Shown here piece after piece: positions 1 through 64,000 of a DNA stretch of 64,000 nt. Source of the DNA: Bartonella queenslandensis (lineage in GTDB: Bacteria; Pseudomonadota; Alphaproteobacteria; Rhizobiales; Rhizobiaceae); the NCBI RefSeq assembly GCF_018155095.1, contig NZ_NAAI01000008.1, forward strand, positions 1 to 64,000, written 5' to 3'. The stretch's first letter is position 1. The number at the start of each line of letters is the position of its first letter. The notes under the pieces were generated by a model. It searched no databases, had not been told where the DNA came from, and worked only from the letters and a program-made list of their open reading frames with translations. A program made the translations under genes and the position numbers.

Positions 1-98
1 TCTTAAGTTCCTGACATAAAGCAGCATGAACCATGCAAGAGCTTGTGCATTTTAATTGCCCTTCTTGCTAAGCAAAGCATCTAGGACAATCACCACAC
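1..98 (-). pseudogene. Decayed partial copy of fba (internal fragment)
   Basis: The first ~98 bases repeat, with substitutions and small indels, the internal fba segment at about 644-742 (codons near residues 140-172). The shared start TCTTAAGTTCCTGACATAAA is exact. The frame is not kept, so this is a non-functional duplicate lying just downstream of the intact gene. It may continue beyond the left edge of the window. Confidence 0.8.
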
Positions 99-128
99 AA
101 CCTTATGGGAATTCCGCTCTATGACAAT

Positions 129-1160
129 TCAAGCGCTCACCTTTTCCTGCTCTTTTGTCCATTGTCCTAAAGCCGCAAGATGATTCATCCGAGCACGATG
201 ACAAAATGCCTTTTGTGCAACAGCAATATTTTCATGCTTGCCAGCCCATGCTTTTAAAGCAGCCGCTTGCAATGCGCGTCCGTAGGAAAAGGTCAATTTC
301 CAAGGCAATGTACCCATAGCATTCATGGCCGATAAATGCGCCGTTGCTTCTTGATCAGATTGCCCTCCAGAAAGAAAAGCAATTCCTGGAACAGCGGAAG
401 GTACGGTTTGTTTAAGCACATGGACAGTCTTTTCAGCCACTTCTTCAACACCAGCCTTGCGTGCATCTTTGCCATCAATCACCATATTTGGCTTTAAAAT
501 CATCCCCTCTAAAACGACACGGGCTTCAAACAATTCTTTAAAGACAGCCTGTAAAACAGTGCGTGTCACTTCAAAGCAACGCGCAATGGAATGCCCGCAC
601 GACGGTCCATCCATCAGCACTTCCGGCTCAACAATTGGCACAATCTTAAGTTCCTGACATAAAGCAGCATAACGCGCAAGAGCTTGTGCATTTTGATTGA
701 TAGCGCCTCTTGTTGGCAAAGTATCTGCATTAATAGCAATCACCGCCCGCCATTTAGCAAAACGCGCTCCCAAAGTATAATAGTCTTTTAACCGTTCACG
801 AAGACCATCTAACCCTTCGGTAATTGTTTCTTGGGGAAAAGCGGCCAATGGCTTAGCACCCGTATCCACTTTAATCCCTGGTAACGCCCCTGCATCACGA
901 ATAAGATCTGTCAACATTTGCCCTGTTGATGCTTTTTGTCGAATGGTTTCATCAAATAAAATGACCCCAGAGATAGCGTTTTCCATAGCTTCTTTTGCAC
1001 TAAAAAGCATTTCACGATAAGCACGGCGCCTATCTTCATTGGATTCAACACCAATGCTTTCAAAACGCTTTCCAATGGTTGCTGTACTTTCATCTGCCGC
1101 CAAAATACCTTTACCCGCCTGCACAAGAGAAAGTGCAATATCTTCAAGCCGTTCAGTCAT
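129..1160 (-). CDS. fba: Class I fructose-bisphosphate aldolase
   Basis: Cleaves fructose 1,6-bisphosphate to glyceraldehyde 3-phosphate and dihydroxyacetone phosphate in the cytoplasm. At 343 residues it has the usual length of the metal-independent class I family. Visible landmarks are ADEST (residues 22-26), FAKWR (134-138), the VEPE stretch near 177-180 and ILKPN, whose Lys223 is the Schiff-base lysine. It is the last gene of the minus-strand set tkt, gap, pgk, fba. The gap to pgk (about 115 bp) is modest, so co-transcription is plausible. A decayed fba fragment lies directly downstream. Confidence 0.96.
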   Translation of the reverse strand: MTERLEDIALSLVQAGKGILAADESTATIGKRFESIGVESNEDRRRAYREMLFSAKEAMENAISGVILFDETIRQKASTGQMLTDLIRDAGALPGIKVDTGAKPLAAFPQETITEGLDGLRERLKDYYTLGARFAKWRAVIAINADTLPTRGAINQNAQALARYAALCQELKIVPIVEPEVLMDGPSCGHSIARCFEVTRTVLQAVFKELFEARVVLEGMILKPNMVIDGKDARKAGVEEVAEKTVHVLKQTVPSAVPGIAFLSGGQSDQEATAHLSAMNAMGTLPWKLTFSYGRALQAAALKAWAGKHENIAVAQKAFCHRARMNHLAALGQWTKEQEKVSA

Positions 1161-1275
1161 AAAAAATTCCTCTTTATTTTCTCTATTTTTTCTTAAAATT
1201 TTCCAAAAGTGTGCAATACGCTTAAACTCACCTTACGCAACACACAGCTTTAAAGCTGCTTTTAAAATAATCCCT

Positions 1276-2469
1276 TTAAGCCTGCATAAGAGCAAGAATA
1301 CCGGGCAAAACCTTCCCTTCCATCCATTCCAAAAAAGCCCCTCCAGCAGTCGAGAGATAAGTAAAATCATTGGCAACCTCAGCATGATTAAGAGCAAAAA
1401 CCGTATCGCCTCCTCCAGCAATTGAAACCAATTTACCCATTAAACTCCGTTCTGCTGCATGACGTGCAACGGCAATTGTTCCCTTATCAAAGGGAGGCAT
1501 CTCAAAAACACCAAGGGGGCCATTCCACACGAGGGTAGAAGCTTCATCAATTGCAGCATTGATATGGGCAATAGAGCGGGTCCCGATATCTAATATCATG
1601 CCATCTTCAGGAATATCGCCAATATCATAAAGACGATGCGGTGCATTTTTTTCAAAACGAAACCCAACGACAGCATCCACAGGAAGCAGAAGTGTACAAT
1701 GACACCCTTGTGCTTTTTTAATGATTTTTTTTATCGTTTCCATCAATGCATGTTCACACAATGACTTCCCCACATGGATACCTTGCGCGGCTAAAAAACT
1801 GTTAGCCATCCCGCCCCCAATCACCAAGGAGTCGACTTTTTCCACCAAATGATTGAGAACAAAAAGCTTACTGGAAACTTTCGCCCCTCCCACAATGGCA
1901 ACGACAGGATGCGTTGGATTTCCAAGCCCTTTTTCTAAGGCCTGCAACTCAGCTTGCAAAGAGCGCCCCGCATAAGAGGGCAACAAATGCGTTATTCCCT
2001 CCACCGAAGCATGGGCACGATGAGAAACGGAAAAAGCATCATTGACATAAAGATCCCCATTATGCGCCAAAGCCTCTGCAAAAGAACAATCATTCTTTTC
2101 TTCACCGGCATAAAAACGAATATTTTCAAGTAGTAAAACACCACCATTTTGTAATGACTCAATCGCCACCTGCACGGCTAAGCCAATACAGTCAGGAGCA
2201 AAAGCAACCGGCTGATGAATGATTTTTTCCAACACTTCTACAACAGGACGGAGTGAAAATTCTGGCTCTACCTTTCCTTTAGGACGACCACAATGAGAAA
2301 GCAGAATAAGTTTAGCACCACGCTTTTGTAGCTCAACGAGCGTTTCTTTATGTCGTACAAGACGCGTCTTATCACAAACTTTGCCCAGTGCCATAGGAAC
2401 ATTAAAATCTACGCGCACAAGAACACGTTTGCCCAAAACATCAACATCATCAAGTGTACGAAATCCCAT
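1276..2469 (-). CDS. pgk: Phosphoglycerate kinase
   Basis: Transfers phosphate from 1,3-bisphosphoglycerate to ADP in lower glycolysis. I place the start at the ATG giving MGFRTLDDVDVLGKRV, preceded by GAGGAAGCGGTG. This gives 397 residues, the family norm; the open frame extends 17 codons further upstream but that stretch is not PGK-like. Landmarks are VDFNVP near the N terminus, the SHCGRPKG substrate-binding loop, GGAKVSSK, and the C-terminal GGGDT nucleotide loop. It lies between gap and fba on the same strand. A diverged copy of its 5' end sits upstream at about 2647-2716. Confidence 0.96.
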   Translation of the reverse strand: MGFRTLDDVDVLGKRVLVRVDFNVPMALGKVCDKTRLVRHKETLVELQKRGAKLILLSHCGRPKGKVEPEFSLRPVVEVLEKIIHQPVAFAPDCIGLAVQVAIESLQNGGVLLLENIRFYAGEEKNDCSFAEALAHNGDLYVNDAFSVSHRAHASVEGITHLLPSYAGRSLQAELQALEKGLGNPTHPVVAIVGGAKVSSKLFVLNHLVEKVDSLVIGGGMANSFLAAQGIHVGKSLCEHALMETIKKIIKKAQGCHCTLLLPVDAVVGFRFEKNAPHRLYDIGDIPEDGMILDIGTRSIAHINAAIDEASTLVWNGPLGVFEMPPFDKGTIAVARHAAERSLMGKLVSIAGGGDTVFALNHAEVANDFTYLSTAGGAFLEWMEGKVLPGILALMQA

Positions 2470-2646
2470 CACCGCTTCCTCTTCACTTTCCATTGTTTCA
2501 AATAACAATGCATCAAGCAAACCTACTCACTTTTTTCCACTTACCCCCTCCTCTTTGCTTTTGCATGACACATCTTTGTTTTGCATGAAAGAGCTCTACG
2601 ACAGCCACCCTTCTCTCCCCTCTGCTTGGAAAATCCAAAGCCTCTA

Positions 2647-2716
2647 TCATCAAGTGTACAAAAGCTCACCATTGTTCTTATCTTCACATCCCACTGTTGC
2701 AAAACAAATGCATTTT
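2647..2716 (-). pseudogene. Decayed copy of the pgk 5' end
   Basis: This stretch aligns to the pgk start region at about 2449-2518. An exact shared block (TCATCAAGTGTAC) at one end and AATGCAT at the other bracket a ~70% similar middle. The surrounding 2470-2880 spacer has no other gene I can support. Unlike the 3'-end fragments elsewhere in the window, this one lies on the 5' side of its parent. Confidence 0.5.
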
Positions 2717-2880
2717 CTCAATTTGATTTCCATTCAAGACTCCTTTTACTTTTATGCAAAAGAGTTTACACTTTTCGTTTTTTTCACATTGTCTCATACA
2801 GCATTTGCTTCCTAGCACACAAGACAACACCCTTTATCCGCTTTTCTCAAAATTGTATAAAATGAGGCTTTTTCTTATAA

Positions 2881-2905
2881 GAAAAGGACCCGAAGGTCCT
2901 TTTTT
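2881..2905 (-). terminator. Rho-independent terminator after gap (UUCG loop)
   Basis: A perfect stem AAGGACC/GGTCCTT encloses CGAA on the plus strand, read as a stable UUCG tetraloop on the minus strand. It begins right at the gap stop codon. T-rich flanks on both sides make it potentially bidirectional. Confidence 0.8.
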
Positions 2906-3913
2906 CTAGACTGTCTTGGCAAAAGCCACAGCCGTATCGCTCATACGGTTAGAAAAGCCCCACTCATTATCATACCAAACCAGAACACGACAGAGCTTAC
3001 CATCAATGACCTTGGTTTGATCATTGTGGAAAATAGCTGAATGAGGATTATGATTAAAATCACAACTCACAAGCTTTTCCTCTGTATAGTCTAAAATTCC
3101 CTTTAAGGAACCGCGTGCTGCAGTCGCAATCGCTGTATTAATTTCTTCAATCGTTGTGGAACGCTTAGCGGTAAATGTCAAATCCACCACGGAAACATTT
3201 GGTGTTGGAACACGGATCGACACACCATCGAGCAAGCCTTTTAATTCTGGCAAGACCAATCCCACAGCTTTCGCTGCTCCTGTTGAGGTAGGAATCATCG
3301 AAAGAGCTGCCGCACGCGCCCGATAAAGGTCACGATGCATAGTATCCAAGACAGGTTGATCACCCGTATAAGAATGAATTGTTGTCATAAATCCCTTTTC
3401 AATACCCACCGTGTTGTGCAGCACTTGAGCAACAGGGGCTAAGCAGTTTGTTGTACAAGAAGCATTTGAAACAACGCGATGCTCTTTATTTAAAGATTGA
3501 TGATTAACCCCGTATACCACGGTAAGATCGGCTCCTTCAGAAGGTGCAGAAACAAGCACACGCTTTGCCCCCGCATCCAAATGAGCCTTTGCTTTATCAC
3601 GCGCAGTAAAAATGCCCGTACATTCCAAAGCAATATCGATATCTAAATCCTTCCAAGGCAATTGTGCAGGATCACGCTCTGCGCATACCTTTATTAAACC
3701 ACTCCCCACATCAATGGCATCCCCCACCACCTTAACAACTCCAGGGAAACGCCCATGAACTGAATCATAGCGCAACAAATGGGCATTTGTTTCCACCGAT
3801 CCCAAATCATTAATTGCAACCACTTCAATATCTTGTCGTCCACTTTCCATAAGTGCACGTAAAATATTGCGTCCAATACGACCAAACCCATTAATTGCAA
3901 CACGAACTGTCAT
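2906..3913 (-). CDS. gap: Glyceraldehyde-3-phosphate dehydrogenase, type I
   Basis: Oxidises glyceraldehyde 3-phosphate to 1,3-bisphosphoglycerate with NAD(P). It has 335 residues. The Rossmann motif GFGRIGRN is at 9-16 and the catalytic Cys153 lies in [19 protein letters not shown] follows, and [12 protein letters not shown] near the C terminus is the family signature. It is in the tkt-gap-pgk-fba order often seen in Hyphomicrobiales, which links it to carbon metabolism through triose phosphates. The spacer to tkt holds a decayed copy of its own 5' part. Confidence 0.97.
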
Positions 3914-3940
3914 TTCACATATTTCCTTATCTCATTTTTA

Positions 3941-4042
3941 AAGCACAACAAATGGGCATCTTCTAATCCCGAATCATGAATTCCTAAAACGTCAATATCT
4001 CGATCAATGACTGACTTATCCACAATAATGCACAACATTATC
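3941..4042 (-). pseudogene. Decayed copy of the gap 5' region
   Basis: This aligns to about 3768-3875 inside gap. The shared CAACAAATGGGCAT and CAATATCT blocks are in the same order and spacing, with overall similarity I judge by eye at about 70%. No intact frame remains. It lies upstream of gap, between it and tkt. Confidence 0.65.
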
Positions 4043-4102
4043 CATAACACTGTACAGAATAGGATATCCTACAACTACCCCCACTCATGACAACACAAAT
4101 TG

Positions 4103-6109
4103 TCATTTTGTCTTTTCCTCTTCGATCTTTTCCAGCTCTTTTTCAGCGGTAGCAACGACATTTTCCCAAGTAATACCAAAATGCGCATAAAGGTCATCAA
4201 TTGTTCCACTTGCACCAAATCCCTCCATGCCAATAAACACACCATCACAGCCAATAAAACGCTCCCATCCTTGGGCAACAGCAGCTTCAATCGCGATTTT
4301 AATCGGCGCTTCTCCAATGAGAGCCCGTTGATAGGAGCAAGATTGTTGAGAAAAGAGCTCAAAACAAGGCACAGAAACCACACGCGTTGGAATGCCTTTT
4401 TCTTCTAAGACCGCATGTGCTTTTACCGCAATTTGCAATTCTGAACCAGAAGCAAACAAAGTCACTTGCGCCTCATCACTTGCCGTTAAAAATTCATAAG
4501 CACCAAGCATACAGAGATTTTCTTCTTCATATTCTTGACGCAAAAGCGGTAGATTTTGTCGGCTCAACGCTAAGGTAGAAGGCGTCCCACGTACTTTCAA
4601 AGCCAATTGCCAACACTCGACTGTCTCCATAGCATCAGCAGGGCGGAACACAAGATGATTAGGCATAGCGCGCAAGCAAGCCAAATGTTCCACGGGTTGA
4701 TGAGTCGGACCATCCTCTCCAAGACCAATAGAATCATGGGTCATGACATAAATCACCCGCAACCCCATGAGAGAAGATAAACGCATAGCAGGACGCATAT
4801 AGTCAGAGAAGCATAAGAACGTGCCTCCATAAGGAATAAAGCCCCCATGAAGAGCTATCCCATTCATTATAGCGCCCATTGCATGCTCACGAATACCATA
4901 ATGAAGATATCGCCCTGAAAAATCATCCGCAGAGATACTTTTCATCTGACTGCTTTTTGTATTATTGGATCCCGTTAAATCGGCAGACCCCCCAATGGTC
5001 TCACTCACGACTTCATTGATTACTTCAAGAGCCATTTCCGAAGCTTTACGCGTAGCAACCACAGGAGCCTCTTCAATGAGTTTCTGTTTATAAGCATCGA
5101 TAGCACCATCAAATCCACCCAATAGATCACCACGCATCAATCTTTCAAACTCGACCCGTTCTGAGACAGGAAGATCAGCCAATTTTTCTTCCCACTTTTG
5201 TCGCCTTTTAGCGGCATTAAGCCCTGCTAAGCGCCAATTATCGAGAATATCAGCTGGAATAACGAAAGGCTCTACCTCCCACCCCAAGGCGATACGGGTC
5301 TCAGCAATTTCTCGTACACCTAAAGGGGATCCATGAACTTTATTGGTTCCAGCTTTATTTGGTGCTCCAAAACCGATCGTTGTTTTACAAGCGATTAAAG
5401 TTGGTTTATCAGAATTTTTCGCCTCTTCAATGGCATGCGCAATGGCTGTTTGGCTATGTCCATCGACTTTGATTGTATTCCAACCAGATGCCTTAAAACG
5501 CGCACACTGATCTGTGCTATCTGCAAGAGAAATTTCTCCATCGATAGAGATATTATTATCATCCCACAACACGATAAGCTTGTGAAGTTTTAAATGCCCA
5601 GCCAAGGAAAGTGCTTCTTGCGAAATCCCTTCCATCAAGCATCCATCCCCCACCAAGGCATAAGTATAATGGTTGATAAGATCGCCAAAACGAGCATTTT
5701 GCAAACGTTCTGCAAGAGCCATCCCCACAGCATTAGCCAACCCTTGTCCGAGAGGTCCAGTTGTTGTTTCAATTCCTGCCGCATGCCCATATTCTGGATG
5801 CCCCGCAAGCTTTGCGCCTAATTGGCGAAAATTTTTGAGATCCTCAATACCGATATCTTCATAACCAGAAAGATACAGCAAAGCATAAAGCAACATAGAT
5901 CCATGTCCTGCTGATAACACAAAACGATCACGGTTAGGCCAACGAGGATTTTTAGGATCATGAGCAAGGAATTGTGTATAAAGAACCGTAGCAATATCGG
6001 CTGCCCCCATTGGCAAGCCCGGATGACCAGAATTTGCTTTTTCAATCGCATCAATAGCAAGAAAACGGATAGCATTAGCCATCTGATTCTGTTGGAGGGT
6101 GTTTGTCAT
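4103..6109 (-). CDS. tkt: Transketolase
   Basis: Thiamine-diphosphate enzyme that moves two-carbon units between ketose and aldose phosphates, joining glycolysis to the pentose phosphate pathway. At 668 residues it is full length. SGHPGLPMG is near 27-35, and the ThDP/metal motif runs from GDG (154-156) to NN (185-186). The pyrimidine-domain stretch around [14 protein letters not shown] holds the catalytic glutamate, and [14 protein letters not shown] follows. It is the first gene of the minus-strand glycolytic set. ATGACAA and TTGTCAT form a short inverted repeat over the stop codon, without a clear T-run on the tkt side. Confidence 0.97.
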
Positions 6110-6443
6110 GAATGATCGACCATTTCGTTAACTACGTTATTCTGTTGCTTTTTGCGTATTCTCTTAAAATTCCTTAAGAAATACTGTTTTTAACCACCAG
6201 CATGAAACTTCTTGTCACCACTTCAATAGCATTAATAACATTCCCCTCACGCATCCTGTATATCCATGTCATTTATGTCAATACGCGTAAAAAATCCAGC
6301 TTTTAATTTATATCTATCTCCTGCTTTGCTTGCTAAAATATCCTACATACTTAAAAATAAAATACACACAATACCAGAATGTAAGTGATTCGTTTTTGCA
6401 TAACGCATTGATAAAGGATACAATTACCCAGAGGACAAAAACA
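6110..6443. other. Divergent spacer between tkt and the DUF4164 gene
   Basis: This 334-bp AT-rich spacer should hold promoters for tkt (minus) and the DUF4164-zapA pair (plus). I see no gene, RNA or strong hairpin in it and cannot assign -35/-10 boxes with confidence. Confidence 0.5.
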
Positions 6444-6719
6444 ATGAACCAAGAGACTACGGTTCTACAAGATGCTCTAGAGCACCTAGAAAAAGCACTT
6501 AGGACTTTAGAGATCACCATAATAAACCGCAACGCCGTTATTGATAAAAATAACGAATGGGAAGAAGAAATTCAACGAATGAATGCTGACCGCAGCCATC
6601 TTGCCCAAGCGCTTGACAAAGCTGAAGCCCAAATTGAACGCTTAGAATCTGTTAACAAAGAAGTTTCCAAACGCCTTATTAAAGCAATGGAAACGATTCG
6701 TATCGTCATTGATAGATAA
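6444..6719 (+). CDS. DUF4164 family coiled-coil protein
   Basis: Small cytoplasmic protein of unknown function, 91 residues. The start is the ATG after GAGGACAAAAACA; the longer open frame upstream is not protein-like. The sequence is almost entirely one heptad-rich helix (DALEHLEKALRTLEI ... QALDKAEAQIERLESVNKEV). It sits 12 bp upstream of zapA on the same strand, an arrangement common in Hyphomicrobiales, so a role with ZapA in division is an inference from context only. Confidence 0.85.
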   Translation: MNQETTVLQDALEHLEKALRTLEITIINRNAVIDKNNEWEEEIQRMNADRSHLAQALDKAEAQIERLESVNKEVSKRLIKAMETIRIVIDR

Positions 6720-6731
6720 AGGTTTGAATGT

Positions 6732-7115
6732 ATGGAAACAGTTTCCGTTACCATTGATGGTAAAAATTATCGCATGGCTTGTAATAAAGGGCAAGAAAGT
6801 CATCTTATTGCGCTTGCCGCTCAATTGGATCAATACATCACCCATTTAAAGAAAAATTTTGGTGAAATTGGCGATCATCGTTTATCGGTTATGGCTGGCA
6901 TAATGATTATCGATGAAATGGAAGAAATAAAACGAGAAAATAAAAAGTTACAAGAAGACTACAATGCTCTTTTACGCCTTCACAATGAAAAGGAGCGCAC
7001 CATGGGAAAAATTATGCGTGACACCACACAACGCATTGAAAATCTCACCAATCAATTGCTCAAAGATGATCAAAACAGCACAAACATTCAAGAACAAGAG
7101 CAGGAAGATTTCTAA
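6732..7115 (+). CDS. zapA: Cell division protein ZapA
   Basis: FtsZ-ring associated protein that promotes bundling of FtsZ filaments. It has 127 residues. The N-terminal half (VSVTIDGKNYRMACNKGQE ... LAAQLDQYI) is the ZapA globular domain, and a long coiled coil (MEEIKRENKKLQEDYNALLRL) follows. The acidic glutamine-rich tail is variable in the family. It follows the DUF4164 gene in the same transcription unit. In many proteobacteria 6S RNA and a 5-formyl-THF cyclo-ligase gene follow zapA; the cyclo-ligase gene is absent here. Confidence 0.93.
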   Translation: METVSVTIDGKNYRMACNKGQESHLIALAAQLDQYITHLKKNFGEIGDHRLSVMAGIMIIDEMEEIKRENKKLQEDYNALLRLHNEKERTMGKIMRDTTQRIENLTNQLLKDDQNSTNIQEQEQEDF

Positions 7116-7769
7116 AACATACAACAGCGCCGTAATAAACGTGCGATTTGATTTGCCTCCCCCTCATAGGATAAAAAACAGGATAAAAATTCTTAAACCC
7201 ACACCCCATAAACAATCCGATTTTTTATCGAGAGAATTCCAGTGACAGATCATGCATACGATCAAAAAGCTGTACCTCGAATATTTCGCTGACACACAAA
7301 CACTTCATACATCAAAGAAGCAGCCTTATATTACCACGCTTCCAATGAGGGGTCTCGCGCAACAAACGACCAAAACCAATATCCCAAAACCAATATAATT
7401 GTAAAAAGAAATCATATCGATGATCAATCAAACAATGCGTAAAGCCTATTTTTTACATAAAAGCAACGCACGAAAAGCATATTTTTTAAACATATTCATC
7501 CATCACTTTAATTCTCATGCCATACCAGCATGGCTTTTTTGAACCCATAATTTTATTCAATTCTGTTTGCAAAAGTTTCATCCGTTCATAGAGGCTTAAA
7601 ATGAGAAAATTTTTAAAGCTCTCAAACAGGACTAGAATGAATTCTCATGATCAATGAATATCTCGCTCGTAAAAGATTAATAAAGCGATTCCTAAGATGC
7701 CTTAATGAGATAAAAGGGGATCTTCCATTAAATGCTCCACCATAAAAGCAACTTTCTCAGAACTACAAA
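7116..7769. other. Non-coding spacer after zapA
   Basis: No open frame that I can support. It ends its transcribed part in a terminator at 7519-7540, so roughly 400 nt of untranslated RNA may follow zapA. That is a position where 6S RNA often lies, but I could not recognise the 6S fold by eye. Confidence 0.4.
7519..7540 (+). terminator. Rho-independent terminator
   Basis: The stem GCCAT/ATGGC with loop ACCAGC is followed by six T residues. It would end transcription coming from zapA or a non-coding RNA in the spacer. Confidence 0.6.
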
Positions 7770-8040
7770 CAAAATCAATAGACCATATCACCACATCTAC
7801 TCTGTTCCCATCACCAAACCTCATGCCCAAACGAAATGCCGTGCGGTTTCCGCAAAAGGCAATGGCTGCGGCTCGATCAACCATATCCTCTAAATTCTTT
7901 GCATCATCGGTCACCACACGAATGATGCCCCCAAACGAGAGCCAAACGCCGTGCAGTTTCCACAATAGGAGATAACACAATAATCGGTCTATTGGGACGT
8001 TCACGAGAGGTGCGCCTCCCCGTTGTTCCTAAAGTCGGTT
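7770..8040 (-). pseudogene. Decayed tandem copies of the pyk 3' part
   Basis: Positions 7850-8040 repeat pyk 8200-8388 at high similarity. They still encode VVTDDAKNLEDMVDRAAAIAF on the minus strand, but with broken frames around it. A second, shorter and more diverged copy (about 7770-7853) repeats the segment ending GCCGTGCGGTTTCC. Both lie downstream of the intact gene, so the region looks like an old tandem duplication that has decayed. Confidence 0.85.
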
Positions 8041-8075
8041 CAAAGATGCATGAAAAAATACCAAGCGTAAACCGC

Positions 8076-9512
8076 TCAAATCCCCTTCGTACCATCTTGA
8101 GAAACAGAAGCAATACGCAAGAGGTTGGTAGCCCCAGGCGTTCCAAGGGGAACACCAGCTGTCACAAGGAAGCGATCCCCTCCTTGGCAAAAACCTTCCT
8201 GAAAGGCAATGGCTGCGGCTCGATCAACCATATCCTCTAAATTCCTTGCATCATCGGTTACCACACAATGAAGCCCCCAAACGAGAGCCAAACGCCGTGC
8301 GGTTTCCACAATGGGCGATAACGCAATAATCGGTCTATTGGGACGTTCACGAGAAGTGCGCACCCCTGTTGTTCCTGAAGCCGTATAGGCAACGATAGCC
8401 GCTAACGCAAGTGTTTCAGCAATCTGACGTGCTGCAAGAGAAATCGCATCGGTTCCTGTTGATTCTGGAGCAGGATGTTGAGCCCCAACCTGAGCGGCAT
8501 AAGTGTGATCTTGTTCGATTTGCCGCGCGATTCGGTCCATCATAAGCACCGCTTCTTCCGGATAACGACCAGAAGCAGATTCAGCCGACAACATCACCGC
8601 ATCTGTTCCAGCATAAACCGCCGTAGCAACATCTGAGACTTCTGCGCGTGTCGGAACAGGAGATGTGATCATTGACTCGAGCATTTGTGTTGCCACCACA
8701 ACCGGTTTTCCAGCTAAACGACAAGCTTTTATTAACTCCATCTGAAGCGCAGGAATCCTTTCCAGAGGCATTTCCACACCGAGATCACCCCGTGCAATCA
8801 TAATACCATCACAGATTTCAATAATCTTCTCTATATGCTCCAAGGCTTGAGGCTTTTCGATTTTAGCCATCAAAGACACCTTGCTTTTCGTCAACTGACG
8901 CACCGCTATAATATCTTCTGGACGCTGAATAAAAGAAAGCGCAACCCAATCAACAGGATACTGTAACAGAGCCTGAAGATCCTCTTTATCTTTTGAGGTT
9001 ATCGAATCAAAAGGCAAAATTGTATCAGGAAAACTCACACCTTTTCGATCAGAAATACGGGTTCCAGCAACCACACAACACTGAACAAAATGATCATCAC
9101 ATACTTCAGCGCGCAGTTCCACCCTTCCATCATCAATCAACAACCGATCCCCTGGTTTAAGTGCCGAAAAAACATCCTTATGAGGAAAAAAAACACGCTG
9201 TGCATCACCAGCCGCATCGCGATGATCTAATGTAAAGCTTTGCCCAACACACAAATCTTCTTGACCTTTGGCAAAACGACCAATACGCAGTTTGGGTCCC
9301 TGAAGATCCACTAAAATACCGATGGGCCGTTGAACAATTTTTTCAACCTCCCGTATAGACTTGACCAAATCAGCCAGTGTGTCACGATCTGTATGACTCA
9401 TATTAAGGCGAAAAACATCTGCCCCTGCCCTAAAAAGCTTCTCAATCATTAAACGAGAAAAAGAAGAAGGGCCAAGAGTCGCAATAATTTTTACTTTACG
9501 GGCACGTTTCAC
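8076..9512 (-). CDS. pyk: Pyruvate kinase
   Basis: Converts phosphoenolpyruvate and ADP to pyruvate and ATP, the last glycolytic step. It has 478 residues, the normal length. Visible motifs are IATLGPSS at the N terminus, FRLNMSH, MAKIEKPQALEHI with the catalytic lysine, IARGDLGVEMP, and VVVATQMLESM followed by PTRAEVSDVA. Its ATG overlaps the stop of the upstream DUF1036 gene by 4 bp, so the two are translationally coupled. A partial copy of its 3' part lies downstream. Confidence 0.97.
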   Translation of the reverse strand: MKRARKVKIIATLGPSSFSRLMIEKLFRAGADVFRLNMSHTDRDTLADLVKSIREVEKIVQRPIGILVDLQGPKLRIGRFAKGQEDLCVGQSFTLDHRDAAGDAQRVFFPHKDVFSALKPGDRLLIDDGRVELRAEVCDDHFVQCCVVAGTRISDRKGVSFPDTILPFDSITSKDKEDLQALLQYPVDWVALSFIQRPEDIIAVRQLTKSKVSLMAKIEKPQALEHIEKIIEICDGIMIARGDLGVEMPLERIPALQMELIKACRLAGKPVVVATQMLESMITSPVPTRAEVSDVATAVYAGTDAVMLSAESASGRYPEEAVLMMDRIARQIEQDHTYAAQVGAQHPAPESTGTDAISLAARQIAETLALAAIVAYTASGTTGVRTSRERPNRPIIALSPIVETARRLALVWGLHCVVTDDARNLEDMVDRAAAIAFQEGFCQGGDRFLVTAGVPLGTPGATNLLRIASVSQDGTKGI

Positions 9513-10036
9513 GGTGGAGAACTTCCTGAAAAAGAAGGGACAACTGAATTGTTAAACAAAGAATCATCCGTCAACTGTACCATCCAACTGGTTTGATTAC
9601 CGGTATCGATTTCCTGAAACTCAGCCTTTTGATATCCTCGAGGAAAACAATCATGAACCCCCTGAATGGTAAATTGGCTATCTTGCACACACATGGTCAC
9701 AGAGCCTGCCCAGTTCCCCTTTTTTTGTGCTCCTTCCGCATAAAAATAATAAAATCGCGAGGCAAGAGGTCCTTCGATGAGGGTTTTACATTCTGTCACG
9801 GGAACCACCCACCAGCCTTCGCTCACCCACCCTGAAAACGTACGATATCCAAGAGCAACCCCTACAGACTGCTGCGTTGTATTACACACCCTAAAGTCAG
9901 CTTTTGCACAAATAGCAAAGGGAAACAAGAGCAAAATGCTCAAAAGAAAAACCTTTAATCCTTTCTGAAGAGCCCAATATTGCTTTTTCAAAATCAAAGA
10001 ACTTTCTCTATAATGCAAATTCTCAAAATAAACCAT
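9509..10036 (-). CDS. DUF1036 family exported protein
   Basis: Protein of unknown function, 175 residues as drawn. A hydrophobic stretch (VFLLSILLLFPFAICAKA) near residues 29-46 looks like a signal peptide ending in AKA, so the mature protein is probably periplasmic. The family core FRVCNTTQQSVGVALGYR and the conserved tryptophans and cysteines (GWVSEGWW, CKTLIEGPL, CVQD) match DUF1036. The N-terminal 28 residues are unusually long for a signal peptide, but no better in-frame ATG exists. It is directly upstream of and overlapping pyk, an arrangement seen across Hyphomicrobiales. Confidence 0.85.
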   Translation of the reverse strand: MVYFENLHYRESSLILKKQYWALQKGLKVFLLSILLLFPFAICAKADFRVCNTTQQSVGVALGYRTFSGWVSEGWWVVPVTECKTLIEGPLASRFYYFYAEGAQKKGNWAGSVTMCVQDSQFTIQGVHDCFPRGYQKAEFQEIDTGNQTSWMVQLTDDSLFNNSVVPSFSGSSPP

Positions 10037-10254
10037 ACATCTCTTTTTTCAAAAGCTTTTCAAGTTTAAAACATATATTTTTCTTTTTATAGCCCTTTTA
10101 TCAAGGCATATATTTTAAAAATTTTACAAAATATTTAAAATCAATTGGTAAAAAAACTGTAGTGCTTGATTGAGTTTTTGTTTTTTCAAGCTTTTCCAAC
10201 ATAAATTTATCGTCGAAAAAACAACTTAAAAATATATAAACTGGAGAAAATACA

Positions 10255-10515
10255 ATGAATGATACAGTAACCGACCAAACACACGCTATATCCGTCAATC
10301 AATTACGCTCTTTTATCGAACGAATTGAACGACTAGAAGAAGAAAAAAAGACGATTTCTGACGATATTAAAGACGTATATACTGAACTTAAAGGCTCTGG
10401 TTTTGATAGTAAAGCGGTTCGAAGCATTATACGGTTGCGTAAAAAAGAAGAGCATGAACGAATGGAAGAAGAAGCAATCATTGAGCTTTATAAAAATGCA
10501 CTTGGGATGAGTTAA
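10255..10515 (+). CDS. gapR: GapR-like DUF2312 (UPF0335) nucleoid protein
   Basis: 86-residue protein of the DUF2312 family. The Caulobacter member GapR is a nucleoid-associated protein that binds AT-rich, overtwisted DNA and is needed for chromosome replication and division. Here [20 protein letters not shown] and the basic segment [21 protein letters not shown] show the expected coiled coil and DNA-binding surface. The ATG follows a good GGAG. It is monocistronic and divergent from the DUF1036-pyk pair. Function is taken from the family, not shown here. Confidence 0.9.
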
Positions 10516-10877
10516 CTCTATTGATAACGTTGGAAATTTTCTTAAGAAAATGGAAAAAATGAGTAAATGCGAAAAAATTCTGCTCACTGTTTAAGTCATT
10601 TGTGCAAAATAACAAAAAATTCATGTAACTTGTGACAAGACGACTGGTCACAGGATGCGCAAGGTTACCACAGCCCTCACATTTAAAAGGATTCATGATA
10701 TGATGATCAATTAATTCATTATATAAGGAAAAATATTGAAAAAGATCAGCAAACTAAAATCGGCTAAACAAGAGTCTGAGCTTTTTACAGAAAAAGAGGT
10801 GTTAAGGATCTTAATCTTTTAGGATAGGGAAGAATTCAGCTTATTGATACATCTGGTAAAAAAACCTTAATAAAGCT
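10516..10877. other. Decayed spacer after gapR
   Basis: No intact gene. A short plus-strand frame around 10737-10820 (KKISKLKSAKQESELFTEKE) reads like a fragment of a protein but is stopped quickly and has no recognisable family. I see no terminator. Confidence 0.35.
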
Positions 10878-11444
10878 TCATTCGAATCCATAGGCAGGCT
10901 CATAGCGATTATTCCTTCGAGAAGTTAAAATGTGATCCCTCCATTTTCCAGCAATCATCAAATAATCTTTGGCATAGCCTTCTTTTTCAAAATGAAGACG
11001 TTTTAATAAAAGCCCGCTTTTTATGTTCTCTGGTCTATAATTTGCCATCACTCTATGCAGATGATAAACATCAAAGATATGCGCTATTAGAGCCGATAAA
11101 CTCTCAAACATGAGGCCTTTGCCTTGTTGTTTTTCATCAAGAGAAAAACCAAGATGACAGGCTTGAAAAACACCACGAACCACGTTTGTAAAGTTCACAA
11201 CACCAATAATTGTGTTTTCATTTTTTAATCGTACAGCATATCGGTATGCTTGTCCTTGTGCGCTTTCATAAGCAAATGTACCGGCTCGTGTTTCCCAAGC
11301 TGTTAGGCTGTGGTAATCATCAGATCTTGACGGTTCAAAAGGACGCAAATAATTCACATTACGCAAAAAATAAGAAGATAGTTCAACAACATCTTCTAAA
11401 CCGATCAATGTAGAAATTGTTCGCTTTGTTTTAATTACCACCAT
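10878..11444 (-). CDS. GNAT family N-acetyltransferase (RimJ/RimL-like)
   Basis: 188-residue acetyltransferase of the RimJ type, which acetylates N-terminal alanines of ribosomal or other proteins using acetyl-CoA. The segments IIGVVNFTNVVRGVFQACHL, GFSLDEKQQGKGLMFESL (acetyl-CoA loop QGKG) and HRVMANYRPENIKSGLLLKR, ending LHFEKEGYAKDYL, follow the family pattern. A strong AGGAGGGG precedes the ATG. The substrate cannot be told from the sequence. An integrase-remnant repeat lies upstream. Confidence 0.88.
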   Translation of the reverse strand: MVVIKTKRTISTLIGLEDVVELSSYFLRNVNYLRPFEPSRSDDYHSLTAWETRAGTFAYESAQGQAYRYAVRLKNENTIIGVVNFTNVVRGVFQACHLGFSLDEKQQGKGLMFESLSALIAHIFDVYHLHRVMANYRPENIKSGLLLKRLHFEKEGYAKDYLMIAGKWRDHILTSRRNNRYEPAYGFE

Positions 11445-11520
11445 TTTCCCCTCCTAGAAACATTCCAATAACGCGTTAATTTATCATGACAAATCATGAG
11501 GTTAAACTTAAATTATAACG

Positions 11521-12056
11521 GTGACTACAGAAAGCTTTTCTCACCACATCGCTTATCACATTAGAATCAATAAGGACCATTTGCTTTTCCTTCATAAGCA
11601 AGATTGGTATATTCTAATAGGGTCACGACCTTCACGTAAAACAGAACACCAGCCAGTTGCCAATTCACGGGCTTGTTTTAAAGAGACATCTCTCAAAGAG
11701 CACCCAAGCCCATTTCACAACGCCAACCATGAAGGGTATAACGATAAAGCCCTCATGAAATAATATAGCACCACCATCTTTACGCTTACAGAAAAGCAAG
11801 CCGGTATACCATCACACACTTTGCCAGCTCGTGGATGTTGCGACAGCTCTTGGCACTTGAGAGCGTTCATAAGCGGCATTTTTAGTCCTTGTCTATACAG
11901 TTTTTACCCACATGGCCCACCCGCTTGTGGTGTGCAAGCAAGTGTTTTTATTGATTCAACATGGAACAGATTTGAAATGAGAGAATCTTACGTTATTCGA
12001 GGTTCTAATTCAATATAAATAATGTTAAATTATCATTATAAATCAATATATTGTCT
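11521..12056 (-). repeat. Integrase-remnant repeat, copy A (reverse)
   Basis: One of the longest copies of the dispersed repeat. Read on the minus strand it starts TTGATTTATAATGATAA, passes the leader with the ACGTAAGATTCTCTCATT hairpin arm, then enters a frame like the N-terminal domain of P4-type integrases (AGKVCDG, ERCEMGLG-like region, DVSLKQARELAT, LREGRDPI). Frameshifts and stops break it, so it is a relic. Confidence 0.8.
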
Positions 12057-12084
12057 AGGTCATAAGGTATAAAGACAAGGAAAG

Positions 12085-12180
12085 ACTTCTTATAAATTTA
12101 TGAATGCACTCAAATACTAAAAGCTATAGGAACATTGGAGTCTGGCAAAATCTGCGATGAGACGGGCATACTTCTATGTA
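12085..12180 (+). repeat. Integrase-remnant repeat, short forward copy
   Basis: TTTATGAATGCACTCAAATAC and the following LAK-CDE-like frame match the start of the integrase remnant seen best at 50435-50644. It faces copy A almost back to back, giving an inverted pair. Confidence 0.55.
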
Positions 12181-12280
12181 TGAAATTGCGACAAAACGCA
12201 CCGCATCAATCGTTTTTTCTTTATCAAGAATTGTGTAAAAAAGCCAAACATAAACAGTAAAGCTCGCTCGCAACCCCCAT

Positions 12281-12386
12281 TAACCAGAGTCATAACTTTT
12301 AACCGCAGTCAAAAGTGTGGAGCCAAAAGCTGCTCTTTATAAATTTAATGGCACATTATTTTTCAATACACCCAAGCGTTCTACAT
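12281..12386 (-). pseudogene. Decayed internal fragment of the ABC-F gene
   Basis: This aligns to about 13463-13573 inside the ABC-F ATPase gene. Shared blocks are CCAGA-TCAT-ACTTTTA, TCAAAAGTG, CTTTATA and CCCAAGCG--CTACAT, in order. It lies downstream of the intact gene and encodes nothing. Confidence 0.65.
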
Positions 12387-12438
12387 AAAGCAATGATACA
12401 ATACGAATCAAAATACTTAGATATTAATATTTGAAACA

Positions 12439-14301
12439 TTAACGTGAACATGCATCCATTTCTTCGCGTAAAATTTCAAGTTCTAGCCATTCTTCTTGCT
12501 TTTGTGTGCAAGTATTTTTCTTTTTTTCCAATGCCGTTGATAAACGTTCAAAGCGTTCTTTATCACGGCGATAAAGAGCTGGATCAGAGAGCTCTTGTTC
12601 AATTTTTTTTATTTCATTTTGCAAAACAGCGATTTCTTCAGGTAATTTTTCCAATGCATAAACCTGTTTATAAGACAGTTTTCTTGGTACTTTTTTCCCT
12701 CGCGCTATCAAGCTACCCTCTGTTGATGAGGTCTGTTTTGAAAACGCTTCCGCATGAGATTTTGAAGATTCTTTACGAGGCGATAATTTTATTTCTTTGC
12801 GTTTTGAATTCAAGACTTTCTTATTTTGCGCTATCATATCACTATAGCCGCCCGCATATAAAACCCAATGACCATCGCCTTGAGGTGCCAACATATGAGT
12901 TACAGTACGATCTAAAAAGTCTCTGTCATGGCTAACCAACAACACTGTTCCTGTAAAATCAGCAATAAATTCTTGTAACAAATCCAAAGTTTCCATATCC
13001 AAATCATTGGTCGGTTCGTCAAGAATCAAAAAATTTGCAGGACGCGAAAGAAGGCGTGCAAGCATGAGACGTGCTCTTTCTCCCCCTGAAAATTCTTTAA
13101 GGGGGGTGCGTGCTTGTTCAGGCAAAAATAAAAAGTCTTTCATATAAGAAACCACATGCCGTTCCTGCCCATTGATCACAAGAGTATCACCCCTTCCCCC
13201 CGTTAAATAATGCGCCAAAGTTTCTTCTTCATTGACAATACGTTGCTGATCAAGCAATGCTACGGAGAGGTTATAGCCATGCCTCACCGTTCCACTATCC
13301 ACAGCTTCTTTCCCAATCAATACAGAAAGGAGCGTTGTTTTTCCAATACCATTAGGCCCGACCAATCCGATTCGATCCCCCCGTTGAATGCGTAAAGAGA
13401 AATCTTTCACAATAACGCGCTCACCATAAGATTTTAAAACTTTCTTTGCTTCAAGCACCAGTTGACCAGAATCATGACTTTTAGCTGCGCTCAAAAGTGC
13501 ACTTCCCGGCTGTCCTTTATAGGTTTGATGACGCTGTCGTAATTCTTTTAATTCGCCCAAGCGCCGTACATTACGCTTACGCCGTGCACTCACGCCATAA
13601 CGCAACCATTGCTCTTCACGAGCAATTTGGCGCCCCAATTTATGCTGCTCAATCGCTTCTTCTTCCAGTGCTTTATCACGCCAATTTTCAAACTCAGAAA
13701 AACGCTTTTCCAGCCTTTTGGTTGTGCCACGATCAAGCCATACCGTTGAACGCGTAACATTTTCTAAAAATCTCCGATCATGGGAAATCACCACAATTGC
13801 TGAACGCAAAGAAGACAAAACCCCTTCCAACCATTCAATGGTTGGCAAATCAAGATGATTGGTTGGTTCATCTAAGAACAAAATATCAGGCTTTGCAGCA
13901 ATGGCCCGTAACAATGAAACACGCCTCTTTTCACCCCCTGAAAGCGTTTCTAATTTTTCTACCCCCGAAAACCCTAAATTTGTGCGAAGCGTATTGATCC
14001 ACTGGACATCAGATGTCTCGTCCAGCCCCGCTTCCATATAAGCGTTAATATCTTCAAAACCCGAACAATCCGGATTTTGAGAGACATAACGAAGTGTCAC
14101 CCGAGGGTGGCGAAAAATTTCACCCCCATGAGGCTCTAATATTCCTGCGGCAATTTTCAACAGGGTCGATTTTCCACAACCATTCCGGCCCACCAACGCA
14201 ATACGCGCCCCCTGCTCAACCGATAAAAAGGCTCGGTTGAGCAAAGGCGTTGTCCCAAAGGTTAGGAAAATGCGGTCAAGCCGCAGCAATGGCACCGCCA
14301 T
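12439..14301 (-). CDS. uup: ABC-F family ATPase (Uup-like)
   Basis: Soluble protein with two ABC ATPase domains and no membrane part, the ABC-F type that acts on ribosomes or nucleic acids. Domain 1 has GRNGCGKST, LSGGEKRR and ILFLDEPTNHLD; domain 2 has GPNGIGKTT, FSGGERAR and FLILDEPTNDLD. The C-terminal ~70 residues form a coiled coil (LPEEIAVLQNEIKKIEQEL), as in Uup. I start at MAVPLLRLDRI (620 residues) because its ATG overlaps the upstream lipoprotein stop as TAATG and matches the family N terminus; an ATG seven codons earlier is open. Uup proper is a good match, but other ABC-F subtypes cannot be excluded. Confidence 0.92.
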   Translation of the reverse strand: MAVPLLRLDRIFLTFGTTPLLNRAFLSVEQGARIALVGRNGCGKSTLLKIAAGILEPHGGEIFRHPRVTLRYVSQNPDCSGFEDINAYMEAGLDETSDVQWINTLRTNLGFSGVEKLETLSGGEKRRVSLLRAIAAKPDILFLDEPTNHLDLPTIEWLEGVLSSLRSAIVVISHDRRFLENVTRSTVWLDRGTTKRLEKRFSEFENWRDKALEEEAIEQHKLGRQIAREEQWLRYGVSARRKRNVRRLGELKELRQRHQTYKGQPGSALLSAAKSHDSGQLVLEAKKVLKSYGERVIVKDFSLRIQRGDRIGLVGPNGIGKTTLLSVLIGKEAVDSGTVRHGYNLSVALLDQQRIVNEEETLAHYLTGGRGDTLVINGQERHVVSYMKDFLFLPEQARTPLKEFSGGERARLMLARLLSRPANFLILDEPTNDLDMETLDLLQEFIADFTGTVLLVSHDRDFLDRTVTHMLAPQGDGHWVLYAGGYSDMIAQNKKVLNSKRKEIKLSPRKESSKSHAEAFSKQTSSTEGSLIARGKKVPRKLSYKQVYALEKLPEEIAVLQNEIKKIEQELSDPALYRRDKERFERLSTALEKKKNTCTQKQEEWLELEILREEMDACSR

Positions 14302-14687
14302 TAACGAACGCGGCGCGGACAAGGTGCTTGATACATCATCCCTCTTGCATCACGGTAAGTACACAATTGTTGTACCGGAACTCTTTGTGCACAAGGTGCT
14401 TGGTAAACATGTCCTCTACGACCACGATACGTACACAATTGTGACGCCTGTCTTTGTTGTCTTCTTTGATTTGCAGCTTCACCTGTTACTGTTCCAGCCA
14501 AAGCACCAAATGCTGCACCGGTAAGCACGGCTCCAGCAGTACTTCCACCAATAGCACTTCCAGCCAAAGCACCGATTGTTGCTCCCCCCAAACCGTAACG
14601 TGCAACACGTTCATCATTTGTGGTACAAGCTACCGAACTGAAACCAATTGCGGAAACGACGGCCACTTTTAAAACTGATTTTAACAT
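14301..14687 (-). CDS. Glycine-zipper lipoprotein
   Basis: Outer-membrane-type small lipoprotein, 128 residues from the second ATG, chosen because GAAGGAAAGG lies at the right distance. The signal peptide MLKSVLKVAVVSAIGFSSVAC ends in a lipobox with Cys21. A glycine-zipper segment (GATIGALAGSAIGGSTAGAV) follows. Two similar C-terminal repeats, QLCTYRGRRGHVYQAPC and QLCTYRDARGMMYQAPC, each carry a Cys pair. The stop overlaps the ABC-F start by one base. Function unknown; zipper lipoproteins of this kind are common in Bartonella and Brucella. Confidence 0.85.
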   Translation of the reverse strand: MLKSVLKVAVVSAIGFSSVACTTNDERVARYGLGGATIGALAGSAIGGSTAGAVLTGAAFGALAGTVTGEAANQRRQQRQASQLCTYRGRRGHVYQAPCAQRVPVQQLCTYRDARGMMYQAPCPRRVR

Positions 14688-14791
14688 ATCAAAACCTTTC
14701 CTTCTCAAGATCAATACATAATATATCGTTTATGTCGGCACTTAAATCACTAGGCCCCCCCCTGCCTTATTCAAAATATATCGGAAGAGCT

Positions 14792-15427
14792 TTATGGAAT
14801 AGGCACAGACGCTAACAATATAGCTTTTCCAGAACCTAAATGGCAAGAAAAGGTTCCACAAATACGGTTAGAAAGTGTTAAAGAAGATCCAAATGACACA
14901 TTTTTACCACAAATTGGCCATTTTACGCCTTTCAGCGTTAAGTCTTTTAAGTCAGAAAAACCGATAAGACTAAATAAACACCCTTTAGGCAAATCATATG
15001 ACACGAGATTTGGCAAAACCGGCCAGCCTTCTTCCAAACCGCTTGTCAACAACACTGAAATGCCTTTTTCAGCCATCATCAACGCTTGCGTCATATGAGA
15101 AAGGCTATGATCACTTCGCTCCCCTCCTAAAGCCCCGCACAAAATAAGCTTTTTAGCACCATTTTGTAGCGCTCTTTCACAAGCCAAAGCGCTATCTGTC
15201 ATATCTTTATCAGCAGGAAAAACCTCACGTGGAACATGGTTATATTTGTCTATCAAAGTCTGATCAGACGAATCAAAATCCCCTAACCACAACTCAGGCT
15301 TCACATTAAGCACGGTCGCATGACGCATACCACCATCCGCAGCAATCACTCGGCTATTTTGAATTTGATTAAGCAAACGATCAGTGATAGAAAGATTTCC
15401 ATTTAACAATATCGTAAATGTTGTCAT
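14792..15427 (-). CDS. thiN: Thiamine pyrophosphokinase
   Basis: Makes thiamine diphosphate from thiamine and ATP. At 211 residues it has the typical length. VIAADGGMRHA, ELWLGDFDSSD and FPADKDMTDSALACERAL are the catalytic Asp-rich motifs, and LGGERSDHSLSHM is the thiamine-site signature. It supplies the cofactor used by transketolase in this same window. It is divergent from the M48 protease gene. I see no TPP riboswitch upstream. Confidence 0.92.
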   Translation of the reverse strand: MTTFTILLNGNLSITDRLLNQIQNSRVIAADGGMRHATVLNVKPELWLGDFDSSDQTLIDKYNHVPREVFPADKDMTDSALACERALQNGAKKLILCGALGGERSDHSLSHMTQALMMAEKGISVLLTSGLEEGWPVLPNLVSYDLPKGCLFSLIGFSDLKDLTLKGVKWPICGKNVSFGSSLTLSNRICGTFSCHLGSGKAILLASVPIP

Positions 15428-15573
15428 GCCCTATTTTGCCTTTCACAGAATTTTTTCTCTCGCATCCCTTTATCGATGAGCGCTATTTTTTATACATAAG
15501 AACTGTAATATAGCCAAACGAACCCTTATCCCTAAAGATTCTTAAAAAAAACACACACAATACAAAGATACAT

Positions 15574-17151
15574 ATGAAATTCGCCAAACTACACCGGAGA
15601 AGCACTCTGCACCACAATCCAACACACGCGATTTTTCAACGAAATTTTCTTTTTCGCTCTCTCCCTTATACAATCACTTTCATCAGTTTAATGCTTCTCC
15701 TTTCAGCTTGTCATACGCATCTATCTCAAAATGATAAGCTCTCTTCCAATTCCTCTGAAACAATCAAACGTACCAACAATAATAATATCTATGTCACATT
15801 AAGCACTCTGCAACACCCCCGTATTGTGCAAATGTATGGTGGCGCCTATCGTGATGCAAAACTTGAACGCTTTTTAGCAAGAATTATCCGTAAACTAACC
15901 ATTGCATCCCACCATTCTTATCATAACTATTCTGTAACAATTTTAAACTCAGAAAGTATCAATGCATTTGCACTCCCCAATGGTTCGATATACATCACCC
16001 GTGGTATGTTAGCACTTGCCAATGATTCTTCAGAAGTTGCTGCAATTTTAGCTCATGAGATAGCACACATCAGAGCCAATCATGGTATTTTACGCCTGCA
16101 AAAAGAAGCCCAATTGAAGAGGACCCATCATATGTCCTCACGTCTTCTTTCTTCTATAAGCAAAAAACTTCACCCTCCCTTACAAAACAACCAACAACTT
16201 GCACAATTTTCCCGCAATCAAGAGCTGGAAGCTGATTTCCTTGCCCTCGAAATGCTCCAACAAACAGGATATGATCCATTTGCTTTACCGCGTTTTCTTC
16301 AAACGATGGAAGCCTATAGTCATTTTCAGAATATTTTTGGCCCGTCAAACGCCTTCTTAGACTTTCTAGCCTCTCACCCAACCACCCCCCAACGCATTCA
16401 ACTGGCAATAGAAAAAGCACATAAAATCAGTAAAGAGAATAATAAAATCATCGATCGTGATTCTTTTCTCAAAAGCATTGATGGCATGACTTTTGGAGGA
16501 AGCTTTTACACTGGATTTGTACGAGACAACCAATTTATTCATCCACAATTGCGCATTGCTTTTTCTGTTCCCAACGATTTTACAATAGAACATTCAGCAC
16601 ACACTGTTTGGGCCAGCGGATCCAATAAAATTGCGATTCGTTTTGATGCTATTCCCCATTCTCCTGGAATATCTGCAAGTGATTATTTGAAAAGCGGGTG
16701 GATTATTGGGCTAGACCCATCCTCTATCCGCCCCCTCACAATTCAAGACCTCCCCAATCAAGGATTCACGGGTCCAGGACATCTCGTCCACAATTTACTT
16801 GGAGCACAAGCCCGCGCAACCCATGAGAAATGGCAATTTGATGTGGTTGTCATTCTGTTCAATAATCATATTTTTCGTTTTCTGACAGCAGCCCCCCGTA
16901 ATTCTCAAAATTTTGCAGAGATTACCAAAAAAACGGTACAAAGCTTTCACCCTCTTTCAACTTCACAGTTAAAAAAATTGAAACCCTTAAAGATCAGTAT
17001 TGTCCGCGTTAAACAAGGAGAAAATGTTGCAAACCTTGCCAATAAAATGCAACACACACCAGACAAAGAAAAACTCTTTCGTATTCTCAACGGCCTCTCA
17101 CCAACTCAAACTTTAAGCGCCGGTACAAAAGTGAAAATTATCACCGAATAA
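15574..17151 (+). CDS. M48 family periplasmic metalloprotease, lipoprotein-like
   Basis: Zinc peptidase of 525 residues. A hydrophobic N-terminal segment ends LLLSAC at Cys46, a lipobox, though with a long preceding region. The catalytic HEIAH is at 161-165 within LAHEIAHIRANH, and the third ligand glutamate is in QELEADFLALEML. The C-terminal ~50 residues (VKQGENVANLANKMQ ... LFRILNGLSPTQTLSAGTKVKI) look LysM-like. The family includes BepA/LoiP, which degrade or help assemble outer-membrane proteins; the precise role here is inferred. It stands alone and is divergent from thiN. Confidence 0.9.
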   Translation: MKFAKLHRRSTLHHNPTHAIFQRNFLFRSLPYTITFISLMLLLSACHTHLSQNDKLSSNSSETIKRTNNNNIYVTLSTLQHPRIVQMYGGAYRDAKLERFLARIIRKLTIASHHSYHNYSVTILNSESINAFALPNGSIYITRGMLALANDSSEVAAILAHEIAHIRANHGILRLQKEAQLKRTHHMSSRLLSSISKKLHPPLQNNQQLAQFSRNQELEADFLALEMLQQTGYDPFALPRFLQTMEAYSHFQNIFGPSNAFLDFLASHPTTPQRIQLAIEKAHKISKENNKIIDRDSFLKSIDGMTFGGSFYTGFVRDNQFIHPQLRIAFSVPNDFTIEHSAHTVWASGSNKIAIRFDAIPHSPGISASDYLKSGWIIGLDPSSIRPLTIQDLPNQGFTGPGHLVHNLLGAQARATHEKWQFDVVVILFNNHIFRFLTAAPRNSQNFAEITKKTVQSFHPLSTSQLKKLKPLKISIVRVKQGENVANLANKMQHTPDKEKLFRILNGLSPTQTLSAGTKVKIITE

Positions 17152-17229
17152 GGCTCTTTTTTCACCTGCTATAGTTTTGATTCTTTTCTGTCTGTATCAC
17201 GCCTTCCCCCCAAGCAATTGGCAAATGAA

Positions 17230-17458
17230 GCTGGTTCCCTCAAAACCAGCTTCATCATGCCCCCCTCACCTATAACATTCTCCTTCCCCCTAAAAAGCCT
17301 TATCGCAGCTTATATATCGTGAAGATCTTCTGAATGAACGGTCAGGAGAGCAGAAGATTATTTCTGCGCAGTCCTTCTCAGACAAACCTCCCCCTCCAAT
17401 CTTCTTCTGCTCATAAAACGGCTCAATGAACCCGTAAGGAAAGGTATTGCTTGATAAA
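17230..17458 (-). pseudogene. Tandem duplicate of the rpoH 3' end and its hairpin
   Basis: A 229-bp unit whose right-hand copy starts at 17459 and runs into rpoH itself. Both copies hold the hairpin GAAGCTGGTT ... AACCAGCTTC, the ATAACATTCTCCTTCCC block, and the last ~50 bp of rpoH (CTTCTGAATGAACGGTCAGG). The left copy then diverges (about 17365-17458) from the rpoH coding sequence. It is non-coding debris directly downstream of the gene. Confidence 0.85.
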
Positions 17459-17541
17459 GCTGGTACCCTCAAAACCAGCTTCATCACGCCCTTCCCCTCA
17501 GCTATAACATTCTCCTTCCCTCTAAAAAGCCTTATCGTAGC

Positions 17542-18453
17542 TTATATATCATAAGCATCTTCTGAATGAACGGTCAGGAGAGCAGAACGCAATTTTTGCA
17601 AAGCCCGTGCTTCAATTTGACGCACACGCTCTTTCGAAATTCCTAATTTTTCACCCAAGACTTCTAAAGTAGCCCCCTCTTCATTGAGGCGACGAAAGCG
17701 AATAATTTCCAACTCTCGTTCATTGAGAATTTGCAACGCATCGTAAAGCCATTGCGTACGCCGTTGACCATCAATCACCTGCTCAATTAAAGCATCAGGA
17801 AGAGGGCTCTCATCAACCAAAACATCCATCTTCGCAATGGGATTATCACTGTTTTCAGAAACAGAAACGCTCAAGGAATTATCAGAACTGGAAAAACGAA
17901 AATCCATTGTTTCAACATCTCGTACAGAAACACCAAGTTTTTCGGCGATTGTGCGAAAAATATCCTGTTTTGACAAAGCACTATCATCTTGCACCAGTTT
18001 TGCGCGTAAACGCCGCAGATTAAAGAAAAGTGCTTTTTGCGAAGAACTGGTTCCTCCACGAACGATTGACCAGTTTCGCAAAATATAATCTTGAATAGAA
18101 GCGCGTATCCACCACGTTGCATAAGTCGAAAAACGTACTTCCCGATCAGGTTCAAAACGTGCAGCGGCTTCCAATAATCCGACATAGCCTTCTTGTACCA
18201 AATCCCCTAAGGGCATTTTGAAACGTTTAAAGCGGTTTGCAATAGCAATCACCAAACGCATATGAGCCGCTGCAATTTGATGCATGGCATCATCATCGCG
18301 TTTATCTTTCCATCGCAGAGCCAAATCATGCTCTTTTTGTCGTTCAAGATAAGGTGCTTTCATAGCAGAACGCATCATATTACGTCCTAAGCTTTTGTCT
18401 GCATCGCTATAATTTTTGCTGTTTTTATAAACAGCATTTGAAAGATTACCCAT
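17542..18453 (-). CDS. rpoH: RNA polymerase sigma factor RpoH (sigma-32)
   Basis: Heat-shock sigma factor of 303 residues. Region 2 is EGYVGLLEAAARFEPDREV followed by RFSTYATWWIRASIQDYIL. The RpoH box QKALFFNLR is at 139-147, separating RpoH from other group members. Region 4 ends with ISKERVRQIEARALQKLRS, the -35 recognition helix. It directs RNA polymerase to chaperone and protease promoters. Neighbouring fdxA and carD on the other side are a typical Hyphomicrobiales cluster. No heat-shock thermosensor hairpin was obvious in the 5' leader. Confidence 0.96.
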   Translation of the reverse strand: MGNLSNAVYKNSKNYSDADKSLGRNMMRSAMKAPYLERQKEHDLALRWKDKRDDDAMHQIAAAHMRLVIAIANRFKRFKMPLGDLVQEGYVGLLEAAARFEPDREVRFSTYATWWIRASIQDYILRNWSIVRGGTSSSQKALFFNLRRLRAKLVQDDSALSKQDIFRTIAEKLGVSVRDVETMDFRFSSSDNSLSVSVSENSDNPIAKMDVLVDESPLPDALIEQVIDGQRRTQWLYDALQILNERELEIIRFRRLNEEGATLEVLGEKLGISKERVRQIEARALQKLRSALLTVHSEDAYDI

Positions 18454-19047
18454 AATAACCCCTTGCGATTAAAATTATCAAAATTGATTTGGCAACGACA
18501 TCATTGTTATTTCTTAAAAAAGAACGCAAAAGTTGTCCACTTATGCATCACTACTTTAGCGTGTAATTTTATAATCGCAATTGTTTTTTTCATCATCATG
18601 GTAAAACTTCTTGTCATACGACATAATTTCACCTGCAAAATTCCCCCACAATATACCTTTTAGCCTATGAAATATTTGAAAAAACTTTCTGTTCACTTTT
18701 CATGGCAAAACAGCAAAAAAAATAAAATGATCAGACAAAAAACATTGCTGCTTTTTTGATGACCGATTCCGTTTCCTTTTAAATTTAGAGAATCTATCAT
18801 GCTTTCAGCTTTACATTACAACTAATAAGCCTTACATTACAACTAATAAGTGTAAATAGAAAATATAAAATATCCCAACTGAATGAAAACTGAATAAAAG
18901 AGAAGCATCTAAGTTGTAAATGCGCAAAAAGAAACATCAAAAAACGACAAGAGTGATTGAAGCAAGCGCAACAAACGTGTTAAAGAAAGAACAGCATTAT
19001 GGGGTTGTCGCAAAAAGCTTTTTACCAGTATCGCACTGAGAAAGAAA
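18454..19047. other. Divergent spacer with a 21-bp tandem repeat
   Basis: Upstream of rpoH (minus) and of the truncated helicase gene (plus). The only structure I see is a direct repeat of TTACATTACAACTAATAAG, copies at 18809-18829 and 18830-18850, differing by one base. The N-terminal half of the helicase that would normally be here is absent; no helicase motif is readable in this spacer. Confidence 0.5.
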
Positions 19048-20646
19048 ATGATCATGGATAGCAAGATTGTTCAACAGAATGAGATTCTTCAGGATGATAT
19101 TCTCATTGAAAAACACGGAAGGGGTAAATTTGAAGGTTTTCGTTTTTATGCCAACAAAAACGATACCGATCAAACAGCTGAGGAGCAATACTCAATAGAG
19201 AATGAAAATTTGATTCTTGCGTTTTCCAAACGTGCGATACGTTTTTGTGCTTGCGCAAATGGCGATTTTACCCTTAGTTCTGATGGCATTGTGCGCTGGA
19301 TTGGTCAGCCTGTAGGGCAACTTGTTGCCACAGAAGATTTTTTCAAACCCAAATTGATTGTTTTAGCAGACTCACAACTTTCGGGAGAATCCCGCGATAA
19401 CGTCGTGAAACGATTAGAGCGCTTTGTAACCTTTCATTTTGAAACGGCTTTAAAGCCTCTATTTGATTTACGCAATGCTGATGATTTAACAGATTCAACC
19501 AACAGTCTTGCCTTACAACTGGTTAGCTCTTTAGGCGTTATACCCCGCCGCGAAATTTTAGACCTTGTCAAAAACCTTGCGCAAGAATCACGTGCTGTTC
19601 TTCGACGTCTAGGTGTGCGTTTTGGTGCTTTTCATATCTATGTTGCAGGAATGCTTAAACCCGCTCCGGTTCAAGCCATTACCCTTTTGTGGAATCTTCA
19701 AAATGCAGGACAAGACCAAACGGGATGGGCTGAAATTTTTACAGCGTTATCTGCGGGGCGAACCTCTTTGAGTGTTGATCCTACCTATAACCGCCAATTT
19801 TATCAATTAGCCGGTTACCGAATCTTAGGACAACGTGCCGTACGAATTGATATTTTAGAACGTCTAGCCAATCTCATCCGCCTCGCCCTTCATTGGAAAC
19901 AAGGAAATGATCCCAAACCCGATGGTGCTTATGACGGTAAAAGTTTTTTTGTAACCCCAGCCATGATGTCCATTCTTGGGGCCAATGGAAACGATATGGA
20001 AGAAATCCTCAAGGGACTTGGCTACCAATCATACAGTATAAGCAATACCGTTTTTGAACAAAATCTTCTTGCACACAAAGCTTCTTCCTCTATCAATGAG
20101 ACAACACAGGATGTTCCAGCAGCAGAATGCGTTGGCAGTCTATGGCAAACAATCAGTGCTTCAGGAACAACCCAAGAAGAACAAAATACCTCATCTCTGA
20201 ATACTTTACCTTCAGCCTCTTGTATTGAAAAACACGCCCATAACACCAATCATTTACCATCAGCTGAACCTGTTGGAAATTTTGCCAAAGCCACTTCCCC
20301 TACAGCAGAAGATAAAGTCATTTTATTATGGCACTATAGGCATCAACTTCACCGCCATATACAAAAAAAACGTGATAAATCTGGACATAAGTGGAAAAAT
20401 AAACCGAAGAGTGCTGTACAAAAAGAGGGCAATGCGAATGGAAATTTCCCTCAAGAAGCACCATCACAAACAAAGCGTTCTCATAAGTTCCATAAATCCC
20501 AAGACAAACGTGCAAATGCAAACTATAAACCTTTTCAAAAAGAAAAGCGTCTTAACCCTGATTCACCTTTTGCGAAATTAGCTGTGCTACGCGATCAACT
20601 CTCCAATCACAAAAACACGCACACACTTTCCTCTAAAGAGCATTAA
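19048..20646 (+). CDS. C-terminal half of a SUV3/MgpS-like helicase (ATPase part missing)
   Basis: 532 residues matching the C-terminal region of the ~1000-residue helicase that precedes fdxA in many Hyphomicrobiales. Conserved stretches are KFEGFRFYANK, KPKLIVLADSQLSGESRDNV, ERFVTFHFETALKPLFDLRNA and RAVLRRLGVRFGAFHIYVAG. After residue 330 comes a low-complexity basic tail rich in Lys, His and Gln that ends in the family signature DSPFAKLAVLRDQL. No Walker A, DExH or other helicase motif is present. The frame is open throughout, starting at ATGATCATG (either ATG). It may survive as a stand-alone RNA-binding part. An S4-domain gene usually found before fdxA is also missing. Confidence 0.75.
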   Translation: MIMDSKIVQQNEILQDDILIEKHGRGKFEGFRFYANKNDTDQTAEEQYSIENENLILAFSKRAIRFCACANGDFTLSSDGIVRWIGQPVGQLVATEDFFKPKLIVLADSQLSGESRDNVVKRLERFVTFHFETALKPLFDLRNADDLTDSTNSLALQLVSSLGVIPRREILDLVKNLAQESRAVLRRLGVRFGAFHIYVAGMLKPAPVQAITLLWNLQNAGQDQTGWAEIFTALSAGRTSLSVDPTYNRQFYQLAGYRILGQRAVRIDILERLANLIRLALHWKQGNDPKPDGAYDGKSFFVTPAMMSILGANGNDMEEILKGLGYQSYSISNTVFEQNLLAHKASSSINETTQDVPAAECVGSLWQTISASGTTQEEQNTSSLNTLPSASCIEKHAHNTNHLPSAEPVGNFAKATSPTAEDKVILLWHYRHQLHRHIQKKRDKSGHKWKNKPKSAVQKEGNANGNFPQEAPSQTKRSHKFHKSQDKRANANYKPFQKEKRLNPDSPFAKLAVLRDQLSNHKNTHTLSSKEH

Positions 20647-20667
20647 AGTAACAAATGGAGTTTGATC

Positions 20668-21009
20668 TTGACCCACGTAGTAACCGACAACTGCATTCAC
20701 TGCAAATATACGGATTGCGTTGAAGTTTGTCCTGTCGATTGTTTTTATGAAGGTGAAAATATGTTGGTCATTCATCCTGATGAATGCATCGATTGTGGTG
20801 TTTGTGTGCCAGAGTGTCCAGCAGAAGCCATTGTACCTGATACAGAACCAGGACTAGAAAAGTGGTTAGAACTTAATCTTCATTATGCAAACAAATGGCC
20901 TAATTTAACCACAAAAAAAGACCCTCTCCCTCAAGCAAAAGAAATGGATGGTGTTCCAAACAAACTAGAAAAGTATTTTTCAGAAAATCCAGGAAGTGGA
21001 GAAGAGTAA
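20668..21009 (+). CDS. fdxA: FdxA-type 3Fe-4S/4Fe-4S ferredoxin
   Basis: Small electron carrier, 113 residues. The cluster ligands are in [17 protein letters not shown] and [17 protein letters not shown] choose the TTG at 20668 (MTHVVTDN), seven bases after GGAG and matching the family N terminus; a TTG two codons earlier is possible. The C-terminal ~50 residues ([18 protein letters not shown]) are the usual extension. It follows the helicase remnant by 21 bp and precedes carD. Confidence 0.95.
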
Positions 21010-21150
21010 TGATACAGTGTACAACTTCCTTCTTCAATAATTGAAAGAGTTCTTTTGTAAAAATAAAAAATCCTTAAGCGAAATGATTGATTCTTTTGAA
21101 GTTTGATGTTAGTGTTATTCTAACATGATCATCTTTCTAAGTATTTTTCT

Positions 21151-21183
21151 TTGCTTTTTTTAGTAAAGCAATGTATTTTTTTT
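21151..21183 (+). terminator. Terminator between fdxA and carD
   Basis: TTGCTTT and AAAGCAA form a stem with loop TTTTAGT, followed after TGTA by eight T residues. An additional hairpin (ATGTTAG/CTAACAT) lies about 40 bp upstream. It suggests fdxA and carD are separate transcripts. Confidence 0.6.
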
Positions 21184-21311
21184 GGATTTAAAAGTACTCG
21201 GCTTTTATGCTCACTTAATTGGTACAATATACTTGGTTAAAGAAAACTCACCCTCAGGTTTATAACCTGTTTTCCGATGCATTTGTTGATCATAAGGGAG
21301 TAAACTAAAAT

Positions 21312-21896
21312 ATGGCATCCCAACATGGAACGTCCTCCAAGACTAAAGAATTTGCAACCTCTGAATATATTGTCTATCCCACGCATGGCGTGGGACAAAT
21401 TATAGCAATTGAAGATCAAGAAGTTGCAGGACATAAATTAAAACTTTTTGTCATCCATTTTGCGAAAGATAAAATGGATGTCAAAGTCCCCATTGCAAAA
21501 GCCCTTTCCGTTGGAATGCGTAAATTATCTGCTGGTGATTCCGTTGAACGTGCTTTAAAAGTTTTACGCGGAAAAGCACGCGTTAAACGAACCATGTGGT
21601 CACGCCGTGCTCAAGAATATGATGCTAAAATCAACTCAGGAGATCTTATTTGTATCGCTGAAGTGGTCCGTGATCTTTTTCGCTCTAACCTACAGCCCGA
21701 ACAATCCTACTCTGAGCGTCAACTTTATACCGCTGCTCTGGAAAGAATGGCTCGCGAAATTGCGGTTATTAATAGTCTTTCTGAAACAGAAGCTATCAAT
21801 CTCATAGAGATGCATCTCTCCAACAAGCCAAAACGCGAATTTAAAACTGAGAGAGAAGAGACAGTTGAAAACAGCAAAACTGTCTACGCTGCATAA
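21312..21896 (+). CDS. carD: CarD family transcriptional regulator
   Basis: RNA-polymerase-binding regulator, 194 residues. The N-terminal Tudor-like RNAP interaction domain is seen in EYIVYPTHGVGQIIAIEDQE and KLFVIHFAKDKMDVKVPIA. The helical C-terminal half (SRRAQEYDAKINSGDLICIA ... SYSERQLYTAALERMAREIA) binds the promoter -10 upstream edge in family members. A good AAGGGAG precedes the ATG. CarD stabilises open complexes, and it is usually linked to rpoH and fdxA in Hyphomicrobiales, as here. Confidence 0.95.
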   Translation: MASQHGTSSKTKEFATSEYIVYPTHGVGQIIAIEDQEVAGHKLKLFVIHFAKDKMDVKVPIAKALSVGMRKLSAGDSVERALKVLRGKARVKRTMWSRRAQEYDAKINSGDLICIAEVVRDLFRSNLQPEQSYSERQLYTAALERMAREIAVINSLSETEAINLIEMHLSNKPKREFKTEREETVENSKTVYAA

Positions 21897-21926
21897 TACA
21901 CTCTTTCATAACAACAAGATATTTTG

Positions 21927-21959
21927 ATAAAACCAGCAAAAAGCTGGTTTTATTTTTTT
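21927..21959 (+). terminator. Terminator after carD
   Basis: ATAAAACCAGC/GCTGGTTTTAT form an 11-bp stem with loop AAAAA, followed by seven T residues. A classic Rho-independent terminator. Confidence 0.9.
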
Positions 21960-22188
21960 ATCATCCTCTGCAGGCTCAAGGACAGAGTTTTTAACCAGCA
22001 CCAATAAATAATCTAGCTTTTCAACAAATTCCATCTGCCACCACTTCATGCGCTTTACTTCATAAATAGCTCATTACTTAATTGTCATAATAGGTCATTC
22101 TTTATATTCAATCATAAGTCTAAATACAGGAAGATTCTCTTACATCAAATCATTAAAATGACTTCCTTATACGTCACATTCAATTCAA

Positions 22189-22645
22189 TATATTGATTTA
22201 TAAAGATAGTTTATCGTTTTTCCATATTGAATGAAAACCTCGAATATCGTAAGATTCTCTCATTTCCAACCTATTCTACGTTGAATCAATCAAAGGCGCT
22301 TGCTTATCTCTTACAAACGGGGACATAGGAATAAAGCTTTACCAAAAAGGCATACCTCTTATGAACCGCTTCAAGAACCAAGGGTTGTTGAAACATTGAG
22401 AGCTAGCAGAATGTATGACGGTGCTCGCTTGCTCTTTCAGGAATCCTAAAGATAGAGTAAATCAATTTTATCTCATTTCATGGGGCGTTATGGTTATACC
22501 ATTCACGAAGCGCCATCGCGAAATGAGCTGAAAAACACGTTGAGAGAGATTCCTTTAAAAAAAACGCGTTGGATGTACAACACAAGTATATTTCGTTTGA
22601 AGCGTTTTATTTTACATGATGGTTATGATCCCATAAAAGAGTGAT
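22189..22645 (+). repeat. Integrase-remnant repeat, copy B
   Basis: Begins TATTGATTTATAAAGATA and includes CGAATATCGTAAGATTCTCTC, then TTGAATCAATCAAA and CTTATGAACCGCTTCAAG. Integrase-like pieces continue to GATGGTTATGATCCCATAAAAGAG (compare GRDPI in copy A). Several stops break the frame. The 150 bp before it contain a weaker, older echo (GGAAGATTCTCTTAC at about 22130). A further stretch to 22850 carries no gene I can support. Confidence 0.75.
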
Positions 22646-22928
22646 AAAATAGAATACAGCTCTTTAAAAATATTTTTAAGAAAAATGATTCCATAACTGA
22701 ACAAACTTATATCGATACCCAAGCTCTTGACAAAACCATTATAAAAGACACTGCGCACAAGCAATCCTTTATCGCCTTTCAAGAAAACAAGAAAAACATC
22801 CTCCACAATAGAATCATTGTTCTACAGCAAAATCTTATTACCCTCTATTCAAGGAAAAGCAGCCCCCATGCATACACCGATGAACCAAAAGAAACTTACT
22901 ATCGCAGAAAAAAAATAAAAACAATAAA

Positions 22929-23458
22929 GTCTTAACCACGAGAATGGAACATCCACGATACATTCCCGCTTTCAAATCAAGGAAATGAGGACGACACAAG
23001 GATACCTTAACCGCCACCTTAGAGCAAAAACACACGCTCTTGAGCGTGCATTCACCGATGAATCAAAAAAACTTACCAGCGCAGAAAAAAAATAAAAACA
23101 CTAAAGTCTTAACCTCAAGAACGGAACGTCCACGATACATTCCCGTTTTCAAATCAATGGCATGAGGGCGACACAAGGATACCTCAACCGCCAGCTTAAA
23201 GCGAAAATGCACACTCTTGAGCGTGCATTTACCGATGAATCAAAGAAACTTACCAGCGCAGAAGAAAAATAAAAATACTAAAGTCTTAACCTCGAGAACG
23301 GAACGTCCACGATACATTCTCGCTTTCAAATCAATGGCATGAGGGCGACACAAGGATACCTCAACCGCCAGCTTAAAGCGAAAATGCACACTCTTGAGCG
23401 TGCATTCACCGATGAATCAAAGAAACTTACCAGCGCAGAAGAAAAATAAAAACACTCA
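22929..23458. repeat. 177-bp tandem array derived from the rpmF 3' end
   Basis: Three units start at 22929, 23106 and 23283, with the intact rpmF 3' end at 23459 as the fourth register. About 75 bp of each unit copies the end of rpmF on the minus strand. The other ~100 bp is not from rpmF and has an imperfect palindrome TGCACACTCTTGAGCGTGCA. On the plus strand each unit keeps an open 36-codon ORF (22985-23095, 23162-23272, 23339-23449) beginning MR-TQGYLNR and ending in an SAE-K stop. A partial unit tail lies at about 22865-22918. Confidence 0.88.
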
Positions 23459-23635
23459 GTCCTTAACCACGAGAACGGAACGTCCACGATACATTCCCGT
23501 TTTCAAATCAATGTGATGAGGACGACGCAATTCACCAGAATTTTTATCTTCGATATAAGTTGGCGCCTTCAGAGCATCAGCCGAACGGCGCATGCCCCTC
23601 TTCGCTGGAGAGGTTTTTCGTTTAGGTACAGCCAT
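23456..23635 (-). CDS. rpmF: 50S ribosomal protein L32
   Basis: Ribosomal protein bL32, 59 residues. The start [20 protein letters not shown] is the family N terminus; the open frame reaches 7 codons further upstream but that part is not L32. The C-terminal part, [20 protein letters not shown], is alphaproteobacterial in type and lacks the Cys pair of zinc-binding L32. Its 3' end is the source of the tandem array downstream. It is divergent from ispA. Confidence 0.95.
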
Positions 23636-24062
23636 AAAAAGACACTCCAAATCCATTAAAACAGAAAAAGCAATGCCAAAAATGACAATGCTTCATTTAA
23701 AAACACCATAAAATTTTGAGGCACTATACACTGATAAAGAAGAAGAGGCAATGTCAAAATGATCCTCCTCTTTGCAAAAATAACCATCCTTTTATCAAAA
23801 ATGGTGTCACAATACCCAAGTGCATATCAAAAGCACCGCAAAGTTTGTAAATTTTATACAGCAATGAAAACATTTTCATAAGACGAGTATTTAATTTTTT
23901 TATTTGGCTTTAAAAGGGATTTACGCATACAGTAGACAGACGCATAATGGGGAGGAATTGATTTTTAATAGAAACCTACACAAATTGACGAAAACAAGAA
24001 AAAGCGACAGCATCTCTCTTTGAACTTCATAATTTCATTTTTATAAAACAAAGGAAGCAAGA
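23636..24062. other. Divergent spacer between rpmF and ispA
   Basis: 427 bp holding the presumed promoters of both genes and an AGGAAG before ispA. The mtgA gene often found near rpmF in relatives is not here. I see no other gene or repeat. Confidence 0.45.
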
Positions 24063-24965
24063 ATGCACGAATTTACCACCCTTCTTGCCAAACATAGCCA
24101 CACCGTTGAAAGTCGACTGAACATACTGTTAAGTGATCAAATCCAAAATGGTGAAATTTCACGCCCTGAAAACTTAATCAAAGCCATGCGCTATGGGGTG
24201 CTAAACGGTGGAAAACGTCTGCGTCCTTTTCTTGTGATTCAAAGTGCGGCGCTTTTTGATATCCCTGTAGAACATTCTCTTGATGTTGCATGTGCCTTAG
24301 AATGTGTTCACTGTTATTCGCTCATTCACGATGATCTTCCGGCCATGGATAACGATACACTCCGACGCGGGAAACCCACCGTCCACGTAGAATTTGATGA
24401 AGCAACAGCAATTCTAGCAGGCAATGCCCTCTTGACATTTGCCTTTGAAATCATTGCTCATAAAGCGAATGCACTCTCTCCAGATATGAGAATAAAATTG
24501 ATTACAGCTCTTGCACAATCAGCTGGGCTTGGTGGTATGCTAGGGGGACAAATGTTGGATCTTGAAGCTGAAAAAAGACCGCAAGAGAGTACTGACATCA
24601 TCACACTACAACGCATGAAAACAGCCGCCTTAATAAGCTTTGCTTGCCAAGCAGGCGCCATCATTGGCAATGCCTCCAAAGAACTATCGACAAAATTGGC
24701 TGCTTTTGGGAGCTATCTTGGTTTAGCCTTTCAATTAACCGATGATCTTCTTGATGTCACCGCAAACACGCAAACCCTAGGCAAAACCGCTGGGAAAGAT
24801 GAAACGGCACAAAAAGCAACTTTTGTTCGTCTTTATGGCATTGAAGAAACCCAAAAAAAGCGAGATGCGCTCATCACAAAAGCAGAAGCCCTCTTACACC
24901 CTTTTGACGCCAAAGCACTCCCGCTCCAACAAGCTGCCCGCTTTAGTGCAACACGCAAAAATTAA
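24063..24965 (+). CDS. ispA: Farnesyl diphosphate synthase (polyprenyl synthetase)
   Basis: Condenses IPP with DMAPP and GPP to give farnesyl diphosphate, the precursor of undecaprenyl phosphate and quinone tails. It has 300 residues, as in E. coli IspA. The first aspartate motif DDLPAMD is at 90-96 and the second, DDLLD, at 227-231. GGKRLRPF (49-56) and the RRGKPT loop are also present. With ispG in the same window it belongs to the MEP-derived isoprenoid route. Product chain length is inferred from the family. Confidence 0.93.
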   Translation: MHEFTTLLAKHSHTVESRLNILLSDQIQNGEISRPENLIKAMRYGVLNGGKRLRPFLVIQSAALFDIPVEHSLDVACALECVHCYSLIHDDLPAMDNDTLRRGKPTVHVEFDEATAILAGNALLTFAFEIIAHKANALSPDMRIKLITALAQSAGLGGMLGGQMLDLEAEKRPQESTDIITLQRMKTAALISFACQAGAIIGNASKELSTKLAAFGSYLGLAFQLTDDLLDVTANTQTLGKTAGKDETAQKATFVRLYGIEETQKKRDALITKAEALLHPFDAKALPLQQAARFSATRKN

Positions 24966-25129
24966 CTTCATCTGCCCGATTACACTCCGCCCTATTGTAC
25001 CTATCGTACACCATCCTTTTTGTTAAGTGTACAATAAATTTTTCAAAAAACCTTACCATTAATCCACATTATACTATTGGTTTCATCATTAAATGCCGCT
25101 CATTAAATGCCACCATTAAACGGATGTGA

Positions 25130-25500
25130 AAAACCTTAAAAGGGCTTCATTAAAACAAGCGCATGAATTTATAAAACATGTGCACTCTGGACATTCTATT
25201 TTGCATGAAGAATGCCTAAAGAACAAAAGAAAAAACTTAAAAAAATACGCATTCAACGCATTGATTTATAATATTTTAATTTGAATCATAACAATGCTGA
25301 ATATCGTAAGATCTTCTCATCACATAGCCTCTCATATTGAATCCATGAGAATCACTTACCTGTCGACACAAGCGAGAGCAGCCTTTGGATAAAAGCTGTA
25401 CAAGAAAGGGTAAAATACCTCTTATAAACCTTCTTAAGTGCCAAGGACTGTCGCAAAATCATTGGGAAGTGAGGATGGTGCCGATTTGCGCTTTTGAAAA
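25130..25500 (+). repeat. Integrase-remnant repeats, copy C and a displaced fragment
   Basis: 25257-25500 starts ATTGATTTATAA, carries GAATATCGTAAGATCTTCTC, and continues to a decayed integrase start. Just before it, 25130-25255 holds an internal integrase piece (frame SLKQAHEF, compare SLKQAREL in copy A), so the element is rearranged here. Confidence 0.7.
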
Positions 25501-26111
25501 ACAGAACCACTTTTACAAAAGTATATAATAGCTATAGTTTAATAAGCATCACTATAATTCTTCAATTTGTTACGCTCTTTATCGTATTTATTCAATTCAT
25601 TGCATAAAAAAATTAAACAGAGCATAATTCTTACAACAAAAAGGGAAGTCTTTATTATTCTATATAATAAAGCAATTTGTGCCCTCTCCCCACATTTCAA
25701 AGAGCAAGGCTTCCCACCAGTACCAATTTATAAATAATCTAGATTCTTAAAGCAGAAGCTTACGGCTGTTTTATGGTTTACTGATAAAAGGCTCAACAAA
25801 CAAGACTGAAGAATATTCATCACGCACTTAATATTGCATGTAAAATTTAAATCTCTTCACATCACCACGCCTTAAACGACAGTATTTTACGGATAATTAA
25901 AGGATTTTTTTCAAGCTAAGAATAAATTTCTTCCTTTAAGTGAAATTTTTTCATAAAGATGAAGAGCATCAATATAACCAAACCCAAACCCGTTTCCAAA
26001 GCTGGAAAATATGGCCATCATGTAAAAATATGCAATAAGACTAAGAAAATATTGTGATAACCAATTATATCATAACCATCGAATATCTTTCATTGGCTCA
26101 CTCAATGTTCT
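25501..26111. other. Decayed spacer
   Basis: No gene. It shares two short blocks with other spacers. CCAGTACCAATTTATAAATAATCTAG resembles about 21995-22020. AAGGCTCAACAAACAAGAC followed by GAATATTCATCACGCAC resembles about 58266-58310, and its last part resembles 50720-50740. This suggests a second, older repeat family. Confidence 0.45.
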
Positions 26112-26432
26112 TTAGAAATTCCTCTTGGGTTGCATCATGTCATATATCGTGTGGAGCTCTATGCAAAAACGCGCTATTTGTTTCGTGTTTTCATCATTAT
26201 CGGTTCTCATATTCGACACGAGATCAATAATTTGTGCTTTGGAACTCATGCCATTTCCACTTGAAGAATTAAGAAATTTTTTCGTATAATCAATCATGGG
26301 ATCCTTAGAGTTCATAGACATATTATAAGCCCAGATAAAATCGCTTTCTCTCCAATTATAGTCATTCAGCAAACTGCTTATGACATTAAGTAACATGTCT
26401 GCTGATATCCCTTCATTATAATCACCGCGCAA
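26112..26432 (-). CDS. Hypothetical protein, possibly 5'-truncated
   Basis: 106-residue open frame with no family I recognise. It is a balanced soluble sequence (ADMLLNVISSLLNDYNW, KAQIIDLVSNMRTDND, ARFCIELHTIYDMM) and looks like a real alpha-helical protein rather than a shadow frame. The only in-frame start is a TTG, and the frame is open a few codons further. In another frame just upstream an ATG opens MKSLSITPLITLITLC, which looks like a lipoprotein signal, then stops; a single frameshift would join them. It may be a broken exported protein. Confidence 0.4.
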   Translation of the reverse strand: MRGDYNEGISADMLLNVISSLLNDYNWRESDFIWAYNMSMNSKDPMIDYTKKFLNSSSGNGMSSKAQIIDLVSNMRTDNDENTKQIARFCIELHTIYDMMQPKRNF

Positions 26433-27274
26433 TAAATTAACAAAGAGTTATCAATGTTATAAGAGGCGTTATGGATAACGATTTCATCGCTTTAACCTTT
26501 TAATAACCATATTTTTTGGGCTACACTGCGTCCTATCAAATACATCAATCTGTATGGTTGTTTTGTGGCTTATATGGAGCAAATTGTACGCAACACTATG
26601 CCACGCACTTGGTTTTATTTCCTCTCACAAAGAAGGGATATCATTCAAAGTCTCCATAAATAGGTTTATTATCTAAGAATATTTTATGACATCAGACAAT
26701 ACAGAGCTATCGCTGCAACCAAAGATAAAATATCCAGAATGAAATATGGGATTATCTGACAACATATTTTAAAAGGAAATAGAACCCACTAACGATACCA
26801 ACAACAAAATCGATCATCAGGGCATTCATCTGGAGCTATGAACTTTCACCACTGAATAAGCACAATTTAGCGAGATATTGGCCGGCAAATAACAAGTGAG
26901 AATAAAAATATTTTATATACGACCCCATTGACTGAATGGGTACCTCCACCATTCCTTGAACAAGAGCATAATCCAGCATAATCATTTTCTTGGCTCCTTT
27001 CCAATCTTGTTAGAAACTCTTGGCACAATGTTCATAAGAAGAAACTTCTTTTTTAAATGATTTTTACACCATTCCTCTTTGTCCATTCCTCTTTGTAAAG
27101 TGCAAAAGGCATGATTTTTATTGATTGAACAAACATAGATTTGCAATAAAAAGAACGGACCATATTTAGCTTTCTCATTCAACATGCAAAACAATAATGG
27201 AACTCAAACAAAAGCTTAACGCGCTATAACACCCCATAAAACTCGTATAATAATAAGTTACTATTTTCACTGAA
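26433..27274. other. Decayed spacer
   Basis: About 840 bp with no gene I can support. A 70-codon minus-strand frame (26982-27194) lacks family features and a good ribosome site. The region separates the hypothetical gene from the MFS exporter. Confidence 0.4.
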
Positions 27275-27302
27275 CTTTTTTGAGATTTTCATCTCAAAAA
27301 AA
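27275..27302 (-). terminator. Terminator after the MFS exporter gene
   Basis: GAGAT/ATCTC arms with flanking A/T runs (TTTTTTGAGAT TTTC ATCTCAAAAAA) overlap the stop codon. On the minus strand it ends in a U-run. Confidence 0.7.
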
Positions 27303-28433
27303 TACTGCCAACAAGTAAATCAATAAATAAACAGCAAAAATATAAACGAGCGAGAAAAAGCCAAATATATTAACCATAGATGCACTCATGTAAAAAAATA
27401 CCAATAAGCTCAATCTTCCAACGGTTGACAAGAAAGACTCGTATGTAGCCCTAAAACGATCGCTAATACAATCATGGAGGATAACTTCCACACGAAGATA
27501 GGTGTACTTAATGAGATAAAAAATCATACAGACTAAAATGACAGCAATTTCTTTTCTTGATTCAAAAAAAGCGACTGTAAAAATCATGGAAACTGAAAGA
27601 AACAACAATAAAACAAAATTTATCGTCTCGCTTAGTTTGGTAAAGAGAACACTAGCCAGAAGCTGAGAGAGCAATATCAGTGAAAATGTCACCCCAAGAT
27701 CAAAATAAGTGACATGAATATGATAATCTTTAAAGATCCACTGCCAATATTGCGAAAATATATTGAAAAAAATCAATGAAAAATAAAAGCATAAAGAGAT
27801 ATAAGGAACTTTAACAAAAATAGAGACCATCTCTTTAGCTTCACAAATGAGAGAATTTTTCTGAAGAGAATTTCCATGACTTGGTTTTCTCTGTCCTTTA
27901 AGGTCATCAAGAAAAAACAAACCAAAGAGTGTTGTCATCAACATTAAAAATGCCGCGATATACCATATATATTGGCTTGAATAATCAGCAAAATAGGCAC
28001 CGATCAAACTAAAGATAAACATGCCAATATAATTATATTGAGAACTCGATCCCAGCACCTTTTTAGTCGATGTCAATTTTGCTTTTGCATATTGCACAAG
28101 TAAAGCGTTATAAGCCCCCGCAATCAATGTCAACGACACTGCATTAAAAGCTTCTGCCAAAAGAAAACCATAAAAGCTTGTAGAAACGCCCATAAGAAAG
28201 AGCCATATAGCTGCAAAAGCCGCTGCCAAAACAATCGATATTTTATAACTTTTTCGATCAGCAAAATATCCCAGAGGAATGTCGGTCACCATCATAATAA
28301 AAGCCTGAAATGACTTAATGATCCCAATATCAATAAGCGTTAAGCCTTTTTCCAGCATATAAAAGACAATAAAGGCACCTGTTAAAATTCTTATACCATT
28401 AAATAAAAAGCCAAAGGCTAATATACTTGTCAT
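27294..28433 (-). CDS. MFS exporter (MccC-like by context)
   Basis: Twelve-helix major facilitator of 379 residues, starting at MTSILAFGFLFNGIRIL. That ATG follows TGGGGG at good spacing; the 10 upstream codons in the open frame are unlikely. The motif-A loop between helices 2 and 3 is seen as DIPLGYFADRKSYK. Low GC and many Ile/Phe/Tyr codons are unlike the housekeeping neighbours. It lies 62 bp downstream of a broken ThiF/MccB-like gene on the same strand, the order seen for the nucleotide-peptide exporter MccC in microcin C clusters. That substrate is an inference from context. Confidence 0.72.
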   Translation of the reverse strand: MTSILAFGFLFNGIRILTGAFIVFYMLEKGLTLIDIGIIKSFQAFIMMVTDIPLGYFADRKSYKISIVLAAAFAAIWLFLMGVSTSFYGFLLAEAFNAVSLTLIAGAYNALLVQYAKAKLTSTKKVLGSSSQYNYIGMFIFSLIGAYFADYSSQYIWYIAAFLMLMTTLFGLFFLDDLKGQRKPSHGNSLQKNSLICEAKEMVSIFVKVPYISLCFYFSLIFFNIFSQYWQWIFKDYHIHVTYFDLGVTFSLILLSQLLASVLFTKLSETINFVLLLFLSVSMIFTVAFFESRKEIAVILVCMIFYLIKYTYLRVEVILHDCISDRFRATYESFLSTVGRLSLLVFFYMSASMVNIFGFFSLVYIFAVYLLIYLLAVFF

Positions 28434-28495
28434 GCATTCCCCCAATAGCGCCAAAAAAGGCACCCGTATACATCATTTTAGATCGATATAAAAGC

Positions 28496-28845
28496 TTACA
28501 TTTTATGACAAATAGGGCAATAACCGCTATAAGGATCTTCAGTCCTATCAATTTTATAGCTGGAAAAATGCCCGAAAATGACGGAAAAATGAGTAAATAA
28601 TGTTCTTTCTATAATTGGATATTTTCAAAATCCATTAAATATTTCATTGCTTCAAGAACCGCCAAAGAACCAGCAACAACATTTACGGATCGATTCAAAG
28701 TATTCGTCTCATTTTTCTTGAGATTTTTAACAAACTCAAACGCATCGATATCGGTCACAGGCTTCTGATTCACACACGCATAACATCTGGTTTTACTTGA
28801 GATAATAAGCAGTCCAATAGCTTTCACCGTATCCACAGCAGCGTA
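28496..28845 (-). pseudogene. ThiF/MccB-like adenylyltransferase, truncated and frameshifted
   Basis: C-terminal part of an E1-like (ThiF/MoeB/MccB) enzyme that adenylylates a peptide or protein C terminus. The first zinc motif CYAC (in KTRCYACVNQKP) and the family helix VNVVAGSLAVLEAMKYL are in one frame, ending at 28609. A frameshift then exposes PIIERTLFTHF ... DPYSGYCPICHKM, with the second zinc motif CPIC, ending at 28496. The ATP-binding N-terminal two thirds are gone: an in-frame stop lies just upstream and an integrase-remnant repeat begins at about 28856. The gene order, this gene then an MFS exporter, resembles mccB-mccC. Confidence 0.7.
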
Positions 28846-28855
28846 TCACAACAAC

Positions 28856-29240
28856 ACATTGATTGATATAAAAAGTATTCATTGTTTTGCATGTCGAATG
28901 AGCATCCTGAATATTGTAAGATTCTTTCATCATATACCCTCTCATAGGTGTATCAATTTAAATCACTGATTTACCTTTCACAAGCGCAGAGGTGGCATAT
29001 GAGTCAAAACTTTACAAGCAAAGATTAAAATGCCTCTTATAAGCTATCTCAAGTATTAAGAACTATATAAGAGCAGCCCTCCCCCCAAGTGCGTGATACA
29101 AAGTGCGTGATACAGCCCCAGCTTGTGCTCTTTTATTAAACTTAAAAGATGGAGGTATTCTATAAGTTTGATAAACTTCATAAAAATTTTATCCTTATAG
29201 CATTCATCAAGGCTATCGTGAAATGGCGACCTTATTTTTT
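28856..29240 (+). repeat. Integrase-remnant repeat, copy D
   Basis: Starts ATTGATTGATATAAAAAG, with GAATATTGTAAGATTCTTTCAT and later CTCTTATAAGCTATCTCAAG, then decayed integrase sequence (AAAGATGGAGGT, TATCGTGAAATGGCG) to about 29240. It abuts the broken end of the ThiF-like pseudogene. Confidence 0.7.
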
Positions 29241-29282
29241 TAAAATAACGCGCCTCTCTTCACCTCAACCTTGTATCATTGT

Positions 29283-30524
29283 TTAACCCTGTCCAAAGCG
29301 TGTATGAATATAATCACTCAAAAGCTCTTCGAATTCTTCAGCAATGTGATCACCACGCAAGGTTTTTACTTTTTTTCCTTCGATAAAAACAGGTGCCGCT
29401 GGACTTTCACCCACGCCAGGCAATGAAATTCCAATATCAGCATGTTTTGATTCCCCGGGTCCATTGACGATACATCCCATCACAGCGACCTTTAAACTTT
29501 CAACCCCAGGATATTTTTCACGCCAAACGGGCATATTTTTGTGTAAATCCGCTTCAATTTTTTGTGCCAATTGCTGAAACACTGTCGAGGTCGTGCGACC
29601 ACATCCAGGACAAGCAGCAACAACAGGCAAAAATTGTCGAAACCCCATAACTTGCAAAAGTTCTTGCCCTACTTTTACTTCTCGTGTTCGATCCCCACCA
29701 GGTTCAGGGGTTAATGAAATGCGTATCGTATCACCAATTCCTTGCTGTAATAAAATACCCAAAGCCACTGACGAGGCGACAACCCCCTTTGTTCCCATCC
29801 CAGCTTCCGTTAATCCCAAATGAAGAGCATAATCACAACGCTCTGCCAAGGCAATATAGACAGCAATAAGATCTTGAACATCACTCACTTTAGCAGAAAG
29901 AATAATTTTATCACGCCCCAAACCTAACTCTTCTGCTAAAGCAGCCGAAAGCAAAGCTGACTGCACAACAGTTTCTCGCATCACTTCAGCCACAGATAAA
30001 GGATTTTCTTTCTGTGCATTTTCATTCATAAGCTGTGTTAACAACGCGTTATCAAGCGACCCCCAATTCACGCCAATGCGAATAGGTTTATGGTGCTGAC
30101 AAGCAATCTCAATAATTTCTGCAAACTGACGATCTTTTTTTGCACCAAACCCTACATTTCCAGGATTGATGCGATATTTTGCAAGTGCCTCAGCACACGC
30201 CGGATGCTCTGATAAAAGCTTATGGCCAATATAATGAAAATCCCCAACCAATGGAACAAAAAGTCCTAATCTTTCCAATCGCTCGCGTATTTTTGGTACA
30301 GCTGCCGCCGCTTCATCACGGTCAACAGTAATCCGAACCAATTGTGAACCTGCTTGCCAAAGAGCAGCCACTTGAGAAACAGTTGCATCAACATCAGCAG
30401 TATCTGTATTCGTCATTGACTGTACAACGATCGGGTTCTGCCCCCCAACCATCACATCACCAACAGCAACACCAACAGAGCGACGACGCTCAAGAGGTTT
30501 CGACAAAGAATAGGTCGTGCTCAT
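29283..30524 (-). CDS. ispG: 4-hydroxy-3-methylbut-2-enyl diphosphate synthase
   Basis: Iron-sulfur enzyme of the MEP pathway (GcpE) that reduces 2-C-methylerythritol cyclodiphosphate to HMBPP. It has 413 residues from the ATG following GAGGACTTG; one codon earlier is a [19 protein letters not shown] is the N-terminal signature. The cluster cysteines lie in [10 protein letters not shown] and [11 protein letters not shown]. It is a monocistronic minus-strand gene flanked by integrase-remnant repeats on both sides. It feeds IPP/DMAPP to IspA. Confidence 0.96.
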
Positions 30525-30925
30525 CAAGTCCTCAAATTTTTAAAACCTGCACTATCAATCATCATTTACATCGACCTCCTCCGCGCCTCAAAAGACGAAA
30601 ACGACACCCTCCATAAATCTTAACAGATTGCTTTAAGTTTCACCTGTTACTCCCTGATGCAATTCAGCTCATAAGAGAGATTCATTTTACAGATACCTCG
30701 GATAAGTCCTAACAGTCCTGTTCACCTTCACACTTTTACACTTGGTTGCTTCAAAAAGAAACTGAAATCAGACAGAGATAAAACTCTATTTTTAAGTTGC
30801 ATACCTATACCTTACATCAAAGTCATCGAAGAAGAATATTTTACAACACAATAGATAACGCTTATGAAAGTACAATTTTAAAAAATGTAAAAAAGCGCAC
30901 GAAATATATCATCAAATTAAGACAA
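30525..30925. other. Spacer upstream of ispG
   Basis: 400 bp presumed to hold the ispG promoter. I see no gene, repeat or hairpin of note. Confidence 0.4.
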
Positions 30926-31190
30926 CATATTGATTTATAATCATTTATTTTACAAATTTGACGAGAAGCCGAAACATCGTAAGCTTCTCTCATTTCAGAT
31001 CTGTTCATCATCAATCAAAACCATCCCCCTTCCAGATCACCAGCAACCATGGAGATAAAAATGAAAAAAGTGAAAATTCTTGGAAGAACTGTCTCCAAAA
31101 GCGATCACAACACTTTGAAATAAGCATAAGAACTTTGAAACAAGCACAAGAAAATGAAACGACCAACTTGATACCTTTATGAAATAAAGA
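30926..31190 (+). repeat. Integrase-remnant repeat, copy E
   Basis: Leader only: ATTGATTTATAATCATTTAT, then ACATCGTAAGCTTCTCTCATTTC and ATCAATCAAAACCA. The coding part is nearly erased; a LKQAQE-like codon stretch at about 31137 may be the last trace. The rest of the spacer to 31450 shows nothing. Confidence 0.6.
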
Positions 31191-31450
31191 TGAGGATACG
31201 CAACGCGCTTGATAGCCTTTACAAGGGATTATTCTTTGCAGGAGATTTTACCCTATATCCTTCACATCCCTCATCATGAAATGAACACGAACTCGCTAAG
31301 AAAATTCTTATTAAACCCAAACGCTTAATTTTCCCCCCATCCCCAAGCAGCATAATCAATGCAACTTTTCAAATTTTAAGCCGTTATAGCAAAACCCCAA
31401 ACATAATTCTAACGATCATGCAACAATTTAATAGATGAAGGAGTCTACAG

Positions 31451-31738
31451 ATGTATCTGTTTTCAACCAACGCCAAAAATGCTAAAATCAAAAAACGTAT
31501 TGCACAATTAAAAAGAGAGCTCGTCCCCGTAAATCACTGGAGTTCTCAAAATAATAGCTTTGAAAACATTTCTGAACTATTGAACACGTGGAAACAAAAG
31601 GGTCGTCACGCACTTTACCATCTCAACGAACATGCAACAGAATTAAAGAAAAAAGCGAAAGAAAACCCTAAAAAAACCCTCGCACTAGCTGCTGGAGTTA
31701 TTTTGGCAAGCTTCTTGCTGATCCGCAAAAATTACTAA
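31451..31738 (+). CDS. DUF883-like inner-membrane-anchored small protein
   Basis: 95-residue protein with a charged, helical N-terminal part (IKKRIAQLKRELVPV ... YHLNEHATELKKKAKENPKK) and one C-terminal membrane helix (TLALAAGVILASFLLI) ending RKNY. This layout matches the YqjD/ElaB (DUF883) type, which bind ribosomes at the membrane in stationary phase in E. coli. GGAG lies at ideal distance from the ATG and a terminator follows. Exact function here is unknown. Confidence 0.75.
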   Translation: MYLFSTNAKNAKIKKRIAQLKRELVPVNHWSSQNNSFENISELLNTWKQKGRHALYHLNEHATELKKKAKENPKKTLALAAGVILASFLLIRKNY

Positions 31739-31760
31739 TACCAATAACTTCCCACTTTTA

Positions 31761-31788
31761 ATGCCCGACTCAAAGCGGGCATTTTTTT
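31761..31788 (+). terminator. Terminator after the DUF883-like gene
   Basis: ATGCCCG/CGGGCAT stem with loop ACTCAAAG, followed by seven T residues. Confidence 0.9.
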
Positions 31789-32203
31789 CATCACTGATAA
31801 AGCACAATACTTATACGTTCTTCCCCTTAACTGTACGTCTTCTAATCTCGTCAAAGGATAAATTTTCTACCTCATCAGTCTATCATCCAGCTTTTCATTA
31901 GCACAACACCCTCTTTCCACGCATGGCGCGCCCCACACCAACACACCTCAAAGAAGACTGTTGCGAGGAACGATAGCAAAACCTCATCAATCCCCCTTCT
32001 ATTGAAGTTATGTCAAAAAAATGAAAGTGATTAAAAAGGCATGCGCTTTAATGTTCTTTAGAACATTATTTTACATCATGATAAATGAGAATTTTAACAG
32101 CTTTAAGAGATGTATCATAACAAACCAAACGAAATCTTCTAAAGTGAACGCCCACTTGCTATAAGAAAATGGTATAAAAATTAAACTCAAAAAACCCAAA
32201 ATT
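31789..32203. other. Spacer downstream of the EmrAB-like genes
   Basis: No gene. One feature is a short inverted repeat AATGTTCT-TT-AGAACATT at 32050-32067, without the T-run needed for a terminator of the minus-strand operon. Confidence 0.4.
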
Positions 32204-33211
32204 TTACCCTCCAGAATCGACCCGCTGCGAAGTATCCACATACGTAACCACAGACATCCCAGGAATGAGCTTTTCAACCCCTTCCTGACCAGGATCTAAA
32301 GCAATACGTACCGAAATACGTTGCGCAATTTTAATAAAATTACCAATCGTTGTATCCGTTTTTAATAATGAAAACTCTGAGCCTGTTGCTGGAGCAAAAC
32401 GAACCACACGCCCTGTTAATTTTTTATTGTTCAATGCATCAACAGAAAAAACAACCGGTTGTCCCACACGCATCTGAGAAAGTTGCGTTTCTTTATAATT
32501 AGCAATAATCCAAATATCATCAGAAATCACGGAAACCAATTGCGTTCCCGGCATAACATATTGCCCTACTCTAGCGCCAACCAATCCGATATAGCCTGTT
32601 CGAGGCGATAAAATCTTTGTATGATCGAGATTAAGTTTTGCCAACTCAACACTCACCTTTGCTCCTGCAACTTCTGACTGTAAACTTTGCCGTTCAAGAT
32701 TTAATTGTTTTTGCAATTGTCGTTTTGTTTCCAGTGCCGCCAAGAGTTGTGAAATAGGACGCGAAACAGAACTTGCTGCATCACTAAAGCCTAACTTTTT
32801 ACTATTAGGAACCACATTAGAGAATGCTCGTGAACGCGCTAATTCTGCTTCTGCAGCATTAACTTCTCCCTGTAAAATCTGAGCTTGCAATTCAATACTA
32901 GCTAATTTTGCATTTTTTGAATCGAGAACAGCCTGTGCTCGTGCAAGCTGCTGACGCAAAAGAGAATCATCAAGCTCAAAGAGCAGCATTCCCTTTTCAA
33001 CGCGTTGATAATCTTGCACATAAATCCGTGCGATTACCCCAGAGATCTGCGAACTCACCAGAGTAACATTGCCCTTAATGGAAGCGTTATCCGTCATCTG
33101 AATGTTACTCACAAAAGGAGGAAGTCTCCAAGCCCACAAAATCAGTAAAACACCCATAATACCCGACAGGAATGCAATAATCGTAGCTTTTGACCGTAAC
33201 GCTTTTATCAT
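32204..33211 (-). CDS. EmrA-like membrane fusion protein (HlyD family)
   Basis: Periplasmic adaptor of an MFS-type efflux system, 335 residues from the ATG giving MIKALRSK (a GTG three codons earlier is open). There is one N-terminal membrane helix (ATIIAFLSGIMGVLLILWA). The lipoyl-like half motif (NVTLVSSQISGVIARIYVQD) follows, then a long coiled-coil hairpin (LARAQAVLDSKNAKLASIEL) and the second lipoyl half (TKILSPRTGYIGLVGARVG). It lies 24 bp after the MFS pump gene on the same strand. An outer-membrane partner is not in this operon. Confidence 0.9.
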   Translation of the reverse strand: MIKALRSKATIIAFLSGIMGVLLILWAWRLPPFVSNIQMTDNASIKGNVTLVSSQISGVIARIYVQDYQRVEKGMLLFELDDSLLRQQLARAQAVLDSKNAKLASIELQAQILQGEVNAAEAELARSRAFSNVVPNSKKLGFSDAASSVSRPISQLLAALETKRQLQKQLNLERQSLQSEVAGAKVSVELAKLNLDHTKILSPRTGYIGLVGARVGQYVMPGTQLVSVISDDIWIIANYKETQLSQMRVGQPVVFSVDALNNKKLTGRVVRFAPATGSEFSLLKTDTTIGNFIKIAQRISVRIALDPGQEGVEKLIPGMSVVTYVDTSQRVDSGG

Positions 33212-33235
33212 TTTTTGCACCCCTCTTCTATGGCA

Positions 33236-34867
33236 TCACTTTTTTTCTAATGCACGCATAGAGCATGACTTAACAACCATTGTGACAAGAAAAACAACGA
33301 ATACAGCCATTGAAATATAAAAATAAAGCCGAAAAACGTCATCATAGGCAAAAATATTTGCTGTTAATTTAAATTTCTCTATCAACAGAGAAGTGCCCTG
33401 CTCACTCCCAAAGCTATGGGGAACAAAAGCACCATAAGAAGGCGAAAATAAAGTATTCATCTCACCAGAAATAAGCGGATCAGTCACAACAATATTTTGT
33501 GTTAAGGACTCAAAGTTTTTATGGGCAAAATAAAACTGTAGGCTTCCAAAAAAAGCTGATCCCATCAATCCCCCAGTGACTTGCGTTAGCAAAAAAACAG
33601 CAATAAAACTCAAAACATAACGCGGCCCTCGCTCACCAGCGATCACAAACCCTTTGAAAAGAGCAGGAGGCAAAAAAAGTGCATAACTAAAACTCACCAA
33701 CCCTTGGCTCAACATCATATCTTTAGGCAACGTTAAATGATTGACACGACTATCTAAATAAGCACCAAGTGCCAAACACCCCAAAGATAACAAATAAAAA
33801 TAATCCTCACGCCCCGCCCGTAAAAAAAAGACACAAACAGCCCCCCCTAACAGAATCCCCAATATCACCGCAAAATACATGGGCGCCATCTCACGATTAA
33901 GCAAACCAAAAAGATTAAAAAACCCTACGGGTAAACTTGACCTCTCTAACAAGAAAACGTGAAAGATAAATAAAATAAAAACAGATTGGACCATCTCTTT
34001 ACTGAAAATCCAACGCAGATCAATCAACGGTTTTTCTCTATTAAGCTCAATCATAATAGCAATAGCCAAAGAGAAAATAGCAAGCGCGAGCCCCCAACCA
34101 ATCCATGACGCTTCATACCACCAATATAATATGCCAACAGACATAATCACGGCATTGAGCCCAAGACCAAGAGCAATCAAACCATAGCTTATCCAATCTA
34201 ACTTTTGAATAACCTTACTGCGAACCACGGGTGTAAGAGGCAAAGTATAGATACAGACCAAACTGATAAGCACCAATCCCATTTCCAACGCTGAAAGACT
34301 GGAAAACCCACCATTTTCTAGCAAATCAGGAGAAATCAAACGAGATAAAGGTGCTGCTAAAGCCGCATTCATATAATTCAAACTAAGACCAACAGTAAAC
34401 TTCTTTGCTGGAGCAAAAGCCTCCATCATATAAAGCAACGCAAGCGAGGCCAAAGGGGCGGCCGCAATCCCAGCAAAAAAACGAATAATCAACGCAGAAC
34501 GCAAATCGGTCACAAAGAGTTGCAACGCACAAACCAAAACGAAGCCAAGGATTGACAGTTCAGCAAAAGCACGTAATCCAAATTGATAGCGGATCTTAAT
34601 CAACATAATCGCCACACTTACATTTGGCGCCATATAGGCTGCGACCAACCATGTCGTCTCAGCTAAAGTTGCATGAAAATCTCCGGTCAGATGGACGATA
34701 TTAGACTGAACAATATTAGCCCCTAAGCCATAAGCCCATTGCAAAATAAGAGAAGCAAAAATATAAACAAAACATTTCGGCAAAGGTCCCGCAAAAACAC
34801 GACCAGGACGAGGAAAAGGTTTTCCGCCCCTCTTGGCAGACACAACCGTACTTTTTTTTCCGCTCAT
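33236..34867 (-). CDS. EmrB-like MFS drug exporter (DHA2 family, 14 helices)
   Basis: Proton-driven exporter of 543 residues with about 14 predicted membrane segments. The N-terminal helices include TTWLVAAYMAPNVSVAIMLI, the DHA2-type segment. A basic cytoplasmic N terminus (MSGKKSTVVSAKRGGKPFPR) precedes helix 1. AGGAAAAGG precedes the ATG. It is followed by the EmrA-like adaptor, so the pair should form an inner-membrane pump plus adaptor. Substrate unknown. Confidence 0.88.
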   Translation of the reverse strand: MSGKKSTVVSAKRGGKPFPRPGRVFAGPLPKCFVYIFASLILQWAYGLGANIVQSNIVHLTGDFHATLAETTWLVAAYMAPNVSVAIMLIKIRYQFGLRAFAELSILGFVLVCALQLFVTDLRSALIIRFFAGIAAAPLASLALLYMMEAFAPAKKFTVGLSLNYMNAALAAPLSRLISPDLLENGGFSSLSALEMGLVLISLVCIYTLPLTPVVRSKVIQKLDWISYGLIALGLGLNAVIMSVGILYWWYEASWIGWGLALAIFSLAIAIMIELNREKPLIDLRWIFSKEMVQSVFILFIFHVFLLERSSLPVGFFNLFGLLNREMAPMYFAVILGILLGGAVCVFFLRAGREDYFYLLSLGCLALGAYLDSRVNHLTLPKDMMLSQGLVSFSYALFLPPALFKGFVIAGERGPRYVLSFIAVFLLTQVTGGLMGSAFFGSLQFYFAHKNFESLTQNIVVTDPLISGEMNTLFSPSYGAFVPHSFGSEQGTSLLIEKFKLTANIFAYDDVFRLYFYISMAVFVVFLVTMVVKSCSMRALEKK

Positions 34868-34891
34868 GTCACCTTTTCCTGTATACCCCTG

Positions 34892-35320
34892 CTACGCTTC
34901 TATCAACGAAGAACCATCAGCTGACAATTGCTGGAAAAAAGCCTCGATTTTGGGATTGTCCTCATCACTCGTTCCCCCCTTTAAGGTTGCTTGAACCTGC
35001 AAAATCTGCTGTTCTAATACATCAAAAGAAAGATGCTCAACAGCGACAACATTCTCTACCAATAAAGAGCAGCCCGAAAAGGTAATATTTGCAACACCAC
35101 CGCAAACAGCAAATAACTTTTCTTCCGCAGAAGTGCGAACACGAACACTCCCCAACACAACGCTCGCCACCAAGGGAGCATGATGTGCCATAACGGTCAA
35201 AGAACCTGAAGCTGAAGGAAGAACAACAGACACAACCTGCTCTGAAAACACAATCTTTTCAGGCGACACAAGCTCAAACAAAAAATGCTCTTCTCTATTG
35301 TTTTCCACAAAAGTCTCCAC
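34892..35320 (-). CDS. atpC: ATP synthase F1 subunit epsilon
   Basis: Central-stalk subunit of F1, 142 residues. The N-terminal beta sandwich shows LFELVSPEKIVFSEQVVSVV and GSLTVMAHHAPLVASVVLG. The C-terminal helical part (VLEQQILQVQATLKGG) is short, as in alphaproteobacteria. It is the last gene of atpHAGDC; the gap from atpD is 113 bp. Confidence 0.94.
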   Translation of the reverse strand: METFVENNREEHFLFELVSPEKIVFSEQVVSVVLPSASGSLTVMAHHAPLVASVVLGSVRVRTSAEEKLFAVCGGVANITFSGCSLLVENVVAVEHLSFDVLEQQILQVQATLKGGTSDEDNPKIEAFFQQLSADGSSLIEA

Positions 35321-35433
35321 AACACCTGATAGAAGGACTCGCCGCCTTCCTTAACACCTTATCTTTTCCAACAACTTGCCCTTTTTAATGACAAATATTC
35401 ATGACAGATTTCTCTTTAACAAGAAACTTCCAA

Positions 35434-37047
<1,614 letters not shown>

Positions 37048-37060
37048 TTACCTTTTCCAT

Positions 37061-37987
37061 TTAAAGCGCTTCAGCGCCCGCAATAATTTCGATCAATTCT
37101 GTCGTAATTTGTGCTTGACGTTGACGATTATAAGCCACCGTCAATTTATTAATCATTTCACCCGCATTGCGTGATGCATTGTCCATAGCTGTCATCTTTG
37201 CCCCCATTTCACCCGCAACATTTTCAAGTAAAGCCCGAAAGATTTGCACTGAAAGATTGCGTGGCACAAGGGCCTCTAAAAGAGAAGCAGCATCAGGTTC
37301 GTACTCATAAACAATTGTCTCATGAACAACCGGCTGTGAACTTTTGCTTGTCTCTTTCGGCTCCACAACATCTGTTTCCTCAACAATTGCTTTTGGAGCC
37401 CCCATTGGGATCAAGCCAAAAGCTGTTGGACGCTGATTAATTACGGAAACAAATTCAGAGTAAAACAACGTACAAACATCGAAAGCGCCTTCATTGAACA
37501 AATCAACAATACGTTGACTAATCATCATCGCCTCTGCAAAACCAATTCGTTTTACAGCATGTAAATCAATGTGATCAATGATTAAGCTTTTGTAATCACG
37601 TGATAAAATATCTGCACCTTTTTTGCCCACAGTGATAATTTTTACAATTTTACCAGCGGCCAACAGCGCTTTAATCTGCTCACGGGCACGACGAGCAATT
37701 TGCACATTAAAAGCCCCACATAGACCGCGCTCAGCAGTACACACCACCAAGAGATGCACATCATCGCGCCCCGTACCACGCATAAGAGCCGGAGCATCAA
37801 TACCATCCACATCAGCAGCAACACTGGTTAAAATATCAGCCATCCTCTTCGCGTAAGGGCGCGCCGATTGCGCTGCCTCTTGCGCACGATGCAACCTTGC
37901 TGCCGCAACCATCTGCATAGCTTTGGTAATTTTCTGTGTTGCTTTAACCGAAGCGATACGGTCTCTAAGATCCTTTAATGAGGCCAT
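37061..37987 (-). CDS. atpG: ATP synthase F1 subunit gamma
   Basis: Rotor shaft of F1, 308 residues. The N-terminal helix [20 protein letters not shown] and C-terminal helix ([20 protein letters not shown]) are the conserved coiled coil. [10 protein letters not shown] is also conserved. It is slightly longer than the usual ~290 because of an acidic insert near residues 205-230 ([17 protein letters not shown]). Located between atpA and atpD, 16 bp from the next start. Confidence 0.96.
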
Positions 37988-38007
37988 TCAAGCATTCCAT
38001 CAATTCA

Positions 38008-39543
38008 TCACGAAAAATTTTTCGCATAAGTGTTAAGGACAGTGATCAACTTATCTTTCAGTTCATCTGTTATCTGCTTTTGCTCAGCAATTGCTTTTAA
38101 GAGATCTTGATAATCACTCCGCAAAAGCACTAAAAGCCCCTGCTCAAACCGCGCGACATCAGAAACTGCTAGAGAATCAAGATAGCCATTTACACCCGCG
38201 AAAATAACCACCACCTGTTCTTCCGTTTTGAGTGGAGAAAATTGTGGCTGCTTCAAAAGTTCTGTCAATCGAGCTCCCCGATTTAACAGACGCTGGGTCG
38301 ATGCATCCAAATCAGAACCAAACTGGGCAAAAGCTGCCATTTCGCGATATTGTGCCAATTCACCTTTAATCGAGCCGGCAACCTGTTTCATTGCCTTAAT
38401 TTGTGCTGCCGAACCAACACGCGATACGGAAAGTCCCACATTTACAGCAGGACGAATCCCCTGATAAAACAAATTGGTTTCTAGGAAAATTTGCCCATCT
38501 GTAATCGAAATCACATTTGTAGGAATATAAGCCGAAACATCATTTGCTTGCGTTTCAATGACTGGCAAAGCTGTTAAAGATCCTGATCCATTTTCTGCAT
38601 TAAGCTTTGCCGCCCGTTCTAAAAGACGCGAATGCAAATAGAAAACATCTCCCGGATAAGCTTCACGCCCGGGTGGACGACGTAACAAAAGAGACATTTG
38701 ACGATAAGCCACCGCTTGTTTTGACAAGTCATCATAACCGATCAAAGCATGTTGCCCATTATCACGAAAATATTCACCCATAGCACATCCAGCAAGCGGA
38801 GCGATAAATTGCAGCGGTGCCGGATCAGAAGCGGTCGCGGCAACAATAATAGAATATTCCAGAGCTCCACGTTCTTCCAAAACTTTAACGAATTGTGCCA
38901 CCGTTGAACGTTTTTGACCGATCGCCACATAAATACAATAAACTTTATCTTGCTCTCGTTCAGCTCCTTTTTCATGAAAAGGTTTCTGGTTTAAAAATGT
39001 ATCGAGCAAAATCGCGGTTTTTCCTGTTTGGCGATCACCAATCACCAATTCACGCTGTCCTCGTCCAATCGGGATGAGCGCATCAATAGCTTTTAATCCA
39101 GTCGACATTGGCTCATGCACAGACTGACGCGGAATAATCGCGGGCGCCTTAACATCAACACGACGACGCTCTGTTTCCTTAAGAGGTCCCTTACCATCTA
39201 TAGGGTTTCCAAGTGCATCGACCACACGTCCAAGCAAAGCGGGTCCCACAGGGACATCCACAATAGCTCCCAATCGCTTTACACAATCCCCTTCACGAAT
39301 ATCGCGATCTGAGCCAAAAATGACCACACCGACATTATCGACTTCCAAATTGAGCGCCATACCGCGCACACCATTTGGAAAAGCAACCATTTCCCCAGCT
39401 TGAACATTATCCAAACCATAAACGCGAGCGATACCATCCCCCACAGAGAGGACCCAACCAATTTCTGAAACCTCAGCTTTTTGGTCAAAGTTTTTGATTT
39501 GCTCTTTTAGAATTTTTGAAATTTCAGATGGTCTAATATCCAT
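38008..39543 (-). CDS. atpA: ATP synthase F1 subunit alpha
   Basis: Non-catalytic nucleotide-binding F1 subunit, 511 residues. Walker A is [26 protein letters not shown]-type signature is seen as [20 protein letters not shown]. The ATG shares one base with the stop of atpH, indicating translational coupling. Confidence 0.97.
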
Positions 39544-40127
39544 CAGCTGACCTCTTTTTTCAATGCAAGCTTAAGTGAAGACAATTTTGTTAAAAGAGAC
39601 GTATCAATTTGAAACGCCCCGACACGAATGATTAATCCACCAAGAATTGTTGGATCCACAATAATATGTAGCAAAACTTTTCCCCCAATGACACCTTCCA
39701 AAGTCTCACACAACTCTTGTTTTTGTTGAGAACTTAAGGGGCGAGCAGAAACAATTTGTGCAGTAACTTGCCTTCGAGCGCGTGCAACACAACGCTGAAA
39801 AGCATGGAGAATACCAAATACAGCATTAAGCCTATGATTTGCTGCGATAACGCGTAAAAAATTACCAACAATCTGCCCTGCTTCTTTATCAGTAAATTTG
39901 ATGTTTTCACAAACAGATTGTATCACCTTAATTTGCTCTTTGACTGAAAAGAACGGACTGAGCACGAAGCGTTTTAAATCTTCATTTTGCTCTAAGACAA
40001 ACAAAAAATCTTCCACTGCCTTTTCAATCTTTTCAACGTTTCCTGCTTCTTGAACGCAATTAAAAAACGCTTGCGCATAACGTTGATCTACCAACGGCAG
40101 CGGTATGAGAGAAAATGAATCCGACAC
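39543..40127 (-). CDS. atpH: ATP synthase F1 subunit delta
   Basis: Peripheral-stalk subunit joining F1 to F0, 194 residues. The N-terminal helical domain begins [19 protein letters not shown]. The C-terminal segment [20 protein letters not shown] followed by [19 protein letters not shown] is the family signature. First gene of the F1 operon. The F0 genes are elsewhere, as usual in Hyphomicrobiales. Confidence 0.95.
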
Positions 40128-40470
40128 GAAATACCGCCTCTTTTCCTTGAGCGACTCTCTGATAGTTATCAGATTATAATGAAACAGACATTCCCAATTT
40201 TAAGAATCTTCTTCTTAAAACCTAGAACGAAAACCATTCGGTTTCTAGCATAGACATAGCCGACTCGCAACACCACAAATCGCTGCTTTTTAAAAATTTT
40301 AAATAAAATATTCAAAATATTTTTGAAAAAGATTTTTTTAATCGGCGTGATAGCGTCACGATTTTTTTTATGCTTCTTTTTAACATTCTCTGAAAAAAAT
40401 TCTCTCTCAATGTTTCTTTAAAAGTTCTTTGCCGTTAGAAAAGCTTTAGTAAGAAACGAGAAGCGAGAAG
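40128..40470. other. Upstream region of the atp operon
   Basis: Non-coding, AT-rich. Should contain the atpH promoter. A weak inverted repeat and T-runs are present, but no gene. Confidence 0.4.
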
Positions 40471-40584
40471 CGACTGCGACTGCGACTGCGACTGCGACTG
40501 CGACTGCGACTGCGACTGCGACTGCGACTGCGACTGCGACTGCGACTGCGACTGCGACTGCGACTGCGACTGCGACTGCGACTG
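40471..40584. repeat. Hexanucleotide microsatellite (CGACTG)x19
   Basis: Nineteen perfect tandem copies of CGACTG, 114 bp, with no interruption. It is non-coding, about 345 bp upstream of the atpH start, and preceded by a short AGAAGCGAGAAGCG stretch. Perfect copies imply recent or ongoing slippage. Confidence 0.98.
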
Positions 40585-40748
40585 AAAAATCTGTTATTTC
40601 AAATAGATAATCAAGAAGTGATAATGGATATCCCCTTAAAATTAAGAAAAATTATCCTTTTGCTTTAAATACCCACTCTTTTTAAAATATTTCAATAAGT
40701 ATATTGTCCAAATATATTGTTTTGTGAAAACACTTTTAAGCATAAAAT

Positions 40749-40990
40749 GCATTGATTTATAAGGATAATGCATCACTTTTTATTTCATATGCCCCCCAAC
40801 ATCGTGAGATTCTCTCATTTAAAATCCTTTTATCAAAATCGTTCTCTTGCTTCATCATAAGTAAAAGAAGAAAGATAAAACGATTACAGCAAAACACTTC
40901 CTATAAACAAACACACTCAAGTATCAAGAGCTTATAGAATCTCAATAATGGTGCTAACTTATACCTTTATAAAAGTATTTATATTATTCA
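40749..40990 (+). repeat. Integrase-remnant repeat, copy F
   Basis: Starts CATTGATTTATAAGGATAA, has ACATCGTGAGATTCTCTCATTT, then decayed integrase start (CTCAAGTATCAAGAGCTTA). Confidence 0.7.
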
Positions 40991-41149
40991 CGAACAACAT
41001 CATAAACTGAATTCAAGAATTCTGAGAAATATCTGCTCAAACAAGCCTATGAAGGTAACTATAATGACATTCTGTTTTGGGTATATTCTATTTTGAACGT
41101 TCTGCTTTGTATGGGAAATCTCCCCCCATTAAAGAACGCAAGTAACACA

Positions 41150-41345
41150 AAGTGTAAGGATTTCTTCACTTCGCGACAGCGCCCATGAATGCGATAATAG
41201 CCCCCTCATTAAGCCCACATCTTTACGTTTGATCAAAAGCCAACCAGCACCCTCACGCACGACCTCAATGTTACAACAGCCCTTGACACTTGAAATAGTT
41301 CATAAGAGCCATGTCTTTTTTATACAATTTCACGCGATAAGAATT
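41150..41345 (-). repeat. Integrase-remnant repeat, copy G (reverse)
   Basis: Reverse copy of the integrase N-terminal part only: TTCATAAGAGCCAT, CCCTTGACACTTGA, CATCTTTACGTTTGATCA and TTCACTTCGCGACAGCG can be aligned to copy H. It ends next to the priA fragment. The leader is missing or merged into flanking DNA. Confidence 0.65.
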
Positions 41346-41361
41346 TCCTCATCTGGAACAG

Positions 41362-41703
41362 ATAAAAAGTGAAAACTCTTAATAAATCAATATCTTGTCC
41401 TAATAATGGAAATGCCTCTGCGGGTCTCATAACCGAGATATTTTTTTTCCCGTAGCGCCGCTTGACGGAGTGCCCGCGCATAATGCTCTGCTCCTTGATG
41501 CTACTTAGAAGACACAATCAAAGAGGCAAGACACCAATAGGGAGGGAAATGATAATGCTGACCGTACTGCAATCGCACATATGTAAAAATCTTCTGGTTG
41601 GCATGAAAGGAAAGCTTTTATGACTGGATGATCGGGTTGATAAGCTTGCAATAACCCTAAGCTTTCCAATCCTACCCGCTCTGCTCTTCCAGTCACTTGA
41701 AAG
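41362..41703 (-). pseudogene. Decayed copy of the priA 3' end
   Basis: About 340 bp that repeat priA 41830-42172 at high similarity (for example CATAACCGAGATATTTTTTT, TTGACGGAGTGCCCG, GGATGATCGGGTTGATAAG). Reading frames are broken. It lies immediately downstream of the intact gene and is flanked by integrase-remnant copy G. Confidence 0.9.
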
Positions 41704-41716
41704 AGAAATTTGATTT

Positions 41717-43924
41717 TTAAAAAAAACTTTGCGGATCAATATCAATTTGAACCCGAACGGAACTGGGCATTTTGGGGGTATTGCTAAGCATTGTACGAAT
41801 AAACCCTTGGATATCAAAAGAGCGCTGACCTTGCAATAAGAGTCGAAAACGATAACGTCCCCGAACCAGAGCCAAAGGTGCCTCTGCCGGTCCCATAACC
41901 GAGATATTTTTTTCCCTTGGCGCGGCTTGACGGAGTGCCCGTGCATAATGTTCTGCGGCTTGACGCTGTTGTGCAGACACAATCAAAGAGGCAAGACGCC
42001 CATAGGGAGGCAAATGATAATGTTGGCGTGCTGCAATCTCACGTGTGTAAAAATCCTCTGGTTGGCATGAAAGTAAAGCTTTTATAACCGGATGATCGGG
42101 TTGATAAGTTTGCAATAATCCTAAACTTTCCAATCCCACACGCCCTGCTCTTCCGGTCACTTGAGAAAGCAGCTGGAAGGTACGTTCACTAGCGCGTAAA
42201 TCACCATTGGCAAGACCAAGATCAGCATCAATAACGCCAACCAAAGAAAGCTTGGGAAAATGATGTCCTTTAGCGACCAACTGTGTCCCAATAATAATAT
42301 CCACATCGCCATTGGCAATGGCTTGCAATTCGCTTCGCAATTGTCCAATCCCCCCTTTGAGATCTGTTGAAAGAATCAATGATCGTGCCTGAGGAAAAAG
42401 CACTTTTGTTTCTTCTGCAATTCTCTCCACACCCGGTCCACAAGCCACAAGATGATCTAATGTTCCACATTCAGGACAGGCTTGAGGAAGGGGTTGATGA
42501 TATCCACAATGATGACATTTCAATTGCCCTTGCGCACGATGTTCGACCAACCAACTTGAACAATCGGTACAATGAAAACGATGTCCACAAACTCGGCATA
42601 AAGTTAAAGGCGCATAACCACGGCGATTAAGAAAAAGCAGCGCCTGCTCACTTTTCTCAAGCGTTTGTTTTAAAGCCCTTTCAAGAGCAAAGGAAATAAA
42701 GCGTCCCTTTTGCACCCCTCCTTGACGCATATCAACCACCCGCAACTGTGGAAGGGCTACTTCTTTGAAACGAGAGGGTAAATGCAACTTTTGATAACGC
42801 CCTTTTAAAACATTGGCTTGGCTTTCAATCGACGGAGTGGCTGAGGATAAAATAACAGGAAAATGCTCAAAAGAGCCCCGTGCAACCGCCATATCACGCG
42901 CATGATAAAAAATGCGCTCTTCTTGTTTATAAGCGCTATCATGCTCTTCATCGACAACAATCAAACCAAGCGCGTGAAAGGGAAGAAAAAGTGCTGAACG
43001 AGCTCCCGCAACGACACGTACCCGCCCTTCTGCAACTTGTCGCCAGACGCGTTCTCTACGACGCGGTGTCAAGTCGGAATGCCATTCTGCTGCCGCAGCG
43101 CCAAAGCGTGCATAAAAACGATCTAAAAACTGCTGTGTTAAAGCAATTTCCGGCAATAAAATTAAAACCTGCTTACCTCCTTTGAAAGCTTGAGCGACCG
43201 CTTCAAAATAAACTTCCGTCTTTCCTGAACCCGTGACACCATCAAGCAAAAAAACTTGAAACTGAGAAGATAAAACACCTTCCCGCAACAATGTTGCCGC
43301 TTTATTTTGTGCGCCCTGCAACTGAGGAGGACAAAAATCAGGATCAGGCATGCCCACAAGATCAGGCGCAGGAACCTTCACCTCTTCAAAAATTCCTAGC
43401 GCTTTTAAACCTTCAACAACAGAAACAGAAGTTCCAGCCGCATGTGCAAGACCAGAACGTGTCCATATCTTCTCACTGCGCACCAATTCCAAAATCCGTG
43501 ACCGCGCCGGTGTAAGACGTTCCACATTTCCACCACAATAGCGCAGCCCCAGCATCTGCGCTTCCGGTTCTAAAGCAGCCGGTACAGACAAAACCAATCG
43601 TGCAACAAGACCAAAAGGCGTCATTGTATAACGACTAACAAAACGCAAAAATGTGATCATTTCTGCCTTTAACGGGGGACAATCAAAAACATGAAGCACA
43701 GAGCGTAATTTTTCACGCACCACCGAAGCAGTCCGTTGCCCATCCTTTGTCTGCTCTCCAATATCCACAATAAAACCGCAAAGCTCACGCCCCATAATAG
43801 GAACCCGAACAAAAGAACCAAGTTCCACCTCCATAGAAGACGACACTTTATAACTATAAGCATGCGCAATAGGAAGAGGAACCAATACAGAGACAATCTT
43901 TTCCTCTATCATGTTTGAATTCAT
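41717..43924 (-). CDS. priA: Primosomal protein N' (replication restart helicase PriA)
   Basis: 3'-5' DNA helicase that reloads the replisome at stalled forks. About 735 residues. The start is ambiguous (ATG at 43924 or 43912; a TTG at 43936 is also open); MIEEKIVSVLVPLPIAHAYS is the conserved N terminus. Walker A is GVTGSGKTE and the DEEH box is VVDEEHDSAYKQE. The zinc-binding cysteines are in CRVCGHRFHCTDC, CHHCGYH and CPECG. It is monocistronic; its 3' end has been partially duplicated downstream. Confidence 0.96.
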   Translation of the reverse strand: MNSNMIEEKIVSVLVPLPIAHAYSYKVSSSMEVELGSFVRVPIMGRELCGFIVDIGEQTKDGQRTASVVREKLRSVLHVFDCPPLKAEMITFLRFVSRYTMTPFGLVARLVLSVPAALEPEAQMLGLRYCGGNVERLTPARSRILELVRSEKIWTRSGLAHAAGTSVSVVEGLKALGIFEEVKVPAPDLVGMPDPDFCPPQLQGAQNKAATLLREGVLSSQFQVFLLDGVTGSGKTEVYFEAVAQAFKGGKQVLILLPEIALTQQFLDRFYARFGAAAAEWHSDLTPRRRERVWRQVAEGRVRVVAGARSALFLPFHALGLIVVDEEHDSAYKQEERIFYHARDMAVARGSFEHFPVILSSATPSIESQANVLKGRYQKLHLPSRFKEVALPQLRVVDMRQGGVQKGRFISFALERALKQTLEKSEQALLFLNRRGYAPLTLCRVCGHRFHCTDCSSWLVEHRAQGQLKCHHCGYHQPLPQACPECGTLDHLVACGPGVERIAEETKVLFPQARSLILSTDLKGGIGQLRSELQAIANGDVDIIIGTQLVAKGHHFPKLSLVGVIDADLGLANGDLRASERTFQLLSQVTGRAGRVGLESLGLLQTYQPDHPVIKALLSCQPEDFYTREIAARQHYHLPPYGRLASLIVSAQQRQAAEHYARALRQAAPREKNISVMGPAEAPLALVRGRYRFRLLLQGQRSFDIQGFIRTMLSNTPKMPSSVRVQIDIDPQSFF

Positions 43925-44064
43925 CTTCTTAACCAATTTACGATTCCCCGCCCTTGTCTACGGTCATCTTGTCTACGATCATCTTGAGAACCAAAAGATC
44001 TATACCTTATCTTTAAACACTCTTATATAAAACGCGTTGCAAGTAAAATTCACTACGGGATTCA

Positions 44065-44480
44065 ATCACTCTCCCTTAAAGAGACATCTCTTAAAACACC
44101 CAAACCCATTTCACGACAGCGCTCTTAAGGAAGCCAAACCCATTTCACAACGGCGCCCGTGAATAGTATAACGGTAAATTCATTGAACACCTCCATCTTT
44201 ACACTTGAAAGAGAAGCAATCTGGCACCATCACACACTTTGCCAAGCCCCTTGTATTGCGACAGCCCTTGGCACTTGAGAACGTTCATAAGAGCCATTTT
44301 TAGTTCTTGTCTATACAAACTTTATCCACACACTAATCCCGCTTGTAACATGCAAGCGAATGGTTTTGATTGATTCAATCATAAAACAGGCTTGGAATGA
44401 GAAAAGCTTACGTTATTCGAAACTCTCATTCAAGTTGAATAACAATATATTATTATTATAAATCAATATATTGTCTTTAT
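44065..44480 (-). repeat. Integrase-remnant repeat, copy H (reverse)
   Basis: Near full-length reverse copy. On the minus strand: TTGATTTATAATAATAATA, hairpin GAATGAGAGTTTCGAATAAC ... AGCTTTTCTCATTC, TTGATTCAATCAAAACCATT, then the integrase start. Inside it, a 35-bp segment (CCCATTTCACAACGGCGC) has itself been duplicated in tandem. Confidence 0.78.
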
Positions 44481-45150
44481 GAAAAAACATTTTTCTCACA
44501 AAAATTCTTTTTCATACGCTATTCCATCACCAAAACACCAGTCATGAACACAACATCATCCCCTATAATAAAAAAACAGCGCCATTCTTCTGTGCAAATA
44601 AAGTCCATCGCGATTAAGCATTCAACATGATATCGTAAGTATGTCTCTCAACAAAGCTATCTGATAGGTGTGACTTCTTCTCACTATACACACTTTTATT
44701 TTCTTTCCACCTCACCCTCAATTTATCATTAACGGATTGATTTACAAAGATAAGTTATTTTTACATACCGTGATAAAAACGTTCAATACGAGATTTTTTT
44801 TCGTTATAAATCAATTCTTTAAACTCCATAGGTAAAACGCATACCTTCTTTAATAGTGTTTTACGACACAAAAATCTATTCACTGACACGCAACAAGAAA
44901 AACGAAACGTCAATCTCGTGAAAATCAAGAGAAGTCTTCTAAAAATTCTCAGATATCAAGAGCAATCACCAATGAGAAATGAGCATAGAAACAACACGTG
45001 ACCTTTCTTTACAAAAAGTGGATGTATGATGAAAACCATGCCATTATATTCATTCTTGCTCTTGCTTTTGTAGTCAACAATAGCGCATAACAAAAATAGG
45101 ATAAGATGCAAAAATCTGCGAATAAAAAGGCTTAAAAGAAGAGGTTAGAG
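44481..45150. other. Spacer upstream of the transaldolase gene
   Basis: No gene. It contains a stray ATATCGTAAGTATGTCTCTC (about 44632) and GGATTGATTTACAAAGATAAG (about 44745), worn traces of the dispersed repeat leader. Confidence 0.4.
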
Positions 45151-45804
45151 ATGAAATTTTTTGTGGATAGCGCCAATATTGAAGAAATACAAGAATTACA
45201 GAATTTAAGCCTCGTTGATGGTGTTACCACCAATCCCTCGCTTATCCTAAAATCAGGACGTAATATTCTTGATGTTACAAAAGAAATTTGTTCCCTCGTT
45301 AGCGGGCCTGTTTCTGCTGAAGTTGCGGCGACAGAATTTGAAAATATCATGAAAGAAGCCGCTATTTTAGCAAAGGTTGCTGACAATATTTGCATCAAGC
45401 TTCCTTTAACACTTGATGGATTAAAAGCTTGTAAAGCCCTTACAGCAGCAGGACTAAAAACAAATCTGACACTTTGTTTTTCTGCCAATCAAGCCTTACT
45501 TGCTGCCAAAGCAGGTGCAACATTTGTTTCACCTTTTATCGGAAGACTCGATGATTGCGGAATAAATGGCAGTGAACTCCTTCATGAAATTCGCACAATT
45601 TATGATAACTATAACTTTGAAACACAAATCTTAGCTGCTTCAATCCGCACCGTTAATCATGTCAAAGAGGCAGCCCTAAGCGGTGCTGACGTTGCAACAG
45701 TTCCACCAGCAATCTTAAAAGCCTTGGTCAAACATCCTCTCACTGATAAAGGGTTACAAATATTTCTCAACGACTGGAAAAAAACAGGACAAAATATTGC
45801 CTAA
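45151..45804 (+). CDS. tal: Transaldolase / fructose-6-phosphate aldolase family (TalC type)
   Basis: Single-domain transaldolase of 217 residues, the short subfamily. [17 protein letters not shown] and [15 protein letters not shown] begin the barrel. The Schiff-base lysine is in NICIKLPLT (Lys87), and [11 protein letters not shown] follows. It links fructose 6-phosphate and sedoheptulose 7-phosphate in the pentose phosphate pathway, alongside transketolase. Transaldolase and fructose-6-phosphate aldolase activity cannot be separated by eye. It is convergent with lptE; the stop codons overlap by 4 bp. Confidence 0.93.
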
Positions 45805-46415
45805 TGGTTAGGAGTTTTATGAGAAAGATCTCTTGAAAGTAACAAAAAAATCTGTTCAGCGAGCTCTTCTGCCACACGTTTTTTTGCATCTTCTTCTGCT
45901 TGCATTGTTGCATATTCTTGGCGCAATCGCTCAAAAGATGCATTCATTATTGCTGTTCCTTTTGCAACAGGCATATTTTTCATATCCTGCAAGGTATAGG
46001 AAGCTTTACTCATAACAGTTCCAACAGAAGGTCGTCCTTTTCTCTTTTTTTCAAAATCAACCTCTATCTGCATCGATTCTTTTATAAAGACGGATGTCTG
46101 CAATGCCAATCGATAAGCAGGTAGAGAAGGGTTTCCACCATTTCCATACAAAAGAAACAGCAGATGATTGCGTACCATTTGTCCAAAACGATCCGAAGGC
46201 TCTTCCACCACAATAGAGGCAAGCTTTTGCGCAAGCCCCAAAGAAACTTGCCCAGAAATAGAATCCTGATGAACAATAGTCCCCCCATACAAAGCAGAAT
46301 TCATTGCCCTTGAACTCTGTGACTCTTGACGGTAGAGTGGTTCAACTTTGCATCCACACAACAGTGTGAAAACACCCGCTAAAACGACAAGCGGAAAACT
46401 TTTAAAGAACGACAT
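45801..46415 (-). CDS. lptE: LPS-assembly lipoprotein LptE
   Basis: 204-residue outer-membrane lipoprotein that plugs LptD and helps insert lipopolysaccharide. The signal peptide [17 protein letters not shown] ends in a lipobox with Cys22, followed by KVEPLYR, typical of alphaproteobacterial LptE. It overlaps the leuS 3' end by 14 bp, the standard leuS-lptE order. The holA gene that often follows is not here. Confidence 0.9.
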
Positions 46416-49050
46416 TCACAATCCTTTGAGGAACAACAATAATTCTTTTCATAGGCTTTTCAACCAGCTGCGCTTGGATGAAATCTAAAGCCAAAACCGC
46501 TTCTTTAATCATCGTCTCACTCGCTGTTGCTGCAACGGTCACCTCACCGCGTTTTTTACCATTAATCTGTACCGGCAAAGTATAGCTTTCTTCCACGATT
46601 AATGCGGGATCATAAACAGGCCAAGCAAGTTCAGATATTAAAGTTTTCTCCCCTAAAGCAGCATGGCATTCTTCTGCTAAATGGGGCATGATGGGTGCAA
46701 TCATAGCAAGGAAAAAATCCATAGCTTGACGTAAAGAGGCTTTCATTTCATCATCAACACTTTCTATCCTGTTGAGCAATGGCGCCATAATATTCAAGAA
46801 TTCATAAAGGCGTGCAATAGCGCGATTAAAAGCGAATTTTTCCAAATCATCGTCTACAGCGTGGAGCGTGCGATGCGCTACCTTTGAGAGTTCCAAAGCC
46901 GCCCCTTGATGCCCCGCACGAGGTGCTACTTCCCTTAACAGAGGAGCACTCAAAGCCACATGGCGCCAAACACGTTGGACAAAGCGATGTGCACCTTCAA
47001 CACCTGATTCTGTCCAGATAACATCCCGCTCAGGTGGAGAATCAGACAACACAAACCAGCGCACAGTATCAGCGCCATAGGATGCAATAATATCATCAGG
47101 ATCCACCACATTCTTTTTTGATTTTGACATTTTTTCAATCAAACCAATTGTCACTTCGCTTTGATCGGTTAATTTATAAGCGCACCGCTTTCCATCTTTT
47201 TCAACAATGGAAATTTCTTCAGGCGAAACCCACCCCTGACCATCCCGATAGGTCTCATGCACCACCATACCTTGGGTAAAAAGCCCCTTAAAGGGCTCAT
47301 CCACACTCACATAACCTAACAATTTCATGGCACGCATAAAAAAGCGCGCATAAAGAAGATGCAAAATCGCATGCTCAATTCCACCAATATATTGTTGTAC
47401 AGGCAACCATTCAGCGGTTGCTTGTTTCTCAACAGGTTCTGATGCAAAAGGAGCGGTAAAACGTGCATAATACCAAGAAGAGTCAACAAATGTATCCATT
47501 GTATCGGTTTCACGTGTTGCAGGTTGACCACAGGAAGGACAAACAACATCCTGCCATGTTTCATGCCGCACAAGAGGGTTGCCCGGTTGATCAAAAGTAA
47601 CATCATCTGGCAAAACAACAGGCAAATCAGCACGTGGAACAGGCACCACCCCACAAGATGTACAATGGATCATAGGGATCGGGCATCCCCAATAACGTTG
47701 ACGCGAAATTCCCCAATCCCGCAAACGAAATTGTACTGTTTTTTCCCCCTGTGGCTGCCCATAAAGCATTTGTCCTTCAAGCCTTTTGGCTGCTTCTTCA
47801 AAGGCTTGTTGGGGTGTTAAACCATCCAAAAAGCTGGAATTGATCATTACCCCATCACCAACATAAGGCGTTTCAGGTGTGACAAAGTCTTCTTTCTCAA
47901 CCCCTGAAGGCAAAACCACCGGTTTTATCGGAAGTCCATATTTACGCGCAAAATCGAAATCTCTCTGATCATGAGCCGGACAACCAAAAACAACCCCCGT
48001 TCCATATTCCATCAACACAAAATTAGCGATATAAACGGGAATATGCTTCGTTGAATCAAAAGGATGCACCGCCACAAAAGGGGTGAGAAACCCTTGTTTT
48101 TCAGCTGTTTCAAGTGCTGCTGTTGTCGTTCCACCACACCGGCAATTTTCGATAAAAGCCTTTAGTTCTTTGTCTTTTTGTGCAAGAGCTTGTGCAATGG
48201 GATGATCAATAGACAGCGCTAAAAAGGAAGCGCCAAATAGTGTATCAGGTCGTGTTGAATAACAGACAACCTCATTAAAGGATTTACAAACCTCATCAGC
48301 ATTCTCTGTCGACTTTAAAGCCCAACGAATCAGCAAGCCTTGTGACTTACCAATCCAATTTTTTTGCATAATGCGGACTTTTTCAGGCCACTGTTCAAGC
48401 TCTTCAAGCCCCGCAAGTAAATCTTCACTAAAATCACTAATTTTGAAAAACCACTGGGTCAATTCCCGCTGTTCAACCAACGCGCCTGAACGCCACCCCC
48501 GTCCATCAACAACCTGCTCATTTGCCAAAACAGTGTGGTCAACGGGATCCCAATTCACCTTAGCGACTTTTCGCGCCACCAATCCCTTTTGATAAAAATC
48601 AAGAAACAGCATTTGCTGTCGATGATAATAATCCACATCACAAGTCGCAAATTCCCGAGTCCAATCGATTGAGAGCCCCAATTGCTTTAATTGCCCACGC
48701 ATTACCGCAATATTTTGATAGGTCCAAGTTTTAGGATGCACTTTATTTTGCATAGCAGCATTTTCAGCCGGCATACCAAAAGCGTCCCACCCCATAGGAT
48801 GAAGCACGTTAAAGCCCTTTGCACGTTTATAGCGTGCAACCACATCCCCCATGGCATAATTGCGCACATGCCCCATGTGAATACGCCCTGATGGGTAAGG
48901 AAACATTTCTAAGACATAATATTTTTCACGACCATCTTCTTGAACAGTCTGAAAAATTTTCTTTTTATCCCAAATTTCTTGCCATTTTTTTTCTCTCGCA
49001 CGTGGATTATAGCGTTCGCCTATCTTATAATGCTCAATCGTCATTCCCAT
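46402..49050 (-). CDS. leuS: Leucyl-tRNA synthetase
   Basis: Charges tRNA-Leu. Class I synthetase of 882 residues. The HIGH motif is HMGH in [15 protein letters not shown] and the KMSKS motif is present in [11 protein letters not shown]. The CP1 editing domain lies between ([15 protein letters not shown]), and [16 protein letters not shown] is conserved. The start could equally be the ATG two codons in ([13 protein letters not shown]). The downstream lptE overlaps it. Confidence 0.97.
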
Positions 49051-49208
49051 TATACTCTTTTAATAAAACTTAACCAAAAACTTGTTTTATTATGCTTGAC
49101 CATGGATTAACCTCATCGTCAACATTTTCGTGAAATATTTCCCTAAGTATTTTATAAAAACACTACCCCTTGAATAAAACTTGAATAAAAACGGTAAAAC
49201 ACAAAAAC

Positions 49209-49916
49209 ATGACTACACACACGCCCCCTCATAATTCTTCCCCCCCTCATAACGCTTCCATTGAAGCATTGCAAAACATTCAAAAGGACATTGCAGCACT
49301 ATGCCAAGAGCTACAACGCCCCGTAGAAGAAGTTGAACTTATCGCTGTTTCAAAAACTGTCTCCATAGAGGATATACGCCCTCTTTTACAAACCGGACAA
49401 TCTCAATTTGCAGAAAACCGTGTGCAAGAAGCAGCACAAAAATGGCTCGAATTACGTCAACAATTTGAAAATATTAAACTTCATCTCATCGGTCCCCTAC
49501 AATCCAATAAAGCTGCTGAAGCTGTAAAGATTTTTGATATCATTCAAACGGTTGATCGTGAAAAAATAGCCAAAATTTTGGCAGAAGAAATGCAAAAACA
49601 AAAAAGACATCTTCCCTGCTATGTTCAAGTCAATATTGGCTTAGAACCGCAGAAAAGTGGTATAGCACCGCAAGAAGTGATTCCTTTTGTTTCTCAATGC
49701 AAAAACAACTATGGACTTGATATCATTGGTCTTATGGGCATCCCGCCTCTCAAAGAAAACCCTGGTCCCTATTTCGCTCTTCTAGCAAAATTAGCAAAAC
49801 AAGCCGGTCTTCCAAAGCTTTCCATGGGCATGTCCAATGATTTTAAAACAGCTCTACAATTTGGTTCAAATGTCCTTCGCATTGGCTCTGCTTTATTTGG
49901 AAAGCGCCCTGTGTAG
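49209..49916 (+). CDS. YggS family PLP homeostasis protein
   Basis: Pyridoxal-phosphate-binding protein of 235 residues, cytoplasmic, involved in PLP and amino-acid balance; no known enzymatic activity. ELIAVSKTVSIEDIRPLL contains the PLP lysine, QFAENRVQEAAQKW and HLIGPLQSNKAAEAV follow, and the C-terminal LSMGMSNDFKTALQFGSNVL binds phosphate. It is divergent from leuS. A decayed copy of its 3' end lies ~190 bp downstream. Confidence 0.93.
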   Translation: MTTHTPPHNSSPPHNASIEALQNIQKDIAALCQELQRPVEEVELIAVSKTVSIEDIRPLLQTGQSQFAENRVQEAAQKWLELRQQFENIKLHLIGPLQSNKAAEAVKIFDIIQTVDREKIAKILAEEMQKQKRHLPCYVQVNIGLEPQKSGIAPQEVIPFVSQCKNNYGLDIIGLMGIPPLKENPGPYFALLAKLAKQAGLPKLSMGMSNDFKTALQFGSNVLRIGSALFGKRPV

Positions 49917-50104
49917 AGCAATTTTCCTTCATATAAATTCACTCCCCCTTCATATAAATTCCTATTGAAAACTCTAAGAACAAGCCAAAAACAATAGAAA
50001 TGAGAAAAAATATTCCCCTCACAATCAATAAAAAAGCAACTCTAGCAGAAAAAACACCCGTCTCTCCTTGTCCTCCCCGTCTTTCCACCCCCTCTTTCCA
50101 CCCT

Positions 50105-50235
50105 ATGAGCAAAATGAGCAAAAAATGCACCTTCTAAAGTTTCTCACCAACACATTCTCACCCCCCACAATGACTTCAAGACAACCCTGCAATTTGGCTT
50201 GCATGCTCTCACACCTTAACGCTTCATTACTCTCC
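50105..50235 (+). pseudogene. Decayed copy of the YggS-family gene 3' end
   Basis: Aligns to about 49785-49910 (AGCAAAA--AGCAAAA, AATGA-TT-AA-ACA, CAATTTGG-TT-) in the same order and orientation. No open frame is kept. It sits just before integrase-remnant copy J. Confidence 0.6.
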
Positions 50236-50263
50236 TCCTCTAACACCTCTAAATAAAAAGCAA

Positions 50264-50644
50264 AACATTGATTTATAATGGTAATCTAGCGTTATTCAAC
50301 TTGAATGAGAGCCCCGAATATCGTAAGATTCTCTCATTCCAAACCTATTTATATTGAATCAATCAAAACCACTTGCTTGCACATTACAAATGGAATGTGT
50401 GTATGGATAAAATTTGTATAAAAAAGGAATAAAAATGGCTCTTATGAACGCTCTCAAGTACCAAAGGCTGCCGCAACACAAGAGAGCTGGAAAAGTGTGT
50501 GATGGTACCAGCTTGCTCCTTCATAAGCCCAAAGATGGGGGGGCTCAATGGATTTATCATTATACCAATCACGCGCACCGTTTTGAGATGGGCTTTGCTG
50601 CCTTGAGAAACGTCTCTTTAAAGCACCCAAAAAAGAAATCCTGA
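50264..50644 (+). repeat. Integrase-remnant repeat, copy J (best preserved)
   Basis: Leader ATTGATTTATAATGGTAAT; perfect 9-bp hairpin arms GAATGAGAG and CTCTCATTC around GAATATCGTAAG; then GGAATAAAAATG starts an open 69-codon frame (50435-50644). It reads MALMNALKYQRLPQHKRAGK, VCDGTSLLLHKPKDGGAQWI and a later MGFAALRNVSLKH, the N-terminal arm domain of P4/CP4-57-type integrases. The catalytic domain is absent. Confidence 0.85.
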
Positions 50645-50877
50645 ATATAAAGGCAAAATGATAAAAATAGAGACGTTATACATGAATGAAAAAACTGTCG
50701 TGAAATAAATAATCGCAAAAGAATATTCAGCACGCTTATCGCAATGATTGCCATTAAAAACCAAGAATTCTCTCAAACTTGTCTAATATGCGTAAACAAT
50801 TTCCCCACCTACCAATGACGTAAAGCAGGCAAAAGAGGCTTAGGACGATCAATACAGAACTTCAATTCTCGTGTAAG

Positions 50878-50973
50878 TCACTTGGGCACAATCAGCACCT
50901 TCAATACCAAAGCGAACATAAAAAAAACAGCGCTAAACAACATGATAACAATCATAAGGACAAACGATAACAT
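50878..50973 (-). CDS. Candidate 31-residue membrane peptide
   Basis: A short minus-strand ORF, MLSFVLMIVIMLFSAVFFMF plus LVLKVLIVPK, which would be a single membrane helix with a basic end. An upstream TTG could extend it by 14 residues. The ribosome site is weak and no family is recognised. It lies in the same AT-rich island as the glycine-zipper ORF. It may equally be the tail of a lost gene. Confidence 0.25.
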   Translation of the reverse strand: MLSFVLMIVIMLFSAVFFMFALVLKVLIVPK

Positions 50974-51484
50974 AGAGTTTTCTACACACTGAGAGGAGCA
51001 AGATGCAATCAACAATCACTAAAAAAGTATTCATATCAATCCGCAGAAACACACAATAACAATACAACTGAATTCAATTATTAAATATCCCCTTGTTATT
51101 CTCATAAATTAAAAGAAAAACACTAACTTTTTATATGGGAAATTCTTCTAATTTTAAATTTTAATTAAGAAAAATAGGATAATATTTCAATTAAAATTTA
51201 GATTAATATAAGCAATATTCTTCTCTTATTAAGAATAAGACTTCATATATTCATAATAATATTTATTTTTTAAAGAGTATTTAATTGATATAAAGCAAAA
51301 TTATATTTGATACTTCTCTAAAATTCGTGATAACAATTTGAAATGTATCATTGTGATACTATTTTAGGTAGATAATTCAAGGGAGGTAAGGAGAGATTTT
51401 GGTTCAGGTTTAACTTATACGATACATGACTCAACACCTATCATTTATGGAAGTGCATGTAGACCTAGTGATTTTATAAATCAC

Positions 51485-51661
51485 ATGAATGCACAGGGCT
51501 TCGCAGTAGGAGTACCGTCAGGAGTAGTGGGTGCACTTCAAGGTGGTATAGCTGAGGGGCCAGTAGGAGCATTTACGGGTGGAATGAGAGCTTTTGCATT
51601 GGGATTCACAGGAGGTGCCATTTTGGGCTTTATAGATAAAGCTCATGAGTGTTGGTTCTAA
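51485..51661 (+). CDS. Glycine-zipper bacteriocin-like small protein (start uncertain)
   Basis: 58 residues from the only in-frame ATG; the frame is open upstream to 51368. The sequence is rich in Gly and small residues in GxxxG spacing (GVPSGVVGALQGGIAEG and GGMRAFALGFTGGAILG) and ends HECWF. Upstream codons read REVRRDFGSG then LTYTIHDSTP and SACRPSDF, which looks like the end of a double-glycine leader followed by the mature N terminus, with one Cys near each end. This layout recalls colicin-V-type microcins and class IIc bacteriocins. No start codon for a leader is visible, so the gene may be broken. Family assignment is inference. Confidence 0.4.
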   Translation: MNAQGFAVGVPSGVVGALQGGIAEGPVGAFTGGMRAFALGFTGGAILGFIDKAHECWF

Positions 51662-51817
51662 TTTATAGAGAATAGCGACAAAGATATCCCTGAAGTTAAA
51701 TAATTTTGTAAGTATATTTTCAAGAATATATCATAATTAAATATCTCCATCTATGGATAAAATATTTTTCAGGGATATCTATTATTTATAATATATTATA
51801 ATTTAGGATTTTTTATA

Positions 51818-52005
51818 ATGAATATTCGTTATGAAATAATAAGGCTTTTTTGCATCCTCATTGTATTCTCCCCTATATATGCTATTGGTTTAAAAAAATT
51901 GGGGGCTACAGTTGGAAACTATCTATAAAATCAACATTATATACAGTAATTCTGTACATTATTATTGATATTTTGTGTAGATATTTTGGTTTATTTAATT
52001 ATTAA
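51818..52005 (+). pseudogene. Two-helix small membrane ORF, frameshifted (immunity-like)
   Basis: An ATG frame reads MNIRYEIIRLFCILIVFSPI plus YAIGLKK, a membrane helix, then stops at 51928. One base of shift at the A7 run continues as GGYSWKLSIKSTLYTVILYI plus IIDILCRYFGLFNY to a stop at 52005. The joined ~62-residue product would have two membrane helices, the size and layout of many microcin immunity proteins. It lies 157 bp after the glycine-zipper ORF on the same strand. Whether the shift is real decay, slippage or sequencing error is open. Confidence 0.4.
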
Positions 52006-52342
52006 TGAACTTATTCTTATTTAAATAAGGGAATACAAAATAAAAAAACATTTAAAGCGATAATCAATAAAGTACCTTCATCTCCCTCTTTTACATGATA
52101 TTTCTTTAATATCTTTATACTGTTTATAAAAAGCTCTGTACGACAAAGCTCTGCCGCATTTAAATATCCTAAATAAGCATAAAATACTCTCTTGAAGACC
52201 AGAGTATCGATTTTAAAAATTGACTATTCCAATTTTTGTCATTTAGTCTAACCTCACAATGAAAAGCTTTTGGAAAAACGCTGCCAAAAATATAAAAACA
52301 CAATGGTCGATTTTTCCAAACAATAAATTAAAAGAGGGAAAC

Positions 52343-54286
52343 ATGACTGAAAAAATTTATCCGATATCAAAAGAGATCAAAAAAAATACTTTGCTCGATG
52401 AGGAAACTTATCAAAAATGGTATCGAGAAAGCATCAATGATCCAGAAAGCTTCTGGGCAAAACATGGTCAACGTATTGAATGGTTTAAACCCTATACAAA
52501 AGTAAAAAACACTTCTTTTAATGGAGATGTATCAATTCAATGGTATGAAGATGGAATAACAAATGTAGCCTATAATTGCATTGATCGCCACCTGAAAACC
52601 GATGGAGACACAATCGCGCTCATTTGGGAAGGAGATAATCCTTATCATGATAAAAAAATAACCTATAACGAACTTTATGAACATGTTTGTCGCTTTGCCA
52701 ATCTTTTAAAAAGCCATGGCATAAAAAAAGGCGATAAAGTAACTATTTATCTTCCTATGATTCCCGAAGCAGCCTATGCCATGCTTGCTTGTTCCCGCAT
52801 TGGTGCCATTCATTCGGTTATTTTTGCGGGCTTTTCTGCTGAAGCGATAGCAGGACGCCTTGTTGACTGTCAATCGACCTTCATTATTACCGCTGATCAC
52901 GGGTTGCGTGGCGGCAAACGGATTAACTTAAAAGACAACGTTGACCATGCCATTGAGATCGCTGCACACCAAAATGTGCATGTGAATCAAGTCATGGTTA
53001 TACGGCGAACTTGTGGCCCCATTCAATGGGTAGAGGGACGAGATTTTTGGTATCACGAAGAGATAGCTCATGCTAAAACAGACTGTCCAGCAGAACCAAT
53101 GAATGCTGAAGATCCGCTTTTTATTCTTTATACTTCAGGCTCCACAGGCAAACCTAAAGGGGTTTTGCATACCACAGCGGGCTATCTTGTTTATGCCGCG
53201 ATAACCCATCAATATGTTTTTGATTATCACCCTGGTGAAGTTTACTGGTGTACAGCCGATATTGGCTGGATTACAGGACATTCTTATTTGGTTTATGGAC
53301 CTTTATGCAATGGTGCCACCACTTTAATGTTTGAAGGCACCCCAACCTTTCCTGATAAGGGAAGATTTTGGGAGATTGTCGACAAACACCAAGTCAATAC
53401 GCTCTATACAGCACCAACAGCTATCCGTGCCTTAATGGGTGCGGGAAACGCGTTTGTTGAACACACAAAAAGAACCTCCTTACGTCTCTTAGGAACCGTA
53501 GGCGAACCGATTAATCCAGAAGCATGGGAATGGTTTTATCACACCGTTGGCAATGACCGTTGTCCGATTCTCGATACATGGTGGCAAACAGAAACAGGAG
53601 GGCATATGATTACACCTTTGCCCGGTGCAATCCCCCTCAAAGCAGGATCAGCCACACGTCCCTTTTTTGGTGTTCAACCGCAAATCGTTGACGATCAGGG
53701 CAATGTTTTAGAAGGTGAAGCAGAAGGTAATCTTTGTATCGGTGATTCATGGCCCGGACAAATGCGCACGCTCTATAAGGATCATGAACGCTTTATTCAA
53801 ACATATTTTTCCACCTATAAAGGAAAATATTTTTCAGGTGATGGCTGTAGGCGCGATAGCGACGGCTATTACTGGATTACAGGACGCGTGGATGACATTC
53901 TCAATGTTTCAGGGCACAGGCTAGGAACCGCTGAAATTGAATCCGCCCTTGTTTTGCATCCTGCTGTTTCCGAAGCTGCTGTTGTTGGTTACCCTCACCC
54001 CATTAAAGGGCAAGGAATCTACAGTTTTGTTACCTTAATGGAAGGAACATCGCCAAGTGAAGAATTGCAAAAAGACCTTATCAAGCATGTTAGAAAAGAA
54101 ATAGGCTCCATTGCCATATTGGATAAAATTCAGTTTGCTCCGCAACTCCCCAAAACACGATCAGGAAAAATTATGAGACGCATTTTACGCAAAATTGCTG
54201 AAAATAATTTCGATAATTTAGGAGATACTTCAACCCTTTCTGAACCACAAGTTGTTGAAGATCTGATTGCCAACCGCCAAGATTAA
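52343..54286 (+). CDS. acs: Acetyl-CoA synthetase
   Basis: Activates acetate to acetyl-CoA through acetyl-AMP. It has 647 residues from the ATG after AGAGGGAAAC; the open frame runs 28 codons upstream but without family similarity. Motifs are [11 protein letters not shown] (P-loop), [30 protein letters not shown] and the acetylation-site region [11 protein letters not shown] near the C terminus. It stands alone, preceded by the small-ORF island and followed by a long inverted repeat. Confidence 0.96.
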
Positions 54287-55005
54287 AGAAAACATGGTTT
54301 AATACACAACAACACCGGTAAGCTTTAGCCCTTTACTGAAATAATTCTAACATTCTTGCTAAAGCTACCGGTAAAAATCTAAGCCAGCACCCCTATTCTG
54401 TTTGCAACCCCAAACATTGCCACCCCTTTTCTCTTATAACCTAAGCCTTCATAAGAAATATATTTAAACATCAGATGTTTTTATCCACACACACATTTCA
54501 AGCCGCAAATGAATGCCATAAAAAACTTGCCATGGTCGGTAAATTTTTCTGTCGGTAAAACTTTTCTATCAATTTATTTTAGCATTTTATCAATTTATTT
54601 TAGCAAAAGAAAAAAACAACAAACAGACTTTCAAAATCTTTGAAAAAAATAGTTTTTTCCATAACCAATAAAAACAAATAAAGATTAAAATTATAAAAGA
54701 CGTAATTTAACGCACATTAAAGCGAAAAAAGCGCAAATCTCATCAACCACAAAACGAATAAGATCAAGATCAAGTCAAAAAACAGGTATAGCAGTTCTTA
54801 TGTTTCTGCTAGAAACACCTTGGAATTCCTGCTAAAATCATAAATAAAGATAAAATAAAGAAATATAAGAGATATTTTACAAACAATATTTCTCAAGCAC
54901 AAATTAAGAAGTATTGGGGAGCTGTAAAGTATGAATAAGATTGAAAACCATAGGAGCAAAAATCCTGAAAGTAATATACGGTAAAAACGGAAGTGGTAAC
55001 AAAAA
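54287..55005. other. Spacer between acs and ftsE with repeats
   Basis: No gene. It holds the inverted repeat at 54314-54372, a 21-bp direct repeat of TATCAATTTATTTTAGCA (54567 and 54588), and a shorter GTCGGTAAA-type repeat around 54535-54560. The rest is AT-rich and presumably contains the ftsEX promoter. Confidence 0.5.
54314..54372. terminator. Inverted repeat after acs, possible terminator
   Basis: Arms ACCGGTAAGCTTTAGC and GCTAAAGCTACCGGT pair over 15 bp with one bulged A and a ~28-nt loop. An A-rich rather than T-rich tract follows, so termination is uncertain. Confidence 0.45.
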
Positions 55006-55665
55006 GTGATTCATTTTGAAAATGTCGGTCTGCGCTATGGAATGGGCCCAGAGGTCCTTCGCGATATTAGCTTTCATATTCCTGCTGGATCATTTCAATT
55101 TCTCACGGGTGCCTCTGGAGCGGGTAAAACATCATTGATGCGTCTGATGTTTTTGGCACTCAAACCCACCCGTGGTCATATTGATTTATTTGGAACAGAC
55201 ACAGCATTGCTGAGAAGACAAGAACTCCCAGCACTGCGACAACGTATCGGTGTGGTTTTTCAAGATTTTCGTCTCCTTGACCACATGACCACTTATGAAA
55301 ATGTTTCCTTACCTTTACGCATTAAAGGGCAAGAAGAAGCAACCTATCGCAGTGAAGTAGAAGATCTTCTCTGTTGGGTAGGTCTTGGAGATCATATTCA
55401 TGTTTTACCCCCTGTTCTTTCCGGAGGGGAAAAACAAAGGGTCGCCATTGCACGCGCGCTTATTGATCAACCAGAAATTTTGCTTGCCGATGAACCAACA
55501 GGTAATGTCGATCCGCCCTTGGCAAAACGCCTTCTCCGTTTGTTTATTGAATTAAACCGTTTTGGAACGGCTGTTATCATTGCCACCCATGATATCGCCT
55601 TAATGGAACAAGTTGCAGCACGACGGATGCTTCTCCATAACGGCCGGATGACGATTCATGAATAA
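55006..55665 (+). CDS. ftsE: Cell division ATP-binding protein FtsE
   Basis: ATPase of the FtsEX complex, which activates septal peptidoglycan hydrolases at the divisome. It has 219 residues with a GTG start. Walker A is GASGAGKTS, the signature is LSGGEKQRVAIARALI, and Walker B is EILLADEPTGNVD. Its last codons overlap ftsX by 8 bp. Confidence 0.95.
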   Translation: MIHFENVGLRYGMGPEVLRDISFHIPAGSFQFLTGASGAGKTSLMRLMFLALKPTRGHIDLFGTDTALLRRQELPALRQRIGVVFQDFRLLDHMTTYENVSLPLRIKGQEEATYRSEVEDLLCWVGLGDHIHVLPPVLSGGEKQRVAIARALIDQPEILLADEPTGNVDPPLAKRLLRLFIELNRFGTAVIIATHDIALMEQVAARRMLLHNGRMTIHE

Positions 55666-56611
55666 ATTTTTCTCTATTTTTACCAACAATAAAAGAAACA
55701 CAACAGCGATTATTCCCAGTAGCAACATTTCTGGGCAAGCGCTGGTTGCCGTCATTGCTATTATGACATTTCTCTCAAGCCTCACCTTAATTGGTGTTGA
55801 TTTAATCCAACGTTCTGCCAAAAATTGGAGCAATCAAATTAGCTATGAAGCAACAATACAAATACGCCCCGTTGACAATGTTGATATCAACAAAGCGCTT
55901 CATGATGCTGTACAATTGGTTAAAACCTTTTCTGGTGTACAAGATGCGAAAATTGTTGATCCCAAAGCCACCGAAAAGTTGCTGGAACCATGGCTTGGAA
56001 CAGATTTTAATATCAATGAATTGCCTCTTCCCCGTCTTATCATTGTAACTCTAAAAGAAGATGTAGAAATCAATTTTTCCGCCATCAATCATGCCATTAA
56101 AACTCAAATTCCAGGAGGTCAATTTGATGATCATCGTGTTTGGGTCCATCGTTTTACGACCATGGCATATAGTTCTGTTTTCGTTGGTTTTTCAATTTTA
56201 TCATTGGTTTTAGGCTCTCTAATCCTCACCATCATTTTTGCCACCCGCAATGCATTGGCAGAAAATGCACATATCATTAATGTATTATATTTTCTTGGTA
56301 CAGAAACTCTTTTCATTGCGCGTCAATTTGATTGGCATTTTTTTAAAACTGCGCTGCGTGGTGCTTTATATGGTGGTCTCACAAGCATATTTCTCTTTTC
56401 AGCCCTTTGTTTTTGGACGAATTATAACTTAGGAAGAGCAGAAGCTAGCCAAATAACCGCTTTATTTGGACATATTTCCATAAGTTCCATTCCTTACGGA
56501 AAAATCATTTTCCTTATTATTTTCGTTTCTTTTCTCACTACCCTTACAAACCGCATGACTATTTTAGCACAACTGAAAAAAATCGACCAATGTGAAAACG
56601 GTTTATTTTAA
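55658..56611 (+). CDS. ftsX: Cell division protein FtsX
   Basis: Membrane partner of FtsE, 317 residues. A cytoplasmic N terminus, then TM1 (ALVAVIAIMTFLSSLTLIGV), a ~110-residue periplasmic domain, and three further helices (SSVFVGFSILSLVLGSLILT; ALYGGLTSIFLFSALCFW; KIIFLIIFVSFLTTL). This is the FtsX four-helix layout. Overlaps ftsE and lies 3 bp from ydcF, forming one operon. Confidence 0.92.
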   Translation: MNKFFSIFTNNKRNTTAIIPSSNISGQALVAVIAIMTFLSSLTLIGVDLIQRSAKNWSNQISYEATIQIRPVDNVDINKALHDAVQLVKTFSGVQDAKIVDPKATEKLLEPWLGTDFNINELPLPRLIIVTLKEDVEINFSAINHAIKTQIPGGQFDDHRVWVHRFTTMAYSSVFVGFSILSLVLGSLILTIIFATRNALAENAHIINVLYFLGTETLFIARQFDWHFFKTALRGALYGGLTSIFLFSALCFWTNYNLGRAEASQITALFGHISISSIPYGKIIFLIIFVSFLTTLTNRMTILAQLKKIDQCENGLF

Positions 56612-56614
56612 TTT

Positions 56615-57280
56615 ATGACTCATAACACTTCCAATTCATTGACACAAAACGATTTGGAGCATCCTATTCTAAAACAGCTCCACAATGGTCGGTCTGTGCG
56701 CTGCTTATTTCGCTATTTTCCTCCCACAACGCTTACTCTTGCAGTCATTGTTTTTATTTTTTGGGGTGGTTTTATCATTTTTTCTGAAAAAACCGAACGC
56801 CTTATCCCCCCACAGCCTCTCCCCAAAGCCGATGCCATCATCGTGCTTACGGGCGGAGAAAACCGAATAGAGACAGGGCTTCATCTCTTACAAAAGGGGT
56901 TTGGTTCACGACTCCTCATCAGTGGTGTAAACACCTCAACCAATCTAAAGAGTTTCATGCAGAACATGCATATTAGCCCACGACTTATCTCCTGTTGCAT
57001 TGACATTGGGCATCAAGCGATTAACACCAGAGGAAATGCCAAAGAAAGTGCAGCTTGGATCAAAAAGCACCACTATAAAACCCTTTATATTGTTACTCAT
57101 GATTACCACATATGGCGCTCAATGCGTGAACTTAAATATCTCATGCCTGATATCCATTTCATTGCCTATCCTGTTAAAAAGAGCAAAGCTGAAAGCACAG
57201 TACAACAGATTAATCAAACCCGCATTCTTATCTTCCAATATATTAAAACGCTCCATGTTTATATCAGAACCGCCTTCTGA
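56615..57280 (+). CDS. YdcF/SanA-like DUF218 protein
   Basis: 221-residue membrane-anchored protein. One N-terminal helix (TLTLAVIVFIFWGGFIIFS) is followed by the DUF218 core: PKADAIIVLTGGENRIETGL, LISGVNTSTNL, NTRGNAKESAAWIKKH and LYIVTHDYHIWRSMREL. The family acts in cell-envelope stress or vancomycin resistance (SanA) in enterobacteria, biochemistry unknown. It ends the ftsEX operon. The plsC gene common next in relatives is not here. Confidence 0.85.
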   Translation: MTHNTSNSLTQNDLEHPILKQLHNGRSVRCLFRYFPPTTLTLAVIVFIFWGGFIIFSEKTERLIPPQPLPKADAIIVLTGGENRIETGLHLLQKGFGSRLLISGVNTSTNLKSFMQNMHISPRLISCCIDIGHQAINTRGNAKESAAWIKKHHYKTLYIVTHDYHIWRSMRELKYLMPDIHFIAYPVKKSKAESTVQQINQTRILIFQYIKTLHVYIRTAF

Positions 57281-57439
57281 TCTTTCTCCCTGATCTTTCC
57301 TCTTATGACTTTAAATCTTACCACCCACGAACTGCTTCATAGCATTCTCTCTATTCACTTTACACGAAGTTGCCTCCATAAAAGCGCGACAGAATTTCCC
57401 CTCATAAAAGCAAAGCGCCCCAAGAAACGTGTCACTGTC

Positions 57440-57860
57440 TTGCATATTTACACGTCTAAAGAAACATCTCTCACATCTCAAACTTATCTCACGACACGGA
57501 TCTATCAATGACATCTTAATGGTATAAAAAACTCCTCATAAATAGAGCTTCCAAGACAACTATAAGATCTCCAGACTTGTTATAAAAATCTATTTATACC
57601 ACCATCTTTACACTTCATAAAAAATACCAACCGCCCCATCTTATATTTTGCTATCCCTCAATATTACGATAGCTCTTAAACCACTTGGGCTGATTGGTAA
57701 GAGGCATACTTTACGCCTCTTTAACAGTATCCTACCGACCTTGTATGAGACGCAAGGAAGTAATTTTAATGGATTTAAAATAAAAAAAATTATGATACTG
57801 ATATTTTTCATTCAACAGAGAGAATGTTAAAATATCATTATAAATAAATAAATTAGAAAC
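57440..57860 (-). repeat. Integrase-remnant repeat, copy K (reverse, worn)
   Basis: Reverse copy recognisable by AAAGAAACATCTCTCA, ATGGTATAA, CACCATCTTTACACTTCATAA and the terminal ATCATTATAAATAAATAAATT. Middle parts are rearranged and the leader hairpin is mostly lost. The ~160 bp between ydcF and this copy show no gene. Confidence 0.55.
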
Positions 57861-58364
57861 AATCTTTTCATTTTATAAAGCGTATTCATAAGAGCATTTT
57901 AGATCACAGATAAAATAAACTTACAGCCCACACCACCACAAATATCCCACGCTCTTTATCACAATCTTTTTTGAAATCATTTCCCTCTCTCAAATCGCTT
58001 TTTGTTTGGTTTGCTCCCCAAAAAAGAATGAAAAATCCTTAAACTCTATAGATCTGGAAACAATAATAACGCAGCTTATTGTCTCAGGCTTTCCACCTGC
58101 TCACCTCCAATCCCCCTACTCAAAGGACAAATTTCATGAGGATTATTGATCTCCTCGCCACACCTCAAGCAATGAAGCCTCCCATCAACGCTAATTTGTA
58201 AACAATCCGGTTTCTTATCCAGTGAATTTCACTTGGCTTCCTATTTATACGACTCACTCATATATAAGGCTCGACAAGCGAGCCTTGCTTAAAGATATTC
58301 ATCACTGTCACTAAAGCTCATGTGTCATAATTTTAGCTGCCTTACTGCCTCAGGTGTTTTATTG
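57861..58364. other. Spacer with a perfect 8-bp hairpin
   Basis: No gene. AAGGCTCG/CGAGCCTT with loop ACAAG at 58266-58286 is a clean hairpin, and GATATTCATCACTGTCAC follows. The same block, without the intact hairpin, appears at about 25785-25835. Confidence 0.45.
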
Positions 58365-58690
58365 CCATCAACATATTGGTGAATAAAGATAAGAGTTCTT
58401 CATCTTAAATAAGTGTTTCGAATAGAGTAAGATTTTCTCATTTTAAGTCTATATCTATTAAAACAATCAAAATCTCTTGCTTTCCCGTTACAAACAGGGT
58501 GAGTGTATGAGTAAAGACTATAATAAAGACTATAATAGAGAGAACAAAAAATGCCTTTAGAGTTTCAAGTCTACGCCCTTCTAACACTAAGGACTACAAC
58601 ATTGGGAGCAGTGTATGATGGTGCCAACTTTCTCCTGATCAAACGTAAAGATGATGATATTATAAAACTTCATGAGTCTATATAAAATTG
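58365..58690 (+). repeat. Integrase-remnant repeat, copy L
   Basis: GAATAGAGTAAGATTTTCTC replaces the usual leader hairpin arm; AAAACAATCAAAATCTCTTG, GGGTGAGTGTATGAGTAAA and the integrase start (AATGCCTTTAGAG, TGTATGATGGTGCCAA, AAACGTAAAGATGATG) follow. Out of frame. Confidence 0.7.
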
Positions 58691-58841
58691 CATTCGTCTA
58701 ATGGTCTTGTTCCACTTAACGAATGAAGCGTTTTCTAGAAGAGCGCAGCGGATAATCAAAATTTTTTCTGATCATATTTTGCTTCAAAAACGCTTTATTC
58801 AAGCAGATAGAACAACAAACATGTTTTACATTGATGAACAC

Positions 58842-60824
58842 TTAATCACGCGAAAGCGCAACAACAGGATCAAGCCGTGAAGCTTGTCGCGCTGGCGAAA
58901 AGCCAAAACATATTCCAATGAGAGTGGAAAAAGTAAGAGATATAATGATTGAATCAAGTGTATAAATGAGATGAATAGGCGCATTAAAGAGCAAAAACAA
59001 GCCCCCAATAGAAAATCCCAAGAGGATTCCTAAACCGCCTCCAATGATACATACTAAAATTGCTTCAATGAGAAATTGTTGGAGAATATCACTCTGCCGT
59101 GCACCAACAGCCATACGCACCCCAATTTCATTGATCCGCTCAGAAACGGTAACCAACATAATATTCATTACCCCAATCCCCCCTACAATGAGTGAAATCG
59201 CTGCAATTGAAGATACTAAAAGCGTTAAAATATGCGTGCTCTCCATAATACGTTCACGGAAAAATTCGGAATTTCGAATGAAAAAATCTTCCTCACCATG
59301 GCGCATAATGAGAAAACGTTTCACCATCTTTTCCGCTAAATTTGAATCAATATGATCAGCAATCTTCACGGTAATGGCCCGAACTTGTGTTGTGCCAAGA
59401 AAACGTGTTTGCATGGTTGTATAAGGCAAATAAATCTGCAACGTATTTGAGCCACCTCCATGATTTTGTGGATCAACCACCCCAACAATACGCGCAGGAA
59501 CTTTTCCCACATGCACCACTTTGCCCAGAGGGTTCTCATGGCTATGAGGAAAAAGAACAGCAACAGCTTCCTTTTCAATAACGAGATCAACAGCGCGCTC
59601 ACGCACACTTTTTTGATCAAACAACTGCCCTTTCACAGCCTTGAGCCCTTGTGTTTGGAAAAATTGTTCTCCCACCCCAGTAATCACTGCATTAACTTCA
59701 ACGGAACCAAAACGAATCGTAGAATTTGCTGAAATCTGAGGCGTTACACCAGAAATATAGGGCAGATCAGAAAGGGCTTCTGCATCCGCTTCCACCAAAC
59801 TCGTTATCTTCTCTGCTTGTGGATCAGAAAAACTTTTTCCAGGAAAGATTGTCAAGGTATTGGAGCCCAAGCTTTTAAAATTTTCTAATATTTTTTCCCG
59901 CGTTCCATTTCCCAAAGCCACCATAGCAATAATCGCTCCAATACCGATAATGACCCCGAGCATTGTTAAAAAAGTCCGCATCCGATGTGCATTCATCGCC
60001 AACAAAGCCATGACAAATGTTTCACGAAAACGTTCAACAAAAGAACGAAAACTCCCCAGTATTTTTTGATCTTTCAGATTCCGTTGCTCTTGAGGGGATT
60101 GAACTCTTGTTTTTGTTTTTTTACCCTTTGATATATTATCAGCAACAATTTCCCCATCACTGATTTCGATAATACGATCTGCTCTTTTAGCCACCTGCAT
60201 ATCATGCGTTACGATAATAATGGTGCGCCCTTCTTGATGAAGCTCATCCAAAATACGCAACACTTCTTGACCACTGTTTTTATCTAAAGCGCCAGTTGGC
60301 TCATCGGCAAGAATAACCTCCGCATTATTCATCAATGCTCGCGCAATAGACACCCGTTGTTGCTGCCCCCCTGAAAGCTGATTAGGCCGATGATTGACCC
60401 TCTCTCCCATACCTAAGCGTGTTAATAAATCCTGAGCACGTTTTTTTCTCACATCCGGTGCGCATCCTGCATAAATAGCTGGAATTTCAACATTGCCAAG
60501 TGCCGTTAATTCATTCAACAAGTGATAGCGCTGAAAAATAAATCCAAAATGATTGCGCCGCAAAGCGGATAATTCATCAGCAGAAAGAGAAGCTATTTCT
60601 TTTCCTGAAATCCAATAACGACCAGAACTTGGTCGATCAAGACAGCCTAAAATATTCATCAATGTGGACTTTCCAGAACCGGAAGCCCCTACAATTGCCA
60701 CCATTTCACCACGTTTAATGGTTAGATTAATTTCTTTCAAAACAGTGACAACTGTTTCACCCGCAGGAAATTTGCGCACAATATTTTCCAAAACGAAAAC
60801 AGCATCTGCTTTTTCTGCTTTCAT
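58842..60824 (-). CDS. macB: MacB-type ABC exporter (ATPase plus permease)
   Basis: 660-residue fusion of an ABC ATPase and a four-helix FtsX-like permease. ATPase motifs: [36 protein letters not shown]. Membrane helix near residue 285 ([20 protein letters not shown]), a ~220-residue periplasmic domain, then three C-terminal helices ([20 protein letters not shown] and on). With MacA and an outer-membrane channel it forms a mechanotransmission pump for macrolides, peptides or lipids. Substrate here unknown. It is third in the NodT-macA-macB operon, 3 bp after macA. Confidence 0.94.
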
Positions 60825-60827
60825 AAC

Positions 60828-62051
60828 TTAATTCTCATCGTTACTCTGTTCATCAGGAATTTCTGGCATCACACCATCGCGTGAACCGGTAATAACTACA
60901 TCCCCCTCATCAAGCCCTGAAACAATCTCTGCCATTACTTTGTTATTAAGCCCCACGGTCACTTGTTTTGCTACCACTTTATTTTTTCCCACCAAAAGTG
61001 AAACCCATGCTTTGTGTTCTTTTGTTTCATCACGCAAAGCATCACTTGGAATCAACAAAACATTCTGAGCACGTCCTAAAATAATATGCACTTGGGCTGT
61101 CATATAAGTTCGCAAAAAGTTGTCTTTATTATCAACATGCACAATCCCATTATAATAAATTGCCGACGATATGAGAGAGCTAGACCCTCCTGCCCCAGGA
61201 TTAATACTCACATCAGCACGAATGGATTCAGGAGCCGGCTCAATCCTTTCCAAAGTACCCTCATAACGACGCTGTAAATTGCCCAGTACCGTAAAATAAA
61301 GAGGCTGTCCGGCATGAACTTTAAGAACATCAGCTTCCGAAATTTGTGCTTTGACAGTCATCTTTGACAAATCGCCTAAAATAACAATTGTAGGTGCGGA
61401 CTGAACAGCATTGACATTCTGACCTTCTTCAACAACCGTTGCCAAAACGGTACCTGCCGAAGGAGCTGTTATCCGCGTATAACCGAGATTAACCTCTGCA
61501 CTCTCCACATCAATTTTAGCTTGCACAATCTGCTGTTGCAGTTGAGCAATTTGCGCCTCGCGTATTTTCACTTGTGTTGCCGCATCATCAAGATCAGCCT
61601 TTGAAATTGCACGCGATTCGATCATTTTTTTCTGCCGTTCTAAATTTTTTTGTGCAAGAGAAAGATAAGCTTCTTGTTCCACTAAATTCGCATAATAATG
61701 CGATAATGCTGCTTTTTTTCTTTTTAGATCATTTTCTTGATCTGTAGGATCAATTTCTGCCAACAGATCCCCTTCTTTGACAACACTGCCCGGCAGAACG
61801 CGCATGGAAATCACCCGCCCCGTAGTACGTGCCCCAACCGCCACCAACCGATAAGGACGCACAAGCCCTGAAGCCAAAACACTTTCTTCGATATCACCAC
61901 GCTTCACCACAGCTGTCATATACACTGGTGTAGATGTTCCAAAAAAAACAGAGCGCAACCACAACAAAATGATAATAATGAAGAGAGAAATAAGAAAGAA
62001 TGAAAGTTTTTTGCGTTTTGTAACGAAATTTTTGATGAAATTTTTTTTCAT
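60828..62051 (-). CDS. macA: MacA-type periplasmic adaptor
   Basis: 407-residue membrane fusion protein. One N-terminal helix (LSFFLISLFIIIILLWLRSV). The lipoyl halves are VVKRGDIEESVLASGLVRPY and NLGYTRITAPSAGTVLA, with the coiled-coil hairpin between (SLAQKNLERQKKMIESRAIS). The beta-barrel and membrane-proximal domains occupy the C-terminal 150 residues. The start ATG overlaps the stop of the NodT-type gene by 4 bp, so translation is coupled. Confidence 0.93.
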   Translation of the reverse strand: MKKNFIKNFVTKRKKLSFFLISLFIIIILLWLRSVFFGTSTPVYMTAVVKRGDIEESVLASGLVRPYRLVAVGARTTGRVISMRVLPGSVVKEGDLLAEIDPTDQENDLKRKKAALSHYYANLVEQEAYLSLAQKNLERQKKMIESRAISKADLDDAATQVKIREAQIAQLQQQIVQAKIDVESAEVNLGYTRITAPSAGTVLATVVEEGQNVNAVQSAPTIVILGDLSKMTVKAQISEADVLKVHAGQPLYFTVLGNLQRRYEGTLERIEPAPESIRADVSINPGAGGSSSLISSAIYYNGIVHVDNKDNFLRTYMTAQVHIILGRAQNVLLIPSDALRDETKEHKAWVSLLVGKNKVVAKQVTVGLNNKVMAEIVSGLDEGDVVITGSRDGVMPEIPDEQSNDEN

Positions 62052-63526
62052 TGCCTTACCTTTGCAAGCGAATGGGGAATACCATCAACAACTTCCGAGC
62101 GTGATACATCCACGGCACCATCCCATCCCCCCCCCAAAGCCTTCATCAAAGCAATATATTGGGTAGCTAAAGCAATACGGCTATCTTTAAGTGCCATTTG
62201 CGCAGAATAATAGGAACGATCAGCATTTAACAATTCAAGAAAACTGGTATTGCCATTTTCAAAAAGACTTCGTGAAAGTTGTAAAGAATGCATAAAAGCT
62301 TTATTTGCAACGACTAGCTTTTCAAGGCGCTGATGTTCCTTTGTTAATCTTACGAGCGCATTTTCGACATCTTCTAAAGCCCCCAATACAGCCGCGCGAT
62401 AAGTAATAAAAGCCTGATCACGCTGTGCCCGCGCCATCGCAATAGAGGCAACAATCTGTCCTCCATTAAAGAAAGGGAAACGAAGATTAGGACCAAAAGA
62501 CCAACCAATGGTTGAACTTTTCCATAATTGATCCATTGCTGTTGTTGCTGTTGAAATATTCCCCGTTAATGTAAGCGACGGATAACGTTCTGCCTCACGT
62601 TGACCGATGCGTGCTGTTGCTTGTGCATATTGCCGCTCTGCCCGTCGCAAATCGGGACGTGTCAACAAAATATCTGCCGGAATTCCTGCTGGTATTGGCC
62701 ATTGTGGTTGTGGAATTTTTACGTGTTTGGCATTTTTTTGCAAAAGATTCTTCAAAGCCGTAGGGACATGACCGGTTAAGACAGAAAGGCGATGTATACT
62801 CATAGCCACATTTGCTTCCATCTGAGCAATATCGGCTTCTGTATTAGCCATTTGCGCTTTTGCATTTGAAACATCAAGCTCTGAAATATTACCTGCTGTT
62901 AATTTGGTCTGCATTAATTCATATGTTTTGCGTTGTGTCGCCGCAATTTGCCGCACAATTAATAGTTTTTGTTGCCACCCGCGCATTTGAACATAATTTG
63001 TTGCCACCTCTCCTAACAATATGACCATCGTCGCACGCATATCTTCCACCACCGCTTCAAGACCGTAACGTGCTGCTTCAACACCTCGCTTATGCCCTCC
63101 AAAAAAATCAAGCTCCCAACTTGCATCAAATCCACTACGATATTGGTTCAACGTATCAGATTGTCCAGATCCACTACGGGTTCCTGAAATTGTATTTGAC
63201 ATACTTGGCAATAAAGATCCCACCACTTGCCCTAAGCTCGCACGCGCCTCACGAATCCGCGCTTTGGCAACCGCAATATCATTATTTCCAGAAATTGCCT
63301 GATCCATTAATGTATTTAAAACCGGATCATTTAAAGGCCGCCACCACCCTGCAAGCGCAATTGAATGCCCAGATATCTGTGCAGACTGCTGTCCCCACCG
63401 CGCTGGAACAGAAAAAGATGTCTTATGATAATTTGGACCAACCATACATCCAGACAAAAGAAAACACAGCACAACATTCGAAATTAATCTACTAGAAATT
63501 CCCCTTTTGAGATTTCTGATATGCAT
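62048..63526 (-). CDS. NodT-family outer membrane efflux lipoprotein
   Basis: TolC-like channel of the NodT/OprM type, 492 residues. The signal peptide SNVVLCFLLSGC ends in a lipobox (Cys27), followed by MVGPNYHK, the family hallmark. Two repeated helical hairpins (ISGNNDIAVAKARIREARAS; LTRPDLRRAERQYAQATARI) form the trans-periplasmic barrel. It is first in an operon with macA and macB, so the complete tripartite pump is encoded together. Confidence 0.93.
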   Translation of the reverse strand: MHIRNLKRGISSRLISNVVLCFLLSGCMVGPNYHKTSFSVPARWGQQSAQISGHSIALAGWWRPLNDPVLNTLMDQAISGNNDIAVAKARIREARASLGQVVGSLLPSMSNTISGTRSGSGQSDTLNQYRSGFDASWELDFFGGHKRGVEAARYGLEAVVEDMRATMVILLGEVATNYVQMRGWQQKLLIVRQIAATQRKTYELMQTKLTAGNISELDVSNAKAQMANTEADIAQMEANVAMSIHRLSVLTGHVPTALKNLLQKNAKHVKIPQPQWPIPAGIPADILLTRPDLRRAERQYAQATARIGQREAERYPSLTLTGNISTATTAMDQLWKSSTIGWSFGPNLRFPFFNGGQIVASIAMARAQRDQAFITYRAAVLGALEDVENALVRLTKEHQRLEKLVVANKAFMHSLQLSRSLFENGNTSFLELLNADRSYYSAQMALKDSRIALATQYIALMKALGGGWDGAVDVSRSEVVDGIPHSLAKVRQ

Positions 63527-63593
63527 CTAATCTCCCGCATTTTTTCAGAATCATTATGTAATATTAATACTTTATTTATCTATTATTTCAAAA

Positions 63594-64000
63594 CTAACGT
63601 GAAAAATTAAATACAATTTGCACAGGAATATGATCTGAAGGACGTTCCCACCCGCGCGCATCACGAAAAGTTGAAAGATCCACCAAAAAAGGCGCTAAAT
63701 CTGGAGAAGACCAAACATGATCAAGTCGCCGCCCATAATCCGTAAGAGCCCAATCGCGAGCACGATAACTCCACCATGTGTAAAGTTTAGTAGGAACAGG
63801 GATATGCAACCGCATGAGATCAACCCATCCGCCCTGACAACACAAATCCTGTAAACGCTCGGTTTCAATGGGTGTATGGCTTACAACCTTCAATAATTGC
63901 TGATGAGACCAAACATCTTCTGCTAAAGGAGCAATATTCAAATCGCCCAGCAAAAGAGAAGACATCCCTTTTTCCTGATCAGCGCGGATAAAAGACATTT
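63594..64000 (-). CDS. xthA: Exodeoxyribonuclease III, C-terminal part
   Basis: Partial gene running off the right edge. The visible ~135 residues include LLLGDLNIAP (catalytic GDxN), YTWWSYRARDW, TDYGRRLDHVW (DYGRRLDH, catalytic Asp) and the C-terminal PSDHIPVQI with the active-site His. It is an AP endonuclease / 3'-5' exonuclease for base-excision repair. The start lies outside the window. Confidence 0.9.
   Translation of the reverse strand, partial: MSFIRADQEKGMSSLLLGDLNIAPLAEDVWSHQQLLKVVSHTPIETERLQDLCCQGGWVDLMRLHIPVPTKLYTWWSYRARDWALTDYGRRLDHVWSSPDLAPFLVDLSTFRDARGWERPSDHIPVQIVFNFSR

What the first reader, a model, noticed from the sequence alone, without database searches (positions are those of the whole stretch)
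51368..52005. Glycine-zipper bacteriocin-like ORF with a frameshifted two-helix immunity-like ORF
In an AT-rich, otherwise empty island, a plus-strand frame of 97 open codons encodes a GxxxG-rich peptide with a GSG cleavage-like site and two cysteines. It is followed 157 bp later by a two-helix membrane ORF broken once at an A7 run. Size, order and composition resemble a colicin-V-type microcin and its immunity gene. No exporter is adjacent, although an EmrAB pair and a MacAB-NodT pump are in the window. No clear leader start codon is visible, so it may be a relic.
Basis: partly seen in the sequence, partly recalled or inferred. Interest (0 to 1): 0.6.

Follow-up and report, generated by a model that had tools for sequence, protein, structure and literature searches.

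The report
Decayed Bartonella bacteriocin-like toxin unit
The stretch is a worn-out copy of a small secreted-peptide gene and its likely protector gene, one scattered unit of a bacteriocin-like system that is still intact in several related Bartonella and probably uses a lipid-attaching enzyme.

Summary
The frame is conserved: 22 of 71 Bartonella genomes match at E<=1e-5, all 22 between yggS and acs, 8 of them intact. The window copy has lost its start codon and its two-helix partner is frameshifted, so it is a relic. It is an orphan unit of a larger system. Contig C1 of the same genome carries an HlyB-HlyD exporter, an HlyC-family lysine acyltransferase and three more glycine-zipper ORFs with two-helix partners. 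Of 29 such ORFs (own genome and relatives), 29 have a two-helix ORF downstream (controls 64 of 400), 26 a shared palindrome upstream and 24 a lysine exactly four residues before the last cysteine; in 7 of 8 intact acs-locus peptides it is the only lysine. HlyC follows hlyB in 28 of the 29 genomes that have it. Best reading: lysine-acylated, leaderless, type I-secreted bacteriocins with immunity proteins. Colicin-V-type membership fails (no double-glycine leader, no C39 peptidase). Acylation and killing are inferred, not shown. New variant of a known kind.

The parts
51371..51661 (+). Glycine-zipper bacteriocin-like frame (GZ), start codon lost: the position homologous to the ATG of relatives (51389-51391) reads AGG; its only Lys is four residues before the last Cys
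   Evidence: 76% identical intact homologue in G067 (B. tribocorum L103)
51818..52005 (+). Immunity-like two-helix ORF, frameshifted once at A7 (51892-51898)
   Evidence: intact 62-aa orthologue in G066 (L039:7265-7453); the halves match in two frames, E 1.4e-25 and 7e-17
51345..51359 (+). Palindrome GTATCATTGTGATAC, the only perfect GTATCANNNTGATAC in the 2.03-Mb assembly; operator-like
   Evidence: 24 of 29 GZ ORFs have it with <=1 mismatch, 26 of 29 with <=2, 20-42 nt before the start; random 78-nt windows 23 of 5000 with <=1
51307..51335 (+). Promoter-like -35 (TTGATA) and -10 (GATAAC/ATAACA) elements, conserved among relatives
   Evidence: alignment of 11 upstream regions; assigned by eye
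51682..51780 (+). Long-range hairpin between GZ and immunity ORF: arms 51682-51695 and 51767-51780, 14 bp
   Evidence: 9 sequences, one broken cell in all; 3 pairs with changes on both sides
50689..51144 (-). Decayed 5' fragment of an hlyB-type exporter gene (residues 2-158 of 555), divergent from GZ; a further weak piece at 50633-50719
   Evidence: tblastn E 9e-15, 7 stops; relics in 18 of 22 loci at E<1e-5

Best explanation
51.3-52.0 kb is a decayed orphan unit of a Bartonella type I-secreted glycine-zipper bacteriocin-like system. In intact relatives an 87-97 aa peptide, made from a promoter with a shared palindromic operator, would be fatty-acylated by the HlyC-family enzyme on its conserved lysine (four residues before the last cysteine). 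It would be exported without leader cleavage by an HlyB/HlyD/TolC pump whose HlyB lacks the peptidase domain, and would insert into and damage the membrane of competing, closely related bacteria. The following two-helix inner-membrane protein of about 60-80 aa would protect the producer; the hairpin between the genes would set their relative expression. The unit reached the yggS-acs interval as a copy of [hlyB 5' end + promoter + GZ + immunity] from the exporter cluster. In the window genome the peptide has lost its start codon, the immunity ORF is frameshifted, hlyD carries an in-frame stop and the 5' end of hlyC is out of frame, so the unit is probably silent. Shown: homology, synteny, gene order, palindrome, hairpin, lysine pattern, hlyB relic, breakage. 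Inferred: acylation, export, killing, immunity, regulation.
For: GZ is found in 22 of 71 genus genomes (E<=1e-5), all between yggS and acs, with SD and ATG in the intact ones and pairwise dN/dS median 0.56 over 36 pairs of nine members. The own genome has the HlyB-type exporter (93% identical to that of G066), HlyD, and three further GZ ORFs each with two-helix ORFs; TolC is present. HlyC-family enzyme: own genome C1:330193-330546, 29 of 71 genus genomes at E<=0.001, 28 over cut-off, and in 28 of 29 it lies 1349-1540 nt downstream of an hlyB match. Lys at exactly Cys-4: 24 of 29 GZ ORFs, other offsets 1-10 carry 0-2; only Lys in 7 of 8 intact acs-locus peptides and in the window frame, repeated in each of 7 fused ORFs over 180 aa; overall Lys frequency 2.3%. 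29 of 29 GZ ORFs have a 45-100 aa two-helix ORF within 750 nt, against 64 of 400 random positions. Palindrome in 26 of 29. HlyB 5' relics beside GZ in 18 of 22 loci, all hits within the first 220 of 555 residues and on the minus strand. GZ intact in 8 of 22 loci, all 8 with an intact immunity-like ORF; broken in 14, of which 7 keep one (Fisher p 0.02).
Against: No activity, expression, secretion or acylation data. No curated cut-off was passed by GZ or immunity ORFs in Pfam or NCBIfam, and the best PADLOC hit is E 0.2. Four GZ ORFs of one N-terminal type lack Lys at Cys-4, three of them having no Lys at all, though they sit in the same clusters; a fifth exception is a truncated ORF. GZ has no recognised secretion signal; the acs-locus units are not adjacent to the pump, and 3 of the 22 genomes with GZ have no hlyB match at E<=1e-60. 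HlyC-type enzymes serve host-directed RTX toxins. dN/dS window against G067 is 0.80. The Fisher p ignores shared ancestry. Two of the 29 ORFs are doubtful calls (L065:8509, L067:4284). Foldseek gave no PDB match at E<=0.001.
Confidence: 0.7

Rival explanations
1. The peptides are type I-secreted, HlyC-activated products aimed at the mammalian or arthropod host (membrane-active), and the two-helix ORFs are helpers or self-protection rather than immunity against rivals.
For: Bartonella are host-associated; exporter, adaptor and HlyC-family enzyme stand together, as in RTX systems; the closest plasmid-borne exporter (S. meliloti pSymB, 47%) has the same HlyD and lysine-acyltransferase neighbours.
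Against: Many divergent peptides each with its own divergent two-helix partner, tandem partner banks, and loss of the peptide with the partner kept fit toxin-immunity pairs better. No RTX-repeat family matched GZ in Pfam.
Confidence: 0.18
2. A true colicin-V-type class II microcin (double-glycine leader cut by a C39 peptidase transporter).
For: Size, Gly content 17-27%, GxxxG, two Cys, small membrane partner, type I exporter.
Against: Canonical leader in 1 of 29, a mis-called start; HlyB matches TIGR01846 only from position 120 of 694; 10 of 14 full-length unbroken hlyB copies have an open frame of 557 against 555 residues, leaving no room for an N-terminal domain; Peptidase_C39 absent from the genome (the model rings in 8 of 14 controls).
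Confidence: 0.04
3. The HlyC-family enzyme modifies the peptide C-terminus, as its relatives are thought to do in siderophore (class IIb) microcins (recalled), instead of acylating the lysine.
For: A Serratia class II microcin cluster includes a gene annotated toxin-activating lysine-acyltransferase among modification genes (PMC13101503, one passage). Cys-containing C-terminal ends are a shared feature (27 of 29).
Against: The position of the lysine, not a common C-terminal residue, is what is shared across subfamilies; no MchC-type or NRPS partner gene was noticed in the ORF lists of three clusters (not searched by profile).
Confidence: 0.15
4. Chance or structural glycine-zipper fragment (17-kDa-antigen, OsmB or TraT-like) with no partner.
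For: Sub-threshold hits to Gly-zipper_YMGG, Gly-zipper_OmpA and TraT; open runs of this length are common in the island by chance.
Against: Conserved frame, SD, palindrome, lysine and partner in relatives; no zipper family reaches its cut-off.
Confidence: 0.02
5. Same system, but the peptides stay on the producer surface and kill by contact (Cdz-like) rather than diffusing (a sub-question of the best explanation).
For: Cdz of Caulobacter uses 84-86 aa glycine-zipper proteins, divergent type I genes and a small membrane immunity protein (PMC5380434, passages); an acyl chain would favour surface retention.
Against: Cdz-like proteins were defined with a leader ending G[G/A/S]; here such a pair at residues 11-34 is seen in 13 of 29, with the hydrophobic pattern in 1.
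Confidence: 0.35

Closest known systems
Cdz system of Caulobacter crescentus (CdzABCDI; eLife 2017, PMC5380434, passages read)
   Same: Alphaproteobacterial type I genes divergent from small glycine-zipper proteins of about 85 aa and a small membrane immunity protein
   Different: Here an HlyC-family enzyme follows the exporter genes, the peptides carry a fixed Lys-x3-Cys and no clear leader, there are many paralogues and orphan units, and the partner has two rather than three helices. Bartonella is not named in that paper's main text.
Class II microcins (PMC9746304 and PMC11494933, passages read)
   Same: Gly-rich peptide, HlyD-type adaptor, TolC, small membrane immunity gene nearby; one Serratia cluster also has a lysine-acyltransferase annotation (PMC13101503, one passage)
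   Different: Class II microcins have a double-glycine leader and a C39 peptidase transporter; both tested here and not met
RTX toxin systems (HlyCABD; recalled) and the S. meliloti pSymB exporter locus
   Same: HlyB-type transporter, HlyD and HlyC-family acyltransferase together; S. meliloti exporter 47% identical and also short at the N-terminus
   Different: The substrates here are small glycine-zipper peptides with no RTX-family match in Pfam; gene order is hlyB-hlyD-hlyC with peptides divergent
Orphan toxin-immunity modules of CdiA/Rhs systems (recalled, no call)
   Same: Extra toxin-immunity units that carry a piece of a parent gene
   Different: Here the piece is the 5' end of the divergent exporter gene, and each orphan keeps its own promoter and palindrome

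Membership tests
Class II microcin (colicin-V type) | N-terminal 15-18 aa leader ending GG/GA with hydrophobic -4/-7/-12 | tested here: not met
   1 of 29 ORFs, a mis-called internal start; 9 of 29 have some GG/GA at 11-34 without the pattern; definition
Class II microcin (colicin-V type) | ABC transporter with C39 peptidase domain | tested here: not met
   HlyB lacks the first ~120 positions of TIGR01846; Peptidase_C39 0 of 1 in own genome
Class II microcin (colicin-V type) | Membrane fusion protein and TolC | tested here: met
   HlyD 441 aa in G067, G018, G066, with an in-frame stop in the window genome; TolC model over cut-off at C4
Class II microcin (colicin-V type) | Cognate small membrane immunity protein | tested here: inconclusive
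   29 of 29 GZ ORFs followed by a two-helix ORF; protection not testable here
Class II microcin (colicin-V type) | Antibacterial activity | not testable with these tools
   none
Cdz-like glycine-zipper bacteriocin | 60-151 residues with glycine zipper | tested here: met
   Intact acs-locus members 87-97 aa; 7 GxxxG in the window frame; some cluster members are longer fusions (197-281 aa)
Cdz-like glycine-zipper bacteriocin | Leader ending G[G/A/S] | tested here: inconclusive
   Such a pair at residues 11-34 in 13 of 29 ORFs, with the hydrophobic pattern in 1; criterion
Cdz-like glycine-zipper bacteriocin | One or two zippers flanked, not interrupted, by Pro or charge | tested here: inconclusive
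   Gly-Pro lies in the zipper of 9 of 9 and may split it in two, which the criterion could allow
Cdz-like glycine-zipper bacteriocin | Type I secretion genes within 10 kb | tested here: inconclusive
   Met for cluster members, not for the window unit, which has only a decayed hlyB piece
Cdz-like glycine-zipper bacteriocin | Contact-dependent killing, surface aggregates | not testable with these tools
   none
RTX toxin system (HlyCABD) | HlyC-family acyltransferase with the exporter | tested here: met
   PF02794 in 29 of 71 genomes, 28 of them 1349-1540 nt downstream of hlyB
RTX toxin system (HlyCABD) | Substrate with RTX repeats | tested here: not met
   No RTX family among Pfam matches of the GZ peptides scanned
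HlyB-type exporter (TIGR01846) | Score above the curated cut-off | tested here: not met
   Best-scoring model of 203 families but 439 bits against 726, N-terminal ~120 positions missing

The most novel reading that the evidence does not exclude
A family of lysine-acylated bacteriocins: leaderless glycine-zipper peptides, single or fused into multi-module precursors, modified on a fixed Lys-x3-Cys by an HlyC-type enzyme that elsewhere activates RTX toxins, exported by a peptidase-less HlyB. They share one operator and spread as orphan units carrying the exporter gene's 5' end, while immunity genes outlive the toxins.
Probability: 0.4. Interest if true: 0.8.

Novelty: new variant of a known kind. 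Interest (0 to 1): 0.68.

Why it matters
Bartonella are studied for host effectors; a polymorphic bacteriocin-like arsenal would mean that strains compete inside vectors or co-infected hosts. A toxin-activating acyltransferase serving small peptides would join two fields, RTX toxins and bacteriocins, and export without leader and peptidase would widen the search rules for bacteriocins. The orphan units record how toxin-immunity pairs are copied, spread and lost. No paper describing the system turned up in five library searches that included Bartonella; three on acyltransferase with bacteriocin or microcin gave one related passage.

Tried and rejected
Family libraries: nothing above a curated cut-off for GZ or immunity ORFs in Pfam or NCBIfam, best PADLOC hit E 0.2.

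Phage origin: tblastn of the B. tribocorum GZ against 50,697 phage records gave one weak hit (E 0.9); rejected. Spread outside the genus: exporter at E<=1e-130 in no other genome of 297 drawn from the order (a strict limit); the genome-contig scan gave 9 loci, all Bartonella. In 2,494 plasmid records with exporter matches all are under 60% identity.

Solved structures: profile search gave only chance-level hits (best E 0.18); Foldseek none at E<=0.001. The GZ model is a low-information helix; no fold claim is made.

Regulator of the palindrome: seven of the other eight one-mismatch sites in the genome were inspected by ORF list and no convincing regulator appeared; the eighth (window 39601) was not inspected. 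Shorter half-site matches occur in all 71 genomes, so the motif alone is not specific.

Length of the frame as evidence: rejected (206 open runs of >=96 codons in 1000 shuffles).

This raised the odds of the host-directed rival (0.13 to 0.18) and lowered the best explanation slightly (0.72 to 0.70). The draft also overstated failure of the Cdz criteria; one search makes them inconclusive.

Literature: PMC10949449 concerns microcin C transport only (passages). The main text of PMC3610622 has no type I secretion, T1SS, bacteriocin, hlyB or hlyD; PMC2697382 has no type I secretion or bacteriocin. PMC9336547's one bacteriocin mention is a reference title.

Full report
What is in the window. The 97-codon frame is at 51371-51661. 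It has 17.7% glycine, 7 GxxxG and two cysteines. Its length is not unusual for this AT-rich island, but none of 1000 shuffles gave a run of that length with six or more GxxxG. The second ORF begins at 51818 and is broken once at the A7 run 51892-51898. Its two halves match, in two frames, an intact 62-aa ORF at the corresponding place in genome G066 (L039:7265-7453).

Conservation. Of 71 genus genomes searched, own included, 41 match at E<=1 and 22 at E<=1e-5. In all 22 the match lies between yggS and acs. The closest is G067 (76%), which names Bartonella tribocorum L103 by its contig. Intact members start MRNFGSG or MFGSF behind an AGGAG-type ribosome site. The window reads AGG where they read ATG (51389-51391); G050 and G064 have also lost the ATG. 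By the ORF rule the peptide is intact in 8 of 22 loci and broken in 14. Pairwise dN/dS of nine members has a median of 0.56 over 36 pairs; window against G067 it is 0.80. The family is constrained; the window copy may be drifting.

The parent system. The window's own genome has relatives on contig C1. There lie a 555-aa HlyB-type transporter, an HlyD-type adaptor and, divergently, three glycine-zipper ORFs (96, 281 and 101 aa), each followed by 59-78 aa two-helix ORFs. The transporter's best model is TIGR01846, but it matches only from position 120 of 694 and stays below the cut-off (439 against 726 bits). Peptidase_C39 is found nowhere in the genome (0 of 1; the model rings in 8 of 14 control genomes). 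A TolC over cut-off is present. HlyD is 441 aa in G067, G018 and G066 and carries one in-frame stop in the window genome. A full-length unbroken transporter (at least 549 of 555 residues) occurs in 13 of 71 genomes, and a match at E<=1e-60 in 32 of 71. Of the 22 genomes with the acs-locus peptide 19 have such a match, against 13 of the other 49 (ancestry ignored).

The acyltransferase. Downstream of hlyD on C1 is an HlyC-family (PF02794) gene at C1:330193-330546. In the genus the family is found in 29 of 71 genomes at E<=0.001, 28 over cut-off, and in 0 of 14 control genomes. In 28 of those 29 it lies 1349-1540 nt downstream of an hlyB match, the room of hlyD; the exception is G023. Four Bartonella copies align with the S. 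meliloti pSymB protein annotated as toxin-activating lysine-acyltransferase at 40-42% identity. In the window genome the match starts at model position 11 and the preceding residues lie in another frame, so this gene too looks damaged.

The lysine. In 24 of 29 glycine-zipper ORFs a lysine stands exactly four residues before the last cysteine; offsets 1 to 10 otherwise carry 0 to 2, and lysine makes up 2.3% of all residues. In 7 of 8 intact acs-locus peptides, and in the window frame, it is the only lysine. All seven fused ORFs over 180 aa repeat Lys-x3-Cys two to four times. The five exceptions are one truncated ORF without Cys (L067:4284) and four ORFs (L040:10635, L041:15853, L070:11164, L071:5220), three of which have no lysine at all. 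This pattern was not part of the rule that picked the ORFs. With an HlyC-family enzyme next to the exporter, lysine acylation is the simplest reading. C-terminal modification, as recalled for siderophore microcins, is a rival.

Architecture of the units. In 37 stretches (chosen around peptide or hlyB matches, one of them from the own genome) a rule-based search found 29 glycine-zipper ORFs, 3 of them in the own genome. Two are doubtful: an internal start (L065:8509) and a truncated frame (L067:4284). All 29 have a 45-100 aa ORF with two predicted membrane helices within 750 nt downstream, against 64 of 400 random positions. Twenty-four of 29 have the palindrome GTATCANNNTGATAC with at most one mismatch, 26 with at most two, 20-42 nt before the start; random windows reach one mismatch in 23 of 5000. 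In the window genome the one perfect palindrome is the one before this frame, and two of the ten one-mismatch sites precede C1 peptides. Cys lies in the last 12 residues of 27 of 29, and a C-x2-4-[DGA]-[YF] motif is present in 27 of 29. A 14-bp long-range hairpin separates peptide and partner in nine acs-locus members, with three pairs changed on both sides and one broken cell. Other subfamilies show different inverted repeats in the same gap (by eye).

How the unit got here. Beside the window frame, on the other strand, is a decayed copy of the first 158 residues of hlyB with seven stops. Such relics occur in 18 of 22 acs loci at E<1e-5; two more are weaker and two have none. All hits fall in the first 220 of 555 residues. 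Fresh copies of the same hlyB 5' end lie between peptide genes inside exporter clusters, for example in G018 and G038. The simplest reading is that [hlyB 5' end + divergent promoter + peptide + partner] is a duplicating unit, and that the yggS-acs unit is an old copy whose hlyB part rotted while the peptide stayed under constraint.

Toxin-immunity logic. All 8 acs loci with an intact peptide have at least one intact partner ORF. Of the 14 with a broken peptide, 7 keep one and 7, the window included, have none (Fisher p 0.02, ancestry ignored). Up to 6 partner ORFs stand at one locus. AlphaFold shows a partner as two helices (single sequence, pLDDT 77) and the peptide as helical from residue 26 with a disordered N-terminus (pLDDT 76). 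Membrane damage is inference from the zipper.

What it is and is not. It works like a colicin-V-type or Cdz bacteriocin with an RTX-type activating enzyme. It is not a class II microcin by the published definition: no canonical leader and no C39 transporter. The Cdz-like sequence criteria are partly met and partly inconclusive. Five library searches naming Bartonella gave no description of it (listings, plus passages of eight papers: PMC9336547, PMC10949449, PMC3610622, PMC2697382, PMC5380434, PMC9746304, PMC11494933, PMC13101503). The library holds only open-licence papers.

Verdict. The window element is a real but probably silent relic. The system it points to is a new variant of a known kind, unproven in function, with one sharp testable prediction: acylation of a single fixed lysine.

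Noticed in passing
window 50085-50210 (+): Decayed second copy of the 3' end of yggS (46% over residues 185-223); a similar partial copy at L047:4600-4908. May mark the insertion of the unit.
   Followed up: partly
window about 50261-50600: Matches stretches elsewhere in relatives' loci (L049, L047, L045, L050): possibly a dispersed repeat of unknown kind.
   Followed up: no
L041:17279-18124 and L037, L040, L064, L065, L068, L074: 197-281 aa fused glycine-zipper ORFs with repeated Lys-x3-Cys modules; a 213-bp tandem repeat in L041: possible multi-toxin precursors.
   Followed up: partly
L041:15853-16143, L040:10635-10982, L070:11164-11478: Glycine-zipper ORFs of the same clusters with no lysine at all: perhaps unmodified partner peptides.
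   Followed up: no
L061 (S. meliloti pSymB, CP090106.1): Exporter 47% identical, 566 aa, also short at the N-terminus, beside HlyD and a toxin-activating lysine-acyltransferase; no glycine-rich small ORF seen in the flanks listed.
   Followed up: partly
L041 hlyD and hlyC region, about 12190-13950 (-): In-frame stop in hlyD and out-of-frame 5' end of hlyC in the window genome where relatives are intact.
   Followed up: yes
L040:2045-3913: In G018 the hlyB frame runs on to 622 aa past its usual end, over the hlyD start.
   Followed up: no
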